This document shows, piece by piece, positions 1 to 64,000 of a stretch of DNA of 64,000 bases. A program made the translations under genes and the position numbers. The notes beneath the pieces are model-generated. The model made no database searches, was not told where the DNA came from, and saw nothing but the letters and a program-made list of their open reading frames with translations. How positions within the stretch are numbered: the stretch's first letter is position 1; every line of letters starts with the position of its first letter. This DNA is from Ignavibacteriales bacterium (GTDB taxonomy: Bacteria > Bacteroidota > Ignavibacteria > Ignavibacteriales > SURF-24), in contig JAPLFH010000012.1 of assembly GCA_026390815.1 (NCBI GenBank), positions 124,001 to 188,000 of the forward strand, written 5' to 3'.

Positions 1-775
1 TGTCAGTAGCTTCAAGCTCAGATTCCAATGTAGCAACTTTATTTGTTAATATATTTGTTTGACCATCTAATTCTTTAATACCAGTTGATTGCATATATTT
101 TTGCATAGCGGAATCACTTTTAGCAAGTTTTTCTGTTTTTATCTTATTTTGTTCTTCTAAAAAATTTCTAAGTCCAGTAGCATTTTCACGGCTGCCGAGT
201 AAGTCCTTTTCATTATAAGTTTGAGAGTACAGGTTTGCTAAAAGCGCCGCTTCTTTAGGATCTGGACTTTTTACAGAAACCTTTATTACATTTGTACCCT
301 CTTTGTAGTAGAACGAAACACTTTTATAAAATTCGCCAGCAATTTCACCAACAAACTCAACTGAATTAAGATCAAAGTTTTTTGATGATTCCATTGCTGC
401 CCAAATAATGTTAAGAGTATCCTTTTTACTGTTAGGATCTACATAAATTCTTTTATCAATCTTTTTGGCAACCCGCATTAAAAGATCCCTCGATTCAAGA
501 ACCTCTAATTCATTTTGAATTGTTCTATCAATTGTTTCATCAGATTTTAGTAATCCTAATGATTGGTTTGCATCATTATCTTTTACCAGAACTGCAGATG
601 TGGCTTCATACATTTTATCCTGAGTTAAAGTATAGATTACAACTCCACTTACAATTACAAAGAAAGTTATAATTACCGTCCATTTTTTTCTTACAAGAAC
701 CTCAAACAAATAAGATAATTTGATAGGTTCTTCGTCAGGAAAATTGAAGTTATTATTTTTCATTTGGTTTCTCAT
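1..775 (-). CDS. Polysaccharide chain-length determinant (Wzz-type) protein, 5' part
   Basis: The gene runs off the left edge, so only the first 258 codons are visible. Members of this family sit in the inner membrane and control the length of exported polysaccharide chains, some fused to a tyrosine kinase. The translation begins MRNQMKNNN, has a short cytoplasmic stretch with PIKLSYLFEVLVRKKW, one membrane segment at about residues 30-50 (VIITFFVIVSGVVIYT), then the periplasmic Wzz domain with EATSAVLV and a paired-helix region rich in Glu and Lys. A second ATG at 763 is an equally possible start; an AAAAGG-like site lies about 14 bases before the first. Whether a kinase domain follows cannot be seen. 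Confidence 0.85.
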   Translation of the reverse strand, partial: MRNQMKNNNFNFPDEEPIKLSYLFEVLVRKKWTVIITFFVIVSGVVIYTLTQDKMYEATSAVLVKDNDANQSLGLLKSDETIDRTIQNELEVLESRDLLMRVAKKIDKRIYVDPNSKKDTLNIIWAAMESSKNFDLNSVEFVGEIAGEFYKSVSFYYKEGTNVIKVSVKSPDPKEAALLANLYSQTYNEKDLLGSRENATGLRNFLEEQNKIKTEKLAKSDSAMQKYMQSTGIKELDGQTNILTNKVATLESELEATD

Positions 776-1270
776 TTTGTGTTTATTTACCTTTTTAAAG
801 CTCCGCCCAGTTAGTTACAAAACTTACATTGCGAAACATATTTTGAACTCAGACCGTATATCTAATTTAAAATCATTTGGTTAATTTGCAAACCGACGTG
901 ACATCGCTCACCAAAATAAAGAATGACAATTTGGAAAAAATAAAGCACCCTCTAATTCATTTTTAGAATCAATTTACATTTTAGCAACTAAATCATAAGA
1001 TTTCATTTGATTTTTAGAAATGAATAATTGCAACATATAAGATCTTTCAAAAATTTTTATTGTTCTCATAATCTCTTAATTGAATTTTAGTCTTGCCTGA
1101 ACCAAGATGTTAACTACAATTAAAGATACAAATACCAGACACAATGTCAACTTTAGTTAATAGTTTAATGATCAAAATCACCAGGAATAATATATATGGC
1201 GTTTTGAGGTTAAAATGATAACAAAACTAACTGAATTTTCAATTTGAGTGATGGGAAAGAATAGGAAGGT
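776..1270. other. Intergenic region without a recognisable gene
   Basis: This stretch of nearly 500 bases lies downstream of rsmE and upstream of the Wzz-type gene, both on the minus strand. It is AT-rich, has stop codons in all frames and shows no tRNA-like fold, clear hairpin terminator or repeat that I could find by eye. It presumably contains the promoter of the polysaccharide gene. Confidence 0.5.
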
Positions 1271-1981
1271 TTATTGTTTTAAAGACAAATATGAAGCGAC
1301 TTTTAGAATTGCTGTTTCTGTACGTAATCGGTTTTGCCCAAGATGATAAATATTTTCTGGATCAATTAATCGAATTTCATTAAGATCCAGCCCACCTTCT
1401 GGTCCAAAAATAAAATAGTAATTCAATTCACTGTTCAGGTCCAAACTTGAAATGCTTTTATTCGAATTTTGTTCAAATATTACTACATTATTTCCAAGTT
1501 TTATTATTTGTTCAAATGAATCAACAATATTAATTTTTGGTAAATAACTTCTTAATGATTGCTTCATTGCTGAAAGGAGTATTTTTTGCCAACGATCCAA
1601 TTTATTCCCTTTAATGATGGAATTTCTAGCTGGATAAATTATAAAATTTGTAATTCCTAATTCAACACATTTTTCCAGGGCAAATTCAAATCTATCCTGA
1701 CTTTTTAATTTGGGAATGCAGAAAAAAATATTCGATAATCTATTTTCAAATGGCAAAATGTTTTTTATTTCGCAACTAACTTTGGATTTTTCAATAATAG
1801 TAATTATGCAATTGTAAATCTTGCCTTCACCGTTTGAAACATAAATATCATCTCCAATTGAATGGCGCATAACATTTACAATGTGGTTACACTCTTCACC
1901 AAGGATTACAATTTTGTCCCTAAAAATATTCTCATTTGGAGAATAATATAATTCAATGTTAGAAAGAGAACCCGAGTTCAA
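1271..1981 (-). CDS. rsmE: 16S rRNA (uracil-1498-N3)-methyltransferase
   Basis: RsmE uses S-adenosylmethionine to methylate U1498 of 16S rRNA in the 30S subunit. The C-terminal half has the SPOUT trefoil-knot signature: FGPEGGLDLNEI followed by LGQNRLRTETAILKVASYLS, which is nearly invariant in the family; the N-terminal PUA-like part has GEECNHIVNVMRHSIGD. Length (about 236 aa) is normal. I place the start at a TTG at 1981 because AAGGAG lies 9 bases before it; an in-frame ATG at 2008 has no ribosome site and would lengthen the overlap with the upstream Omp85 gene to 50 bases. The coding end overlaps nothing, and translation is probably coupled to the Omp85 gene in front. Confidence 0.93.
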   Translation of the reverse strand: MNSGSLSNIELYYSPNENIFRDKIVILGEECNHIVNVMRHSIGDDIYVSNGEGKIYNCIITIIEKSKVSCEIKNILPFENRLSNIFFCIPKLKSQDRFEFALEKCVELGITNFIIYPARNSIIKGNKLDRWQKILLSAMKQSLRSYLPKINIVDSFEQIIKLGNNVVIFEQNSNKSISSLDLNSELNYYFIFGPEGGLDLNEIRLIDPENIYHLGQNRLRTETAILKVASYLSLKQ

Positions 1982-3284
1982 ATATCCACTCTCCTTTTTT
2001 ATATTCATTTAATGCATACGTTGCACGAAAAATGTTATATGGTAAAAATAAAAATATTAAACCTGCTCCATAGCCGGATAATTCTTTTATTCTTATTCCA
2101 TCCTGATGGAACTGTGTTGCTCCATTATCCCCAAATAAGTTACCATACACAGCCAACCGATAACTTGTAAGTTCCTGTGGAATCCATGGAAGTTTAATAG
2201 AAAAATAAAAATCTCTTATAATCGGATATTTTAATTCCGCCGAAACTAAGTAACGGTTATGACCTTCACTTATTTCCTGGTAATGTCCACGGATTTTATC
2301 CCCAACACCCAGAAATGAATTATCATAAAATGGAATTGTTTTACCAAATGTAAAGCGGCTACTAAATCTAAGTTTACTAGTAAGATTACCAACAACCTTA
2401 TTGTAAGTGATAAAATTAAGGCTGAAACTGGAATAATATATTTTATTTACCCCGAAACCTTTTTGAGTATAGTTAACATTGGTGTAAATACCAGAATCCG
2501 GGAATTGTTTTAAGTTTCGCGAATCAAAAATATATGTTAAACCTATTTTGGGGATTCGATCAATTCTATCTTCAGAACCAGTAATCAATCCATCAACCTT
2601 TTTAGGTATTTCTACATAATCATAACCAAAAAATAAATATGCCTCATTGAATAAGTTAAATCTTTTGCCAATATTGATGTAAGCGGATAAATATTTATAC
2701 TCGAATTGCCCGCCATAGCTTGTAAAGGCAAGCGGACTTTTATTCAATATTTTATTGTACGAAATACCAAAGCTTAATGAAATATTTTGTTTCTTAATAA
2801 ACCATGGATTGTAATAAGAAAGAATGTAAAATGGATCATATCCAAATGCTAATACACAGCTGATAGTTTCATTCATACCGCGAAAATTTTTGTACAACAG
2901 ATTCATTCCATAGGTGAACTTATTAAAATCATTATCTCTAAAATCTATCAACGGCAGGGGCCAAATATACCAGCTCTCTTCCACAGTTATTATAATTTTA
3001 GATAAATTATCTTCATCAAGTTGAGCAGTTCTAACATGATTAAATAAACCTAAACTATATATTCTTTCCTCGTTATATCGTAAATCTTTCCTTGAAATCA
3101 TATCGCCAATTTTAAAATTCAATTCGCGTAGAATTATTTCGTCTTTGGTAATTTCATTTCCAACTAATCTTATTGAATCCACTCTGATAGATTTTTCATT
3201 TTCAACCATCATAGAATCCAATTCTAAAGCAAAACAAAATGTAGTTGTGAGAAAAAGAAATAGTATTATTTGAAGTTTAGTCAT
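1959..3284 (-). CDS. Outer-membrane Omp85/BamA-type protein with a single POTRA domain
   Basis: The product has a Sec signal peptide (about residues 1-19, MTKLQIILFLFLTTTFCFA), one POTRA domain at about 30-105 (DSIRLVGNEITKDEIILREL, then IYSLGLFNHV) and a 16-stranded-barrel-like C-terminal part ending in an aromatic residue (WIFELGFSF), as expected of an outer-membrane protein. BamA has five POTRA domains and is about 800 aa long, so at 441 aa this is a short relative closer to TamA or accessory Omp85 proteins. A role in insertion or export of outer-membrane proteins is inferred from the fold. The 3' end overlaps rsmE by about 23 bases, suggesting one transcript. Confidence 0.85.
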   Translation of the reverse strand: MTKLQIILFLFLTTTFCFALELDSMMVENEKSIRVDSIRLVGNEITKDEIILRELNFKIGDMISRKDLRYNEERIYSLGLFNHVRTAQLDEDNLSKIIITVEESWYIWPLPLIDFRDNDFNKFTYGMNLLYKNFRGMNETISCVLAFGYDPFYILSYYNPWFIKKQNISLSFGISYNKILNKSPLAFTSYGGQFEYKYLSAYINIGKRFNLFNEAYLFFGYDYVEIPKKVDGLITGSEDRIDRIPKIGLTYIFDSRNLKQFPDSGIYTNVNYTQKGFGVNKIYYSSFSLNFITYNKVVGNLTSKLRFSSRFTFGKTIPFYDNSFLGVGDKIRGHYQEISEGHNRYLVSAELKYPIIRDFYFSIKLPWIPQELTSYRLAVYGNLFGDNGATQFHQDGIRIKELSGYGAGLIFLFLPYNIFRATYALNEYKKGEWIFELGFSF

Positions 3285-3374
3285 ATAAATAACACTTGTT
3301 CGGTTAGCTTAAAAACAATGTGGATGATTGAATTTATGCACAAATCGGGGACTGATATTTTTAATCATATTAAC

Positions 3375-3767
3375 TTATTTACAATTATTAAACTCAATAA
3401 GAATACATTTATTCTGGATGACTTCTATTCCAACATCAATGACAGGTTTTACAGCTTTATCGTTTCTAATACCAAGTTGCAGCCATAAGGTTTTTGGTTT
3501 TACCTTTAAAACATCAGGGATCAAATCCGGAATAGCATCAGTTCGACGAAAGACATCAACTATATCAATTTTAAAAGGAATACTTTCTAATGATGGATAT
3601 ACAATTATATCATCAACATTTTTCAAATGCGGATTTACTCCAACAACATCATATCCATTTTCTTTCAGAAAAAAAGCAATACTTCTACTATCTCTTTCAA
3701 TTTTATCCGAAATTCCTACAACAGCAATTGTTTTAGATTCATTTAATATTTGGCAAACGGATCGCAT
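3375..3767 (-). CDS. CoA-binding (YccU-like) Rossmann protein
   Basis: This small cytoplasmic protein of about 130 aa belongs to the CoA_binding_2 family. It shows KTIAVVGISDKIERDSRSIA (Rossmann loop), GYDVVGVNPHLKN, a central FRRTDAIPDLI and KTLWLQLGIRNDKA, all in family order. Members bind CoA or nucleotides, but the physiological role is unknown. The ATG at 3767 is preferred: AGG and AGGA sequences lie 6-12 bases before it, whereas the longer reading uses a TTG at 3788 inside that site. The gene stands alone between the Omp85 gene and gcvP. Confidence 0.85.
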   Translation of the reverse strand: MRSVCQILNESKTIAVVGISDKIERDSRSIAFFLKENGYDVVGVNPHLKNVDDIIVYPSLESIPFKIDIVDVFRRTDAIPDLIPDVLKVKPKTLWLQLGIRNDKAVKPVIDVGIEVIQNKCILIEFNNCK

Positions 3768-3836
3768 TTTTTTCCTACCTTTTTTCAAATCTTAAATTGA
3801 ACATAATATAAATCAGGGCTAAATAAAAAATCAAAA

Positions 3837-6725
3837 TTAAGTATTTGTTTCCTCCATAAAAGTGCTCATAGGTTCACAAGTACAAACAAGATTTCTATCC
3901 CCGTAAGCGTTGTTAATTCTTCCTACACTTGGCCAGAATTTATTTTCAACTGTAAAAGTAGTCGGAAAAACTGCTTGTTCCCTGGAATATGGATGTTTCC
4001 AGTCCTGTGCTAATGCTGTTTTTGCAGTATGCGGTGAGTTCTTTAATAAATTATCTTCGTGGTCGGCAATTCCTTTTTCAATATCTTCTATTTCCTTAAG
4101 GATCATCAACATCGCTTCACAGAACCGATCTAATTCTTCTTTGGATTCACTCTCCGTCGGTTCCACCATCATAGTACCATGTACCGGAAAAGAAACTGTA
4201 GGAGCATGAAATCCATAATCCATCAGGCGTTTTGCAATATCTTCAACCTCAACATTAGCAGTTGTTTTAAATTGTCTCATATCAAAAATTAACTCGTGAG
4301 CTACTCTTCCCTTCTTACCAGTATATAAAGGTTTATAGAAATTTTCCAATTTCGATTTCAAGTAGTTGGCATTTAGAATTGACATTTCCGTTGCTCGTTT
4401 TAAACCGCTTGTACCCATCATATTTATGTAAGCATAAGAAATAATCAAGATACTTGCACTTCCCCATGGAGCAGCGGATACGGCACGAATAGCTTCCTGT
4501 CCACCAACTTTTATAATTGAATGACCTGGTAAATATGGGGCTAACTTTTCATTAACAGCAATCGGACCAACGCCAGGACCTCCGCCACCGTGCGGAATTG
4601 CAAATGTCTTATGCAAATTTAAATGACAAACATCGGCACCAATAAATGCCGGACTTGTATAACCGAGCTGTGCATTCAGGTTCGCACCATCCATATAAAC
4701 CAAACCGCCATTTGAATGAATTACATTGCAAATATCTTTAATTGCTTCTTCAAAAACGCCATGAGTTGAAGGATAAGTTATCATCAATGCGGCAAGGTTA
4801 GCTTTATTTGCTTCAGCTTTTTTCCTTAAATCTGCAATATCAACGTTACCATTTGAATCGCAATTTACAACAATAACATTCATTCCTGCCATAACTGCGC
4901 TTGCAGGATTTGTACCATGCGCCGATGATGGAATTAAAACTACATTTCTATTAGCGTTATTATTTTCAATATGATATTGACGAATAACCATCAAGCCAGT
5001 ATATTCGCCCTGGGCTCCGGAATTAGGTTGCAAAGAAACAGCATTGAAACCGGTAATTTCTGCAAGCCATTTTTCTAAATCTTCAATTATTATTTTGTAG
5101 CCTTCCACTTGATCCACCGGTACAAATGGGTGAATTGATGAAAATTCTTCCCATGATAATCCAAACATTTCAGTTGCCGCATTTAATTTCATTGTACAAG
5201 AGCCAAGAGGAATCATGGAACCGGTTAAGGAAAGATCTCGCTTTTCAAGATTTTTTATATAACGAAGCATTTCAGTTTCTGAATGATACCTGTTAAAAAC
5301 TTTCTCCTGAAAGTAAGCACTCGTCCTGATTAAATTTAATGGTAAATTATCTTTAAGATTTTTCCCAAGTTGATCAATATTAATTATTTTATTATTTGAA
5401 GCGGTGTAAAACAAATCAAGTAGTTTTTCAACATCTTCAAACTGGGTTGTTTCATCCAGAGAAATTCCAATTGTTTTTTCATTAATGTAGTTCAGGTTCA
5501 GGTTGGAAGCTATTGCCAGATCTTTGATTATTTCTAATGGAACCTGATCTGTCAATTCAACTTTAATAGTATCAAAGAAATAAGAATTAGTTTGAACAAA
5601 TCCCAATTCTTTTAATCCTTCGTTTAATAGCAAAGTAAGATTATGAATTCTTTCTGCAATACTCTTTAATCCACTAGAACCATGATAAACTGCATACATT
5701 CCAGCCATTATTGCCAGCAGCACTTGCGAAGTACAAATATTACTTGTTGCTTTTTCTCTGCGGATATGTTGTTCACGTGTCTGAAGCGCCATTCGGAATG
5801 CTTTGTTCCCGTGCGCATCAACTGATACACCGATAATTCGCCCCGGTATAAATCGTTTAAATTCATCTTTAACAGCAAAGTAAGCTGCGTGGGGACCACC
5901 AAATCCAATGGGAACACCAAAACGTTGAGTATTACCAACCACAACATCTGCTCCAAATTCACCTGGTGGAGTTAATAAAACTAAACTCATCAAATCAGCA
6001 GCAACCGTTACATAAATTTCTTTCTTTTTTGCCTGTTGAATTATTTCCGTGTAATTGTAAACCTCACCATAAGCAGCCGGATATTGGAGTAATATTCCAA
6101 AAATATTATCATTTAATTTTATTTCCCGATGATCACCAATTAACAATTCAATTCCTTGTGGAAGAGCTCGTGTTTTTAAAACATCAATAGTTTGTGGTAA
6201 GCATTCTTCCGAAATGAAAAAAACATTTGCATTCTTTTTCTTTCTCAGATTGTACAACATCTGCATCGCTTCTGCTGCAGCCGTAGCTTCATCAAGAAGA
6301 GAAGCATTGGCAATATCCATTTTTGTTAAATCAACAATAACAGTCTGAAAATTTATTAGAGCTTCCAATCTTCCTTGGGAAATTTCTGCCTGGTACGGAG
6401 TATATTGGGTGTACCAACCGGGATTTTCTAAAATATTTCTTTGAATAACCGCTGGTACAATGGTGTTATAATATCCCATTCCTATATATGATTTGAAAAC
6501 TTTATTCTTTGCTGCAATTTGCTTTAGTTTTTTTATAAACTGAAACTCTGTTAAAGGTTCATCTAATTTTATTTCCTTTTCAAGTCGAATATTGTCTGGA
6601 ATAGTCTCATTCATCAGCATTTGTAAAGAACCCACATTAATTTCTTTCAACATTTCATTTACATCAGAATCCCGAGGACCCACATGGCGGTTTACAAATT
6701 TGTCTGTAGCTTCATAGTTTTTCAT
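3837..6725 (-). CDS. gcvP: Glycine dehydrogenase (decarboxylating), P protein
   Basis: GcvP is the pyridoxal-phosphate subunit of the glycine cleavage system; it decarboxylates glycine and passes the aminomethyl group to the lipoyl arm of GcvH. The protein is the full-length fused form (about 962 aa), not the split two-subunit form. The N-terminal half opens with FVNRHVGP and contains [20 protein letters not shown]; the C-terminal half has [10 protein letters not shown], the PLP lysine (near residue 706) in [17 protein letters not shown], and the final [19 protein letters not shown] at 6725 is preferred over a TTG 15 bases earlier. No gcvT or gcvH is adjacent. The 212-base upstream gap shows no glycine riboswitch. 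Confidence 0.98.
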
Positions 6726-6952
6726 AATTTTAATTCTCAATCTTTTATTTTACAATTGATGATAGCAAAACCAATTTTGTTGGTGGACTATATTATTTTT
6801 AGAAAATTTGGTTATAAATATAACGAAATTAGTTAAAATTTTATTCTGAATTTCCAGGTTTCTAATTGTTTTGAAGAAAAGAATCTGTTAGATATGAATT
6901 TAGGGTATATAAGGTTAATCGATTTTTAGGGGAATTGATGATAAATTAAAAT

Positions 6953-7750
6953 TTAATTCAGCTCACTAATTTTAATTTCACAAATTACGCTTAACGCAAG
7001 TTTAGCTGCGTTTTGCTCTGCTTCTTTTTTATTTTTACCCGTTCCACTACCCAAACAATTATTATCAACATACACTTCTACAGTAAAAACTTTGGCGTGA
7101 TTTGGTCCATCCTCTTTTACAATTTTGTAGTAAGGATTTTCTAATCGATTTGCCTGGGTATATTCTAATAGTTGACTTTTAAAATTTTTATCTTCCATTA
7201 TTCCGTTATCTTCTGTCCCAGGTTTAATTATAACAAGTTCAATAAATTTCCTTGCAGCATCAATACCAGCATCAATATAAATGGCTCCAATCAACGCTTC
7301 TATTGCATTAGAAACAATTGTAGCAACACCATTAGAAATTGAAAGAAATGAATTACTCACCAACATATAGTCCAGCAAATTTATACGTTCAGCCGCTTTT
7401 GCAAGCGCATTACGATTAACTAATTTAGAGCGGGTTTTAGTTAAAAATCCTTCATCTTCTTTAGGAAATTTTTTAAACAGGTATTCAGCAATTAGTAAGC
7501 TTAGTACCGAGTCGCCCAAATATTCAAGGCGTTCGTTGGATCTTAAATTGAAATCAGTAAATTCATTGTAAGAGCGGTGGGTTAAAGCTTTAATATAAAA
7601 AGTGGGGTCTTTTATTTTATAACCGAGGAGCTTTTCAAGCAGGGATAATTTTTCCAATAAAATATCAGAAAAATTTTCCGGGTATTCACTAAACTTAAAC
7701 TTTTTTGAAGATATTATTTTCTTCAGCAAGTTTAGAAGTCTTGTATTCAA
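6953..7750 (-). CDS. rnc: Ribonuclease III
   Basis: RNase III cuts double-stranded RNA in rRNA and mRNA processing. The catalytic domain has the signature SNERLEYLGDSVL (about residues 78-90) with the acidic metal ligands, and a second acidic cluster in NAIEALIGAIYID. The C-terminal double-stranded-RNA-binding domain reads FKSQLLEYTQ to NKKEAEQNAAKLAL. Length 265 aa is normal for this phylum. The start is a TTG at 7750: an in-frame stop (that of fabF) lies only 9 bases before it, and AGGA lies 7 bases upstream. It is the last gene of the lipid operon, 9 bases behind fabF, an arrangement common in related bacteria. Confidence 0.97.
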   Translation of the reverse strand: MNTRLLNLLKKIISSKKFKFSEYPENFSDILLEKLSLLEKLLGYKIKDPTFYIKALTHRSYNEFTDFNLRSNERLEYLGDSVLSLLIAEYLFKKFPKEDEGFLTKTRSKLVNRNALAKAAERINLLDYMLVSNSFLSISNGVATIVSNAIEALIGAIYIDAGIDAARKFIELVIIKPGTEDNGIMEDKNFKSQLLEYTQANRLENPYYKIVKEDGPNHAKVFTVEVYVDNNCLGSGTGKNKKEAEQNAAKLALSVICEIKISELN

Positions 7751-7759
7751 ACAATAATC

Positions 7760-8998
7760 CTAAATTTTCTTGAACAATATCGATGCGTTGTGTCCTCCAA
7801 ATCCAAATGTATTGCTTATCGCATAATTGATTTCTCTTTTGGTAGCAACCAATGGTGAATAATTTAGATCGCATTCCGGATCAGGATTATTCAGATTTAT
7901 TGTTGGAGGAACAATACCATTTACAATAGCTAAAATAGAAGCGATTGCTTCAACTGCACCGGCAGCCCCAAGCAAATGGCCCGTCATGGATTTGGTTGAG
8001 CTTACAATTAATTTATAAGCATGTGCACCAAATGTAGTTTTTATTGCTTGAGTTTCGGTAGAATCATTTAATGGAGTAGATGTGCCATGTGCATTAATAT
8101 AATCAACATCTTCTGGTTTTATTCCTCCATCTTTTAAAGCTTCTTTCATAGAACGAACAGCACCTTCGCCACCTGGTGATGGAGCCGTAATATGGTAAGC
8201 ATCTCCTGTTAATCCAACACCTAAAAGTTCAGCATAAATTTTTGCTCCGCGGTTAACAGCGTGTTCATATTCTTCAAGAATAATCGCCCCGCCGCCTTCT
8301 CCCATTACAAATCCATTTCTATCTTTATCAAATGGGCGAGATGCTTCTAAATATCTATCATTCCAATTTGATAATGCCCTCATTTGACTGAAACCACCGA
8401 TGGACATTTCCATAATTGAGGCTTCACTACCACCGCCAATCATTATATCGGCTCTACCACTCTGGATTAGCATAAATGCATCCGCAATAGCATGAGATGC
8501 GGTTGAGCAGGCTGACGTTGTTGCATAATTTGGACCCTTGGCACCAAATCTCATTGAAATATGTCCAGCCGCAATATCAGAAATCATCATTGGGACAAAG
8601 AAAGGACTGATCCTATTTACACCACCATTAAAAAAAGTAAATGTTTGTTGTTGATGTGTAAGAATGCCACCAATTCCACTACCAAAAATAACTCCAAATC
8701 TTTCTTTATCTATTTTTTCTAAATCCAACTTGGAGTCAGTAACTGCCATATCAGCAGAAACAATTGCAAATTGAGCATAAGGATCAAGTCGTTTAACACT
8801 CTTTTTATCAATCCAGATGGTTGGATCGAAATTTTTAACTTCGGCAGCAAATTTTGTATCGAAAGTAGAAGCATCGAACTTAGTAATTAAGCCAACACCA
8901 TTTCTTCCTTCAACAAGACCTTGCCAAAATTCATCCGTTCCAATACCAATTGGTGTAACTGCCCCAATCCCAGTTATAACAACTCTCCTTTTGCTCAT
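7760..8998 (-). CDS. fabF: 3-oxoacyl-[acyl-carrier-protein] synthase II
   Basis: FabF condenses malonyl-ACP with an acyl-ACP to elongate fatty acids. The triad Cys164-His304-His341 is visible in TTSACSTASHA, NAHGTSTPLNDSTE and STKSMTGHLLGAAGAVEA, as expected for the KAS I/II class rather than FabH. Length is 412 aa, typical. TAGGAG lies about 7 bases before the ATG. It follows acpP after a 117-base gap, the largest within the operon, so an internal promoter is possible but none is clear. Confidence 0.98.
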   Translation of the reverse strand: MSKRRVVITGIGAVTPIGIGTDEFWQGLVEGRNGVGLITKFDASTFDTKFAAEVKNFDPTIWIDKKSVKRLDPYAQFAIVSADMAVTDSKLDLEKIDKERFGVIFGSGIGGILTHQQQTFTFFNGGVNRISPFFVPMMISDIAAGHISMRFGAKGPNYATTSACSTASHAIADAFMLIQSGRADIMIGGGSEASIMEMSIGGFSQMRALSNWNDRYLEASRPFDKDRNGFVMGEGGGAIILEEYEHAVNRGAKIYAELLGVGLTGDAYHITAPSPGGEGAVRSMKEALKDGGIKPEDVDYINAHGTSTPLNDSTETQAIKTTFGAHAYKLIVSSTKSMTGHLLGAAGAVEAIASILAIVNGIVPPTINLNNPDPECDLNYSPLVATKREINYAISNTFGFGGHNASILFKKI

Positions 8999-9115
8999 GC
9001 AAATTCTCCTAAAATATTTTTAATCGAATAATCCAAAAATTTTACTTAGTAAACTTTAGGGAATCGAAAAAATTATAATACAGTTACGGTTAATAACGAT
9101 TTCTGTGCTATAAAA

Positions 9116-9349
9116 TTAAGCTAATTTTTCAGTTAAATATTTTACTGCATCACCAACAGTAGAAATTTTTTCAGCATCTTCATCAGGAATAGAAATACTA
9201 AAAGCACTTTCGAATCCCATTACTAATTCAACTATATCAAGAGAGTCAGCACCCAAGTCATTCGTAAAAGATGCCTCTGGTGTAATTTGAGAATCTTCAA
9301 CACCCAGTTTGTCCATTACGATTTCTTTTACTTTTGCATCAACGTCCAT
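9116..9349 (-). CDS. acpP: Acyl carrier protein
   Basis: ACP carries growing acyl chains on a 4'-phosphopantetheine attached to Ser36 in [13 protein letters not shown]. The product is 77 aa and acidic, as usual. The reading frame stays open for 34 more codons upstream into fabG, but GGAG 6 bases before the ATG at 9349 and the family length fix this start. It lies 35 bases after fabG and before fabF, the standard fabG-acpP-fabF order. Confidence 0.98.
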
Positions 9350-9384
9350 TTTTACTCCATTTTGTTTGTATAAAGTTAAGTGAA

Positions 9385-10128
9385 TTACATTGTCATTCCG
9401 CCATCGACGGAAATTACTTGTCCGGTAATATAATCTGAATTGGAACTGCAAAGAAATAATACAGTATGTGCAACCTCTTCAGGTTTACCTTCTCGTTTAA
9501 TTGGAACATTTGTTAGAACAATTTCTTTCTGTTTTTCGTTTAATTTTGCAGTCATATCTGTTGAAATAAATCCAGGGGCAACAGCATTAACACAAATATT
9601 TCTTCCAGCTAATTCCCTGGCGTTAGATTTGGTTAATCCAATAACTCCAGCTTTGGCTGCAACATAATTTGCTTGCCCAGGATTTCCAATTATTCCTACA
9701 ACAGAAGCTATATTAACAATCTTACCATACCTTTGAGCTATCATTGGTTTAATTGCTACTTTTGTATAATTGAAAACGCTTTTCAAATTTGAACTAATGA
9801 CAGAATCAAAATCGGCTTCAGACATTCTTAACATCAAACCATCTTTTGTAATTCCTGCATTGTTTACAAGAATATCCAAACCACCAAGATTTTCAATTGT
9901 AAATTGAATGGTTCTTTCTGCTTCAGACATTAAAGAAGCATCAGCTTGAAATGCAAAGGCTTTAACTCCTTTTGCAAGAGCTTCTAATTCCACTGATTTT
10001 GCGGCTTCCTGATTATTGTGATAAGTAAAAACCACATCACATCCTTTAGAAGCCAATTCAAGAACTATTGCTTTACCAATTCCTCTTGAACCACCAGTTA
10101 CTATTGCTCTTTTTCCTTTCAGTTCCAA
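9385..10128 (-). CDS. fabG: 3-oxoacyl-[acyl-carrier-protein] reductase
   Basis: FabG is the NADPH-dependent reductase of 3-oxoacyl-ACP. The short-chain dehydrogenase features are all present: cofactor loop TGGSRGIG (residues 11-18), NNAG (89-92), catalytic Ser142, Tyr155 and Lys159 (NYVAAKAG), and the C-terminal SVDGGMTM. The start codon is TTG; no ATG exists near it and the N-terminus [13 protein letters not shown] matches the family exactly, so TTG is accepted despite a weak ribosome site (TTGGTAA). Length is 247 aa. Confidence 0.97.
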
Positions 10129-10179
10129 TTATTACCAAAAATATTAATGATTTATTTAATTTGTTATGTGAAAAATGGG

Positions 10180-10785
10180 CTACTCTTTTTTATTACTACT
10201 TGCATCCGACAACAAATATTCTTCTCGGTACCTGACCAGCTCTTCAAATCCATCCTGCCCAATAACATGTTTTATTTCTTCCTTACATGCATCAAAAACT
10301 GTTGAGGACTGATTTTCTTTTTGATTACAATAATGCAACCTTGCCAAATGATCATCATCAACAGTAAGTACTCCATCACTAATAACAAGAGGGAATAATA
10401 TACAATAAAGAGGTTTATATTTCCACTTGTTTAATCCATCTTCCATAGCAATTTTTTGAAGCGTGCAAAAGCCATGTTTATCCAGAAATACGCATTTACC
10501 ATTATGGACTTCAGTACCTACAGCAATTCCAGATTCAAAATCATCGTCTTCAACAGGTTCTTCAAACCACTGTTCCGGATCTTTTATTTGAGAATCATCC
10601 ATGGATTTGATGATTCTTTCTTTTACTTTAAGAATATTTTTATATTCTGATTCCTCGGTATATACACCATAATAACAGCATTCGCCTGAGCAAATGCAAA
10701 CATCACATTCTTTAACAAATTTTGTAGTGAAAATTACAGGATCGATTTTCAATCCTTTGATAATCTCCAATTTTTTATCAGGCAT
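10180..10785 (-). CDS. Cysteine-rich DUF3109 family protein
   Basis: This cytoplasmic protein of 201 aa matches the pattern of the DUF3109 family known from Bacteroidota: a cysteine cluster CDVCICSGECCYYG (residues 27-39), further cysteines in NGKCVF, GFCTLQ, LYCILFP and LHYCNQ, and an acidic middle. The cysteine spacing suggests a metal or iron-sulfur site, which is inference; no enzymatic function is established. It sits between fabD and fabG, and its ATG overlaps the fabD stop by one base, so it is translated with the fatty-acid genes. The assignment rests on remembered family features. Confidence 0.75.
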   Translation of the reverse strand: MPDKKLEIIKGLKIDPVIFTTKFVKECDVCICSGECCYYGVYTEESEYKNILKVKERIIKSMDDSQIKDPEQWFEEPVEDDDFESGIAVGTEVHNGKCVFLDKHGFCTLQKIAMEDGLNKWKYKPLYCILFPLVISDGVLTVDDDHLARLHYCNQKENQSSTVFDACKEEIKHVIGQDGFEELVRYREEYLLSDASSNKKE

Positions 10786-11699
10786 TATAAATACCTTTCT
10801 AAATCAGAATATTTATCAATACCGTAAAATTTAACATTTGAATTTATTCTTTTTACCAATCCCTGCAAAACTTTTCCTGGACCAATTTCAATAAATTCAT
10901 CAGCACCATCATTAATCATATTAACAATTGTTTCTTCCCACCTTACTGGAGCATTTAATTGTTCAATTAACAATTTCTTAATTTCACCTTTATCTGTTAC
11001 AGGTTTAGCTGTTACATTTGCATAAACAGGAATTTTCGAATCGTAAATATTTGTCTGATCAAGTTTTTCTTTCAAATCAATAATTGCAGGTTCCATTAAT
11101 GGTGAATGAAACGCGCCACTAACTACAAGTTCTTTAACTAATTTAGCACCATTCAACTTGCAAATTTCCATTGCTTTCCTTACACCTTCTACAGAACCAG
11201 AAATAACTATTTGTCCGGGAGAATTGAAATTAGCACATTGAACAATCCCTGCGGCAGATGCCTCAACACATATTTCTTCTAATTTTTGTGAAGTTAAACC
11301 AACAATTGCTGCCATTGTACCAGGGAAAATTTTTCCGGCTTTTTGCATTGCAATACCGCGTGTGCGAACAATTTTTATTGCATCGTAAAACTGGATGGCA
11401 CTGGCAGTAACTAAAGCAGAATATTCACCAAGCGAATGACCAGCAGTCATATCTGCATTAAATCGCCTGAACAAACTTGCAATAATAACACTATGAAGAA
11501 AGATTGCTGGTTGTGTATTTTCTGTTTGTTTAAGTAATTCCTCTGGACCATTGAACATAATATGAGAAAGGTTTATACCAATGGCTTCATCAGCCATCTG
11601 GATCATCTCTTTTGCTTCAACAGAATTATCAAATAGGTCTTTAGCCATACCAACATATTGAGAACCCTGCCCAGGAAAAAGGAATGCACGCTTTCCCAT
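10785..11699 (-). CDS. fabD: Malonyl-CoA:ACP transacylase
   Basis: FabD transfers malonyl from CoA to ACP. Visible features are FPGQGSQYVGM near the N-terminus, the nucleophile Ser89 in AGHSLGEYSALV, and the catalytic His198 in SGAFHSPLM. About 304 aa. The start is the ATG at 11699, which overlaps the fabH stop in a TAATG; a longer in-frame reading of 12 extra residues from 11735 lies inside fabH and lacks support. At its other end it overlaps the DUF3109 gene by one base. Confidence 0.97.
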   Translation of the reverse strand: MGKRAFLFPGQGSQYVGMAKDLFDNSVEAKEMIQMADEAIGINLSHIMFNGPEELLKQTENTQPAIFLHSVIIASLFRRFNADMTAGHSLGEYSALVTASAIQFYDAIKIVRTRGIAMQKAGKIFPGTMAAIVGLTSQKLEEICVEASAAGIVQCANFNSPGQIVISGSVEGVRKAMEICKLNGAKLVKELVVSGAFHSPLMEPAIIDLKEKLDQTNIYDSKIPVYANVTAKPVTDKGEIKKLLIEQLNAPVRWEETIVNMINDGADEFIEIGPGKVLQGLVKRINSNVKFYGIDKYSDLERYL

Positions 11700-12700
11700 T
11701 ATTCCATGCTCCAAACCAAATAGCATGAGCCCCATGTATAACCTGCTCCAAATGCAGCAAGAATAAGTTTATCACCCTTTGTAATTTTTCCTGCTCTAAA
11801 ATATTCTGTTAAGCATAATGGAATTGTGGCAGCAGTAGTGTTACCATATTTATCGATGTTAATCATTACCTTTTCTCCACCAATACCCATTCTTTTTGCT
11901 GTAGCATCAATAATTCTTAAATTTGCCTGGTGTGGAACGAGGTAGCTTACATCGTCACTTGTAAGATTATGTTTTTGCATCATCTCGTAAGAAACATCTG
12001 CCATTCCAATTACTGCAACTTTATAAACAGCTTTACCATCCTGATAAATGTAATGATATTTTTTATCAACAGTTTCATGAGACGCAGGCATTGCACTACC
12101 ACCAGCTTTCATATAAAGTTTATTTTTCCCACTTCCATCGATATGCAAAATTGAGTCTACTAAACCATAATTTAGATCCTCAGTGGGTTCAAGCAGGATT
12201 GCCGATGCAGCATCACCAAAAAGAATGCAGTTATTGCGGTCTGAGTAATCAGTAATTGCACTCATCTTATCAGCCCCAACTACTATTACTTTTTTATATG
12301 CACCGCTTTCAATCAAACTTGCGCCTGTTCGTAATGCAAACAAAAATCCTGAACAAGCTGCTGAAAGATCAAAACCCCATGCATTTTTAGCTCCAACCAT
12401 TTCCTGAACTAAGCATGCTGTTGCAGGAAAGAACATATCTGGTGTTACAGTTGCAACAATTATAACTTCAATTTCTTCAGGATGAAGATTAGAAGTCCTC
12501 ATAAGATCTTTAATTGCTTCAGCAGCTAAATCACTAGTTGCTCCATTTTCAATTATTCTGCGTTCTTTTATTCCAGTTCTCGTTGTTATCCATTCATCCG
12601 ATGTTTCTACAATAGATTCAAAATATTTATTATCAAGGATTTTTTCAGGAACATACATTCCAACTGCTGTAATTTGCGCGTTATATTTTCTATCAACCAA
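11699..12700 (-). CDS. fabH: 3-oxoacyl-[acyl-carrier-protein] synthase III
   Basis: FabH starts fatty-acid synthesis by condensing an acyl-CoA primer with malonyl-ACP. The triad Cys116-His257-Asn287 is seen in LSAACSGFLFAL, VPHQANLRIID and KYGNTTAATIP; the N-terminal SDEWITTRTGI is typical. Length 333 aa. The start codon is TTG at 12700, with AGGA 11 bases upstream and 8 bases of overlap with the plsX 3' end. Branched- or straight-chain primer choice cannot be read from the sequence. Confidence 0.97.
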   Translation of the reverse strand: MVDRKYNAQITAVGMYVPEKILDNKYFESIVETSDEWITTRTGIKERRIIENGATSDLAAEAIKDLMRTSNLHPEEIEVIIVATVTPDMFFPATACLVQEMVGAKNAWGFDLSAACSGFLFALRTGASLIESGAYKKVIVVGADKMSAITDYSDRNNCILFGDAASAILLEPTEDLNYGLVDSILHIDGSGKNKLYMKAGGSAMPASHETVDKKYHYIYQDGKAVYKVAVIGMADVSYEMMQKHNLTSDDVSYLVPHQANLRIIDATAKRMGIGGEKVMINIDKYGNTTAATIPLCLTEYFRAGKITKGDKLILAAFGAGYTWGSCYLVWSME

Positions 12701-13724
12701 TTTTTGAATATTCCTTTAATGATTCTTCAATTTTATTAACTATATTTTTTTCGTGCATTTCTTTTGCACGGATGATCATGTTTTTAATGCCTACTGCAGA
12801 ACTTGAACCATGACCAATTATACAAATTCCATTTACACCAAGTAAAGGTACTCCGCCATATAAATTCGGATCTAATGGAATTAAGGCTTCCTTTAATGAA
12901 TTTTTCAGTAATCCCATTTTTAATTTATTTAACAAACTCTTTTTAGCATATTCCTTTAAAAGGTGCTTAAGAAGTTTAGGAACACTTTCGCCAAATTTTA
13001 GAATAATATTACCAATAAAGCCATCGCATATAACAATATTTGCTTTACCGTTCAAGATATCCTTTCCTTCAAGATTGCCGATAAAATTAAGTTTAGAATT
13101 TTTAAAAAGTAATGTAGCTTCCTTGGTGAGTTTATTGCCTTTTTCTTCTTCTTCACCAGTAGAAAGAATTCCAATTGATGGATTAGGAATACCATAAATT
13201 TCTTTTACATAAAGGCTGCTCAATATTCCATAATTAAGAAGGTGTTGTGGTTTGCAATCTACAAAAGCTCCAACATCAAACACAGTACACACACCTGCAG
13301 AATTTGGATAGTAAGTTCCGATTGTGGGACGTTCCACATTTTTAATTCGTCCCATAATTAATGTGGCAGCAGTAACAACTGCTCCAGTATTTCCTGCACT
13401 AACAAACGCGTCAGCTTTTTTTTCTTTTACTAATTGAGTTCCTATAACAATAGAAGAGTTTTGCTTTTGCTTTATAGCGATTGTTGGAGTATCGCTCATC
13501 GTTATTACTTCTTCAGCATGAATAATTTTTTCTGAATTGAAGTTTAGCTTTTCTGATTCCAGAATTTTTTCTATCTCGTTCTTTCTACCGATTAAATATA
13601 AATCAATTGCCGGAAAATCGATTAAAGCTTGAACTGCACCAGAAACCTCATTCAATGGGGCGTAATCCCCCCCCATTGCATCAACTACAATTTTACAAGA
13701 AGAAGTAACCAGGGATTGTTCCAT
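12693..13724 (-). CDS. plsX: Phosphate acyltransferase PlsX
   Basis: PlsX converts acyl-ACP to acyl-phosphate for PlsY in phospholipid synthesis and acts at the membrane surface. It has the N-terminal IVVDAMGGDYAP, SAGNTGAVVTAATLIMGRIK, ERPTIGTYYP and the C-terminal GGVPLLGVNGICIIGHGSS typical of the family. Its length is 343 aa from the ATG at 13724; a longer reading would run back into rpmF in another frame and is rejected. It begins 8 bases after the rpmF stop, the same gene order as in Escherichia coli. Confidence 0.97.
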   Translation of the reverse strand: MEQSLVTSSCKIVVDAMGGDYAPLNEVSGAVQALIDFPAIDLYLIGRKNEIEKILESEKLNFNSEKIIHAEEVITMSDTPTIAIKQKQNSSIVIGTQLVKEKKADAFVSAGNTGAVVTAATLIMGRIKNVERPTIGTYYPNSAGVCTVFDVGAFVDCKPQHLLNYGILSSLYVKEIYGIPNPSIGILSTGEEEEKGNKLTKEATLLFKNSKLNFIGNLEGKDILNGKANIVICDGFIGNIILKFGESVPKLLKHLLKEYAKKSLLNKLKMGLLKNSLKEALIPLDPNLYGGVPLLGVNGICIIGHGSSSAVGIKNMIIRAKEMHEKNIVNKIEESLKEYSKIG

Positions 13725-13732
13725 TGAAATGA

Positions 13733-13912
13733 TTAACTCTTTGGCACAAACATAGACCGCGAGGCGTAGTAACCACAGTTTGGGCAAGCCCGATGGCTCA
13801 GTTTTAATTCACCGCAATTGCTGCAAGTTGATAAGGTGGAAGCCTCTGCTTTATAATGAGTTCTTCTTTTATCTCTTCTGCTTTTAGACCACTTTCTTTT
13901 GGGATTTGGCAT
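13733..13912 (-). CDS. rpmF: 50S ribosomal protein L32
   Basis: This 59-codon gene reads MPNPKRKWSKSRRDKRRTHY at its N-terminus, the hallmark of bacterial L32, and has two CXXC pairs (Cys30/Cys33 in CSNC and Cys43/Cys46 in CPNC), so it is the zinc-binding form. The protein binds 23S rRNA in the large subunit. AAGAGAG lies about 8 bases before the ATG. It sits between yceD and plsX, 23 and 8 bases away, matching the conserved yceD-rpmF-plsX cluster. Confidence 0.97.
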   Translation of the reverse strand: MPNPKRKWSKSRRDKRRTHYKAEASTLSTCSNCGELKLSHRACPNCGYYASRSMFVPKS

Positions 13913-13935
13913 TGTCGTCTCTCTTTATTACTATT

Positions 13936-14430
13936 TTACTTTGTTTTCTGTTTTAGAATTGAAGAAAAAACATTTTCAGTATTTTCTTCTTTACAATTAC
14001 AACTTTCTAAATTTAAGTTCGCACCACATTTAGAACATAATCCTTTACAATCTTCCTTACATAATTTTTTCATTGGTTCAGAAAGAATTATAAATTCTCT
14101 CACATCTTTCTTCAAATCAATCTTATCAGCTTCTGGCGAAAGATAGTATAAATTCAACTCATCAGTTTTTTGTGGATTGTTGGTGATGAGATAAATAAGA
14201 CGAAAATTGCTTTCAAGGATTGATTCGAAATTTTCATCGCACCTATCACATTCATACCCGGCTTTTACAATTACATCACAACTAAGAACAATCTGACTAT
14301 GAGATTTATCCATTTTTACTAAAAGAACAACATTTCCCTTGTATGGATTATCTAAGTTAATGTTTTTAATCGGTTCATCAAATTCAATTGTATGAACACC
14401 ATCTGTAAAATTACTGAACTTGATTATCAT
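13936..14430 (-). CDS. yceD: YceD/DUF177 family 23S rRNA accumulation protein
   Basis: YceD-family proteins are linked to 23S rRNA accumulation and regularly precede rpmF. The 164-aa product has the CDRCDENFES cysteine pair in the middle, VREFIILSEPMKKLCKEDC, then LCSKCGANLN and a final cysteine-rich ESCNC tail, all typical. AAGG lies 6-9 bases before the ATG. It is the first gene of the lipid operon; the upstream 195-base gap to the divergent prsW gene should contain the operon promoter. Confidence 0.92.
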   Translation of the reverse strand: MIIKFSNFTDGVHTIEFDEPIKNINLDNPYKGNVVLLVKMDKSHSQIVLSCDVIVKAGYECDRCDENFESILESNFRLIYLITNNPQKTDELNLYYLSPEADKIDLKKDVREFIILSEPMKKLCKEDCKGLCSKCGANLNLESCNCKEENTENVFSSILKQKTK

Positions 14431-14443
14431 CTTTAACCTTCAA

Positions 14444-14503
14444 AAAAGGCATCAAAATATAAAGATTGTGCATCTTATAAGCAAATTAACCATTGCTTCC
14501 TCC
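14444..14503 (-). promoter_or_regulatory. Putative promoter and/or 13-codon leader in front of yceD operon
   Basis: Reading the minus strand, TTGCTT and TATATT are 17 bases apart, a fair sigma-70-type pair, and the -10 is followed by TTGA as in the tRNA-Phe promoter of this window. The same stretch also carries GGAGGA 5 bases before an ATG (14493) that opens a 13-codon frame, MVNLLIRCTIFIF, ending at 14452. Both cannot be true of the same transcript: translation of the small frame needs a start point further upstream. Neither is proven. Confidence 0.3.
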
Positions 14504-14625
14504 AAATTCAAAATATCAATAAATCAATTAATATTCACCTGATTTATTTTACAAATTTTATTTACTTAAATAAAAAAGAAATCTATAAATTTGATTTAGA
14601 GAAAATAACAATTCAATTTAGCAAG

Positions 14626-15522
14626 ATGCTATATTTTTTTTCAACAATCGCTTCTATATTCCCGATGCTTATTTATCTTGCAGTTATTTGGTATGCAGAT
14701 AAAAATGACCGTGAGCCGATAAAATTAGTTCTCATCAACTTTCTTTGGGGTGCTATCGGTGCAGTTATAATTGCATCAATCAGTAGTTTCATTCTGCTAA
14801 CAGAATATTCAAGTTTAATTTCAAATAAAGGTTTACAAAAATTAACTGGGACATTATTTATTGCGCCATTTGTAGAGGAATTGGCAAAAGGTTGTTTCCT
14901 TTTTTTAACAATTAACAACAAAAAGTTTGATAATCTGACCGACGGTTTGGTTTATGGTGGAGCAATTGGATTAGGTTTTGGCATGACAGAAAACTTTTTA
15001 TATTTTATTTCCTTCGGAACTACTTTCACCTCATGGATTACCATTGTTATTATAAGAACTTTATTTTCCGCTGTAATGCACTTTTTATCAACCGCTACGT
15101 TTGGCGGATTCTTATCATTTTCAAAATTTAAAAGCTTTCCAATAAAAATAATTCTTTCAATTGCAGGATTATCTTCTGCAATGCTAATTCATTTTATTTG
15201 GAATCTTACAGTAAGTTTTGGTGTAACTATCATACTTGGTTTTCTTTTCTTATTTTTCTCTGTACTCATTTTTATAACTGTATTTGCATTATCAATACGC
15301 GCTGAAAATAATTTGATTTACTACGAAATGATGGAAGAAGTTGCTAACAATCTTTTTCCTGCCGAGCACCTTGAAGTGTTTAGGAATAAAAAGCAGGATT
15401 CTGTAGGTTGGATTGATGAAAATATCAAGTCAAAATATTTGAAATTAATAACAACTTTAGCATTTAGAAAAATGCAATTAAATAAATCAACAGATTATAA
15501 AAAAAAAAATCCTTTTGGCTGA
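14626..15522 (+). CDS. prsW: PrsW-family intramembrane metalloprotease (probably frameshifted at 3' end)
   Basis: The product is a polytopic membrane protein of the PrsW/CAAX-protease clan, which cleaves membrane proteins such as anti-sigma factors. Conserved motifs are FVEELAKG (Glu84-Glu85), GLGFGMTENFLYF (Glu122), VMHFLSTA (His152) and LIHFIWNLT (His189), distributed over seven to eight membrane segments. The target in this organism is unknown. The frame as read stops at residue 298 just behind an 11-A tract (15499-15509); dropping one A extends it to 15568 with a charged helical tail and brings the stop directly against the next start codon, see the separate entry. Confidence 0.88.
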   Translation: MLYFFSTIASIFPMLIYLAVIWYADKNDREPIKLVLINFLWGAIGAVIIASISSFILLTEYSSLISNKGLQKLTGTLFIAPFVEELAKGCFLFLTINNKKFDNLTDGLVYGGAIGLGFGMTENFLYFISFGTTFTSWITIVIIRTLFSAVMHFLSTATFGGFLSFSKFKSFPIKIILSIAGLSSAMLIHFIWNLTVSFGVTIILGFLFLFFSVLIFITVFALSIRAENNLIYYEMMEEVANNLFPAEHLEVFRNKKQDSVGWIDENIKSKYLKLITTLAFRKMQLNKSTDYKKKNPFG

Positions 15523-15568
15523 AATTGAAACCTTGAGAAATGATATTAGAAATCTTTTGAAGAATTAA
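15499..15568 (+). other. A11 tract and out-of-frame continuation of prsW
   Basis: After the run of 11 A the prsW frame ends within four codons (NPFG, stop). The +1 frame instead continues as ILLAEIETLRNDIRNLLKN and stops with TAA at 15566-15568, immediately before the ATG at 15569. A helical amphipathic tail and the perfect stop/start junction suggest this was or is the true C-terminus. The cause may be an assembly error, a phase-variable tract, transcriptional slippage or a real mutation. Confidence 0.6.
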
Positions 15569-16267
15569 ATGGCAGTAAATTATTTAATATATATTGTTCC
15601 CCACTCCCCTTTACTTAATAAAGATTTTGTACCGCAATTTGCAAATTTTTCACAAGAGGATTCTGTTCTTTTATATTCAACTTTGTACTTGAACCACAAA
15701 GAGGTTTTACAAAATTTTAAAGCAAATGTAGAAACTCATCTTTACTTTGATGAAAAAGACAAAGATAATATGCCGGTAAATTATTCTTGCGATGGGATTT
15801 TACCACAATATTTTAATACTTTAGAAAGTGGAAAGTATTTTTATAAAACCTTAAAAACTTTTCCAGCCTCAGCATTCCCAAATATTGTAATGATTTTTGC
15901 AAATTCAATTGGAATAAAACAGAGTGATTTATTAAAAACAATGAACTTGCTAAACAATGATGATAATAATTTTGTAATTGGTAAATCTATTGAGAATAAA
16001 CTCGCTTTCTTTGGATTCAATTATTTTGATGAGAAATTATTTAAAGATTTATCTTCATTCAATATTACCTATGAACAATTGTTGCAAAGAATAAATAAAC
16101 TTGATTACTATCTCTTTACTCTGGATGGATTTTTAACTGTGGAGAATGTAAATGATTTTAGAAGTCTTTACAAAAATCTATCTGTGAAAGAGAGCATCGA
16201 ATATTGCAATCACGAAACGCACGAAAAATTTACTCATCTATTTATTGAATATAAGGAGCTGCTATAA
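15569..16267 (+). CDS. Conserved hypothetical protein, possible distant DUF2064-type nucleotidyl/glycosyltransferase
   Basis: I do not recognise this 232-aa protein with certainty. It is cytoplasmic-looking, with no signal peptide or membrane segment. The middle, NIVMIFANSIGIKQSDLLKT followed after a gap by NFVIGKSIENKLAFFGFN, recalls the layout of DUF2064 (TIGR04282) glycosyltransferase-like proteins (an address for a sugar-nucleotide fold), but the usual Asp-rich substrate motif is absent, so it could be a degenerate member or unrelated. It directly follows the shifted prsW stop and abuts nadD (GTG start on the next base), so it is co-transcribed with both. Confidence 0.6.
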   Translation: MAVNYLIYIVPHSPLLNKDFVPQFANFSQEDSVLLYSTLYLNHKEVLQNFKANVETHLYFDEKDKDNMPVNYSCDGILPQYFNTLESGKYFYKTLKTFPASAFPNIVMIFANSIGIKQSDLLKTMNLLNNDDNNFVIGKSIENKLAFFGFNYFDEKLFKDLSSFNITYEQLLQRINKLDYYLFTLDGFLTVENVNDFRSLYKNLSVKESIEYCNHETHEKFTHLFIEYKELL

Positions 16268-16846
16268 GTGGGAGCTATTGGAATTTTAGGTGGAACATTC
16301 GATCCAATTCATCTTGGTCATTTAATTACCGCCCAGGCGTTAGTTGAAATAAGAAATCTTGAAAAGATTATATTTATTCCTTGCAATATTTCTCCTCATA
16401 AACTCGCAGGTAATCATTCAGATGCTAAACACAGATTGGAGATGGTTAGATTGACAACAAACAGAAATCAACAATTCAAATACTCCCCCATCGAGATTGA
16501 GAGAAGCGGTGTCTCTTATATGGTAGAAACACTACGCGAATTAAAGAAAAAATATGATATGATTGAATTGATAATCGGTTATGATAACATCGAAAAATTT
16601 TATACGTGGAAAGAGCCTGATGAAATTTTAACTTTGGCAAAATTAATTGTTTTGAAAAGAAAAGTTGAAAAAGAAATTCCTGTTAAAGATAAATACTACA
16701 ATTCTGCTATCTTTGTTGAAACTCCAACAATTGATATAAAAGCAACTGAAATCCGTGAGAGAGTTAGAAGAAATCTTTCAATAGATTTTTTTGTTACAGA
16801 TGAAGTGAAAGATTATATTATTAAAAACAACCTTTACAAAAGCTGA
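16268..16846 (+). CDS. nadD: Nicotinate-nucleotide adenylyltransferase
   Basis: NadD adenylates nicotinate mononucleotide in NAD synthesis. The nucleotidyltransferase motif GILGGTFDPIHLGHL with His15 and His18 is at the N-terminus, and IDIKATEIRERVR, the counterpart of the ISSTEIR signature, is near the C-terminus. Length 192 aa is normal. The start is GTG at 16268, supported by AAGGAG 9 bases upstream inside the preceding gene. meaB follows after 14 bases. Confidence 0.96.
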   Translation: MGAIGILGGTFDPIHLGHLITAQALVEIRNLEKIIFIPCNISPHKLAGNHSDAKHRLEMVRLTTNRNQQFKYSPIEIERSGVSYMVETLRELKKKYDMIELIIGYDNIEKFYTWKEPDEILTLAKLIVLKRKVEKEIPVKDKYYNSAIFVETPTIDIKATEIRERVRRNLSIDFFVTDEVKDYIIKNNLYKS

Positions 16847-16860
16847 ACAAAATAATTCAA

Positions 16861-17817
16861 ATGAAACCAGAAGAACTTGTTGAAAACCTTTCGATTGAAA
16901 ATAAAAGAATAATCTCACGCGCAATTTCCAAAGTTGAGTATGGGAATGGAGATGCTTCTCAAATCTTAAAATCAATTTATAGCAAAACTGGTAACGCATA
17001 TAGAATTGGAATTACTGGACCTCCTGGCGCAGGTAAAAGTACTTTAACAAATCAACTAACAAAATATTACAGACAGCAAAATAAATCAGTTGCAATAATT
17101 GCTGTTGATCCAACAAGTCCTTTTACAGGTGGAGCACTTCTGGGGGATAGAGTTCGCATGAGTGAAATTGGTAGCGATCCAGGAGTTTTCATCCGCAGTA
17201 TGGCAACTCGTGGAAGTCTTGGCGGTTTAAGTAAAAAAACAATTGATGCTGCTGATGTGCTTGATGCTGCTGGCTTCGATTACATTCTTTTTGAAACGGT
17301 TGGAGTGGGACAATCTGAATTAGATATTGTAAGAACTGCTGATACCACTCTTGTAGTTCTTGTACCGGAATCAGGTGATTCGATACAAGCGATGAAAGCT
17401 GGTTTGATGGAAATAGCTGATCTATTTGTAATGAATAAAAGCGACCGCCCTGGAGCCGATTCTGCAATTACTTCCTTACAAACAATTTTGTATTTCAAAC
17501 CACACGATGAAAACTCCTGGTTGCCAAAAATTATTAAATCAATCGCTACTGAAAATAAAGGTGTAGAAGAAATTTCAAAAGCAATAGTGCAACACCAAAA
17601 TTTTCTTGAAGACAAAAATTTGTTTAAAACCAAGCGGGAGCATAATTCTAAAATCCGTATTAAAGAAATTGTTGAAGCAAAACTAAAAGAAGAATTATGG
17701 ACAAGTGAAAGAGAAAAGGCGTTGAGTAATTCCCTTGAACAGGTTGTTCTTGGTAATCTTTCACCATATCTTCTTGCAGAGGAATTAATAGAACATTACA
17801 AAAATGATCTGACTTGA
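16861..17817 (+). CDS. meaB: MeaB/ArgK GTPase, methylmalonyl-CoA mutase chaperone
   Basis: MeaB is a G-protein that protects and reloads B12-dependent methylmalonyl-CoA mutase. Motifs: Walker A GPPGAGKS (residues 53-60), VDPTSPFTGGALLGDR, MATRGSLGGLS, FETVGVGQSE (switch) and NKSD for guanine recognition. Length 318 aa is typical. No mutase gene is in the window, but an acyl-CoA dehydrogenase and a biotin-dependent carboxyltransferase follow, consistent with branched-chain or odd-chain acyl-CoA breakdown through propionyl-CoA. Confidence 0.95.
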   Translation: MKPEELVENLSIENKRIISRAISKVEYGNGDASQILKSIYSKTGNAYRIGITGPPGAGKSTLTNQLTKYYRQQNKSVAIIAVDPTSPFTGGALLGDRVRMSEIGSDPGVFIRSMATRGSLGGLSKKTIDAADVLDAAGFDYILFETVGVGQSELDIVRTADTTLVVLVPESGDSIQAMKAGLMEIADLFVMNKSDRPGADSAITSLQTILYFKPHDENSWLPKIIKSIATENKGVEEISKAIVQHQNFLEDKNLFKTKREHNSKIRIKEIVEAKLKEELWTSEREKALSNSLEQVVLGNLSPYLLAEELIEHYKNDLT

Positions 17818-17909
17818 CAATAATCAATTTGAGTTTCTGCTTTTATCTTTATACTTAAATTGAAACTAAATCAGAATGAAAAAATAATTCAACCAAAAGA
17901 GGGCACTTT

Positions 17910-19073
17910 ATGGTCGATACACAAATTCCTTTCTCATATCAACTTGATGAAAACCAAATTCTTATTAAGAATACAATCCGAGAATTTGCCGAGAACAATA
18001 TTCGCCTTAAAATTATGGAATGGGATGAAACGCAAACTCACCCTAAAGAAATATTTACTCAACTTGGCAAGATGGGATTTCTAGGTATTCTTGTTCCCGA
18101 AAAGGATGGTGGTTCGGGGTTTGGCTATGTTGAATATGCTTTGATCGTAGAAGAACTTGCCAGAGTGGATCCATCAATAGCTCTTTCATTAGCCGCACAC
18201 AATGGGCTATGCACCAACCACATTAATTTATTTGGTAATGAAATACAAAAGAAAAAATATCTTCCTGATTTAGCTATAGGAAAAAAACTTGGTGCATGGG
18301 GATTAACTGAACCATCTTCCGGCAGCGATGCTGCAGGTATGCAAACCACTGCTGAAAAAAAAGATGGTTACTATATTCTTAACGGAACAAAAAATTTTAT
18401 TACAAATGGTGGAGTTGCAGAAACAGCAGTCGTACTAGCAATAAGTGATAAGTCAAAAAACAAAAAAGGAATTTCTGCTTTCATTGTAGAAAAAGGCTGG
18501 CAAGGATTTTCAGTTGGAAAAAAAGAAAATAAATTGGGAATGCGGGCAAGTGAAACTGTTCAACTAAATTTTGATAATTGCAAAGTACCGGAAGAAAACC
18601 TTATTGGAAACGATGGTGAAGGATTAACTCAAGCATTAAAAATTCTTGAAGGTGGTAGAATCTCAATCGCCGCATTATCAATTGGATTGGCGCAGGGGTG
18701 TTTGGAAGCGTCCATTAATTATTCTAAGCAAAGAAAACAATTTGGAAAACAATTAAGTGAATTCCAGGCAATACAATTTAAATTAGCTGAAATGGCAACT
18801 GATCTGGAAGCAGCCAGATTGCTTACTTATAAAGCTGCAGTAAAAAAAGATAATGGAGAAAAAGTTTTAATTGAGGCTTCAATTGCAAAACTTTATGCAA
18901 GCGAAATTGCTACTAAGGCAGCGAATGAAGCCGTTCAAATCCATGGTGGATATGGTTTTGTAAAAGATTATCCGGTAGAAAAATTTTACCGCGATGTAAA
19001 ACTACTTACTATCGGGGAAGGAACTTCTGAAATCCAAAAAATGATTATTGCAAAACAATTATTAAAGGACTAA
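17910..19073 (+). CDS. Acyl-CoA dehydrogenase
   Basis: This 387-aa FAD flavoprotein oxidises an acyl-CoA to the 2-enoyl-CoA and hands electrons to ETF. Visible: [16 protein letters not shown] (FAD/substrate loop), [51 protein letters not shown] and the catalytic base Glu370 in [13 protein letters not shown] lies 8 bases before the ATG. Substrate length is not readable; the adjacent methylcrotonyl-CoA-carboxylase-like gene makes isovaleryl-CoA attractive, but short-chain acyl-CoA dehydrogenases look alike. A 92-base gap separates it from meaB. Confidence 0.95.
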
Positions 19074-19120
19074 AAGCAAAGCAAGTTAGCTGAAGATAAA
19101 AATGAAGGCTATTTAAACTT

Positions 19121-20788
19121 ATGAAAAAAATCGGAACATCAATTTTACCAAATGAATCTTTTCTTAAGCGTGAAGATTTTAACAAAAATCTCAACAGAAA
19201 AATTGAAGGTTTGAAAGATAAAATAAAACTTGGTGGCGGAAAGAAAGCGTTAGAAGCCCAAAGAGCTAAAGGGAAATTATCTGCAAGGGAAAGAATTGAA
19301 AAAATAATTGACAAGGAAAGTTTGTTTTTTGAATTTGGAATATTCGCCGGTTATGAAATGTATGATGAATTTGGTGGCGCTCCTGCATCTGGTACATTAA
19401 TCGGAATTGGAAAAATCCACAATAGAAATCATTTAATTGTGGCTAACGATGCAACCGTAAAAGCCGGAGCATGGTTTCCCATTACTGTTAAGAAAAATCT
19501 CCGTGCCCAGGAAATGAGCATGGAAAACCATCTTCCAATAATTTATTTAGTAGACAGCGCTGGGGTTTTCTTACCTCTTCAAGAAGATATTTTTGCGGAC
19601 AAAGAACACTTTGGTCGAGTATTCCGCAACAACGCAATAATTTCTTCGATGGGAATTCCACAGATAGCCGCCATTATGGGTCCTTGTGTAGCTGGTGGTG
19701 CTTATCTTCCAATCATGAGTGATGAAGCATTAATCGTTGATGGCGAAGGTTCAGTATTTCTTGCCGGTTCTCACTTAGTTAAAGCAGCAATTGGTGAAGA
19801 TATTGAAAATGAAAATCTCGGCGGAGCTAAAGTTCAATCAAATATTTCCGGTGTTACTGATTACATTATGAAAAATGATGAAGAGTGCCTTGAACAAATC
19901 CGAAACCTGGTAGAAAAGTATTCTGAAAATCAGAAAGCAGGATTTAATAGAATTGAAACTAATCCCCCACTTTTCAATCCTGAAGAAATTTATGGAATCC
20001 TTCCAGAAAATACAATCAAACCATATGATATGTACGAAGTGATTGCCCGGATTGTAGACAAATCAGAGATTGATGAATACAAAGCCGGATATGGAAAAAC
20101 AATCATAACCGCTTATGCAAGAATTGATGGATGGGCAGTTGGTATTGTTGCTAATCAAAGGAATATTGTAAAAACAGAATCCATTAATGGCGCAGGCGAA
20201 ATGCAAATTGGCGGAGTTATATACTCCGACAGCGCTGATAAAGCTGCCCGATTTATAATGAATTGTAATCAACGAAAAATTCCACTTCTCTTCCTTCAGG
20301 ATGTTACGGGATTTATGGTTGGCAGCCGTGCAGAGCAAGGCGGAATTATAAAAGATGGTGCTAAGATGGTAAATGCAGTGGCAAATTCTGTTGTTCCAAA
20401 GATTACTATAATTGTTGGTAACAGCTATGGTGCAGGCAATTATGCAATGTGTGGAAAAGCCTACGATCCTCGATTCATCTTTGCTTATCCAAATGCAAAA
20501 ATTTCTGTTATGGGAGGCTCGCAGGCAAGCAACACGCTTTTAAGCATCAAGATAAAGCAGCTTGATAAGGAAGACAAAAAACTAAGTGATGCTGAAAAGA
20601 AAAAAATGTTAGGTGAAATTGAAAAATCTTATGAAGAGAAAAGTACTCCTGTTTATGCGGCAGCCCGGCTTTGGGTTGATGAAGTAATTGATCCAGCTTT
20701 AACTCGCAATTACATTTCCATGGCAATAGAAATTGCAAATAATAATCCTGAGTTAAAAAAGTTTAATGTTGGTGTAATACAAACCTAA
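19121..20788 (+). CDS. Acyl-CoA carboxylase carboxyltransferase subunit, methylcrotonyl-CoA carboxylase beta-like
   Basis: The 555-aa protein is the carboxyltransferase half of a biotin-dependent acyl-CoA carboxylase. It has the N-terminal GKLSARERIEKIID, ANDATVKAGAWFPITVKKN, a pattern closer to methylcrotonyl- or geranyl-CoA carboxylase than to propionyl-CoA carboxylase, GPCVAGGAYLPIMSDEA, FLAGSHLVKAAIGEDI, and the C-terminal crotonase lobe with NSYGAGNYAMCGKAYDPRF and SVMGGSQAS. The biotin carboxylase/carrier subunit is not next to it. With the dehydrogenase 47 bases upstream, leucine breakdown is the best guess. Confidence 0.9.
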   Translation: MKKIGTSILPNESFLKREDFNKNLNRKIEGLKDKIKLGGGKKALEAQRAKGKLSARERIEKIIDKESLFFEFGIFAGYEMYDEFGGAPASGTLIGIGKIHNRNHLIVANDATVKAGAWFPITVKKNLRAQEMSMENHLPIIYLVDSAGVFLPLQEDIFADKEHFGRVFRNNAIISSMGIPQIAAIMGPCVAGGAYLPIMSDEALIVDGEGSVFLAGSHLVKAAIGEDIENENLGGAKVQSNISGVTDYIMKNDEECLEQIRNLVEKYSENQKAGFNRIETNPPLFNPEEIYGILPENTIKPYDMYEVIARIVDKSEIDEYKAGYGKTIITAYARIDGWAVGIVANQRNIVKTESINGAGEMQIGGVIYSDSADKAARFIMNCNQRKIPLLFLQDVTGFMVGSRAEQGGIIKDGAKMVNAVANSVVPKITIIVGNSYGAGNYAMCGKAYDPRFIFAYPNAKISVMGGSQASNTLLSIKIKQLDKEDKKLSDAEKKKMLGEIEKSYEEKSTPVYAAARLWVDEVIDPALTRNYISMAIEIANNNPELKKFNVGVIQT

Positions 20789-20854
20789 TCCGCAAATAAA
20801 ATTTCTTCGGGTATAATTGTTACACGCAATTTTGTTATTTTAATTTATAGAAAA

Positions 20855-21523
20855 ATGATTAAAATATATTGCGGAATGATTTCTAAACTTCTCAGTGCCG
20901 TTATAATAATTATATCAATTACATTAAACGCTCAGGTAACAAAACTTGGTGCATCCGTAAATCAACTTTCGCATTTTATTGCTTCAGAAAGTTTTTCTAA
21001 TCTCAAAACAAAGATGGATGATTTTTCACAACTCGATTTGCTTTATATAAAATCACTTCAAGAATCAAATAACGATGTTGGTGATGCTTTATTCAATTTA
21101 ACTTTTACTGTTATTCCTTATAATCAAATTCCACTTGTTACACCACTGCTTAATATTCCCATTAACATTAATCTTCCACATTCTGTGGATTCCATCTTCC
21201 GGTTAAAAAATAAAAATCTTCCCAAAAATTTATTTTATGATTCGCCTCAAAATGATTTTGGAGATAAGGACAAGCTTGCTCATTTCTTCGGAAGCGCTTA
21301 CATTTCATATGGTTCTTACTGGTTTGATTTTACTGAAATTATTGGCATTTTTGTGGAGGATTTCGAAGAGAAATTTTATATTCAGGCTAAGGTTGATCAG
21401 AGAGATCTTTGTACAGATTATCTTGGAAATATTTTCGGTAAAGCACTTAAAAATAATATCAGTCTTTTGCCATCACAAATTCTGGCAGCTTATCATTTAA
21501 CATTTTTCAGTTATAATTTATGA
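20855..21523 (+). CDS. Exported protein, DUF2279-like
   Basis: The 222-aa product starts with a hydrophobic signal segment (about residues 8-25, KLLSAVIIIISITLNAQ) and has a conserved-looking C-terminal half with DKLAHFFGSAYISYG, and later QRDLCTDYLGNIFGKAL. The Asp-Lys-xx-His and Asp-Leu-xx-Asn/Asp-xx-Gly pattern recalls DUF2279/YfiM-type or VanZ-related envelope proteins; that relation is an inference. Its TGA overlaps the ATG of the next gene (ATGA), so it is translated with the sigma-54 regulator. Confidence 0.6.
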   Translation: MIKIYCGMISKLLSAVIIIISITLNAQVTKLGASVNQLSHFIASESFSNLKTKMDDFSQLDLLYIKSLQESNNDVGDALFNLTFTVIPYNQIPLVTPLLNIPININLPHSVDSIFRLKNKNLPKNLFYDSPQNDFGDKDKLAHFFGSAYISYGSYWFDFTEIIGIFVEDFEEKFYIQAKVDQRDLCTDYLGNIFGKALKNNISLLPSQILAAYHLTFFSYNL

Positions 21524-22878
21524 ACTCAATTTTAGTTATTGATGATGAAAAAGAAATATGCGAAAGCATAAAAATGATCCTTGAGTATGAGGATTATGTA
21601 GTTGAAACCACAACCGATGGCGTTGATGGTTTAGAAAAAATTGAAGCTGGCAGCTTTGATGTTGTTCTATTGGATATTCAAATGCCGAGCATCAATGGCT
21701 TCGAGGTACTAAATAAAATAAAAGAAAAAAACCTGGATGTAAGCGTAATTATAATTTCTGCATTCAGCAATTTGGAAAACGCAGTTAAAGCCACCAAGCT
21801 TGGTGCTTTTGATTTTCTGGAGAAACCTATTGATCGCGAAAAAATGCTTCTGAGCATTCGCAATTCATTAAACCAGATAAATTTGCTAAAAGAAAATATT
21901 GAACTCAAAAAATCAATTTCTGGCAGTGAAGTAATTATTGGCAATACGCCACCAATAAAAAATGTTCTGGATGTTATTGCCAGGGTCGCTCAAACCGATG
22001 TGAGAGTTTTAATAACAGGTGAAAATGGAACTGGAAAGGAATTGGTAGCAAGGGAAATACACAAGCAGAGTAGCAGGGCTGACCAGAAATTTGTAGAAGT
22101 TAACTGTGCCGCTATTCCAAATGAGTTAATTGAATCTGAGTTGTTCGGTCACGAAAAAGGTTCGTTCACCGGTGCAATGCAACAACGCATTGGTAAATTT
22201 GAATTGGCAAATAAGGGAACACTTTTTCTTGATGAAATTGGGGATATGAGTCAACAGGCGCAGGCAAAAGTTTTACGAGCAATTGAAGATGGAAAGATTG
22301 AGCGTGTTGGCGGAAATAAAAAAATAGAAGTTGACGTTAGAATAATTACTGCAACTAATAAAAATCTAAAAGATGAAATTGAGAAAGGAAATTTTCGCGA
22401 GGATTTATATCACCGTTTAAATGTTATTCCTATTCTTGTACCACCGCTTAGAGAAAGAAGCGAAGACGTTCCTTTGCTGGTTAAGCATTTTGCTAAAGAT
22501 ATTTGTGCAAAATATAAAATAGCACCTGTTGAGTTTAATGAAAATGCAATAAAGGCGTTGCAAGTAATGGAATGGCGCGGAAACGTTCGCGAATTAAGAA
22601 ATATTGTTGAAAGAATTATAATTATGGTTCCGAATAAAGAGATTAAAGAAAAAGATGTGTTTAGTCTAATTTCCCCGCAGCAAGCTAAGATGGATGATAT
22701 TTTAAATATCTCCAATTCGTTCCAGGATTTTAAAGAAAAAGCTGAAAGAGCATTTATACTTAAGCAGCTTGAAACAAATGGATGGAATATCAGCAAGACA
22801 GCAGAACTTCTGGATATTCAACGCAGTCATCTGTATGCAAAGATGAAAAAGTATGACATTGAGAAAGGAAAAGAATAA
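21520..22878 (+). CDS. Sigma-54-dependent response regulator, NtrC family
   Basis: The 452-aa regulator has a receiver domain (residues 1-120) with phosphorylation site Asp52 in LLDIQMPS and the Lys of FLEKPID, an AAA+ domain with Walker A GENGTGKE (167-174) and the sigma-54 contact loop GSFTGA (214-219), FLDEIGDM, and a C-terminal Fis-type helix-turn-helix ([17 protein letters not shown]). It activates transcription at -24/-12 promoters after phosphorylation. No histidine kinase is adjacent, so its partner and target are unknown. It overlaps neighbours on both sides (ATGA and TAATG). Confidence 0.95.
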
Positions 22879-23228
22879 TGGCAGAAACAATCTTTTCAAA
22901 AATTATCCGAAAGGAAATACCGGCAACAATTGTTTATGAGAATGATGATGTTCTCGCTTTCAGGGATATAAATCCGCAGGCTCCAACACATATTTTAATT
23001 ATTCCAAAGAATGATGAGATAACAAAAACATCAGAAATTAATGGTGGTAAACACGCAACTTTGCTTGGAAAACTCTTTAACGCAGCAAATGAAATTGCCA
23101 GACAGGAGAATATTTCAGAGAGCGGATATAGATTAGTAATCAATTGTGGTCCGGATGCTGGGCAGGAAGTGTATCATCTGCATATGCATTTGCTTGGTGG
23201 AAGAAAAATGAACTGGCCGCCAGGATGA
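22878..23228 (+). CDS. HIT family (HinT-like) nucleotide hydrolase
   Basis: This 116-aa histidine-triad protein carries the active-site motif HLHMHLLGG (His100, His102, His104) near the C-terminus, plus FRDINPQAPTHILIIPK typical of HinT, a purine nucleoside phosphoramidase. Its ATG overlaps the regulator stop as TAATG. The gene ends just before a convergent hairpin and purD. Confidence 0.95.
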   Translation: MAETIFSKIIRKEIPATIVYENDDVLAFRDINPQAPTHILIIPKNDEITKTSEINGGKHATLLGKLFNAANEIARQENISESGYRLVINCGPDAGQEVYHLHMHLLGGRKMNWPPG

Positions 23229-23235
23229 TTTGATT

Positions 23236-24561
23236 TTAGATTGCAGATTTCGGATTGCAGAATTTTATTCCGCATTCATCAATCCGCAATCTTTTGATTC
23301 CTTTATCTGCAATATCTGTCCGGTAATAAATATTCTCGAATTCTATTTTCTTGATCGCTTCGTAGACTTTATCTTTACAGAATTTTAAATTGTTCTCCAC
23401 CGTTAATGCGGTAACACCCAAAACTCGACCACCATTAGTTATAATTTTATCACTTTCTCTTTTTGTACCGGCATGAAAAACAATTGTATTATCAGATTTG
23501 AATTGCTCTAATCCTTTAATCTCAAATCCTTTTTCAAATTTATCCGGATATCCTTTGGAAGCTGCAACAACACAAACAGCGGAACCGCCATTATATTTCA
23601 CTGCTTCTTTTTCGAGTTTTCCAACGGCAGCAGAGTAAAGTAATTTTAGGAGATCTCCTTCCAATAAAGGTAATACAACTTGAGTTTCCGGATCGCCAAA
23701 GCGGCAATTGAATTCGACTACTTTTGGACCTTCGCTTGTAATCATCAATCCACAATATAAGCAGCCCGAAAAAGTTTTGTCCTCTTTTTTCATTGCTGAC
23801 AAAGTTGGGAAAATAATATTTTCTTCTATTTCTTTTAGTAATGCTTGGGTTATTATTGGTGCGGGAGCATAGGCTCCCATACCACCAGTGTTTTTACCGG
23901 TATCATTATATCCAATTCGTTTATGATCTTGGGCAGCAGGTAAACAAACAAAGTTTTCTCCATCGGTAATAGCAAAGATTGATGCTTCCTCTCCGAACAT
24001 AAACTCTTCCACAACAATTGAATCACCGGCGGAACCAAAAACTTCATTCAAAAAAATATCTTTTATTGCAAACTCGGCTTCTTCCTTGTTATTACAAATT
24101 AAAACTCCTTTACCGGCCGCCAATCCTGAGGCTTTAATAACAACTGGGAAAGGACTTTTTCTTAAATAATTAAAAACTTCATCATATTGCGATTTATGAA
24201 AAGTTTTGAATCCAGCAGTAGGAATTCCATACTTTTTCATCAACCACTTTGAAAAAGATTTGTCTCCTTCTATCATCGCCGCTTCTGAATTTGGTCCGAA
24301 AACTATAATATTATTTTTCCTTAATTCATTTGCCAAACCATCAACTAAAGGTAATTCCGGACCAATCACAACCAGATCAATTTCTTTCGATTTGCAGAAA
24401 TTAATAATCTCAGGATTTCCTTTGATGGAAATATTTTCTCCAAGCGATTCTGTTCCGGTATTACCTGGGATGTTGTACAGCTTGTCGAGCGATGAACTTT
24501 TAGAAATTTGATACGCCAAGGCATGTTCTCTTCCACCGGAACCAATTAGGGCAACATTCAT
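23236..24561 (-). CDS. purD: Phosphoribosylamine-glycine ligase
   Basis: PurD joins glycine to phosphoribosylamine with ATP in purine synthesis. It starts MNVALIGSGGREHALAYQ, and has VIGPELPLVDGLAN, the ATP-grasp core VIKASGLAAGKGVLI, DHKRIGYNDTGKNTGGMGAY, and VEFNCRFGDPETQVVLPLL with metal ligands. At 441 aa it is slightly longer than usual: after the family end near YYRTDIADKGI about 19 residues follow that are encoded by the terminal inverted repeat. Its ATG overlaps the upstream glycosyltransferase stop (TAATG), an unusual operon partner. Confidence 0.97.
   Translation of the reverse strand: MNVALIGSGGREHALAYQISKSSSLDKLYNIPGNTGTESLGENISIKGNPEIINFCKSKEIDLVVIGPELPLVDGLANELRKNNIIVFGPNSEAAMIEGDKSFSKWLMKKYGIPTAGFKTFHKSQYDEVFNYLRKSPFPVVIKASGLAAGKGVLICNNKEEAEFAIKDIFLNEVFGSAGDSIVVEEFMFGEEASIFAITDGENFVCLPAAQDHKRIGYNDTGKNTGGMGAYAPAPIITQALLKEIEENIIFPTLSAMKKEDKTFSGCLYCGLMITSEGPKVVEFNCRFGDPETQVVLPLLEGDLLKLLYSAAVGKLEKEAVKYNGGSAVCVVAASKGYPDKFEKGFEIKGLEQFKSDNTIVFHAGTKRESDKIITNGGRVLGVTALTVENNLKFCKDKVYEAIKKIEFENIYYRTDIADKGIKRLRIDECGIKFCNPKSAI
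23238..23292. terminator. Imperfect inverted repeat between convergent HIT gene and purD
   Basis: AGATTGCAGATT (23238-23249) pairs with AATCCGCAATCT (23281-23292) at 11 of 12 positions, and TTTT follows on the plus strand. A further GGATTGCAG copy lies inside the loop. It sits 10 bases after the HIT stop and covers the last codons of purD, so it may stop transcription of the plus-strand genes. The repeat-like make-up (AATCCG/GATTGC units) also suggests an intergenic repeat element. Confidence 0.5.
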
Positions 24562-25841
24562 TATATTTCCCTTAAATAAAATTGAAATTGTTTTGTCAAT
24601 TGCTCTGTTAAATAATCACCACGATGTTTCTCAACAAATTCTTCATTTGGTTTTGGAAGGTTGCCTTCACGATATAATTTATGTACCTGAATAATCGTTT
24701 CCTTTATCTGTTGAATATTATTTGGTTCAGTTATAAATGAAGCGCCATATTCCTGTAAAGAAGAACGTGCTGCTCCTTCAGGAACGCACCCAATAATTGG
24801 TTTACGAGTTCCAAAGTATTCAAATAATTTACTGGTTGAAAGAGTATCCGAGTTTTTGCTGTTTCCAATCATCATCCAAAGAACATCACTGGATAATAAT
24901 TTAATTATTGTTGACTTATGATCAATGTAACCAAAATCTTTTACGTATGGAATCAAACCTAACTTCTTAATTAACTTATGATTTTCTTTAAGCAAGTATC
25001 CAATAAAATGAAGCTCGATATTTTCTGCTACATCTGGTCTTTCTATTGTCAATTCCTTAAAAGCTTTTAGAAAATATTTTGGAGTAATGAATTCATAAAA
25101 CATTCCTGCGTAAGTCAATCGAAGTTTATTATTTAATTTCGATTCGCGTGTAATATTAGCAAAATCTTCAAGGTCATATCCTTCTGGTAGGATTAACACA
25201 TCATCAAACGTTAAAAACTGAAAAGTGCTTAATAGTTTTTCTTTTATCTTTCTATTTACCGTGATAATTTTATCTGCTACCTTCAAAGCACCATATTCCA
25301 TTTTTTTGTGAAGATACTTGTGGTATGGTGTAAGATTAAATGAAAACTGGTTATGTGTCCACAGCTCCCGATAATCCACGAACAAAGATATATCGAACAT
25401 TTGACTTAGTTTTGCAGCTATATTAAACGATGAGAAAGGAGGAATAGAGACGAAAATAATATCAAATTTTTCTTTTTCAAGTAAATTTTTAGCAATAGCA
25501 AATGCTTTCTTAGACCAGGATTTTTTATTATCAGGAATAAAAATGGTTTTGATTACTCTGCTAATAAACTTTCTTAAAAATTCAGGTTTCATTTTATAGG
25601 TTTTATTTTTTGCAAAAAGAAAATCTGAATTTAAAGGATCTGTTCTTATTACTCTTAAATTATTTGTTATAATTTCTTCTAACAAAACTGGATCGTGGGC
25701 GTAGTAATTAGTGGCACCGGTAGTAATTACTGTCGGTTCCCAATTAAAATTCTTCATGTATTTTACAAATCTTAAAGTCCTCTGTACCCCGCCCATTCCC
25801 ATTGGTGGAAAGTAATATGATATAACAAGAACTCTGAACAT
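24561..25841 (-). CDS. Glycosyltransferase family 4-like protein
   Basis: The 426-aa protein has the GT-B layout: an N-terminal Rossmann domain beginning VLVISYYFPPMGMGGVQRTL (the GG loop of GT4 enzymes), FDIIFVSIPPFSSF and DYRELWTH, and a C-terminal domain with LTYAGMFYE, VKDFGYIDH, and KLFEYFGTRKPIIGCVPEG where the acidic residue of the EX7E region lies. It should transfer a sugar from a nucleotide donor to a surface polysaccharide or lipid; donor and acceptor are unknown. It is the only sugar transferase here and is coupled to purD by TAATG. Confidence 0.87.
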   Translation of the reverse strand: MFRVLVISYYFPPMGMGGVQRTLRFVKYMKNFNWEPTVITTGATNYYAHDPVLLEEIITNNLRVIRTDPLNSDFLFAKNKTYKMKPEFLRKFISRVIKTIFIPDNKKSWSKKAFAIAKNLLEKEKFDIIFVSIPPFSSFNIAAKLSQMFDISLFVDYRELWTHNQFSFNLTPYHKYLHKKMEYGALKVADKIITVNRKIKEKLLSTFQFLTFDDVLILPEGYDLEDFANITRESKLNNKLRLTYAGMFYEFITPKYFLKAFKELTIERPDVAENIELHFIGYLLKENHKLIKKLGLIPYVKDFGYIDHKSTIIKLLSSDVLWMMIGNSKNSDTLSTSKLFEYFGTRKPIIGCVPEGAARSSLQEYGASFITEPNNIQQIKETIIQVHKLYREGNLPKPNEEFVEKHRGDYLTEQLTKQFQFYLREI

Positions 25842-25922
25842 AATAACCTATAAATTTGGTTTAATTATTCTGGATGTTTTAATTCTTTTCAAAATCGTTA
25901 GGCTAAAATTTTATAAAAACTT

Positions 25923-27413
25923 TTAAATATGATAATTAGGTGCTTCTTCAGTAATTATAACATCGTGTGGATGACTTTCGCGCAATCCAGCATTTGTCAT
26001 TTTTATAAATTTAGCTTTTTCTTTTAATTCATTAATATTTTTTGTTCCGCAATAACCCATAGCTGCTCTAAGTCCACCTACAAATTGGTAGATTGTTTCT
26101 GCTAAAGCACCTTTGAAAGGAACACGTCCTTCAATTCCTTCCGGAACTAATTTTTTAATTCCATCTTCTGCATCCTGAAAATATCTATCTCCGCTGCCTT
26201 CCATCATTGCACCAAGGGAACCCATCCCACGATAAACTTTAAAACTTCTTCCTTCAAGAAGAACATTTTCTCCCGGGGTTTCTTCAACTCCTGCAAACAT
26301 ACCACCGATCATTACCGAATCTGCCCCGGAGGCAATCGCTTTTGGAACATCCCCGGTTTGCTTAACTCCACCGTCTGCAATAAGTGGAATCCCTTTTGAC
26401 TTTGTAGCTGAATGAACATTCATGATTGCTGATATTTGTGGTACACCAACTCCGGCAATTACTCTTGTAGTACAAATTGAACCTGCACCAATTCCAACTT
26501 TAACTGCATTAACGCCGGCTTGTATTAAGTCAAGCGCTGCTTCGGGACTAATAATATTACCAGCGATTAGTTGAGCATATTTATATTTTTTATGGATCTC
26601 TTTTATTGTTTTTACAACACCTGATGAATGACCATGTGCAGTATCGATAACCAGAACATCAGCACCAGCTTTTAGAACCATTTCAGCTCGTTCCATAGTA
26701 TCTTTTGTAACTCCCAAGGCAGCACCAACTCTTAATCTTCCGTGCTCATCTTTACTGGCAAAAGGAAATTTCCTTTTCTTCCTAATATCTTTAAAGGTAA
26801 TTAATCCTTTTAAAATTCCTTTCTTATCAACAACGGGTAATTTTTCGATTCTATGTTTTTGAAGAATCTTTTCTGCCTGTTCAAGCGTAGTGCCTACCGG
26901 AGCAGTAACAAGATTATTTGTAGTCATTATATTTTTTACTTTAAGATGAATGTTGGGTTCAAATCGTAAATCTCGGTTTGTAAGAATTCCAACAAGTTTT
27001 CCAACTTCGTCTATAATCGGGATACCGGAAATATGGTACTTGCTCATTAATAAAAGAGCATCTTGAATTGTTTTTTCCGGAGTAAGAGTAATTGGTTTCA
27101 AAATCATCCCACTTTCAGAACGTTTCACTTTATCAATTTCTTCTGCCTGTCTTTCGATTGACATATTTTTATGGATAATCCCAATACCACCTTCCACCGC
27201 CATAGCTATTGCCATCTTCGATTCTGTTATTGTATCCATAGCTGCTGAAAGGAATGGTATATTTAGCTTTATGTCAGTCGTTAGAAAAGTTGTAATGTCA
27301 ACATCACGTGGTAATACATTTGATTTTGAAGGAAGTAAAAGTAAATCATCAAATGTAAATCCTTCAAAAACTACTTTGGGTTTTCCTTTGTTTGGAGTTA
27401 GTTTCTTTTTCAT
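25923..27413 (-). CDS. guaB: Inosine-5'-monophosphate dehydrogenase
   Basis: GuaB oxidises IMP to XMP with NAD, the first step to GMP. It shows [10 protein letters not shown] at the N-terminus, two CBS domains inserted at about residues 106-215, [14 protein letters not shown], the active-site Cys314 in [32 protein letters not shown] and the flap [10 protein letters not shown]. Length 496 aa is normal. The gene stands between short gaps; no purine riboswitch is seen ahead of it. Confidence 0.98.
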
Positions 27414-27446
27414 TTCAATTAAAATTAATATTGTTTTTAAAATCGT

Positions 27447-28619
27447 TTAATCATATGCCGGAAATCCTGTTATATCTTCACCAATAATCAGCGTATGCAT
27501 TTCGTGAGTGCCTTCATAAGTTTTAACAGATTCCAAATTGGCTGAATGACGCATAACCGGATATTCATCAAGTATTCCATTTGCACCAAAAATTTCCCGT
27601 GCTATTCGGGCAATCTCCAGTGCTTTCTCACAATTATTTCTTTTTGCCAAAGAAACCTGTGTATGTTTTAATTTCCCGGAATCTTTCAATCTTCCGAGCT
27701 GCAGATTTAATAATTGGGCTTTTGTAATTTCAGTTAATATATAAACCAATTTTTCCTGTGTTAATTGATAAGCTGCAATTGGTTTACTAAATTGTACTCG
27801 CGAGAGTGAGTACTGTAATGCTGCATCGTAACAAGCCATCATTGCACCAACAACTCCCCAGGCAATTCCATATCGCGCCTGATTCAAACACATCAAAGCA
27901 GATTTCAATCCAGATGTGTTTGGCAGTAGTTTATTTTCAGGAACAAAAACATCTTCAAAAATTAATTCAGAGGTAACAGATGCTTTCAGAGAATGTTTTC
28001 CTTTCATTTCCGGAGCGCTAAATCCTTTGCTTCCCTTTTCAATTAGGAATCCATTTACTATTCCATTAAGCTTAGCCCACACAACGGCAATATCTGCAAT
28101 TGTCCCGTTAGTAATCCACATCTTTGCGCCATTAAGAAGAAATCCACCATCGACTTTTTCAGCTTTAGTAATCATACCGCCTGGATTCGAACCGAAATCT
28201 GGTTCAGTTAATCCAAAGCAGCCAATTTTTTCTCCCTTAGCTAATAGTGGAAGCCAGTAATCTTTTTGTTCTTCAGAACCAAATTGAAATATTGGATACA
28301 TTACCAGTGCACTTTGTACGGAAACAAAACTTCTTATTCCACTATCCCCGCGTTCAAGTTCCTGCATAACTAAACCATATGCAACATTATTCATTTCTGC
28401 ACAACCGTATTTAGCCGGTAAAGTACTCCCGAATAATCCTAACTCAGCCATTTTAGGAACAAGTTGAATTGGAAATTTGGAATTACGATTATACTCCTCA
28501 ATTATTGGAATCACTTCGTTAGATACAAATTCCCTAACCGTATCCCGGACGAGGACTTCTTCTTCTGAAAGTAAATTTTCTATGTTAAAGTAATCTACAC
28601 CAACAAAATTATTCATCAT
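27447..28619 (-). CDS. gcdH: Acyl-CoA dehydrogenase, glutaryl-CoA dehydrogenase-like
   Basis: This 390-aa FAD enzyme resembles glutaryl-CoA dehydrogenase, which oxidises and decarboxylates glutaryl-CoA to crotonyl-CoA in lysine and tryptophan breakdown. Typical features are SGIRSFVSVQSALVMYPI (with the Arg and Ser near the substrate), CFGLTEPDFGSNPGGM, RYGIAWGVVGAMMACYD, and the catalytic Glu369 in KTYEGTHEMHTLIIG. Decarboxylating versus non-decarboxylating type is not distinguishable here. The start lies inside the last codons of recX (11-base overlap), an odd coupling of a catabolic gene to recA-recX. Confidence 0.88.
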   Translation of the reverse strand: MMNNFVGVDYFNIENLLSEEEVLVRDTVREFVSNEVIPIIEEYNRNSKFPIQLVPKMAELGLFGSTLPAKYGCAEMNNVAYGLVMQELERGDSGIRSFVSVQSALVMYPIFQFGSEEQKDYWLPLLAKGEKIGCFGLTEPDFGSNPGGMITKAEKVDGGFLLNGAKMWITNGTIADIAVVWAKLNGIVNGFLIEKGSKGFSAPEMKGKHSLKASVTSELIFEDVFVPENKLLPNTSGLKSALMCLNQARYGIAWGVVGAMMACYDAALQYSLSRVQFSKPIAAYQLTQEKLVYILTEITKAQLLNLQLGRLKDSGKLKHTQVSLAKRNNCEKALEIARIAREIFGANGILDEYPVMRHSANLESVKTYEGTHEMHTLIIGEDITGFPAYD

Positions 28620-29262
28620 TTAATCCAATTTCATTCCCAGTTTCAGTTATAATTTTTCTGTAAGCATTTTCAATTGTTTCGTAATCAAAACCTTTGGATA
28701 AAAGGAATGAATATATTTTTTGTTTTAACTTCCGTTTATCAATTATTTTTCTTGAGGATAAAGATTTCATTTTTTTCTTTGCCAACTCCAATGCATTATC
28801 AGTTTCATCAACATCACTGTTTTCATCAATAATTGTATTAATTATTTCTCTCGGGATTCCCCGGGCATATAGTTCTTTTTTAATTTTACCTAAACCATTT
28901 GTAGAAAGTCTTAATCTTTCTTCTACATATTCTCTTGTAAATCTTTCATCGTTAAGAAAATCTGATTGTTGCAAATCAATAATTACTTCAGTAACAATTC
29001 CCTTATCAAACTTGCGCTGTAATAATTTTCTTTCAATTTCTTTTGAAGAATGATTCCTTCGTGTTAAAAGGTTAAATGCTTTTTCCTTTGCTTCAAATAT
29101 TTTGTTTTGTTTACTGATAACCTGAATTAAATCATCAGTAAATGGATCGCCATTTCTTAAACCATTTTTAAGAAAAATCTCATACCTGATTAATAACTCT
29201 TCACCTGAGTCTAAAATTACCTGTACATTTCTTTTTACTTTCCTAATTGCCGCAATTTGCAT
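28609..29262 (-). CDS. recX: RecA regulator RecX
   Basis: RecX binds RecA filaments and limits their activity. The 217-aa protein has the three-helix repeats of the family: LLTRRNHSSKEIERKLLQRKF, DFLNDERFTREYVEERL and KIKKELYARGIPREIIN. The gene starts 9 bases after recA with a weak ribosome site, so it is probably translated from the recA message, as in most bacteria. Its end overlaps the glutaryl-CoA-dehydrogenase-like gene by 11 bases. Confidence 0.93.
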   Translation of the reverse strand: MQIAAIRKVKRNVQVILDSGEELLIRYEIFLKNGLRNGDPFTDDLIQVISKQNKIFEAKEKAFNLLTRRNHSSKEIERKLLQRKFDKGIVTEVIIDLQQSDFLNDERFTREYVEERLRLSTNGLGKIKKELYARGIPREIINTIIDENSDVDETDNALELAKKKMKSLSSRKIIDKRKLKQKIYSFLLSKGFDYETIENAYRKIITETGNEIGLNDE

Positions 29263-29271
29263 AAGAGGAAA

Positions 29272-30321
29272 TTACTTTTTCTTTTCTTTAACTACAGGTA
29301 CTTCTTCAACTGGTTCAACCAATTCTTTAATCATTCCCAGTTTTGTTTTTACTTCCAGAGTTAATTTTTCTAAAATTTCAGGGAGTTCATTTAGTTTTGT
29401 CCTCATCTGTTCCCTTCCCTGGAACCGATCTTCGCCATAAGTAAACCAGGAACCGCTTTTTTTAATTATTCCATGATTCACACCCAGATCAATTACATCA
29501 CCAGCTTTGCTTATACCTTCATTGTACAAAATATCAAACTCAACTTCCTTGAATGGTGGTGCAATTTTGCTTTTTACAACTTTCACTTTTGTTCTGTTTC
29601 CAATTACATCAGTTCCTTCCTTTATTGCCGCAATCCTTCTTATATCCAACCGAACCGAAGCATAAAATTTTAATGCGTTGCCGCCAGTTGTAGTTTCAGG
29701 ATTTCCAAACATCACTCCAATTTTACTCCTTAGTTGATTAGTAAAAATAACACAGGTTTTTGATCTTGAAATTGCGCCGGTAATTTTTCTTAATGCTTGA
29801 GACATTAATCTCGCCTGCATTGCCATGTGGGCATCGCCCATTTCGCCTTCAATTTCTGCACGGGGAACCAAAGCTGCAACAGAATCGATAATAATTATAT
29901 CAATAGCGTTACTGCGGATTAAAGTATCCACGATATCCAAAGCCTGCTCACCATAATCAGGTTGAGATATTAACAGGTTATTTGTATCAACACCAAGCCG
30001 TTTAGCATAATTAACATCAAGTGCATGTTCAGCATCTATGAATGCAGCAAGACCTCCAACTTTTTGTGCCTCAGCCATAATGTGCAAACAAAGAGTTGTT
30101 TTGCCGGAAGATTCCGGACCATAAATTTCCACAATCCTGCCGCGGGGAACGCCGCCAATACCGAGCGCCCAATCCAGCGATAATGAGCCAGTTGATATCG
30201 ATTCAACCGGAGCAATAACTCCATTACCTAATTTCATAATAGAGCCTTTACCAAAACTCTTCTCAATATTAGAAATCGTTTCGTCTAATATTTTTAACTT
30301 TGCATCTTTCTCAGCAGACAT
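29272..30321 (-). CDS. recA: Recombinase RecA
   Basis: RecA forms filaments on single-stranded DNA for homologous recombination and SOS signalling. Visible: Walker A GPESSGKT (residues 68-75), [39 protein letters not shown], and loop L2 region [22 protein letters not shown]. Length 349 aa with a lysine-rich tail. GGAGG stands 5 bases before the ATG. No LexA box was recognised in the 11-base gap to thpR, so regulation would have to come from further upstream. Confidence 0.99.
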
Positions 30322-30332
30322 TTTTCCTCCGT

Positions 30333-30875
30333 TTATAACAATTTAAATAATTTTACATCTGAATAAACTGAACCGCCAGGTAAAAGTTTACTTTTCATCA
30401 ATGATATTTCATTACAGTAAAAACTTTTTTGCGGCAAAATAAAGTTTTTGAAACTTGAAATAAATTCATCATCAGGATTTTCTTTTATCCTCAACAAAGT
30501 AATATGCGGTTTGAACATACGTTTTTCTTTTTCAAATCCTAAATGTTCAAATTCATTTTCAACTTTATCAACTATTTCTAAAAGCTTATCATCAACTTTA
30601 AGACTTATCCACAGAATCCGCGATAAAAAAAATCCAAATTTATCAAATTCACAGGTAATTTTATTATAACCTTCCAAAATAGGTTTAATTTTTTTTATGA
30701 ATGGAACAGAATCGGATTCTTCAACATCTCCAAGGAATTTTAAAGTTAGATGAAACTTTTCCTTTGATTCCCATTTTCTGTCAATATCATCCTGATAAAT
30801 CGAATTACGAATAGAATCTATTTCATCAATTATATCCCGTGGTAATTTTAATGCTATAAATAACCTATTCTTCAT
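30333..30875 (-). CDS. thpR: RNA 2',3'-cyclic phosphodiesterase (2'-5' RNA ligase family)
   Basis: The 180-aa protein has the two HXT motifs of the 2H phosphoesterase fold: [11 protein letters not shown] and [10 protein letters not shown], with N-terminal RLFIALKLP. ThpR hydrolyses 2',3'-cyclic phosphates and can ligate RNA halves in vitro; its cellular job is unclear. It overlaps cinA by 11 bases and ends 11 bases before recA, so cinA-thpR-recA-recX forms one block, a known neighbourhood of cinA and recA. Confidence 0.95.
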
Positions 30876-32121
30876 ATGGTATTCCCAGCAACTGCCTTCG
30901 TAACAATTCCAATGCTGCCTGCGAAGATCTTTCCTTATTTAAAATTCTATCTTCACTAAATTGGAATTTTTTTGCAAAGCAAACTTTTTCCTGACAAAAT
31001 CCAATGTACACCAAACCAACGGGTTTGGTAGAAGTTGCACCAGTAGGTCCCATAATTCCAGTTGTAGAAAGTCCAATATCGGTTCCACTGATGGCTTTAA
31101 TTCCTTCCGCCATTTGTTTAGCTACTTCCACACTAACTGATCCAAATTCAACTATTGAATCTTCATTTACTTTTAATAGCTCTACTTTTGCAGCATTGCT
31201 ATAAGTAACTAATCCTCTCTCAAAATAATCGGAACTACCACTTATATTGGTCAACCTATTGCTAATAATTCCGCCTGTGCAGGATTCAGCAATAGCAATG
31301 GTTAAACCTCTTTCTTTAAGTAACCGACCAATCACTTCTTCCAAAGATATATTTTCTATTCCATAAATATATCTGCCAACTAATGTGCGAATTTTTTGTT
31401 CAATTTCACTTAAACGGTTTATTGCAGAATCTTCAGTATCATCTTCAACTGTTATGCGAACTTTAACTCCAAATTGATTTGGTAGAAAAGCTAATTTAGC
31501 CCCTTGAAGCAGTTCATCCAAATTACCAAGCCTGTTAAATAAATAGGATTCTGGCATTCCTGTTGTTAAAAGATTTTTTACTTTTTTAATTTTATTAAGT
31601 TTGCCTCTTGCAATTAAAAGTTTTGGAATAACACTAAGTTCCATCAAGGCTTCCATTTCATAAGGAACACCGGGAAGCGATATCAAAATCTTTTTATCTT
31701 TCTCAACCCATAGCCCTGGAGCTGTACCTTTGGTATTCTTAAGAACGGAGGCAACTTCTGGAACGAGTGCCTGCATCCGGTTAATTTCAGTTAGCTGTCT
31801 GCCTCTTTTCTCAAAGAAAATTTTCAAATCATTTAGTGCTTCTTCATTTATGATTAGATCAGAATTGAAAAACTTTGATATGCATTTCTTGGTAATATCA
31901 TCGTGCGTTGGACCTAATCCACCGGTTACTATCACAGCATCATTTTTAGAAAGCGCATCATTAAATTCATTTAAAATTTCATCTTCATCATCACCTACAA
32001 CAGTAATTTTGGGAACTTCAAATTGATTTTCTACCAGTTTTGAGGCAATAAATAATGCATTCGTGTTGATGGTATCACCAATTAAAATTTCATCTCCAAT
32101 ACTGATTATTTGAATTTTCAT
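30865..32121 (-). CDS. cinA: CinA family protein (nucleotide pyrophosphatase plus NMN deamidase domains)
   Basis: The 418-aa protein has an N-terminal MoCF/COG1058 domain (IISIGDEILIGDTINTN, VTGGLGPTHDDIT, SLPGVPYEMEALM) and a C-terminal PncC domain (IAIAESCTGGIISNRLTNI, GLVTYSNAAK, GIMGPTGATSTKPVGLVY) with the Ser-Cys active-site loop. Such proteins hydrolyse ADP-ribose and deamidate NMN in pyridine-nucleotide recycling and are often next to recA. pgpA precedes it by 6 bases. Confidence 0.96.
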   Translation of the reverse strand: MKIQIISIGDEILIGDTINTNALFIASKLVENQFEVPKITVVGDDEDEILNEFNDALSKNDAVIVTGGLGPTHDDITKKCISKFFNSDLIINEEALNDLKIFFEKRGRQLTEINRMQALVPEVASVLKNTKGTAPGLWVEKDKKILISLPGVPYEMEALMELSVIPKLLIARGKLNKIKKVKNLLTTGMPESYLFNRLGNLDELLQGAKLAFLPNQFGVKVRITVEDDTEDSAINRLSEIEQKIRTLVGRYIYGIENISLEEVIGRLLKERGLTIAIAESCTGGIISNRLTNISGSSDYFERGLVTYSNAAKVELLKVNEDSIVEFGSVSVEVAKQMAEGIKAISGTDIGLSTTGIMGPTGATSTKPVGLVYIGFCQEKVCFAKKFQFSEDRILNKERSSQAALELLRRQLLGIPYEE

Positions 32122-32127
32122 AAATAT

Positions 32128-32592
32128 TTAATTCATCCTATTTATGATAAAAAGGAGAAAATGCACAAGAATCAAAGAATAAATTGCTGCCACAAAATCA
32201 TCAATCATAATACCTAAACCACCATCCAATTTCTCCAAATCTCTTGCCGGGTAGGGCTTAATTATATCAAAAATTCTCCAAATAAAAAAACCAAGTACCA
32301 TATTTAAAATAGTCTTAGGAACTAAAAGAAGCGAGATCCACATTCCCATAACTTCGTCAATAGTGCATTGTGCGGGATCTTTTCCATACACTTTCTCAAA
32401 TTTATTTCCTATCTGGATTCCGATTACAAAAAAAACAATAATTGCAGGAATTATCACATGAATATTTTCAAACCCGGGAATACAATAAATCAATAAACCA
32501 ACCAGACTTCCAAAAGTGCCGGAAGCAAATGGAATATATCCGGTATAAAATCCTGAACCGAGTATTTTTTCAAAAGAATTAATTCGCTCCAA
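32128..32592 (-). CDS. pgpA: Phosphatidylglycerophosphatase A
   Basis: PgpA removes phosphate from phosphatidylglycerol phosphate in the inner membrane. The 154-aa protein has ASGTFGSLVG, the acidic DEVMGMWISL, WRIFDIIKPYPARDLEKLDGG and IDDFVAAIYS, all family hallmarks, on about four membrane segments. The start is TTG at 32592 with AAGGA 6 bases upstream; it overlaps pgsA by 14 bases. The pgsA-pgpA order gives successive steps of phosphatidylglycerol synthesis. Confidence 0.94.
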   Translation of the reverse strand: MERINSFEKILGSGFYTGYIPFASGTFGSLVGLLIYCIPGFENIHVIIPAIIVFFVIGIQIGNKFEKVYGKDPAQCTIDEVMGMWISLLLVPKTILNMVLGFFIWRIFDIIKPYPARDLEKLDGGLGIMIDDFVAAIYSLILVHFLLFIINRMN

Positions 32593-33172
32593 ACATTTTC
32601 CTTACTAATCTTCTGTTGAAATAGATATATGAAATTCCGGTATAAAGAGTAATTAAAGTTACAAGCACCATACAAATGTATATAAAAGTTGGGTCGGTTA
32701 ACAATGCAAACAGTTTTTCATTTCCCAGATAAATTTGTTTGATAGTTTTTAAAGTATAGATTAGTAAAAGATAATAAATGAAAACCATCTGAATAAAAGT
32801 TTTCCACTTTGCCATATAACTTGTAGAAATACCAACTCCTTTATAATCAGCATAAGCACGCAGCCCTGTAATTGCAAAATCTCGAATGATAATAATTAAC
32901 ACCATCCATAATTCTAAAATACCTAAAAATGCAAAAGCAAGAAAAGCTGAAGCTGTTAGTATTTTATCAGCAAGCGGATCTAAAAATTTTCCCCAGTTTG
33001 TTATGTAATTAAATTTTCTGGCAAGCCAACCATCATACCAATCAGTAATTGCCGCAATGATATAAACTCCTAAAGATATTTGCTTTAGAAGTGGTTCTTC
33101 AGAAAGAAATAACACCAGGAATATTGGCGTTAGAATGATTCTGAGTATAGTTAACTGATTAGGATAGACCAT
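32579..33172 (-). CDS. pgsA: CDP-diacylglycerol-glycerol-3-phosphate 3-phosphatidyltransferase
   Basis: PgsA makes phosphatidylglycerol phosphate in the inner membrane. The CDP-alcohol phosphotransferase signature D-x2-D-G-x2-A-R-x8-G-x3-D-x3-D is seen as DWYDGWLAR followed by WGKFLDPLADK. The N-terminus NQLTILRIILTPIFLVLF is typical; 197 aa with several membrane segments. A 161-base gap separates it from purC and should hold the promoter of this block. Confidence 0.95.
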   Translation of the reverse strand: MVYPNQLTILRIILTPIFLVLFLSEEPLLKQISLGVYIIAAITDWYDGWLARKFNYITNWGKFLDPLADKILTASAFLAFAFLGILELWMVLIIIIRDFAITGLRAYADYKGVGISTSYMAKWKTFIQMVFIYYLLLIYTLKTIKQIYLGNEKLFALLTDPTFIYICMVLVTLITLYTGISYIYFNRRLVRKMFGAN

Positions 33173-33333
33173 TTATTTATTAAATTTTTAAATAATGTAA
33201 GATTGATTAAACTGTTGTTAATGAGACAAAAATTTATTTACTCCTAAATGTCTCCTTGGAATAAATCAATTGCAATCTAACAACAGCAAGTTAGTTTAAA
33301 ATTCTATAGTCTGTAAAATTTATTTATGATAAG

Positions 33334-34230
33334 TTAATCCAATTTTTCACCGGTAAGTTGAAAAAGTGCTTCTTTATATTTTTCGCTCGTAACTTTGATA
33401 ATTTCTTCTGGTAAATCAGGTGGAGGCGGTTGTTTGTTAAATCCAATTGAAATAAGGTAATCTCTTACATATTGTTTATCAAAACTTTCCTGAGCTATTC
33501 CCTTTTGATATTTATCTTTTGGCCAAAAACGGGAAGAATCCGGTGTAAGGACTTCATCAACAATTATTACTTTTCCGTTGTAAACTCCAAATTCAAATTT
33601 TGTATCAGCTATAATTATTCCTTTAGTTAAAGCGAATTCTGCAGCGGCTTTATAAATTTCTAATGTAGCACTTTTAATTTTCTCAAATATTTCATTGCCA
33701 ACAATTTTTATAGCTTGCTCTGCAGTAATGTTTTCGTCGTGTTCACCAATTTCAGCTTTTGTTGATGGAGTAAAAATTGGCTCGGGAAGTTTTTCCGATT
33801 CTACCAATCCTTCGGGAAGCTTTATTCCAGAAATCATTCCAGTTTTTTTGTAATCGTTCCATCCCGATCCAGAGATATATCCACGAACAATGCACTCAAT
33901 TGGAACAACATCTGTTTTAATTACCAGCATTGATCTTCCATCCAATACAGATAAATATTCCTGGCAAACTGCTGGATATTCATTTACATCGGAAGTTATA
34001 AGATGATTCTTTATAATATTTTTTGAGTAGTTAAACCAATATTCTGAAATTTTGTTCAAGACAATTCCCTTATACGGAATTCCTTGATTCATAATCACAT
34101 CAAAAGCGGAAAGACGGTCCGATGCGACAATTAAAAAATGTTCATCTAAATCATATATTTCTCTAACCTTCCCTTTTTTAAACAATTTTAGTTTTGGAAA
34201 CTCAGATTTTAATAAAACTTCTCTCTGCAT
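33334..34230 (-). CDS. purC: Phosphoribosylaminoimidazole-succinocarboxamide synthase
   Basis: PurC joins aspartate to CAIR in purine synthesis. The 298-aa protein contains [54 protein letters not shown] and [14 protein letters not shown], all family motifs. Its length matches the longer, yeast-like group of SAICAR synthetases. It is a single gene, apart from purD and guaB in this window. Confidence 0.97.
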
Positions 34231-34448
34231 TCTTATCTCTTTAATTTTTGTTTATAAATATAAAAAGCTGAGTTGATTATTCAAACCTTAATCTGAAATA
34301 TTGTGGACAGATTTAGGATTCATTCTGATCGATATTGCAATACAATTTCCATATAAATATTATCACCATTATTTTTTTCCAAACTCTTTCTTTCTTGAAT
34401 ATTGATTTAAATTATTATAAGTTCATTTTGAAAAACAAAGTGGTTGTT

Positions 34449-34865
34449 ATGAAATCAAAACAATACCTTGGAATTCTCGGGTTAATATTATTGCTAATTG
34501 GAGGATTTATTCCAATTGCAAAATTAAATGAAGAGGTCATTTCTATCTTTCCGGTTTGGAATAATATTGAATTACAGAATGGGTTATGGCAGTGGCGTGA
34601 TATTTCCTTCTTTGCTGTTACTATAGTATTAATAATTTTTCTTACGATTTACCTGCTTATTGTAAAAAAGTATTTGGGATTTATTGTAACAGGTGTGCTT
34701 TCTCTTTTTATAATTCTTATAATTTTTATTGCACTTCTGCAAGTAAATTCAAAAGTATCCGGTGTGGAAGGAGTTTCATTTTCTTTTAGCTGGGGATTAG
34801 TGGTTGCAGTAGCATCCGGAATTGCATTCCTATTGGCTGGGTTAACAAAGCAAAAATTAAAATGA
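34449..34865 (+). CDS. Hypothetical four-helix membrane protein
   Basis: The product of about 138 aa has four hydrophobic segments: LGILGLILLLIGGFIPI, FFAVTIVLIIFLTIYLLI, FIVTGVLSLFIILIIFIALL and WGLVVAVASGIAFLLAGL. The first helix and following short loop resemble small membrane proteins of unknown function. I recognise no family. The ATG at 34449 starts right before the first helix; a longer in-frame reading from 34335 has AT-rich low-complexity content and is unlikely. It is divergent from purC and convergent with the radical SAM gene. Confidence 0.6.
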   Translation: MKSKQYLGILGLILLLIGGFIPIAKLNEEVISIFPVWNNIELQNGLWQWRDISFFAVTIVLIIFLTIYLLIVKKYLGFIVTGVLSLFIILIIFIALLQVNSKVSGVEGVSFSFSWGLVVAVASGIAFLLAGLTKQKLK

Positions 34866-34934
34866 TTATTTAACAGGAAATACAGGAATCAAATCATAAT
34901 TATACTTTTCTAAACTTTTAAATTATTTTTGAAC

Positions 34935-37100
34935 TTAAAGAATTATTAGAAAAATTTCTCTTATCTCTTTCCAAACTTTAGTCTTTATAAATTTTTCAAA
35001 TTCCTTTTCACCCAGGGGAAAACTATTTTTTAATTCTCCATAAGTAAATATCCGTTCAGAATTAAAACTGGACAGCTTTGCAATTTCACTCAACCAAACT
35101 CCAATTTTTTTGTCTACTTTCCAATTTCCTTCTGCAGAATTGCCAAATATTTGCAGCCCAATTTTATCGTTAGATTTCTTATAAATTGGCTGAGAACCAA
35201 TCCATAAAACTTTCATTCGATCATTTAACTCAATCTCTTTATAGGAATTGTCTAAATAACTCTTTATTAACTCTGCTGGAATATTTGATTGTGGCACTTT
35301 AAAATCAAACCAACTATCTGCAGCCCAAGCCAGACCAATGCTATGCATAAAATTGTAAAGCGCTTTGTTTAATCCATCTGAATATTTATAATAATTAACA
35401 CCTGTGGAATCTTCGTGTAACAAATCATTGTTGGCAAATGAATTTCTTGTAGACGATTTTATTTTTATCCCGTAGAAACCGGGATTCAAAGCAATCGGAC
35501 TGTGAATGGTTAACGTAAATAAATGCCAAAAAGCTGATTGAATAAAGTCCAAATTGATGAATTGGCGTACAATTTCTAAGCTGTTTATTATTTCCTGTTC
35601 AGTTTGAGAAGGAAATCCATACATTAAATATGCGTGTACTAAAATTCCAGCTTGCCTAAAATTGGAACAAGTAACTGCAACCTGTTCTAATGTAACCCCT
35701 TTGTTAATCAACTTAAGCAATCTATCATCAGCAACTTCCAGCCCACCGCTTACTGCAACACAACCAGATAAGGATAACAGTTTACACAAATCCTTTGTAA
35801 ATGCTTTTTCAAAACGAATATTACCCCACCATGTAACTTTAAGTTTGCGCTTTAGAATTTCAAATGCAATTTCTTTAAGTAGAGTTGGTGGAGCAGCCTC
35901 ATCAGTAAAATGAAATGCTGTTTTACCTGTTTGAGAAATTAAATCTTCCATACAATCTACAACAGTAACAGCTTTTGCTGGAGAATATCTTCGTATGTAA
36001 TCCAAGGTTACATCACAGAAAGTACATTTTTGCCAATAGCATCCGTGTGCAACCATAAGTTTATTCCAATAGCCATCAGTCCAAAGACGGTACATGGGAT
36101 TTAGCATTTCTGTAATTGATATATAATCATCCGGATTAATTCCTGCTAAATATGGGGAATTAAAATTATCATGCTTAAATAGTTCATTATGATCATTTTC
36201 AGAAAAAATTAATGTACCATTATTGCGTCGCAATGTTCTGATAAAATTTTTAGGTTTATTCTTACTATGTAAATTATTAATTATACTTAGCAGCGGAAGT
36301 TCACCATCATCGTAAGTAATGTAATCAGTATAATCAAATATTTTAGAGTCTTTTATATTTCTTAATTCGGTATTCACATATCCACCACCAAAAACAATTT
36401 TAGTTTTAGGAAAATTATCTTTTACAAATTTTGATGATACCAATGCACCTAAAAGATTTCCTGGAAATGGAATAGTATAACCTACCAGATGGGGTTTATA
36501 ATCTCTAATTTTTTTAGAAGTTTCTTCAATGATAAAATCCTCAATCAAATTTGTTGTTCGAGTTAATTCCTTAAGAATTGGTCCGAAGGTTGAAAGGCTT
36601 GTAGCAATTTTTTCACCGTACCTGCTTAATCCAAAATGTGGTGAGATTGTATTACGGATTAAATTTGTTAAATCATCTATTAAAAGTGAGCAGTAATATT
36701 TTGCTTTGTCTTGAATGCTAAAATACCCAAATGCGTCTTCAGGAATTTCCTTTTCGAATGACTTCCCTTTTGGCAGGAAATCTTCATTTATAATTCGGTA
36801 TGCAAGATTTTGATTTCTTCCTTGTAAAAAATTTATAACTGCATCAATTACATCAATATAATTTTGGGATAACGCCAGGCATCGGATTATATATTGATCT
36901 TTTTTTGATTTTTGCCCGGCAATTGTAGAAAATATTTTAGTTAATCCTTCTTTGGAAAATATACGAAGAGTAACAGCTAATGATAAATCAAAATTAATAA
37001 CTTCATAACCATTTGATTTAAGAAATCCTGCTAATTGAGTTGTAGATGGATATGGTGTGTTTATTTGTGTAAATGGAGGAATTATCAACAGAACTTTCAT
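34935..37100 (-). CDS. B12-binding-domain radical SAM protein
   Basis: The 721-aa protein has an N-terminal cobalamin-binding-like domain (LLIIPPFTQINTPYPS at the start, KIVFGGGYVN near residue 240) and a radical SAM TIM-barrel with cysteines in GCYWQKCTFCD (about residues 354, 359, 362). The spacing is CX4CX2C, one residue more than the textbook CX3CX2C. VSGGLEVADDRLLKLINKGV and YLMYGFPSQTEQEI are typical barrel motifs. B12 radical SAM enzymes often methylate or rearrange unreactive carbons; the substrate is unknown. The ATG at 37100 overlaps the upstream gene's TGA as TGATG, so its translation is coupled to the nuclease candidate. Confidence 0.88.
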   Translation of the reverse strand: MKVLLIIPPFTQINTPYPSTTQLAGFLKSNGYEVINFDLSLAVTLRIFSKEGLTKIFSTIAGQKSKKDQYIIRCLALSQNYIDVIDAVINFLQGRNQNLAYRIINEDFLPKGKSFEKEIPEDAFGYFSIQDKAKYYCSLLIDDLTNLIRNTISPHFGLSRYGEKIATSLSTFGPILKELTRTTNLIEDFIIEETSKKIRDYKPHLVGYTIPFPGNLLGALVSSKFVKDNFPKTKIVFGGGYVNTELRNIKDSKIFDYTDYITYDDGELPLLSIINNLHSKNKPKNFIRTLRRNNGTLIFSENDHNELFKHDNFNSPYLAGINPDDYISITEMLNPMYRLWTDGYWNKLMVAHGCYWQKCTFCDVTLDYIRRYSPAKAVTVVDCMEDLISQTGKTAFHFTDEAAPPTLLKEIAFEILKRKLKVTWWGNIRFEKAFTKDLCKLLSLSGCVAVSGGLEVADDRLLKLINKGVTLEQVAVTCSNFRQAGILVHAYLMYGFPSQTEQEIINSLEIVRQFINLDFIQSAFWHLFTLTIHSPIALNPGFYGIKIKSSTRNSFANNDLLHEDSTGVNYYKYSDGLNKALYNFMHSIGLAWAADSWFDFKVPQSNIPAELIKSYLDNSYKEIELNDRMKVLWIGSQPIYKKSNDKIGLQIFGNSAEGNWKVDKKIGVWLSEIAKLSSFNSERIFTYGELKNSFPLGEKEFEKFIKTKVWKEIREIFLIIL

Positions 37101-37732
37101 CACTTAATTCCCCAAATAATATCTGCCTGAACAAAATTATTTTCATCTAAATCAATTCTAAATAATTTGTTGGAATTGAAGTCAGCCACATATTTCTTAA
37201 TCAGTTCCTTCAACCAAAACAATTCAGCTTTAAGCTTCCAATTTTCACCATCGTGTGATTGTAGAACTATAAACAATCGGTTCTTTAAGTGTTTTCTTTT
37301 CTGTTGGCTTTGATTCACATATAGCCATCTAATCAAATCGATTGGATCTTTCTGTGCCTCTTCAATAGTTTTATTATATTTTTTGGGAAATACTGTTGTC
37401 TTATGATCAAAGCTTATTCCCATAATTTCAAAATCAACAAGTTTGTCTTTATGATTCTTTGCAGGTTTTACATTGGGAAGCGTGCAGAATATAAATTCTA
37501 TTGCGTGAGCAGACCAGAAATTGAACCAACGGTTCATAGCGTAATTTGAAAGTAATTCGTAGTCGACTCTTTTATCAAATCTTTCCTTAATGTTTTTTTG
37601 CAGATCAAGAAATTTTTCTGTGTGATAAATGAAATTAGTAAGATTATCAAAAATATCATTCTGCTTCATTCCCCAATTGTAAGGATAGTCCAATCGTTTC
37701 TTTAATTCAATTTCAATCTGTAGTAATTCCAT
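37100..37732 (-). CDS. Putative PD-(D/E)XK-type endonuclease, partner of adjacent DNA methyltransferase
   Basis: I know no named family for this 210-aa soluble protein. A PD-(D/E)XK-like core can be proposed: Glu79 in SAHAIEFIF, Asp100 in KLVDFEIMG and Asp109-x-Lys111 in SFDHKTTVFP, with beta-strand-like segments around them and a 9-residue spacing typical of restriction enzymes. It starts 2 bases after the methyltransferase stop, the order of many type II restriction-modification pairs, and its stop overlaps the radical SAM start. Restriction function is inference from motif and position. Confidence 0.6.
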   Translation of the reverse strand: MELLQIEIELKKRLDYPYNWGMKQNDIFDNLTNFIYHTEKFLDLQKNIKERFDKRVDYELLSNYAMNRWFNFWSAHAIEFIFCTLPNVKPAKNHKDKLVDFEIMGISFDHKTTVFPKKYNKTIEEAQKDPIDLIRWLYVNQSQQKRKHLKNRLFIVLQSHDGENWKLKAELFWLKELIKKYVADFNSNKLFRIDLDENNFVQADIIWGIK

Positions 37733-37734
37733 TT

Positions 37735-38802
37735 TTACACTTTCTGGAAAAGGAAAATATACTCGTGTTTAAAAATATAAAAACCACCTTTTAATGCTCT
37801 GTAGCGCCACAATTCTTTTTGATTCATCTTTCCTTTAGTTTCATCAAAGTTTTTAATGATGGTAGATTTTAGTTTGAATTTTCTTTTTAGAACTTCTTGC
37901 ATAGAATAAAATCCAAGAGGAATCCATTCACCTCCAGAATACTTATCTCCAATTACCAAGGCAAGATATTTTCTTTTTCCTAAAATTGGATAAATTCCAT
38001 CAATAATTTGTCCTAATCGATCAAGAAAGTCTTCAATACTTTTTGAATTGGATAAATCACTTTCATCCTTGCTGAACTTTATAATATCCCAATAAGGTGG
38101 GTGCATAATTACAAATTGAATCGTTTCTATCCCAATTTTCTGCAATTCTTTTTCAAAATTAATTTTTGTGCTGTCTCCACAAATTATTTTCGATTTATAA
38201 TCTGAACCAAAAATATCTTCTTCTTTTGCAATATTTAATTTTGCTAATTCAGCAATTGAAGGTAACAATTCAATACCAATTCCGTTTCTACCAAGACGCT
38301 TGCATTCAATTAAAGTTGTTCCGCTGCCAAGAAAAGTATCCAAAACCCAATCACCTTTCTTTGTAAATCTCCTTAACAATTGATTTGGAATCTGTGGAAT
38401 AAAGTTCCCCCAATATCCTGCGTTATGCGCACCGGAGGTATCTCGTTTATCAAATATCCAAAGGCTATCAGTAATAATATCATCATATTGCTTCCAGAGA
38501 TTCATATTAAGATCGTTTAAAATGTTTTCATCATTTACAGTCAAACTTTTTATCAGACGGCTGATGTAATACTTCGTTCTTTCAATTGTTTTCGTTTCAA
38601 CTATTTGATTGAGTTCAGTCAACAAATATTCTCTGATGTTATTCTTATTCCCATTGTTATTAGGAATCAAATAATCTATTTCCAGGTTATCGGAATTTTC
38701 CACAACATTTTTAAGATCGAGTAAACCATTTTTTATTAATTGTAACTCCTGGTTACTTAACAGATTTCTTAAAACATCAATAGGTTGTAGTTTATTTTTC
38801 AT
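37735..38802 (-). CDS. DNA N4-cytosine/N6-adenine methyltransferase
   Basis: The 355-aa protein shows the AdoMet-binding motif LDTFLGSGTTLIECKRLGRN (Asp155 onward) and the catalytic motif IMHPPYWDI (residues 232-240; HPPYW replaces the common DPPYW or TSPPY). AdoMet motif comes before the catalytic motif. It has an N-terminal region of about 115 residues without recognisable motifs, possibly target recognition. It should methylate an amino group of adenine or cytosine in DNA. It heads a three-gene unit with a nuclease candidate and a radical SAM gene. Confidence 0.88.
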   Translation of the reverse strand: MKNKLQPIDVLRNLLSNQELQLIKNGLLDLKNVVENSDNLEIDYLIPNNNGNKNNIREYLLTELNQIVETKTIERTKYYISRLIKSLTVNDENILNDLNMNLWKQYDDIITDSLWIFDKRDTSGAHNAGYWGNFIPQIPNQLLRRFTKKGDWVLDTFLGSGTTLIECKRLGRNGIGIELLPSIAELAKLNIAKEEDIFGSDYKSKIICGDSTKINFEKELQKIGIETIQFVIMHPPYWDIIKFSKDESDLSNSKSIEDFLDRLGQIIDGIYPILGKRKYLALVIGDKYSGGEWIPLGFYSMQEVLKRKFKLKSTIIKNFDETKGKMNQKELWRYRALKGGFYIFKHEYIFLFQKV

Positions 38803-38899
38803 TCAATTAAATTCTTGATAATGTTTTGTTAAAAATTAACATAAAACAACTTTAAAAAAAACTGTTTGTGTAACAGAAGAAGGATTGAAGGTTATAGAT

Positions 38900-38930
38900 A
38901 AAAAAAGAGGCACTCGGTAATGCCTCTTTG
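38900..38930 (-). terminator. Terminator of tRNA-Phe
   Basis: On the minus strand AAAGAGGCA and TGCCTCTTT form a perfect 9-bp stem with an 8-base loop, followed by a run of T. It begins 7 bases after the tRNA 3' end, so it is a factor-independent terminator for the tRNA. Confidence 0.9.
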
Positions 38931-38935
38931 TAACG

Positions 38936-39008
38936 TGGGCAGAGACGGAATTGAACCGCCGACACATGGATTTTCAGTCCATTGCTCTACCGACTGAGCT
39001 ATCTGCCC
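38936..39008 (-). tRNA. tRNA-Phe (GAA)
   Basis: The 73-base gene starts GGGCAGATAGCTCAG on the minus strand; acceptor arms GGGCAGA and TCTGCCC pair fully. The anticodon loop CTGAAAA carries GAA for phenylalanine, and GGTTCAATTCC forms the T arm. CCA is not encoded. It is a single-gene unit with its own promoter and terminator. Confidence 0.97.
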
Positions 39009-39027
39009 ATTCAAATTTGTTGTTCAA

Positions 39028-39055
39028 AATATAGCGATTTTATTAAAAACCGCAA
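39028..39055 (-). promoter_or_regulatory. Putative promoter of tRNA-Phe
   Basis: On the minus strand TTGCGG and TATATT are 16 bases apart, and TATATT ends 19 bases before the tRNA 5' end, a good distance for a short leader. The -10 is followed by TTGA; the whole TATATTTTGA string recurs in front of yceD and is close to the Bacteroidota TAnnTTTG element. Confidence 0.5.
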
Positions 39056-39183
39056 AAATTATTATTTTATTTGTGCATAAATAATTCTCGTCTACAAATT
39101 TGATTTGAATTTTTAGGGAAATCTTGTCTTTTAATATATCTCCACCAATAAATTTTGGAATCATTGAATAAACGACAACCACT

Positions 39184-39308
39184 ATGTTTATTATTGTAAA
39201 TATTTTCCTTGCGTATTTATTAATTAAGCTAACAGCAAAAAAAGATTTTATAACTTACCTCAACAAGGAAGAATGTGGTTAACCTGGATAATGGAAATTG
39301 ACTTTTAA
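39184..39308 (+). pseudogene. Decayed 5' copy of the neighbouring amino-acid permease gene
   Basis: Reading from an ATG at 39184 the translation IIVNIFLAYLLIKLTAKKDF matches the start of the permease at 39387 (IIINLLLVIAFIKLVSKKDF), and after a one-base shift GRMWLTWIMEI matches GRWLLTWIAIG. The frame is broken and the similarity ends near 39305, so only about 40 codons survive. It is a remnant of a tandem partial duplication. The rest of the 378-base gap between tRNA-Phe and the permease shows nothing else. Confidence 0.7.
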
Positions 39309-39386
39309 GAACCACAAATATTCTTTTCTAATTTCAAATAAATTCACCTATTTTTATCTATGATTTTTCAAATATAAAGTCTAAAA

Positions 39387-41222
39387 GTGAATTCAAGTAT
39401 ATTTATAATTATTAATCTTCTTCTTGTAATAGCATTTATTAAGCTCGTTTCCAAAAAAGATTTTCTTACATATCTTCAGAATGGACGGTGGCTTTTAACC
39501 TGGATTGCAATTGGTATTATTACCCTGATGGACGAATTAACATCAGTCTTTTATGCAAATGCAGAAGCTCATCGGTTTATAGGTGTAAAAGCTATAATTT
39601 ATATCGCACTTACTTCAGTCCTTATCCGATTCCTTTCTACAAGGATGGTTGAGATAGCTGAGATTTTAGAAGCAAACAATATTAAAGGAGGCGGAGTATA
39701 TTCGTTTTCTTACATGGTTCTTGGACCAAGTTTTTCATTCATTGCTATTTCATCTATTCTGGTTGATTATGTTTTAACTGCAACAATTTCAACAGCTTCG
39801 GCGGTTGAGAACGGAACATCATTTTTAGGAACAAGCCCGGCAATAAATTTTATTCTAAAATTTGGAGTAATCTGGTTTATAACTTCACTCAACATTATTG
39901 GCATAAAAGAAAATGCCAAATTTACTTTTCTAATATTCGTTTTTGCTGCATTTGTTTTGGTTAATTTAATTATTGGTGGTGCGTTAAATTTAGATTCCAA
40001 TTCTACAGGAAAGATTGCTGCAAGTTTTCAAGGATTCATAGGAGATTTAACTGAAGGCTCTCCTTTCATTGCATATGAAAATATAATAATCGGTATAGGA
40101 AGTTGCATTCTAGCATACTCAGGTATAGAATCAGTACTTCAAACTGCTTCTCTTGTTAAAAGTTGGAAAGAAATTAGAAAGGCTTATCTGTTTCTTGCAC
40201 TAACAGTGGGTATCGTAACTCCATTAATCGCATTATTAGTTTTATCATCACCAATAGATATATCAAAGCATGAAACAGACTTAATTCCTGTTTTTGCAGC
40301 ATTAACAAATGGACAATTTTTTGGGATTGTAGTTGCGATTTTAGCCACTTTTACTTTAATAATGGCAGTTAATACTGCGATGGTAGCGTCAGCAGAATTA
40401 ATTGAAAAGATAGCTGAGAGATATAATTATGAATCAATTATTAAATTAAATAAAAAACAATCGTTATATAGGATTCACATTCTTAATGCATTCTTTTATT
40501 CTGCTATATTAATAATAACAAGCGGAAGTCAGGCAATACTTGCTGAAATGTATGCCGTAGGATTGGTGGCAAGTTTCTGTATAAACACAGGCTCATTGTT
40601 GATGTATAGATACTCAAGGGGAACTAAAGAAATTACTTACAAAACTTCCAGAACTGGCACTTTAATTCTTTTTATTATCCTGTTAAGTACTTTTACTTAT
40701 ATAATTATCCATAGACCATACGGAACTGTACTTTGGTTATGTATAACATCGATTGTATTATTTGCAGGTCTGAGAATTTCAAAATATAAGTCTCCGGAAA
40801 TTAAAGTACGAATGATTACGAGTACTCCGATGGATGTAATTTTTGCAATAGCTGATTCAATAGCTGATAAAGTCCATATTTATTTCCGTCGACCAACTGA
40901 ATTGGAAGCCCAGGAAGAGCACAAAGATTCAATATTCGTTAGTTTTTACACACCAAGGACAGAACAACCAAAGGCGCTTTCACCAAATCATTTTTCCCTT
41001 TCAATCCAACGGAAAATGAAATTATTTGATATGATATTCGGTTTACTTAAGACTATTGAATATGAATTCCCTCCCGAAAAACATCTTCACATTCACTTTG
41101 GCTGGCCCATGTCTTCCTGGTTGGATCGAATGTCTATTGGAGTGATGATTTATAATATCATTCACTTACCTAAGAAATTCCCAAAATTTACTTTCCATAT
41201 GGATTATTTTGGACAGAAATAA
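39387..41222 (+). CDS. APC-superfamily amino acid permease
   Basis: The 611-aa inner-membrane protein has about 12 membrane segments in the first 470 residues, with APC-type features such as EILEANNIKGGGVYSFSY (the Gly-rich first helix region) and GIKENAKFTFLIFVF, followed by a cytoplasmic C-terminal region of about 140 residues (MITSTPMDVIF to FHMDYFGQK). It probably imports amino acids or related compounds with protons or sodium; the substrate is unknown. The start is GTG at 39387, which aligns with the decayed copy upstream. It converges on the GH5 gene with only 2 bases between the stops. Confidence 0.85.
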   Translation: MNSSIFIIINLLLVIAFIKLVSKKDFLTYLQNGRWLLTWIAIGIITLMDELTSVFYANAEAHRFIGVKAIIYIALTSVLIRFLSTRMVEIAEILEANNIKGGGVYSFSYMVLGPSFSFIAISSILVDYVLTATISTASAVENGTSFLGTSPAINFILKFGVIWFITSLNIIGIKENAKFTFLIFVFAAFVLVNLIIGGALNLDSNSTGKIAASFQGFIGDLTEGSPFIAYENIIIGIGSCILAYSGIESVLQTASLVKSWKEIRKAYLFLALTVGIVTPLIALLVLSSPIDISKHETDLIPVFAALTNGQFFGIVVAILATFTLIMAVNTAMVASAELIEKIAERYNYESIIKLNKKQSLYRIHILNAFFYSAILIITSGSQAILAEMYAVGLVASFCINTGSLLMYRYSRGTKEITYKTSRTGTLILFIILLSTFTYIIIHRPYGTVLWLCITSIVLFAGLRISKYKSPEIKVRMITSTPMDVIFAIADSIADKVHIYFRRPTELEAQEEHKDSIFVSFYTPRTEQPKALSPNHFSLSIQRKMKLFDMIFGLLKTIEYEFPPEKHLHIHFGWPMSSWLDRMSIGVMIYNIIHLPKKFPKFTFHMDYFGQK

Positions 41223-41224
41223 TT

Positions 41225-42307
41225 CTAAACATTTTTAGGAATTAGTGCATTAAGAAGTTGCGCATTCCAAAACTTTGTTTGCTGATCATAAATACCAAAT
41301 CCGGAACAAAACTCCCAGTATGCCCAACTAAATCCTCTTTGCTCTGACAATCGGCTAACGTAGTAAGTCCAATATGCTCTTGAAATCAAATCAGCTTTAT
41401 TGTACGCACCAAATTCCCCAAGGTAAAGTGGACGGTTATTTGTTGTTGACCAGGAAAGAGCTCTATCCAGGTCTCTACTGAGATTTTCCAATTCCAGCGC
41501 AGATGCTAACCATTTAGTGCCTAACCAATCATTGCTACCGGAAACCCATTCTGCACCTTGATGAGTAAAATGAAATGGATTATAATAATGAAATGTAATA
41601 ATCAGGTTATTTTCATCTTTGGGCAAATTTAAAGTTGATAAATTTTCAACACCGCTCCAATTAGCTGGAGAAACAATTAATGTTCTATAAGGATTTTTCT
41701 CCCTTACTATTTTAATAGCTTCAAGAATATTTTGATTCCAGATGTCTGGAGTCAATTGGTTATTCGGTTCATTTAGTAATTCAAAAAATAAATCGCCAGA
41801 ATAATTTGCATAGCGTGCAGAAATTTGACTCCACAATGAAAGAAATCTCTCTTTATTGTTAACAGGATCAGTCATCATTTCTTCATAATGATGAATATTA
41901 ATAACTACAGCAAGTCCGTTGGATAATGATTGATTTATTGCCCAGTCAATTCTCTCAAAAAATTTTTGATCAATAGTAAATGGAGTTGCAGTTAATGCGT
42001 GAGAAGACCAGCGAATTGGAATCCGAACCGAATTGAATCCCTTTTCCTTAATCAATTGAAAAAATTCCTCTTTTAAAACAACACCCCATTCTCCTTCTGT
42101 CGGCGCTTCCAGGGCATTTCCAAGATTTATCCCTCTGCCAAGCCGTTTATTTTGTTCAAATGGATCCAGCGGGTTAGTAAGTGGGTTATCCGTTGGTATA
42201 ACTGGATTACTGGAATCTTTTGAGCACCCAATATTGAATAACAACAATGCAGAAATTAAATAACTAAAGGAGGAGAGTTTTTTTCTATTTATATATGATT
42301 TATTCAT
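41225..42307 (-). CDS. GH5 family glycoside hydrolase (cellulase-type) lipoprotein
   Basis: The 360-aa protein carries a lipoprotein signal with lipobox FNIGC (Cys28), a short linker and a glycoside hydrolase family 5 barrel: GRGINLGNALEAP, FNSVRIPIRWSSH, INIHHYEEM, the acid/base Glu180 in FFELLNEPN, ITFHYYNP and the nucleophile Glu298 in PLYLGEFGAY. It likely cleaves beta-1,4-linked glucans or mannans at the cell surface. The ATG at 42307 is chosen because the longer frame needs a TTG and would precede the signal peptide with 11 charged residues. Confidence 0.93.
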   Translation of the reverse strand: MNKSYINRKKLSSFSYLISALLLFNIGCSKDSSNPVIPTDNPLTNPLDPFEQNKRLGRGINLGNALEAPTEGEWGVVLKEEFFQLIKEKGFNSVRIPIRWSSHALTATPFTIDQKFFERIDWAINQSLSNGLAVVINIHHYEEMMTDPVNNKERFLSLWSQISARYANYSGDLFFELLNEPNNQLTPDIWNQNILEAIKIVREKNPYRTLIVSPANWSGVENLSTLNLPKDENNLIITFHYYNPFHFTHQGAEWVSGSNDWLGTKWLASALELENLSRDLDRALSWSTTNNRPLYLGEFGAYNKADLISRAYWTYYVSRLSEQRGFSWAYWEFCSGFGIYDQQTKFWNAQLLNALIPKNV

Positions 42308-42432
42308 TTGCTTTTCAAATTCACTTTTTATGATTTGCAAAATTAGTTGATTTAGTTACATATCCCAAATGGAATAATTCTGTGCCAACAATTCATTTAA
42401 ATGTAAATATAACCTAAATATTTCTTTCAGAA

Positions 42433-42450
42433 TATTTCACGTATGAAATA
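42433..42450 (+). promoter_or_regulatory. Palindrome upstream of the phosphohexomutase gene
   Basis: TATTTCA and TGAAATA are exact inverted copies separated by CGTA, 47 bases before the ATG at 42497. The size fits an operator for a dimeric regulator, but the region is very AT-rich, so chance is possible and no known consensus fits. Confidence 0.25.
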
Positions 42451-42496
42451 AATATTTTATATTAAAAATAAAATAAAATGTTTTTATGGAGGAACG

Positions 42497-43846
42497 ATGT
42501 CCACACTAATGGTTAGCATATCTGGAATTAGAGGTCTGGTAGGCGATGGTTTGGAACCAGAAGTTTTAGTTAAATACACTTCAGCTTATGCAGATTTTTG
42601 CGGTAGAGGAAAAGTAGTGGTTGGAAGGGATGCAAGAATTTCTGGTGAAATGGTAAAAAGTATTGTTGTTGGTACTCTTTCCGCAAAAGGAATTGAAGTT
42701 ATTGATATTGGAATTGTTCCTACTCCTACGGTTCAATACACGGTAAAAACACTTAGAGCCGCTGGTGGTATTGCAATTTCTGCAAGTCATAATCCAAATG
42801 AATGGAACGCTCTTAAGCTTCTGAATAGTACCGGACAATTTATGACCCCTGAAGAAAATCTTGATTTACAAAAAATCCTGACAAAGGAAAGAACTTATAA
42901 AAGCTGGCATAATTTAGGGAAAATTTCTTTATATCAGAATGGATTGAAAAAACATATGGAAGATGTATTTAAACTAAAGTACATTGACAAAGTAAAAATC
43001 AAGGAAAGAAAATTTAAAGTACTTGCAGATTGCGTTAATGGAGCCGGAGCATATTGCATTCCTGATCTACTGCGAGAATTTGGATGCGAAGTGATTGAAA
43101 TGAATTGTGAGAAAACAGGAATCTTCCCCCGTTTGCCGGAACCATTACCGGAAAATTTATTAGAAACAATGGCTGCTGTAAAAGAAGCGAAAGCTGATCT
43201 TGGTATTGTTGTGGATCCTGATGTTGATCGATTAGTTTTAATTACGGATAAAGGCGAACCGTTTAGCGAAGAAAATACAATTACTCAGGCTGTAAAATTT
43301 GTTTTATCTAAAGAAAAAGGAAATGTTGTTGTTAATTTATCAACTACAAGAGCTGTGGATGACGTTGCCAAAGCTGCTGGATGCAAGGTCTTTCGTTCAT
43401 CTGTTGGAGAAGCGAATGTTGTAAAAAAAATGAAAGAAGTGGATGCAATAATTGGTGGTGAAGGAAGCGGTGGAGTAATTTATCCTGCATTGCATTACGG
43501 AAGAGATGCCTTGGTTGGTATCGCAATCACGCTACAGCATCTTTTAGAATTTGGAAAAACAATTTCCGAATTGAAAGAAGAGTTGCCAAAATATTATATT
43601 GCTAAAAGAAAAATTGAGCTGAAGAATACGAATCCAGATTTAATTGTTAATGCTCTAATTGAGAAATTTAAAAACGAAAATATTAATACTGAAGATGGTT
43701 TACGAATCGATTTTGAAGATCATTGGGTGCATTTCAGAAAATCGAACACTGAACCAATTATTAGATGTATTACAGAAGCTAAAACAGTTGTAGAAGCTGA
43801 AAAATTTATTGATAAATATTTTAGTGAAATTAAAAGTATGATGTAA
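42497..43846 (+). CDS. Phosphoglucosamine mutase / phosphomannomutase family enzyme
   Basis: The 449-aa alpha-D-phosphohexomutase interconverts hexose 1- and 6-phosphates. The catalytic Ser97 is in GIAISASHNPNEWN, the magnesium loop is VVDPDVDRLVL, the sugar loop GGEGSGGVIYPALHYGRDAL and the phosphate-binding site FRKSNTEPIIRC. The motif set is nearest to archaeal-type GlmM/ManB enzymes, and phosphoglucosamine mutase for peptidoglycan precursors is the best guess. A strong GGAGG stands 5 bases before the ATG. Confidence 0.92.
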   Translation: MSTLMVSISGIRGLVGDGLEPEVLVKYTSAYADFCGRGKVVVGRDARISGEMVKSIVVGTLSAKGIEVIDIGIVPTPTVQYTVKTLRAAGGIAISASHNPNEWNALKLLNSTGQFMTPEENLDLQKILTKERTYKSWHNLGKISLYQNGLKKHMEDVFKLKYIDKVKIKERKFKVLADCVNGAGAYCIPDLLREFGCEVIEMNCEKTGIFPRLPEPLPENLLETMAAVKEAKADLGIVVDPDVDRLVLITDKGEPFSEENTITQAVKFVLSKEKGNVVVNLSTTRAVDDVAKAAGCKVFRSSVGEANVVKKMKEVDAIIGGEGSGGVIYPALHYGRDALVGIAITLQHLLEFGKTISELKEELPKYYIAKRKIELKNTNPDLIVNALIEKFKNENINTEDGLRIDFEDHWVHFRKSNTEPIIRCITEAKTVVEAEKFIDKYFSEIKSMM

Positions 43847-43942
43847 AATTAATTTCATCAATTTGAACATATAAAAATAAAAGTTGAAAGTAATGAAGTA
43901 AAAATTTATAATTTTCATTACACTTACTTAATCCGCACTTTT

Positions 43943-44590
43943 TTATACAGCTTGGGCAACGTACTTAAATATTAGAATATAATGGCAAAGACCTCCCAAA
44001 ATTACAAAGATGTGCCATACTTCATGAAAGCCAAACACACCAGGTACAAAATTCATTAGTTTGAAACTATAAATAACGGATCCAAGAGTAAAGATAACTC
44101 CACCGAGGAATAACCAGATTAAAGCACCTGTTGGAAATACAGTAACAATTTCATTCATTGCAATTAATGCCAGCCAACCCATTGCTACATAAATACTCGC
44201 AGAAATCCATCGGGGCGCTTTGATTATAAACAGCTTTACAATAATCCCAATTATTGCAATCAACCAAATAATAATAAGCAATCCCCATCTCCAAAAACCA
44301 GTAAGCAGGTTTATACAAATAGGAGTGTAAGTCCCAGCAATTAAAATAAAAATTGCAGAGTGGTCAAGCTTACGTAAAATTTCAATTGTTTTTGGTTTTG
44401 CAGATGTTAGATGATAAGCTGAACTTATTGAGAACATTATAATCAAACTCATTCCGTAGACAAGCAGTGAAATTAATTTTATTAAATCACCTCTACAAGT
44501 GAAAATTAAAAAGATTAATCCTACCAAAGCTGAAATTGCCGTTACGAGATGACTTAAACCACTAAATGGATCACGGAATTTATGAAACAA
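43943..44590 (-). CDS. Hemolysin III family (PAQR-like) membrane protein
   Basis: The 215-aa protein has seven hydrophobic segments and the family motifs FSGLSHLVTA, SSAYHL, LRKLDHSAIFILIAGTYTP and FHEVWHIFVILGG, with His and Asp residues that form a metal site in PAQR relatives. Despite the name, haemolytic activity is unproven in most members; a role in lipid or membrane homeostasis is suspected. The start codon is TTG at 44590, preceded by AGAGAG. Confidence 0.93.
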   Translation of the reverse strand: MFHKFRDPFSGLSHLVTAISALVGLIFLIFTCRGDLIKLISLLVYGMSLIIMFSISSAYHLTSAKPKTIEILRKLDHSAIFILIAGTYTPICINLLTGFWRWGLLIIIWLIAIIGIIVKLFIIKAPRWISASIYVAMGWLALIAMNEIVTVFPTGALIWLFLGGVIFTLGSVIYSFKLMNFVPGVFGFHEVWHIFVILGGLCHYILIFKYVAQAV

Positions 44591-44652
44591 ATTTACTCTC
44601 TTCTAAATGCTGGGATATTATAAAAAATTTTAAGGAAATTAGGGAATCTTAA

Positions 44653-45561
44653 TTACATCAACCTTCTTCGCTTCTTAAAGTAGCTGAACAAAGCTTTATC
44701 AAATGGCGTAGATGTGTCTATCAGATTGTACTCAATATTGGAGTTAAGACATTCTTCTTTGATCATTTCAATAAATTCTTTCATCGCAATCTGATATGCT
44801 TTCTGAATCTGGTGCGGTTGTGTTGTCATTTCTTCCGCGGATTCTAAATCTTTAAAAATTGCATCTCTGCTAAAAGCAAAACTCCTTTCAATTGGATCCA
44901 GAACCTGGAAAACTATTACTTCATTCTTTTTATATCGGAAATGCTTGAGTGCAGTTAGCACAGATTTTACATCATCAAAAAAATCGGAGATGATAATTAC
45001 CAATCCTCTTCTCTTTACTTTTTCGGCAACAGAGCTAAGACAATTGGCAGTTTTGGTAGTACTTGTAGGCTTCACCTGGCTTAAAGTTCTAAGAAGCTCC
45101 GGCAAATAACTTTTGGAAGATTTAGGTGGAAGAAAAGATTCTATTTTGTCTGAGTATAGTGTAAGCCCAACCGCATCCTGCTGCTTCTGCATCAAATAAA
45201 TTAAACTGGCGGCAAGCATAGAAGCATAATCCAATTTCTTAATATTATTTTCGTAGCCATAATCCATTGATTTGCTAACGTCAAGAATAAGATGGCAAAC
45301 TAAATTGGTTTCTTCTTCAAATTGTTTTATATAAAATTTTTCTGTTTTACCGTAAACTTTCCAATCAATATTTTTTAGGGAATCTCCTTGCATATAAGGT
45401 CGATGCTCACTGAACTCAACACTAAATCCGTGGTAAGGACTTTTATGCAATCCAACCAGAAATCCTTCAACAACCAGCCGTGCTTTTAATTCAAGAGAAT
45501 TAAGTTTAGAAACAGTCGAAGGATCTAAATATTTTCTATAGTCAAGTGTAGTTTCTGTCAT
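44653..45561 (-). CDS. DUF58 domain protein
   Basis: The 302-aa cytoplasmic protein matches DUF58: VGLHKSPYHGFSVEFSEHRP, GDSLKNIDWKVYGKTEKFYIK and a von Willebrand-like metal site LILDVSKSMDYG. DUF58 proteins usually act with MoxR ATPases and VWA membrane proteins in stress or protein assembly; none of these is in the window. Its ATG overlaps the upstream lipoprotein's stop as ATGA. Confidence 0.92.
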   Translation of the reverse strand: MTETTLDYRKYLDPSTVSKLNSLELKARLVVEGFLVGLHKSPYHGFSVEFSEHRPYMQGDSLKNIDWKVYGKTEKFYIKQFEEETNLVCHLILDVSKSMDYGYENNIKKLDYASMLAASLIYLMQKQQDAVGLTLYSDKIESFLPPKSSKSYLPELLRTLSQVKPTSTTKTANCLSSVAEKVKRRGLVIIISDFFDDVKSVLTALKHFRYKKNEVIVFQVLDPIERSFAFSRDAIFKDLESAEEMTTQPHQIQKAYQIAMKEFIEMIKEECLNSNIEYNLIDTSTPFDKALFSYFKKRRRLM

Positions 45562-46070
45562 TTTTTTGATTGCAGATTTTGCTTTAAAATATCTTCCGGC
45601 TGCATACCCAAGGTTTGCAATTCAGTTTTTGCAGAAGCTGCCAGTTCATTATTTGGATAAGTATCAATGAACTTCTGGAATGTTATTTTAGCAGCATCAA
45701 AATCCTTAAAATCATTTGATTGAACAAATCCCTTCATAAACAATGCTTTTGGGGCTTCTTCACTTTTAGGATATTCTTTAAATATTCTATCATAGTATTG
45801 AACTGCTTTTTTTAAGGATTCTTTTCCATCAGCATTCTTTACTGCATTGCCATGATATAATTTTGCAATTTCAAAAAGTGCCTTGTTTGCCAACGGACTT
45901 TGGGAATGTTTCTCAACAATCATTTCATAAGAATTAATTGCTTCGTTTACTTTACCTTCTTTTTGAAATTTCAGAGCATCATCCCAAAAACCTTTATCTG
46001 ATTTTGAGCACCCGGTAAAAAACAATATCATTGCAAAAATAGTTGATAAACCCAAAAAGTATTTATTCAT
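45558..46070 (-). CDS. TPR-repeat lipoprotein
   Basis: The 170-aa protein has a lipoprotein signal (lipobox FFTGC, Cys near residue 21) and three tetratricopeptide repeats: FWDDALKFQKEGKVNEAINS, LANKALFEIAKLYHG with the following YYDRIFKEYPKS, and FDAAKITFQKFIDTYPNNEL. It is BamD- or YbgF-like in design and probably a scaffold at the inner leaflet of the outer membrane. It is coupled to the DUF58 gene. Confidence 0.85.
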   Translation of the reverse strand: MNKYFLGLSTIFAMILFFTGCSKSDKGFWDDALKFQKEGKVNEAINSYEMIVEKHSQSPLANKALFEIAKLYHGNAVKNADGKESLKKAVQYYDRIFKEYPKSEEAPKALFMKGFVQSNDFKDFDAAKITFQKFIDTYPNNELAASAKTELQTLGMQPEDILKQNLQSKK

Positions 46071-46130
46071 AAATTTACTCCAAAGAAAAAATGGTAAAAG
46101 AAATAATTCTTCTATTAGAATAATACTAAA

Positions 46131-47183
46131 TCAGGAGATTGGAGACAAGTCAGGATTTGGTTTCATGGAATCGCCCCTTGACCAGGAAACTTTTCTGCCT
46201 AACGATGCAAGGATGCGTTGAATCTTAACGGTACCGTGAATTGGATCATCGATGAGATTGTGTTTCTTAGGATATATTTTATATTTTTCCCGGTAGATTT
46301 TTGGTGTAAAATTAGGCATTACAATGTTTGCCCCAACTTGCAATGCTTTTTCTCTACCAAGTGAATCGATTGTAGCAATTGCAGTTGTAGCCGGAATGTG
46401 AGTATTCTTTAAAAGTATTCTGCCTATTGCAATTGTTTTTAAAGTTAATTCAACGCTTCCAATTGATTTATTCCAATAAGGAGTATTCGGCGAAGGTACA
46501 AACGGACTAAAAGAAGCCATATCTACATCTAATTTTTTACAGAGCAGCAAATCATCAGCAATATCTTCTGTAGTTTGGAACGGTAAGCCAATCAAATTTC
46601 CACTACCAACCTGAAATCCAATTGATTTTAGAAATTCTATGTGTTCAAGTCGGTCTTGCACTTTTTGGGATTGGTGATAGATTGAGTAAAGTTTTGGATT
46701 TGCCGTTTCGTGCTTAAGCAAATATCTATCTGCACCGGCATATTTCCATGTTTTGTATTCTTCAAATTCCCGTTCACCTAAACTTAAAGTAACTGCAACA
46801 TCCGCATCTTGCTTAATTGAATAAATTATATATGCAATTTTATCAGTATCGAAAGCAAAATCTTCACCACTTTGAATTACAATTGTACCTATCCCAATAT
46901 TAGAAATAATTTTGGCGGTTTCAATAATTTCATCCGGCTGCATTCTGTAGCGTTCAAGTTCATTATTTCCATTTCGGATTCCGCAATAAAGGCAATCCTG
47001 TTCGCAGAAGTTAGAAATTTCAATTATTCCTCTAAGATGAACTTCATCACCACAATATTGTTTACGAACTTCATCTGCTTTTTCAAAAAGACGTCTGGTA
47101 TCTCTGAAATCAGATAACTCAAGAAGATAAATTATTTCTTCTCTTGTTAATTCATTTTTATTTAATATACTTTCTAATTCCAT
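46131..47183 (-). CDS. hydE: [FeFe] hydrogenase H-cluster maturase HydE
   Basis: HydE is a radical SAM enzyme in assembly of the diiron site of [FeFe]-hydrogenase. The CX3CX2C cluster site is Cys60-Cys64-Cys67 in FCEQDCLYCGIRN; other HydE-type motifs are ERYRMQPDEII, VIQSGEDFAFDTDKI, RYLLKHETANPKLY and SFSPFVPSPNTPY, and NIVMPNFTP near the end. 350 aa is normal. hydF, hydG and the hydrogenase are not in the window. A related PylB-like function is less likely given the motif set. Confidence 0.88.
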   Translation of the reverse strand: MELESILNKNELTREEIIYLLELSDFRDTRRLFEKADEVRKQYCGDEVHLRGIIEISNFCEQDCLYCGIRNGNNELERYRMQPDEIIETAKIISNIGIGTIVIQSGEDFAFDTDKIAYIIYSIKQDADVAVTLSLGEREFEEYKTWKYAGADRYLLKHETANPKLYSIYHQSQKVQDRLEHIEFLKSIGFQVGSGNLIGLPFQTTEDIADDLLLCKKLDVDMASFSPFVPSPNTPYWNKSIGSVELTLKTIAIGRILLKNTHIPATTAIATIDSLGREKALQVGANIVMPNFTPKIYREKYKIYPKKHNLIDDPIHGTVKIQRILASLGRKVSWSRGDSMKPNPDLSPIS

Positions 47184-47393
47184 AACAATAGTTAAAAGTA
47201 AACGTCTCTTTCTCCGTTAATAAACCACTAAAGCAAAACACAATAATCCTGCCATAAGAGTTAAAACATAATAATTCAAAAAAATCAAGCATTTCATTTT
47301 GGATTTCTTAAATGAGAGAATCTTTTCTTTCAAACTGTGTTTTTTTTCTTAAATGGAATAGAATTAATTAACTGGAAGTTGCTTTTAGACTGG

Positions 47394-47425
47394 AAAAAAA
47401 AGCCCCGCCATATTGGAGGGGCTTT
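47394..47425 (-). terminator. Terminator of the T9SS cargo gene
   Basis: On the minus strand AAAGCCCCTCC pairs with GGCGGGGCTTT around a 5-base loop (one mismatch-like G/T position) and eight T follow. It lies 25 bases after the stop of the gene at 47450. The 266-base gap up to hydE shows nothing else. Confidence 0.92.
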
Positions 47426-47449
47426 CTAAAATGAATGTAAAATTAAGGT

Positions 47450-49597
47450 TTACTTAACTAAAATCATTTTCTTCGTGCCTGTAAAGTTAGTTCCATCAAC
47501 ACCCTTTACACTGATTGAGTAGAAGTATATTCCACTGTTGAAATTAACAGCATTAAAATTAACTTCGTGAATTCCTGCAGCAAAATTGCCATTAACTAAG
47601 CTGGCAACTTCTTCACCAATAATGCTAAATACTTTTAAGCTTACTTTTGAATCTGATGGTAAGGCAAACTTAATTAATGTATTTGGGTTAAAAGGATTTG
47701 GATAATTTTGTAACAAAGCAAATTCTGTTGGAACAGAATTTACAACCGCTTCAGTAGTGCCAACTGTTTTTTTGGCTCCACTGTAATCAACCTGAACTAA
47801 TTTGTAAGTATAAGTTCCGTTGCTCAAATTATTATCAGCAAACTGATATGATTTCTTTTCATTGGTTGTACCAAAACCAGGAATGAATTTTACCATTTCA
47901 CTATTTCTGTAAACTTCAAATCCTCTGTTGTTCAATTCAGAAGCTGTTTGCCAGTTTAATGAAACAACATTTCCTTTAACTACTGACGCAAAGGATGCTA
48001 GTTCTACTGGAACAATTGCTAGAAAATCTGTAAAAAACCTGGGCTGTAATTGATACCCAGCAGCTGGATTTGTAGAACTGAATTGAGTAATAACTCCACG
48101 AATATCACTTGGCCAGGATGGCTCTAAATTACCATCTATGTCTGTATCGCTATCGATCCTAACAATAATGGTATCGGTACCAGTCACGCAAGTCAAATTT
48201 GCACTTCCAGATGTTGGCCAATTACCAGAAACTTTTGTTAGATTTTTAAAAAGTACAAACTCTGCTTCATAATCTTCCGGAGTTGCTTTAAATTGTGCTA
48301 AGGTAAGTTCTTGCTCAATAGGTAAAGCGGCACTGTCTTTATAAACTACAACATCTGTATCAGTTAAAGGAGTAATTTCTGTTAAACCATTATAATGATC
48401 AATGAAACCAGTGATGCCAACACTATCTCCTAAACTAAGCGCTGGGCTTAACAAACCACTTTTAAAAGTAGCAATACCAGCAGTACCATCCCATATATAG
48501 TAGGAACGGTTAGAGGTTTGATAATTAGGAGTGAATACTACTCCTTTAACGTATACAGTATCAGTTTTTCTATCAGGGATGTTATCAGCATTCAAATCTT
48601 CACGCGCTTGAATGATATCTAAAGCATTAACTTTAAATGCAGCAATGCCATTATTAGAAACTAATTGATAAATAATAAATGAATCATCTGTTGGATTAAC
48701 TTTAACTGTAACATCCGCAGTTGCATTTGCATTTGCATTATAAACGTTAGTTAAAGAAAGCGTTAGAAAGTGTTTTGGATATTTTTCAGAAGTTGTAATA
48801 TCATAAACCAACATGGTCAATCCAAAAGTTGCATCATTTCTTCCAATGACAGCAACATATTTCCTTCCTGCTCGTTCAAAATATTTTACACTATGCCAAC
48901 CGGAAGCAATTACACCTGTGTTGATAGTATCTACATTAGCTCCGGTTCCATCAATATGTATTGTTGGGGTTCCAGCTCCATTTACCCAGAATCCACCTTC
49001 CTGATTATCAGCGATCGGTGAAATACCTCCTCTGGCAAGACCTGCTGCAGAAAGTGATATATCTGTTGCTGGTGCAAAAACTGTCCCATCAACCGTAGAA
49101 AAAACATAAATAACATTGCTTGAACTACCACTACAATAAATTTTTGTAGTCACACCAGAACCAGTTACCTGGAAAGCATCACCAGCACGTTGCGCAACAG
49201 CTCCTGACCATGCAACAGTTGGTACTGCTGCTTCATTAGCCCACTGATAAAGTTTTAACTCCCCTGCCGCTAAGGCTAAATTACACGCATAAATTTTTCC
49301 ATCTGCTGTAACGCGGACTAAATTTAAATTGAATGTTCCACCAGAAACACCGGTCATATCCAAAGTTCCAAGCTCTTCTCCAGATAGTGCATTTAGAATA
49401 TGGATTGCGTATGGAGTTGTTTTACTTGCAACAAGTAAATGTCCAGTAACAGGATTTACAGCAAGGGCTCGGAAACTATTATCGTTTGCGAGCCAAGGAT
49501 ATGCGCCAGCACTTTTTTCCCACAATTTTGTGTACTGTGCATTACTGAACCCAACCACTAACAATAGCGTAATTAAAACAAGGAATAATTTTTTCAT
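47450..49597 (-). CDS. Secreted multidomain protein with type IX secretion sorting domain
   Basis: The 715-aa protein has a Sec signal (residues 1-20, ending FSNAQ), an N-terminal repeat-like beta domain (WEKSAGAYPWLANDNSFRAL, resembling DUF4623), a middle OB-fold-like stretch (VKGVVFTPNYQTSNRSYYIW to GFIDHYNGL, as in YhcR-type secreted proteins), a fibronectin-like link (LNWQTASELNNRGFEVY) and the C-terminal Por sorting domain with LLQNYPNPFNPNTLIKF and SGIYFYSISV. It should cross the outer membrane by the type IX system and be anchored or released. Function unknown. GGAGGT precedes the ATG by 5 bases and a strong terminator follows. Confidence 0.9.
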   Translation of the reverse strand: MKKLFLVLITLLLVVGFSNAQYTKLWEKSAGAYPWLANDNSFRALAVNPVTGHLLVASKTTPYAIHILNALSGEELGTLDMTGVSGGTFNLNLVRVTADGKIYACNLALAAGELKLYQWANEAAVPTVAWSGAVAQRAGDAFQVTGSGVTTKIYCSGSSSNVIYVFSTVDGTVFAPATDISLSAAGLARGGISPIADNQEGGFWVNGAGTPTIHIDGTGANVDTINTGVIASGWHSVKYFERAGRKYVAVIGRNDATFGLTMLVYDITTSEKYPKHFLTLSLTNVYNANANATADVTVKVNPTDDSFIIYQLVSNNGIAAFKVNALDIIQAREDLNADNIPDRKTDTVYVKGVVFTPNYQTSNRSYYIWDGTAGIATFKSGLLSPALSLGDSVGITGFIDHYNGLTEITPLTDTDVVVYKDSAALPIEQELTLAQFKATPEDYEAEFVLFKNLTKVSGNWPTSGSANLTCVTGTDTIIVRIDSDTDIDGNLEPSWPSDIRGVITQFSSTNPAAGYQLQPRFFTDFLAIVPVELASFASVVKGNVVSLNWQTASELNNRGFEVYRNSEMVKFIPGFGTTNEKKSYQFADNNLSNGTYTYKLVQVDYSGAKKTVGTTEAVVNSVPTEFALLQNYPNPFNPNTLIKFALPSDSKVSLKVFSIIGEEVASLVNGNFAAGIHEVNFNAVNFNSGIYFYSISVKGVDGTNFTGTKKMILVK

Positions 49598-49743
49598 TGG
49601 ACCTCCAAATTAATGTTAATAAAAAGTTTTTTTAGAAATGTTTTCATCAAAAATTAGAACTTGTGGATGGTTAATAAATCTGAGACTAACCTAAATAATA
49701 GCAATTAATAAAGCAAATTAATTTTGCTTATTATCGGTTTTAA

Positions 49744-50685
49744 TTACTCTACAGCGCTTTCAATAATTTCAACAAAAGAGTCTTCTGTATTAATCTTATA
49801 CTTTATTCCAAATGCAATTGTTATGTTGTCTTTTATATGTCCATGTTGGAAATTATAAATGATTGGAATCTTTAATTTCCCAAAGTAATCGTTAATAACT
49901 TCATTTAATGTTAATGATTTTTTAGATTGATCAGTTTCAAAGCAATCCACAAATCTTCCTATAATAACTCCCTTAATCTGCTCTAATATTCCAGCAAGTT
50001 TTAATTGATTTAACATTCTATCAACTCGGTACGGGGCTTCCCCAATTTCTTCAAAGACAACAAGTTTATCTTCAAATGATGGAAAATATTCTGTCCCCAT
50101 TAGTGAAACCAACAGACAAAGATTGCCACCGAGTAATTCACCTTGAGCTTTACCAGGACGAAGAATATTAAATTTTTCATTGTCTGGATTTTTAACTTTT
50201 CCAAACTTTTTATTTGAAGTTATCAATGCCCAGAACATTTCTTCTGTAAACTTGCTAACTTCTCCACCAAAATCTACAGCCACCATAGGACCAGCAAAAG
50301 TGATTAAACCAGCTTTCTTGTAAAATGCCATCTGGAGTGCAGTTATATCACTATAGCCAACAAATATTTTAGGATATTTTTTTATTAAATTATAATCGAT
50401 TTTGTCAAGTAATCTTGGTGAGCCATATCCTCCGCGTATACAAATTATTGCTTTTACTTCCTTTTTGCTAAACATATAATGAAGATCAGCAACCCTTTGT
50501 TCATCACTACCAGCTAAATAGCCAATATTTTGTCCAACATTGCTACCAACTTCTATCTGGTACCCTAAACCTTCAAGGTATCTAACACCTTTTTCAATTT
50601 TTGTCAGATCGTCGGGGGTTGATGCTGGCGAAACGATACCAATTAGATCCCCTTTGTTCAATTTAGAAGGTTTCAATATTTTCAT
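49744..50685 (-). CDS. ldcA: LD-carboxypeptidase, peptidase family S66
   Basis: LdcA removes the terminal D-alanine from tetrapeptides during murein recycling. The 313-aa protein has IGIVSPAS, IICIRGGYGSPRLLD, the nucleophile Ser112 in FVGYSDITAL, VFEEIGEAPYRVDRML with the catalytic Glu (about 212) and FQHGHIKDN with the His (about 283). No signal peptide, so it is cytoplasmic. GGAGGGG lies directly before the ATG. A microcin-immunity (MccF) role is possible in the family but less likely. Confidence 0.94.
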   Translation of the reverse strand: MKILKPSKLNKGDLIGIVSPASTPDDLTKIEKGVRYLEGLGYQIEVGSNVGQNIGYLAGSDEQRVADLHYMFSKKEVKAIICIRGGYGSPRLLDKIDYNLIKKYPKIFVGYSDITALQMAFYKKAGLITFAGPMVAVDFGGEVSKFTEEMFWALITSNKKFGKVKNPDNEKFNILRPGKAQGELLGGNLCLLVSLMGTEYFPSFEDKLVVFEEIGEAPYRVDRMLNQLKLAGILEQIKGVIIGRFVDCFETDQSKKSLTLNEVINDYFGKLKIPIIYNFQHGHIKDNITIAFGIKYKINTEDSFVEIIESAVE

Positions 50686-50801
50686 ATCCCCTCCGGACAG
50701 TTAAAATAAGATTATTAAATTTAGCCGTTAAAATAAAAATTCTTATCCCACTTTGCAAATATGATTTTTCAATCCTGGTTTAACCAGTAACAGAACAATC
50801 C

Positions 50802-51623
50802 TCATCTCCCATTTTCTAATATACAATCGTGCCGCTTCCACTCTATCAATTTTGATTTTATAAAATCGATAACCAATGAATGTTCTTTAGTACCACTTGA
50901 TTCCACTTTAAAAGGTACTCCAAATGAAATGTATACAATCTTAGTTGAATCTATTTTACCAAACTCTTTAATTATTTTACCATTACCCCAGGCATCGGTT
51001 ACTAATGCAATTGGAACCACATATGCATCAGTTTTTTTTGCTAATTTAATTCCCATTGTATTAAAGGAAGCTGCATCAAAAACAGAACTTCTTGTCCGCT
51101 GTGGAAAAATTATAATCGATCTTCCCCTTTTAATATTTTCTTCACCCTGATTAATTACATGTATAAAATCTTCACGTGGATTACTTCTTCCAACTACTAT
51201 CGGATTTCTACTTTTTAATAGAGTACCAAAGAAAGGAACATTTAGTAACTCCTGCTTCACAACAAAAGTAACATCCTTTTGCGGTTGAATTAATAATGGA
51301 AGTACACTTGTTTCTAAAGTGCTCATATGGTTGGAAATAAATATGGCAGGACCTTCAAATCCTGAAATGTTTTTTAAACCCGATATATCAAATTTTATCC
51401 CAGCTTTTTCCAACCCACGCATAACACCCAAACTTGACTCTACCCATTCTTTATTTCCATAATTATTTTGTTTAGCGAGTTTTCCACCTCGAAGCACTAT
51501 ACCAATGAGATGAATAAAAAAATTTACTGCGGTACCTTTTAAAAAATGAGCGTTACTTTCCGAAGATGTTTTGTATACATCTTCCTGGGTTAATATTAAA
51601 TTTTTGTAGATGTTATTTATCAA
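50802..51623 (-). CDS. PlsC-like 1-acyl-glycerol-3-phosphate acyltransferase with variant motifs
   Basis: The 273-aa protein belongs to the PlsC acyltransferase fold, but the catalytic motif is NHMSTLE (His99 with Glu104, HX4E instead of HX4D), and the phosphate-binding motif is FPQRTRSS instead of FPEGTRS. An intact fold is suggested by AIFISNHMSTLETSVLPL, VVKQELLNVPFFGTLL, PIVVGRSNPRED. It may acylate lysophosphatidate or another lysolipid. The start is TTG at 51623 with no clear ribosome site; the N-terminal 60 residues are extra compared with short PlsC. Confidence 0.82.
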   Translation of the reverse strand: MINNIYKNLILTQEDVYKTSSESNAHFLKGTAVNFFIHLIGIVLRGGKLAKQNNYGNKEWVESSLGVMRGLEKAGIKFDISGLKNISGFEGPAIFISNHMSTLETSVLPLLIQPQKDVTFVVKQELLNVPFFGTLLKSRNPIVVGRSNPREDFIHVINQGEENIKRGRSIIIFPQRTRSSVFDAASFNTMGIKLAKKTDAYVVPIALVTDAWGNGKIIKEFGKIDSTKIVYISFGVPFKVESSGTKEHSLVIDFIKSKLIEWKRHDCILENGR

Positions 51624-51760
51624 GAAAATTAAATGTTATTTATTGTTGGCAAAAATAGCAAATATCAATCATTAAAAAAATTTTATTTATGTGTTTGATA
51701 TTTCCGCTTCTTATTCCTTATTTTGGCACACATATATCCGAAAATTATCTGGAGCTTAAT

Positions 51761-53065
51761 ATGGCACAAACCAAAAATGAAAAAGGTATTTTCAGATCTT
51801 TTTCTAAAAATTTCTGGACTGTTATTACGATGGAATTTTTTGAAAGAGGTTCATATTATGGTGTAATGTCAGTTCTTTCAGTATACCTTGTAATGAGTGT
51901 AAATGAAGGTGGATTAGGTTTTAGTAAAGAAAGTGTTGGAATAATTAAAAGTACTATAACTCCCCTATTATACTTCTTGCCAATTTTATCAGGAGCCATC
52001 GCAGAAAGGTTCGGCTACCGTAAAACTTTAATGTTTGCTTTTACAGTAATGAGCGTTGGTTATTTTCTAACAAGTATGGTAACATCATATACATTAGTCT
52101 TTCTAAGTTTACTTCTGATGGTTATTGGGGCTGGCTTTTTCAAACCTATAATTTCCGGAACAATTGCCCGCTCAACGGATGAAAAAAATTCAACCGTTGG
52201 ATTTGGTATATTCTACTGGTCGATAAATTTAGGTGCCTTTATTTTCCCTCTATTTCTTATTCCAATATTAAAAAATATTTCTTGGTCTTATATTTTTTTA
52301 ATGGCAGCCGTTGGAACTGGCTGGCTTCTTATTCTAAACTTTTTTGTTTATAAAGAACCAGCTAAACCAGCAAGTACAAAAAGTGTTTTAGAAGTTTTGA
52401 AAGGAGCAGTTTTAGTACTTAAAGATTTTAGATTCATTCTTATGATAGTAATTTATTCTGGTTTTTGGATTCTCTATTTTCAGATGTTTGATACGGTATT
52501 ATGGTATTTAAAAGAACACGTAGAAATGAAACAAGTAAACAGTTTCGTAAATTCATTTCTATCGCTCTTTATGTCAAATCCCGCATGGAAGTTTGATGCG
52601 GAACATGTTACAGTGATTAATGCGGGAACAATCATACTTCTCCAAATAGTTATATCGAATATTGTAAAGCATACCAAAGCTCTTCCTACAATGATCATTG
52701 GAATTGGATTAGGAACTATTGGAATGGGAATTTTAGCCATCTCTACCAACGCATGGGTTTTTATAGCTGGTATAATAATTTTTTCAATTGGAGAAATGAC
52801 AGCTCATCCAAAATATATAAGTTATGTTGGATTAATTGCTCCCCCGGATAAGAAAGCCCTTTACCTGGGTTATGCTTTCCTTTATGGAGTTTTAGGAAGT
52901 GGAATCGGTGGTGTTTTAGGTGCTAATCTTTATGTTCATTTTGTTGATAAATTAAATCAACCCGGTACACTATGGCTAATTTTCTCGATGATTGGAGTTG
53001 TTACAATTGTTGGGCTTCTTCTATTCAATAAATTCCTGGCACCAAAACAAGGTGTAAAAAACTGA
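51761..53065 (+). CDS. POT-family (PTR2) oligopeptide:proton symporter
   Basis: The inner-membrane protein of about 434 aa has the POT ExxER motif in TMEFFERGSYYGV, 12 or so membrane segments, and APPDKKALYLGYAFLYG. It likely imports di- and tripeptides with protons. GGAG stands 6 bases before the ATG at 51761, so this start is chosen over an in-frame ATG at 51689. It ends 37 bases before a bidirectional terminator facing the tRNA cluster. Confidence 0.88.
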   Translation: MAQTKNEKGIFRSFSKNFWTVITMEFFERGSYYGVMSVLSVYLVMSVNEGGLGFSKESVGIIKSTITPLLYFLPILSGAIAERFGYRKTLMFAFTVMSVGYFLTSMVTSYTLVFLSLLLMVIGAGFFKPIISGTIARSTDEKNSTVGFGIFYWSINLGAFIFPLFLIPILKNISWSYIFLMAAVGTGWLLILNFFVYKEPAKPASTKSVLEVLKGAVLVLKDFRFILMIVIYSGFWILYFQMFDTVLWYLKEHVEMKQVNSFVNSFLSLFMSNPAWKFDAEHVTVINAGTIILLQIVISNIVKHTKALPTMIIGIGLGTIGMGILAISTNAWVFIAGIIIFSIGEMTAHPKYISYVGLIAPPDKKALYLGYAFLYGVLGSGIGGVLGANLYVHFVDKLNQPGTLWLIFSMIGVVTIVGLLLFNKFLAPKQGVKN

Positions 53066-53101
53066 TTTCCTTTTACTAAATCTTAAACTACTTTAGGAAA
53101 T

Positions 53102-53139
53102 AAAAAAGCCCTGAAGAGAAAATCTTCAAGGCTTTTTTT
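53102..53139. terminator. Bidirectional terminator between peptide transporter and tRNA cluster
   Basis: AAAAAAGCCCTGAAGA pairs with TCTTCAAGGCTTTTTTT around a short GAAAA loop with one internal mismatch. A and T runs flank both sides, so it can act for the plus-strand transporter gene and the minus-strand tRNA operon. Confidence 0.9.
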
Positions 53140-53140
53140 G

Positions 53141-53212
53141 TGACCCCAACGGGACTCGAACCCATATTATCGCCGTGAAAGGGCGGTGTCCTAACCATTA
53201 GACGATGGGGCC
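53141..53212 (-). tRNA. tRNA-Glu (TTC)
   Basis: The minus-strand sequence starts GGCCCCATCGTCTAATGG, the usual tRNA-Glu beginning, and ends TGGGGTCA. The anticodon loop CTTTCAC carries TTC for glutamate. CCA is not encoded. It is the last of four tRNA genes before the shared terminator. Confidence 0.96.
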
Positions 53213-53227
53213 ATCAAAATATTTTTG

Positions 53228-53302
53228 GGTGAGTAAAGGGAATTGAACCCTTGACCCCCAGGGCCACAACCTGGTGCTCTAACCAACTGAGCTATACTCA
53301 CC
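53228..53302 (-). tRNA. tRNA-His (GTG)
   Basis: The anticodon loop TTGTGGC carries GTG for histidine. The acceptor GTGAGTA pairs with TACTCAC, and an encoded extra G at position -1 faces C73, the histidine identity pair. CCA is not encoded. Confidence 0.96.
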
Positions 53303-53315
53303 GTATTCAACTGGG

Positions 53316-53389
<74 letters not shown>

Positions 53390-53427
53390 TCAATTTGGCT
53401 TCTCATTATAAAAATAACATTTTCTTG

Positions 53428-53502
53428 TCGGGGCGGCAGGATTCGAACCTGCGACCTCCTGGTCCCAAACCAGGCGCGATAACCGGACTACGCTACGCCC
53501 CG
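53428..53502 (-). tRNA. tRNA-Pro (TGG)
   Basis: The minus-strand gene starts CGGGGCGTAGCGTAGTCC with the C1 typical of proline tRNA; anticodon loop TTTGGGA carries TGG. T arm GCAGGTTCGAATCCTGC is intact. It is the first gene of the Pro-Arg-His-Glu cluster, and a decayed partial copy lies just upstream. Confidence 0.96.
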
Positions 53503-53533
53503 TTTATCTTTTTTTTATTCTATCACTATTTTT

Positions 53534-53580
53534 ATGAACCTTAGACCTTCCCGATCTTAAATCGGGACGCGATAACCGGG
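53534..53580 (-). pseudogene. tRNA-Pro-like remnant upstream of the tRNA cluster
   Basis: On the plus strand GAACCTTAGACCTT and ACGCGATAACCGG match the T/variable and D-arm parts of the tRNA-Pro at 53428, with the anticodon arm replaced by the perfect palindrome TCCCGAT-CTTAA-ATCGGGA-type stem. Acceptor ends are missing and the loop reads TTTAAGA, so it is not a working tRNA-Pro. The rest of the 333-base gap (53503-53835) shows no other gene; it should hold the promoters of the tRNA operon and of the lol genes. Confidence 0.6.
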
Positions 53581-53835
53581 TTAATTTAACTATCTTCATT
53601 TTTGCATCGTATTCGAATCTTTTCCTGTTCTTTACTCAGTAACCATCCTTCTTCGGGCGTTAACTAAAAGCCGAAGTTTACAAAAGCATAATACTCTTGT
53701 TATATAAAAATCAATTCAAGGAACATAAAAATTAGGTTATAAAGATATGACTAATATGGTTATTATGCAATTCAGTTTATTATAATTTTACTTAATTTAT
53801 TTGTAATTTTGAATCACAAAAATAAAATCATAAGA

Positions 53836-55062
53836 ATGAATTTCCCTTTTTTCATAGCTAATAGATTTTCTCTTTCGAAGAAAAATTCGAGATTTCTTTC
53901 TCTAATTGGTATAATTACAATTGTTGGGATTGCAATTGGAGTAGCTACTCTTATACTCACTTTAACAGTTTTAAGCGGATTTAAGGAAACAATTAGCCGA
54001 AAAATTATCCAACTCAACTCGCATATTCAAATTACTTCCTTTAATAACAGAGTCTTGCCTGATTATAAAATTATCAGACCAGCTTTGGAGAATAAATTAA
54101 AACCATATGTAGAAGGAATTTCACCCTTCGCAAGTAATTTAGCAATTATCAAATCAAAACGAACAACTGATGGCATAATAATAAAGGGTATTCTTCCAGA
54201 ATATGATGTATCAAATCTTAAATCATATATAACGGATGGAAGATTAGATTTAACTTATCAAAAATTTCAGCCTTCAATACTTATTGGAAAAAAGCTTGCT
54301 GAAAAATTACAAACTCGATGTGGAGATTTGTTAACAACCTTTACAATTAAGAATAATTCTATTCCTTCTCCGGAAAATCCACCTGGAATAAAACAATTTA
54401 GAGTTGCTGCAATCTTTGAAAGTGGAATGGCAGAATACGACGATCAATTTGCTTATACCAATCTTTTAACAGCACAAGAAATTTTTGGAATGACAAATAG
54501 TGTAAACGGATACGATATTAAACTCAACAATATTACAAAGATTGACAGTCTGGCAAATAATCTTGGCGATTATCTTGGTTATCCATATTATGTCCGGACG
54601 ATATTTAAAGTTTACCAGAATATTTTCACCTGGATTGATTTACAAAAACGGCTTATCCCAATAGCTCTGATTTTAATAGTTATTGTTGCTGTCTTCAACA
54701 TAGTTGGCACTTTGTTAATGATAGTTTTAGAAAGAGCAAATGCTATTGGAATATTAAAATCGATGGGTGCAAAAAACAACCAGGTAATTTCAGTCTTTCT
54801 TCTTCAGGGAATTTATTTGTCTATCATCGGAATAGTGTTGGGAAATTTAATTGCACTAATTTTAAGTAAATTGCAGCAGGAGTTTAACATAATAAAAATT
54901 CCAGAGACGGTTTATTTCATGTCCCAGGCACCAGTTGTAATAGAGTGGCAAAGTTATTTAATTATTTCGGTGGCAACATTAATACTCTGTATACTCGCTT
55001 CGATAATTCCAAGCTATATTGGAAGTAAATTTTCTCCAATTTCAACATTGAGATTTAATTAA
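53836..55062 (+). CDS. LolC/LolE-type lipoprotein-releasing ABC permease
   Basis: The 408-aa inner-membrane protein has one N-terminal membrane segment (SLIGIITIVGIAIGVATLIL), a periplasmic MacB-like core of about 220 residues, and three C-terminal segments of the FtsX fold with ANAIGILKSMGAKNNQVISVF, the LolD-contact loop. With LolD it extracts lipoproteins from the inner membrane for transfer to LolA. The ATG at 53836 gives MNFPFFIANRFSLSKK, which aligns with the next gene's MNFEFFIAKRYLLSKH; a longer TTG reading from 53809 does not. Overlap with the next gene is TAATG. Confidence 0.93.
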   Translation: MNFPFFIANRFSLSKKNSRFLSLIGIITIVGIAIGVATLILTLTVLSGFKETISRKIIQLNSHIQITSFNNRVLPDYKIIRPALENKLKPYVEGISPFASNLAIIKSKRTTDGIIIKGILPEYDVSNLKSYITDGRLDLTYQKFQPSILIGKKLAEKLQTRCGDLLTTFTIKNNSIPSPENPPGIKQFRVAAIFESGMAEYDDQFAYTNLLTAQEIFGMTNSVNGYDIKLNNITKIDSLANNLGDYLGYPYYVRTIFKVYQNIFTWIDLQKRLIPIALILIVIVAVFNIVGTLLMIVLERANAIGILKSMGAKNNQVISVFLLQGIYLSIIGIVLGNLIALILSKLQQEFNIIKIPETVYFMSQAPVVIEWQSYLIISVATLILCILASIIPSYIGSKFSPISTLRFN

Positions 55063-56288
55063 TGAATTTTGAATTCTTTATTGCAAAAAGATATTTGCTT
55101 TCTAAGCATAAACTTAATTTTATTACAATTATTTCTATCGTTTCATCAATTGGAATTACACTCGGCGTAGCCGCTTTAATAATTGTACTTTCAGTCTTCA
55201 ATGGTTTTGGTGATTTAGTAACGTCAATCCTTGTTAATTTCGATCCACACATTAGGATTACATCACTTACCGATGGAAGTTCAAACAAACTTGAACAACT
55301 TGGAATGCAACTTAATAAAACCAACCACATTATTTCTTATACACCATTTGTCGAAGGCAAAACAATAATCAAGTGTGAAAGCCGAATCAGTATTGTAGAT
55401 TTAAAAGGATTTGATTATAAATCGGAAAATACAAATTGGGGATTTAAATCGAGTTTGAAATATGGTAAATATAATCTTAACGATAACGAAGATGGAATAA
55501 TTATCGGTTTGAACCTTGCAACAAAACTTCAAAGTTTGATTGGTGATAGCGTAGCTGTTACTTCATTTAATAATCTAAGTATGTCAGCTCTCACCTACGC
55601 AATGCCAATAACTAAAAAGTACATAGTAAAAGGAATATTTGAATCCAACAACAACGATTATGATTTAAATTATGTTTTTACTTCTCTAAAGTCTGCTCAA
55701 GATTTATTAGGATTGAAAGACGAGGTTCAGGGTATTGAAATTCGATTAGACGATATTAAATTTTCCAACGAAATTAAGACCCAACTTGAAAGGAATGTTA
55801 ATAAAAATGAATTTAGCATTAGTAGCTGGTACGATTTGCACAAAGACCTGTACTCAATGATGCAAATTGAAAGATGGGTTGCCTATATTATTTTAAGTTT
55901 GATAATTGCAGTAGCAACTTTTAATGTTCTCGGTTCCTTATCAATGTCCGTCATAGAAAAGAAACAAGACATAGGAATTCTGCGATCAATGGGGGTTAAA
56001 GATAAATCTATACTTAGGATTTTTATGTTTGAAGGTGTACTGATTGGAATAATTGGAACAATTGCCGGAAGCCTGATTGGTTTAATGGTAGTTTTATTAC
56101 AGGAACATTTCAAACTCTATCCATTAGATCCAACCAGATATATTATTGATGCTCTCCCCGTTCAATTAAGGTTATCTGATTTTTTAGCCGTTGCAGGAAT
56201 GTCATTCTTTCTTTCATTTATCGCTTCTCTTTATCCGGCAAAAAGAGCCACTAAAATTGCGTTAATAGATGCAATAAAATGGGAGTAA
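55062..56288 (+). CDS. LolC/LolE-type lipoprotein-releasing ABC permease, second copy
   Basis: This 408-aa paralogue of the preceding gene has the same layout: N-terminal segment near IVSSIGITLGVAALIIVLSV, periplasmic domain, three C-terminal segments and KQDIGILRSMGVKDKSILRIF. Presence of two different permeases suggests a LolC-LolE heterodimer rather than the fused LolF homodimer; which is which cannot be told. lolD follows after 73 bases. Confidence 0.93.
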   Translation: MNFEFFIAKRYLLSKHKLNFITIISIVSSIGITLGVAALIIVLSVFNGFGDLVTSILVNFDPHIRITSLTDGSSNKLEQLGMQLNKTNHIISYTPFVEGKTIIKCESRISIVDLKGFDYKSENTNWGFKSSLKYGKYNLNDNEDGIIIGLNLATKLQSLIGDSVAVTSFNNLSMSALTYAMPITKKYIVKGIFESNNNDYDLNYVFTSLKSAQDLLGLKDEVQGIEIRLDDIKFSNEIKTQLERNVNKNEFSISSWYDLHKDLYSMMQIERWVAYIILSLIIAVATFNVLGSLSMSVIEKKQDIGILRSMGVKDKSILRIFMFEGVLIGIIGTIAGSLIGLMVVLLQEHFKLYPLDPTRYIIDALPVQLRLSDFLAVAGMSFFLSFIASLYPAKRATKIALIDAIKWE

Positions 56289-56361
56289 AAAGATTGGTAA
56301 TTACCGGAAATAATTTATGTATTGAATCTGAAAATGAATTGTAGAATAAAATAAAAAAAGT

Positions 56362-57045
56362 ATGGAAGATAAAATTTTAATAGCGAAAAATATTTTTAAA
56401 TCCTTTGAGAACCAGCAGAAAAAAAAGCTCCAGGTTTTAAATGGAATTTCTTTGGAAATTATAAAGGAAAAAATAACTGTTGTAGTCGGAGCTTCAGGTG
56501 CAGGCAAAAGCACACTTCTCCATATCGTAAGTGGATTAGATAGACCTGATGCTGGAAACGTGTGGATAAATAATAAAGAAATATTTCAGCTAACTGATAA
56601 TCAATTGGCAAATTTTAGAAATTCGCATATCGGATTTGTTTTCCAGTTTCATCATTTGCTGCCAGAATTTACTGCGGTTGAAAATGTTGCCATACCATTG
56701 ATGATAAATAATAGCTCGCTTAAAAATGCACTGGAAAAAGGAAAAGACCTTTTAAAGATTGTTGGACTGGAAGATAGAATTCATCATAAGCCAGCCGAGT
56801 TATCCGGCGGAGAACAGCAAAGAGTTGCAGTAGCAAGAGCGCTTATAAATCAACCTGAAATTATTTTTGCCGATGAACCAACTGGAAATCTTGATTCTGC
56901 AAACAGCGATATTCTAAACAATCTTTTTGTCAATCTCCGGGATGAATTTAGAACTACTTTTGTTGTTGTAACTCATAATCCGGAATTAATGAAACTTGCA
57001 GACTATGTTTTTGAAATGAAAGATGGGAATATTGTGAATAAATGA
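56362..57045 (+). CDS. lolD: Lipoprotein-releasing system ATP-binding protein LolD
   Basis: LolD powers the permeases upstream. The 227-aa ABC ATPase has Walker A GASGAGKST (residues 43-51), Q loop VFQFHHLLPEFTAVENV (the LolD/MacB-type sequence), signature LSGGEQQRVAVARAL, Walker B FADEPTGNLD and the switch His in VVVTHNPEL. Length and position after the two permeases support LolD over MacB or FtsE. Confidence 0.95.
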   Translation: MEDKILIAKNIFKSFENQQKKKLQVLNGISLEIIKEKITVVVGASGAGKSTLLHIVSGLDRPDAGNVWINNKEIFQLTDNQLANFRNSHIGFVFQFHHLLPEFTAVENVAIPLMINNSSLKNALEKGKDLLKIVGLEDRIHHKPAELSGGEQQRVAVARALINQPEIIFADEPTGNLDSANSDILNNLFVNLRDEFRTTFVVVTHNPELMKLADYVFEMKDGNIVNK

Positions 57046-57150
57046 TAAATGTATAATGATGAAACGAATCACCTTTTTGAAGTTAACCATTACAAAAAAA
57101 AAATTACCTCGTAAAAAAAAATTCAATTACTTTTAGAAAAATACTTTTGT

Positions 57151-58035
57151 TTATTTACGTCTTAATATTACGTATGTAATAATCTTTCCAAATTCCGCAG
57201 TTTCTAATTCTGTTAAATCACTTCTAACACTTTCTATTGCGATGTTGAGCCATCTTGTATTTAAAGTTCTTATTGCACTTTGTAATTCCGATTCATACTC
57301 TTCAACATTTATCATAACTAATTGAGAAAATTTAATTACTGCTTTTACATTAACCAGGTTATGAATAGAACTATTATTTGCAATTAAAATTAAATCAGTA
57401 TAATTATCACGGTTACGAATGCAAAGCTCAATTGCCAGAAATCCAGCCTGTTTCATTTCGCTAATTTTATTTAGAGCTTTTAAATTTCTATCCGAAGCTA
57501 TTTCAATTAATTTTGAAATAGCCTCATCTACATCGAATCTACCCTTCAATCCTATTTTGAATGCATTTTCCAACGCATGATTAATAACATCAGGAATCGC
57601 TGATTTAGCTTTCTCTTGCAAAGCGCTATTCAGCGTAATATTTTTAGAAAGTTTAATAACCTCTTTATAATTTCCTTCTGCAACAAATTCATCAAGTGTT
57701 TTTGGTTTTGTTGTGCTTGGTTTTGTTTTTACACCTCCCCACCCAACAAAATCCGAACTCCTCTTATTTAACTTTGTTTTTATACTTTCTAATAATTCTT
57801 CGTTTTTCTTTTCAACTGAAAGAATTCTGATTTTGTTAAAAAGTAGTTTCTCCAACATATAAGAATAGGATTCTGTATCAATTTTAAAGGATACAATTAC
57901 CTCTTCGCCAATATTTTCAAAAAGAAAAGATGTAACAACAATATTCTGTTTGAGGTACTTAATGGTATTAATTAATTCCTTAACAACCTCCACTTTTTCT
58001 TTTTCTACAACTAAAATTATACTTTCAAATTCCAT
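57151..58035 (-). CDS. Hypothetical protein of unknown family
   Basis: I do not recognise this 294-aa cytoplasmic protein. It has an N-terminal half (residues 1-90) of alternating beta and helix pattern, starting MEFESIILVVEKEKVEVVKE, a charged linker with KTKPSTTKPKTLDEF, and an all-helical C-terminal half (about 130-290) resembling HEAT- or TPR-like helical repeats. No catalytic motif or signal peptide is seen. It is 42 bases downstream of nrnA on the same strand and probably co-transcribed with it, which gives little hint of function. Confidence 0.7.
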   Translation of the reverse strand: MEFESIILVVEKEKVEVVKELINTIKYLKQNIVVTSFLFENIGEEVIVSFKIDTESYSYMLEKLLFNKIRILSVEKKNEELLESIKTKLNKRSSDFVGWGGVKTKPSTTKPKTLDEFVAEGNYKEVIKLSKNITLNSALQEKAKSAIPDVINHALENAFKIGLKGRFDVDEAISKLIEIASDRNLKALNKISEMKQAGFLAIELCIRNRDNYTDLILIANNSSIHNLVNVKAVIKFSQLVMINVEEYESELQSAIRTLNTRWLNIAIESVRSDLTELETAEFGKIITYVILRRK

Positions 58036-58077
58036 TTCTTATTTAATTTAATGTAGGAAGATTATTTGTAGATAAAC

Positions 58078-59064
58078 TTATTGATTTAAATAATACTCTG
58101 CACGATTAATTATCTTAGTAAGTATTTCTGAAATTCTAATATCAAACAGCCTGGTACCTGCAGCATTGGTATGCCCGCCTCCTCCAAATTCTTCAGCAAG
58201 CAGATTAACTGGAATTGTTCCTTTGGATCGCAAACTAATTTTTACACCATCTTTCATTTCAAAAAAAAGCAGCCCAATCTTTACTTCTTTAATGGAAAGG
58301 CAATAATTTACAAAACCATCAACTTCAGATTCATCAGCTCCAGTTCGTAAAACTGCTTCTTGTGTAACAACCATATATGCAATTTCTTTGGAATGGTTAA
58401 GCTGGATTGAAGACAGAGTTTCACCTAACAATTTTATTTTGCTAAAATTACTTTGATCATAAATCTTATCATAAATATCAACCGGATCCGCACCGGCATC
58501 TAAAAGTTCCGCTATTATGTGATGGATTTTTGAAGTTGTGCGGTCAAATCTAAACGAACCTAAATCCGTCATGATAGCTGCATAGATTGGCACAGCTATA
58601 TTTTTAGTCAAATCAACAATATTTGTTTCTTTAATAAATCTAAAAATAATATGTCCGGTTGCTGAGTAGGAACTGTCTAAGAAAAAGTAATTAACAAATT
58701 CTTCAGGATGCTGATGATGATCGATACAAATTTTTAGTTTTATGCTTTGATTAAAATACTTTTCTATTTTCACTAATCTATTAGAGCTATTTAAATCAAG
58801 AGCAACAAGAACATCAACCTCATCAAAGAGATGAGCATGCTTTTCTACATCAAATTTCTGAATTATATTTTCCGGATCAAGGAATTCTAAATAATAAGGT
58901 GTTTTGCTATGGTTGATAATATTAACCGTTTTTCCCAATTTTTTCAAAATCTGGCAAAAGGCTATTTCTGAACCAATTGCATCAGCATCCGGATTAACAT
59001 GAGTGGAAAGAAGAAATGAATTATTCTCGCTGATTATTCTTTTCAATAATAAAAAATCAATCAT
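58078..59064 (-). CDS. nrnA: DHH-family phosphoesterase, NrnA-like
   Basis: The 328-aa protein shows the DHH phosphoesterase motifs: STHVNPDADAIGSE (residues 20-33), VALDLNSSNRL, CIDHHQHPE with Asp115-His116-His117, and the DHHA1 domain glycine motif EEFGGGGHTNAAG. NrnA degrades short oligoribonucleotides and 3'-phosphoadenosine 5'-phosphate with manganese. Exact substrate here is an inference from family. Confidence 0.93.
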   Translation of the reverse strand: MIDFLLLKRIISENNSFLLSTHVNPDADAIGSEIAFCQILKKLGKTVNIINHSKTPYYLEFLDPENIIQKFDVEKHAHLFDEVDVLVALDLNSSNRLVKIEKYFNQSIKLKICIDHHQHPEEFVNYFFLDSSYSATGHIIFRFIKETNIVDLTKNIAVPIYAAIMTDLGSFRFDRTTSKIHHIIAELLDAGADPVDIYDKIYDQSNFSKIKLLGETLSSIQLNHSKEIAYMVVTQEAVLRTGADESEVDGFVNYCLSIKEVKIGLLFFEMKDGVKISLRSKGTIPVNLLAEEFGGGGHTNAAGTRLFDIRISEILTKIINRAEYYLNQ

Positions 59065-59116
59065 AATAAAACATGATAAATGAAAAAATTGATACTCGAA
59101 TATTCAAAACTATTAT

Positions 59117-59144
59117 AAAAAAGACGAAGTAAAAACTTCGCCTT
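59117..59144 (-). terminator. Terminator hairpin next to the korB remnant
   Basis: On the minus strand AAGGCGAAGT and ACTTCGTCTT form a 10-bp stem (one G-T pair) with a TTTT loop and a T run. It lies 30 bases after the stop of the korB remnant, the same spacing as at intact korB, and so ends transcription of the lipoprotein gene as well. Confidence 0.8.
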
Positions 59145-59173
59145 AAATTTAGCAATTATTTTTCTATGCTGCT

Positions 59174-59292
59174 CTAATTTACTTGCCAGGTATTACCGCT
59201 AAGCAATAATTTCTCTAAATCACCTTAACATTTTTGGGATATGTGCTTCAATTTGTTTATTCATATCACTATTGTAAGTAGGTTTTAAAGAG
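59174..59292 (-). pseudogene. Decayed duplicate of the 3' end of korB
   Basis: The minus-strand translation in two frames gives KPTYNSDMNKQIE and, after a one-base shift, GDLEKLLLSGNTWQVN then stop, against [13 protein letters not shown] and [16 protein letters not shown] in the intact gene. The DNA similarity continues through the stop into the terminator. It lies downstream of the lipoprotein gene, so that gene is bracketed by two copies of the korB tail. The 280-base gap between the lipoprotein gene and nrnA is fully occupied by this remnant and the terminator. Confidence 0.85.
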
Positions 59293-59344
59293 GTATAATG
59301 TACCAATTATTTTTGCTGCGCGGAATGTTATTGTTATTTATTTA

Positions 59345-59884
59345 TCACATATCATATGATATTTTGTAATTAATGAAAATTTTTTTAACTGCACGAACAT
59401 TGTATGCACTAGATTTAAAAGCAACTGTTAGTACAGTATTGGGACCTTTCTTGAAATCAACAACTTGAGCCCAAAATACAGAATCTGGTCCATCAGGTAG
59501 AGATGAAGACCAATACAATTGGTTCCAAAAAGTTGAATCAACAAACCCGCCAACGATATCTTTTTTTAACCAAAGTAGTTTTAATTGATCTATAGGTGGT
59601 AAATACCAATTAAGTCCTCTTTGTCTACAAGCCGAAGCGGCATCTTGCCAATTTTTTGGAGGAACTAGATCGCTGGTGTCAGCTACCAAAATATAATTAT
59701 GTCCTTTAAAAAAGACCTTGCCTCCTCCACAAAAGTCACCTATACTTAATTTTGCTAAAGTAACATCAGTAAAAAATTGTTGTGGTGGATTATTTGTTGA
59801 TGTGGGTGATTCACTACAACCCACAGTTAATAATCCCAATGAAAGGACAGTTACCAAAACGAAAAAAATTTTCATTTGTTTCAT
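59345..59884 (-). CDS. DUF1566-like lipoprotein
   Basis: The 179-aa protein has a lipoprotein signal with lipobox LLTVGC (Cys near residue 23) followed by a Ser/Thr/Asn-rich linker, and a C-terminal domain with WQDAASACRQRGLNWYLPPIDQL, LYWSSSLPDG and YNVRAVKKI, the layout of DUF1566/Fibrobacter-major-type domains. Its function is unknown; surface binding is a fair guess. AAGGG lies 4 bases before the ATG. It starts 14 bases after the korB terminator and is flanked by a decayed korB tail, so it was probably inserted with a duplication. Confidence 0.8.
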   Translation of the reverse strand: MKQMKIFFVLVTVLSLGLLTVGCSESPTSTNNPPQQFFTDVTLAKLSIGDFCGGGKVFFKGHNYILVADTSDLVPPKNWQDAASACRQRGLNWYLPPIDQLKLLWLKKDIVGGFVDSTFWNQLYWSSSLPDGPDSVFWAQVVDFKKGPNTVLTVAFKSSAYNVRAVKKIFINYKISYDM

Positions 59885-59897
59885 TATCCCTTAAAAC

Positions 59898-59926
59898 AAA
59901 AAAAAGGCGAAGTAATAACCTCGCCT
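59898..59926 (-). terminator. Terminator of korAB
   Basis: On the minus strand AGGCGA and TCGCCT pair, with a longer imperfect stem, a TAATAA-type loop and eight T. It stands 31 bases after the korB stop and its duplicate lies at 59117. Confidence 0.82.
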
Positions 59927-59956
59927 GAAATTTAAGAATTATTTTACAATTAAGCG

Positions 59957-60991
59957 CTAATTTACTTCCCATGTATTACCGCTAAACAATAATTTCTCTA
60001 AATCACCTTTACCTTTTTTAGCAGTAACCATTTCAATTTGTTTGTTCAAGTCACCATCATAAGTTGGTTTAGTAATCTGTCTAAAAATCCCAATGGGAGT
60101 AGGAAATTCCGGGTTGTTACTCATTTGTCCAAGCAAATATGCAAGAACAACACTCTTGTCAAATTCATTGTGTACAAGCAAATCATTGATGGAATATTTG
60201 CCATCGATTAGAGAAACAACTTTTGGAGTAGTTCCATCAATAATAATTCCTTTATCTTTATTTTTTCCAAACACCATCGGTTTATTATTTTCAAGAACCA
60301 GAACGTTATCTTCCTTGGTATCCTTTTCAGTCAGTAATTCAAAAGCGCCATCATTGAAAATATTGCAGTTCTGATAGATCTCTATAAAAGCAGTTCCTTT
60401 ATGATCTGCAGCTCGTTTAAGCATTGCTTGCAAATGTTTTGGATCTCTATCAAGTGAACGTGCAACAAAACTACACTCTGCGCCAAGTGCAAGTGTAACT
60501 GGATTAAATGGAAAATCAATGCTGCCGTACGGAGTACTTTTTGTAACTTTTCCTTTTTCTGAAGTTGGAGAATACTGTCCTTTTGTTAATCCATAAATTC
60601 TGTTATTGAAAAGCAGAATTTTCAAATCAAGATTTTTACGGCAGGTATGGATGAAATGATTTCCACCAATGCTTAATAAATCACCATCTCCAGTAGCAAT
60701 CCAAACAGAAAGATCTGGTCGGGCTAATTTAATACCGGTTGCAATTGCTGCGGCTCTACCATGAATACTATGAAATCCATAAGTATTCATATAATATGGA
60801 AAGCGGCTTGAGCACCCAATACCGGAAACCCAAACAATTTTTTCTTTTGGAATATTTAAGTCTGGAAATATTCTTTGTGCCTGTGCAAGAATGGAATAAT
60901 CACCACAGCCTGGACACCATCTTACATCCTGATCAGTTGCAAAATCTTTTGCAGTTAGTTTTACTGCTTTAACATCTATATTATTTTCCAT
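59957..60991 (-). CDS. korB: 2-oxoacid:ferredoxin oxidoreductase beta subunit (2-oxoglutarate type)
   Basis: KorB binds thiamine diphosphate and, with KorA, interconverts 2-oxoglutarate and succinyl-CoA with ferredoxin. The 344-aa protein has [66 protein letters not shown] and [16 protein letters not shown], the thiamine and magnesium motifs. AGGAGGT precedes the ATG and lies inside the last codons of korA; the genes overlap by 11 bases. Pyruvate specificity is less likely given the two-subunit form. Confidence 0.95.
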
Positions 60992-62828
60992 TATTACCTC
61001 CTAAAAGTGCATTTAATTTTTCTTCAATCTCAACAGCTTTAAATGGCAAACCTCTTACCAAATTAAACTGAATTACATCAATCAGGTAATCACTTCTAAT
61101 CATTTTTGCAAGCTGACCAAGGTTAATTTCCGGAATTAGAATTTTCTTAAAGTTTTTTAAAACCTTGCCTGTATTCTTTGGAAATGGATTGAGATATTTC
61201 AAATGAGCATGAGAAACTTTAGAACCGTTTTTTCTAACACGATTGATAGCTTCTGTAATTGCTCCGAATGTGCTTCCCCAACCTAATACAAGAAGCTCCC
61301 CTTCCTGTTCATGAATAACTTCTAATTCCGGTATATCGTTTTCTATGTTCTTTACTTTTTGTGTTCGCAGGCGAACCATAAAATCATGATTTTCAGCATC
61401 GTAATTCACGTTGCCTGTAATATTCGATTTTTCCAAACCACCTATGCGGTGTTCTAATCCCGGTGTACCGGGGATAGCCCACGGACGCGCAAGATTCTCA
61501 TCTCTTAAGAAAGGGAAAAATCCTTCTTTTTCTGTTCTGAAAGAAACTTTCAAATCGGGTAATTCATTTACATGTGGTACTAACCAAGGTTCAGAGCCAT
61601 TTGCAAGGTAACCATCCGTAAGAAGTATAACTGGTGTCATAAATTTAGTTGCAATTCTGGCAGCTTCAATAGCCATATAGAAACAATCGCTTGGAGATTG
61701 AGCAGCAATAACAGCAACAGGCGCTTCGCCATTCCTGCCATAAACACATTGAAGTAAATCCCCCTGTTCTGTTTTAGTAGGAAGACCAGTACTTGGTCCA
61801 CCACGTTGAACATCAACAATTACCAGAGGAAGTTCAGTCATTACTGCTAATCCAATCGCTTCCGATTTAAGAGATAAACCAGGACCGCTTGTAGTTGTAA
61901 GAGCAAGTGAACCGGCAAATGCGGCTCCAATTGCTGAAGTAATTCCTGCAATCTCATCTTCTGCCTGAAATGTTTTTATTCCAAAATTTTTATACTTACT
62001 TAGTTCATGTAAGATATCAGAAGCGGGAGTAATTGGATATGAGCCTAAAAATAATTGCAATCCACTTTGAACCGTAGCTGCTACAAATCCTAATGCAGTT
62101 GCTTCGTTCCCGGAAATGTTTCTATATTTACCTTCCGGTAGCTGTGCTGGTTCTACATTATATCGAGTTGTAAATAATTCTGTTGTATCACCGTAAAAAT
62201 ATCCGGCTTTCAAAGCTCTTGTATTTGCTTCAACAATGTTCGGTTTGTTCTGAAATTTTTCCTTAATCCAATTTACCGTTGTATCAATCGATCTGTCGTA
62301 AAGCCAATACATCATACCAAGCGCAAAGAAATTTTTACAACGCATTATTTCTTTATTGGAAAGCGGAACACCTTCAAGTGCTTTTACTGTTAGATTGGTA
62401 ATTTGAACTCCAATAACATTGAATCCTTTAAGAGTATCATCTTCCAAGGGATTAGTTTTGTATTCGGCAAGTTTTAAATTTTTTGCGTCAAAAGAATCTG
62501 TGTTTAAAATTATTGTAGCATCGGGTTTTAGATCCTTAAGATTTATTTTAAGGGCAGCGGGATTCATAGCAACCAACACATCTGGATTGTCTCCAGGTGT
62601 ATGAATATCACTACTGCTGAAATGCAATTGATAACCGCTGACACCATATAATGTACCGGCAGGTGCACGGATTTCTGCAGGATAATCCGGAAGTGTACTT
62701 AAATCATTTCCAAAGAGAGCAGTTGTATCACTAAATTGAGTACCGGTTAACTGCATTCCATCGCCGGAATCACCAGCAAACCGCACCGTTACTTCACTTA
62801 GAAGTTTTATTTCTTTTTCTTTATTCAT
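60981..62828 (-). CDS. korA: 2-oxoacid:ferredoxin oxidoreductase alpha subunit (gamma-alpha fusion)
   Basis: The 615-aa protein fuses the gamma domain (residues 1-200: [46 protein letters not shown]) with the alpha domain (from about 235: [87 protein letters not shown]). This arrangement is typical of KorA and of 2-oxoglutarate-type enzymes used in reductive or oxidative TCA cycles of anaerobes. korB follows in the same message. Confidence 0.95.
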
Positions 62829-62944
62829 AACCTTAATAATTATTTGTTAATTAAATTTGAATTAAAAATACAAAGTCTTAACTGCTTAACCAAATTACTA
62901 CAATGTTGATTGCAAAATTTAAGACAATTCAATATTGCGGATTT

Positions 62945-64000
62945 TCAGTTCACACTTTTTATTTTATTTAAAAATTCTTCTGCTTTTATAAATCCTGTTA
63001 TCCTTTCAACTTCTTTACCATTTGAGTTTATAACTAAAACAGTCGGCATACCTATCACATTAAACATTTTTCTTATTCTTTCAGTTTCATCTGATAAAGA
63101 TTTAGTCATATCAACTTTAAAAGCATCAAATCGTTTAAATTCATCAATAACTTTGGAATCTGAGAAAGTTATTGCATCAAGTTCTTTGCACGGAATGCAC
63201 CAATCAGCATAAAAATCAATTATCATTGGCTGGTTCTTAGCTAAAGAAGTTTGATAAAAATTATCCGAATATATTTTCCATTCCGGAGATTTTTCCTCTT
63301 TAGGAATCAGCAGGTATATTGCAATTCCAACCACAATTAAAGAAAAAGCATAGTTAAAATATTTAAAACCTTTAACTTTTCTGGCAGATTTATCAAACAA
63401 TAAAATATAAAGAGAGGCAAGAATCATAAAAACGGGAAGAATATAATTAGCAATATTTTTAGGAAGAATCGGTTGCAAAAAATATAAAGCCATTCCTAAA
63501 AGGATAAATCCAAAAATATGTTTTATCGCATCCATCCAAAAACCAGCACGGGGAAGGTTCTTGATCTTACCTGAAAAGAGAGCTAAAAATATATATGGAG
63601 TTCCTAATCCAAGAGCCAAAAAGAAGAACATTAAAAATCCATAATAGGGATCTCCTTTTGCACCAACATAAGTCACCAATCCAAGGACAAATGGACCAAT
63701 ACATGGTGCAGCCACAATTCCCATTGTTAAGCCCATAAATATTGAGCCTAAATATCCTCCCTTTGCTCCGCCAGCTTTTGCTACCAATGAGTCTGGAAGT
63801 TTAAATTCATAAAGACCAAACATGCTTAATGAAAGAGCAACAAGAACCGCTGCAATACCAAAAATAACAAAAGTGTTTTGCAATAGCGTTCCGAATACAG
63901 CACCACTTAAGGCTGTAACCACACCAATGATAGAATATGTAACAGACATTCCTAAAACATAAAGAACACCAAGTAAAAATAATTTTCCAGTGCTGCCTTC
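62945..64000 (-). CDS. DsbD-type thiol:disulfide interchange protein, 3' part
   Basis: The frame is open to the right edge, so an internal Met at 63949 is not the start. The visible 351 residues hold five or more membrane segments with GMSVTYSIIGVV, GIVAAPCIGPFVLG (a redox-active Cys of the DsbD membrane domain) and LALGLGTPYIFLALFSG, then a C-terminal thioredoxin domain with ADWCIPCKELD (CXXC) and NVIGMPTVLVINSNG. It carries electrons across the inner membrane to periplasmic thiols, probably for disulfide isomerisation or cytochrome c maturation. korA lies 117 bases downstream. Confidence 0.9.
   Translation of the reverse strand, partial: EGSTGKLFLLGVLYVLGMSVTYSIIGVVTALSGAVFGTLLQNTFVIFGIAAVLVALSLSMFGLYEFKLPDSLVAKAGGAKGGYLGSIFMGLTMGIVAAPCIGPFVLGLVTYVGAKGDPYYGFLMFFFLALGLGTPYIFLALFSGKIKNLPRAGFWMDAIKHIFGFILLGMALYFLQPILPKNIANYILPVFMILASLYILLFDKSARKVKGFKYFNYAFSLIVVGIAIYLLIPKEEKSPEWKIYSDNFYQTSLAKNQPMIIDFYADWCIPCKELDAITFSDSKVIDEFKRFDAFKVDMTKSLSDETERIRKMFNVIGMPTVLVINSNGKEVERITGFIKAEEFLNKIKSVN

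Follow-up and report, generated by a model that had tools for sequence, protein, structure and literature searches.

A predicted methyltransferase and a putative restriction endonuclease, likely directed at CATG, very probably form an orthodox Type II pair in an Ignavibacteriales genome

The enzymes specific for the tetranucleotide CATG include NlaIII/iceA1, CviAII, FatI and UpaP162; NlaIII is contained in the ICEA family, and FatI originates from a Flavobacterium. UpaP162 of Ureaplasma (GenBank AP018561, UPV_230) is a CATG endonuclease without a recognizable domain and is encoded beside a methyltransferase (PMC6191088). More generally, orthodox Type II restriction-modification systems comprise two adjacent genes, are spread sporadically, keep the methyltransferase nearly always near, and leave a trace in the form of recognition-site avoidance, which according to a published survey comes from orthodox Type II systems only and not from other types (PMC4687349). 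The two adjacent genes described here share all of these traits, agreeing with orthodox Type II systems in every feature that can be tested by computation, and they are very probably such a system themselves. They differ in that the family of the second gene product, a 210-aa protein, has no match in Pfam, NCBIfam, PADLOC, PHROGs or the PDB, and in that members of this family are accompanied by methyltransferases of two or more classes that are not related to each other. The 210-aa protein may be set beside UpaP162 by description, since both cases combine a known or putative endonuclease lacking a recognizable domain with an adjoining methyltransferase, and beside UpaP162, CviAII and FatI by their common, in our case predicted, target. 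It has the same predicted target as the NlaIII/ICEA family and differs from it in showing no match to ICEA (PF05315) at E ≤ 1.

The analyzed window comprises 64,000 nt of contig JAPLFH010000012.1 (positions 124,001-188,000, forward strand) from the Ignavibacteriales bacterium assembly GCA_026390815.1. The first-pass annotation of this DNA had described three minus-strand genes joined by a 2-base gap and a TGATG overlap, and the open reading frames of the window reproduce this layout exactly (Table 1). The gap between the methyltransferase and the 210-aa gene occupies positions 37733-37734, and the 210-aa gene shares a single base, within TGATG, with the radical SAM gene. The 721-aa length of the radical SAM protein corresponds to an ATG start, with a GTG located 3 bases upstream as an alternative. 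A pattern search found no repeat of the 3' end of the neighboring tRNA-Phe gene elsewhere in the window; there is therefore no sign of tRNA-targeted integration, and the tRNA gene was rejected as an integration site. The permease gene flanking the unit was found in four genomes of the same family.

Table 1. Coordinates of the features discussed, numbered from the first base of the 64,000-nt window.
Feature	Coordinates	Strand	Length	Basis
DNA methyltransferase, N6_N4_Mtase class, permuted; predicted modification subunit	37735..38802	-	355 aa	Pfam PF01555, PADLOC PDLC03351, co-occurrence
Putative Type II restriction endonuclease	37100..37732	-	210 aa	Conserved residues, AlphaFold model, CATG avoidance in carriers
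Radical SAM protein, probably B12-dependent; bystander	34935..37100	-	721 aa	Pfam Radical_SAM, unrelated neighborhoods in 8 relatives
tRNA-Phe (GAA), directly upstream of the methyltransferase	38935..39008	-		ARAGORN

The assignment of the methyltransferase draws on matches to the Pfam N6_N4_Mtase model (85 bits, over the cut-off) and to the PADLOC MTase_II model (434 bits, residues 58-354), with motif I (FLGSG, 157-161) located ahead of motif IV (HPPY, 234-237), as in the permuted order. In a set of 59 related genomes, 12 contain the 210-aa gene and 12 the methyltransferase (E ≤ 1e-40), and 11 harbor both (Fisher p = 5e-10, kinship ignored); in one genome (G001) the two lie on separate contigs. 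The only carrier without this methyltransferase (G027) encodes a D12-class adenine methyltransferase directly downstream of the 210-aa gene, and the single other D12 match among the 59 genomes, in G014, is weaker (36%). All 12 carriers consequently have an N6_N4 or a D12 methyltransferase somewhere in their genome.

A scan of public genomes returned 207 relatives of the 210-aa protein, of which 80 were kept. Within 5 kb of the 210-aa gene, 70 of these 80 loci encode one or both enzymes (N4/N6 in 36, D12 in 33, both in 1) and 10 encode neither; some of the loci come from the same genomes as the set of 59 relatives, so the two counts overlap. The D12 partner enzyme matches PF02086 with 179 bits. 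One of the 10 loci without either partner has a Dam-family methyltransferase immediately upstream and another is the G001 contig; the other 8 of the 80 genome loci showed no recognized methyltransferase over a distance of 5 kb, nor anything else that would account for them. Members of the 210-aa family are also present on five viral contigs. On one of them (L127:3340-5612) the family member directly follows the gene for a 526-aa N6_N4 methyltransferase, on a second (L131) an EcoRI-type methyltransferase is located just upstream, and on a third (L128) the neighbor is a D12 enzyme. In the tree of the nuclease family partner types are clustered, yet 11 changes of partner label are needed, of which at least three, involving D12, are imposed by branches with good support. 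The 210-aa protein hence stays with methyltransferases as a class and not with one type, and so behaves as a restriction endonuclease would. The two genes of a pair are in places separated, by IS200-like (Y1) transposase genes at two loci (L016, L021) and by a META-domain gene at a third (L017).

Searches of Pfam, NCBIfam, PADLOC and PHROGs with the 210-aa family yielded nothing above noise, and nothing credible was found among PDB sequences, where the sole match in a profile search was a chance one, to a heat shock protein. The PD-(D/E)XK-like pattern that the first-pass annotation had pointed out (Glu79, Asp100, Asp109-x-Lys111) is not due to chance, because its four residues are invariant or nearly so across the 56 aligned relatives: Glu79, Asp109 and Lys111 are found in 56 of 56, and Asp100 in 55, with Glu in the remaining one. 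The AlphaFold model of the protein is confident (mean pLDDT 90, pTM 0.87) and places Glu79 on a helix (58-84) followed by a strand (88-90), Asp100 just ahead of the next strand (101-103), and both Asp109 and Lys111 on a further strand (106-114), after which come a helix (130-141) and a last strand (152-158). Judged by element order and residue position, without superposition, this helix-strand-strand-strand-helix-strand succession is that of the alpha-beta-beta-beta-alpha-beta core of PD-(D/E)XK enzymes. The expectation that structure prediction would reveal such a core was therefore borne out for the order of elements and not for a significant fold match, as Foldseek returned no hit at E ≤ 0.001 for the model in the PDB and viral (BFVD) libraries (best E-values 0.22 and 0.04, respectively, with low TM), even if its list of weak matches includes the restriction endonucleases BstEII, NhoI and Eco15I. 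The protein shares with the PD-(D/E)XK superfamily the catalytic residue pattern and the order of secondary structure, but it matches none of the named members in sequence and none significantly in structure, and since Foldseek gave no significant relative its proposed membership is argued from motif and element order. On this basis we regard it as a putative endonuclease of the PD-(D/E)XK type. The predicted family is undescribed by Pfam, NCBIfam, PADLOC, PHROGs and the PDB, its likeness to UpaP162, CviAII and FatI as drawn here concerning the predicted target, and related proteins may already be entered in REBASE as putative enzymes. A distant match to the nuclease (31%) is located within a 373-aa frame in one of the related genomes (G024:C1:3142790-3143089, locus L013).

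Avoidance of short palindromes points to the sequence that the putative endonuclease recognizes. In a first look at carrier loci, CATG was the most depleted tetranucleotide palindrome, with observed/expected ratios of 0.58, 0.47 and 0.44 in three sets, and of 0.87 in loci from genomes with the radical SAM gene only. The comparison was then made on newly fetched stretches from 58 relatives and on the window, contrasting carriers and non-carriers for 86 palindromes with kinship ignored. CATG ranked first of the 86 (median observed/expected 0.48 in carriers versus 0.80 in non-carriers, one-sided p = 2.3e-5), and the difference persisted within a single family, f3 (0.37 versus 0.80, p = 4e-4). In a table computed without G024, a weakly avoiding carrier, all 10 hexamers with a CATG core were reduced in carriers, and the avoided unit is therefore the four-base core. 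In Flavobacteriaceae, where the partner of the 210-aa protein is mostly a D12 enzyme, a single hexamer was counted, ACATGC; the 16 carriers had 136 copies of it per Mb and the 24 non-carriers 261 per Mb (p = 1e-5, kinship ignored), whereas the reversed hexamer, used as control, did not differ between them (p = 0.79). Because CATG is avoided specifically by carriers, and because this is repeated in Flavobacteriaceae with a mostly different partner, CATG is the likely target site of the endonuclease, as judged from correlation in carrier genomes. Literature searches brought up nothing direct on CATG methylomes in the carrier groups.

Strong CATG avoidance was also observed in three non-carriers (G005, 0.30; G031, 0.35; G053, 0.44). 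A search of the relatives for ICEA, which might have explained them, gave no match, and none in the controls either. ACATGC is nearly absent from one member of the Flavobacteriaceae (G084, 13 occurrences in 2.6 Mb) that gave no nuclease match at the applied cut-off, and which likely has a different or lost CATG system.

Methyltransferase pairing, motif conservation, CATG avoidance in carriers and the lack of linkage to the radical SAM gene, all computed here, can be brought together in one explanation that we hold to be highly probable as a whole. The methyltransferase would mark CATG in the host genome, either on the N6 of adenine or on the N4 of cytosine. The 210-aa protein would work on its own, probably with two subunits that each hold a metal site of the PD-(D/E)XK type, and would cut unmarked CATG in incoming DNA, in the manner of an orthodox Type II system. 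The radical SAM gene downstream would be an unrelated accessory gene that the pair happens to adjoin. For this pair we infer cleavage and its metal dependence, the dimeric state, which base is methylated, and a protective effect against phage. The reading of the first two genes as a Type II restriction-modification layout, which the first-pass annotation had proposed from gene order, is strongly supported by their co-occurrence, by the exchange of partners across methyltransferase classes that are unrelated, and by the avoidance of CATG in carrier genomes. For the broader proposition that this is an undescribed CATG-specific endonuclease family that has repeatedly swapped methyltransferases (N4/N6 permuted, D12, Dam-type and, on viral contigs, further ones) without a change of target, we see the chances as evenly balanced.

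Carriers of the putative endonuclease are distributed over Ignavibacteriota, Bacteroidota, Chloroflexota and Fidelibacterota, in addition to some viral contigs, and include the cultured species Lutibacter flavus and Flavobacterium alvei. As the protein is missed by Pfam, NCBIfam and PADLOC, such genomes would be annotated with a lone methyltransferase only. The predicted specificity makes the endonuclease directly testable, and a single endonuclease can be traced across different methyltransferase partners. Comparing palindrome avoidance between carriers and non-carriers could likewise provide targets for other unrecognized endonucleases.

That the 210-aa protein matches no family, and that its fold resembles no nuclease of solved structure significantly, would also suit a protein that is not a nuclease but some other methyltransferase-associated factor, for instance a regulator or a specificity protein. 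We deem this very improbable, given that the conserved E...D...DxK residues sit on the expected structural elements, that a dedicated accessory factor would not be partnered by unrelated methyltransferase classes, and that recognition-site avoidance in carriers needs cutting activity. A reading in which CATG is not the target has somewhat more in its favor and is still unlikely. Avoidance is uneven among carriers, with ratios from 0.23 to 0.83 and the weakest values in G024 (0.83) and G001 (0.69); CCATGG is the least affected of the hexamers with a CATG core (ratio 0.81); and GATATC is also rarer in carriers (0.56 versus 0.89 in non-carriers, p = 5e-4). Against this stand the reduction of every CATG-core hexamer and the recurrence of the effect in a second phylum, where the methyltransferase partner is another one.

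The remaining alternative is that the three genes work together as a unit, the radical SAM B12 enzyme acting to modify either DNA or the nuclease. The 1-base translational overlap of the 210-aa and radical SAM genes speaks for it, as does the sporadic occurrence of both kinds of gene, but in another genome (G020) the gene downstream of the 210-aa gene is a different one and the overlap is 4 bases, and tight packing is therefore not specific to the radical SAM gene. That gene is present in 8 of the other 58 relatives (50-60% identity), where it sits among unrelated and mostly changing neighbors (genes for ABC transporters, esterases, a ThiF protein, an autotransporter-like protein or another radical SAM protein) and in none of the 8 beside the methyltransferase/210-aa pair. 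Conversely, this gene is missing from every other fetched locus of the 210-aa gene, adjoining the pair in none of the 85 fetched loci and in none of the 11 other carriers among the relatives, and carriage of the two genes is not associated (Fisher p = 0.67). The three-gene unit is rejected on this linkage evidence and we consider it extremely improbable. Nor is the radical SAM gene the conserved core gene that had been raised as another option, as it is found in 9 of 59 relatives and 4 of 197 genomes in the class; it is best read as an accessory bystander, unrelated to the Type II pair.

As to the product of this third gene, its description as a 721-aa B12-binding radical SAM protein held for the radical SAM part, with a Pfam Radical_SAM match of 45 bits (over the cut-off), the B12-binding match of 21 bits, under the cut-off of 32, being suggestive. 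It shares the Radical SAM domain and a probable N-terminal B12-binding region with the PhpK-type (TIGR04479) and rSAM_ocin_1 (TIGR03975) families, scoring far below the cut-offs of both (95.4 bits against 600 and 80.5 bits against 281.85, respectively). It differs from these families in the spacing of its radical SAM cysteines, C354, C359 and C362, which form a C-x4-C-x2-C motif, instead of C-x3-C-x2-C, and are invariant in nine homologs.
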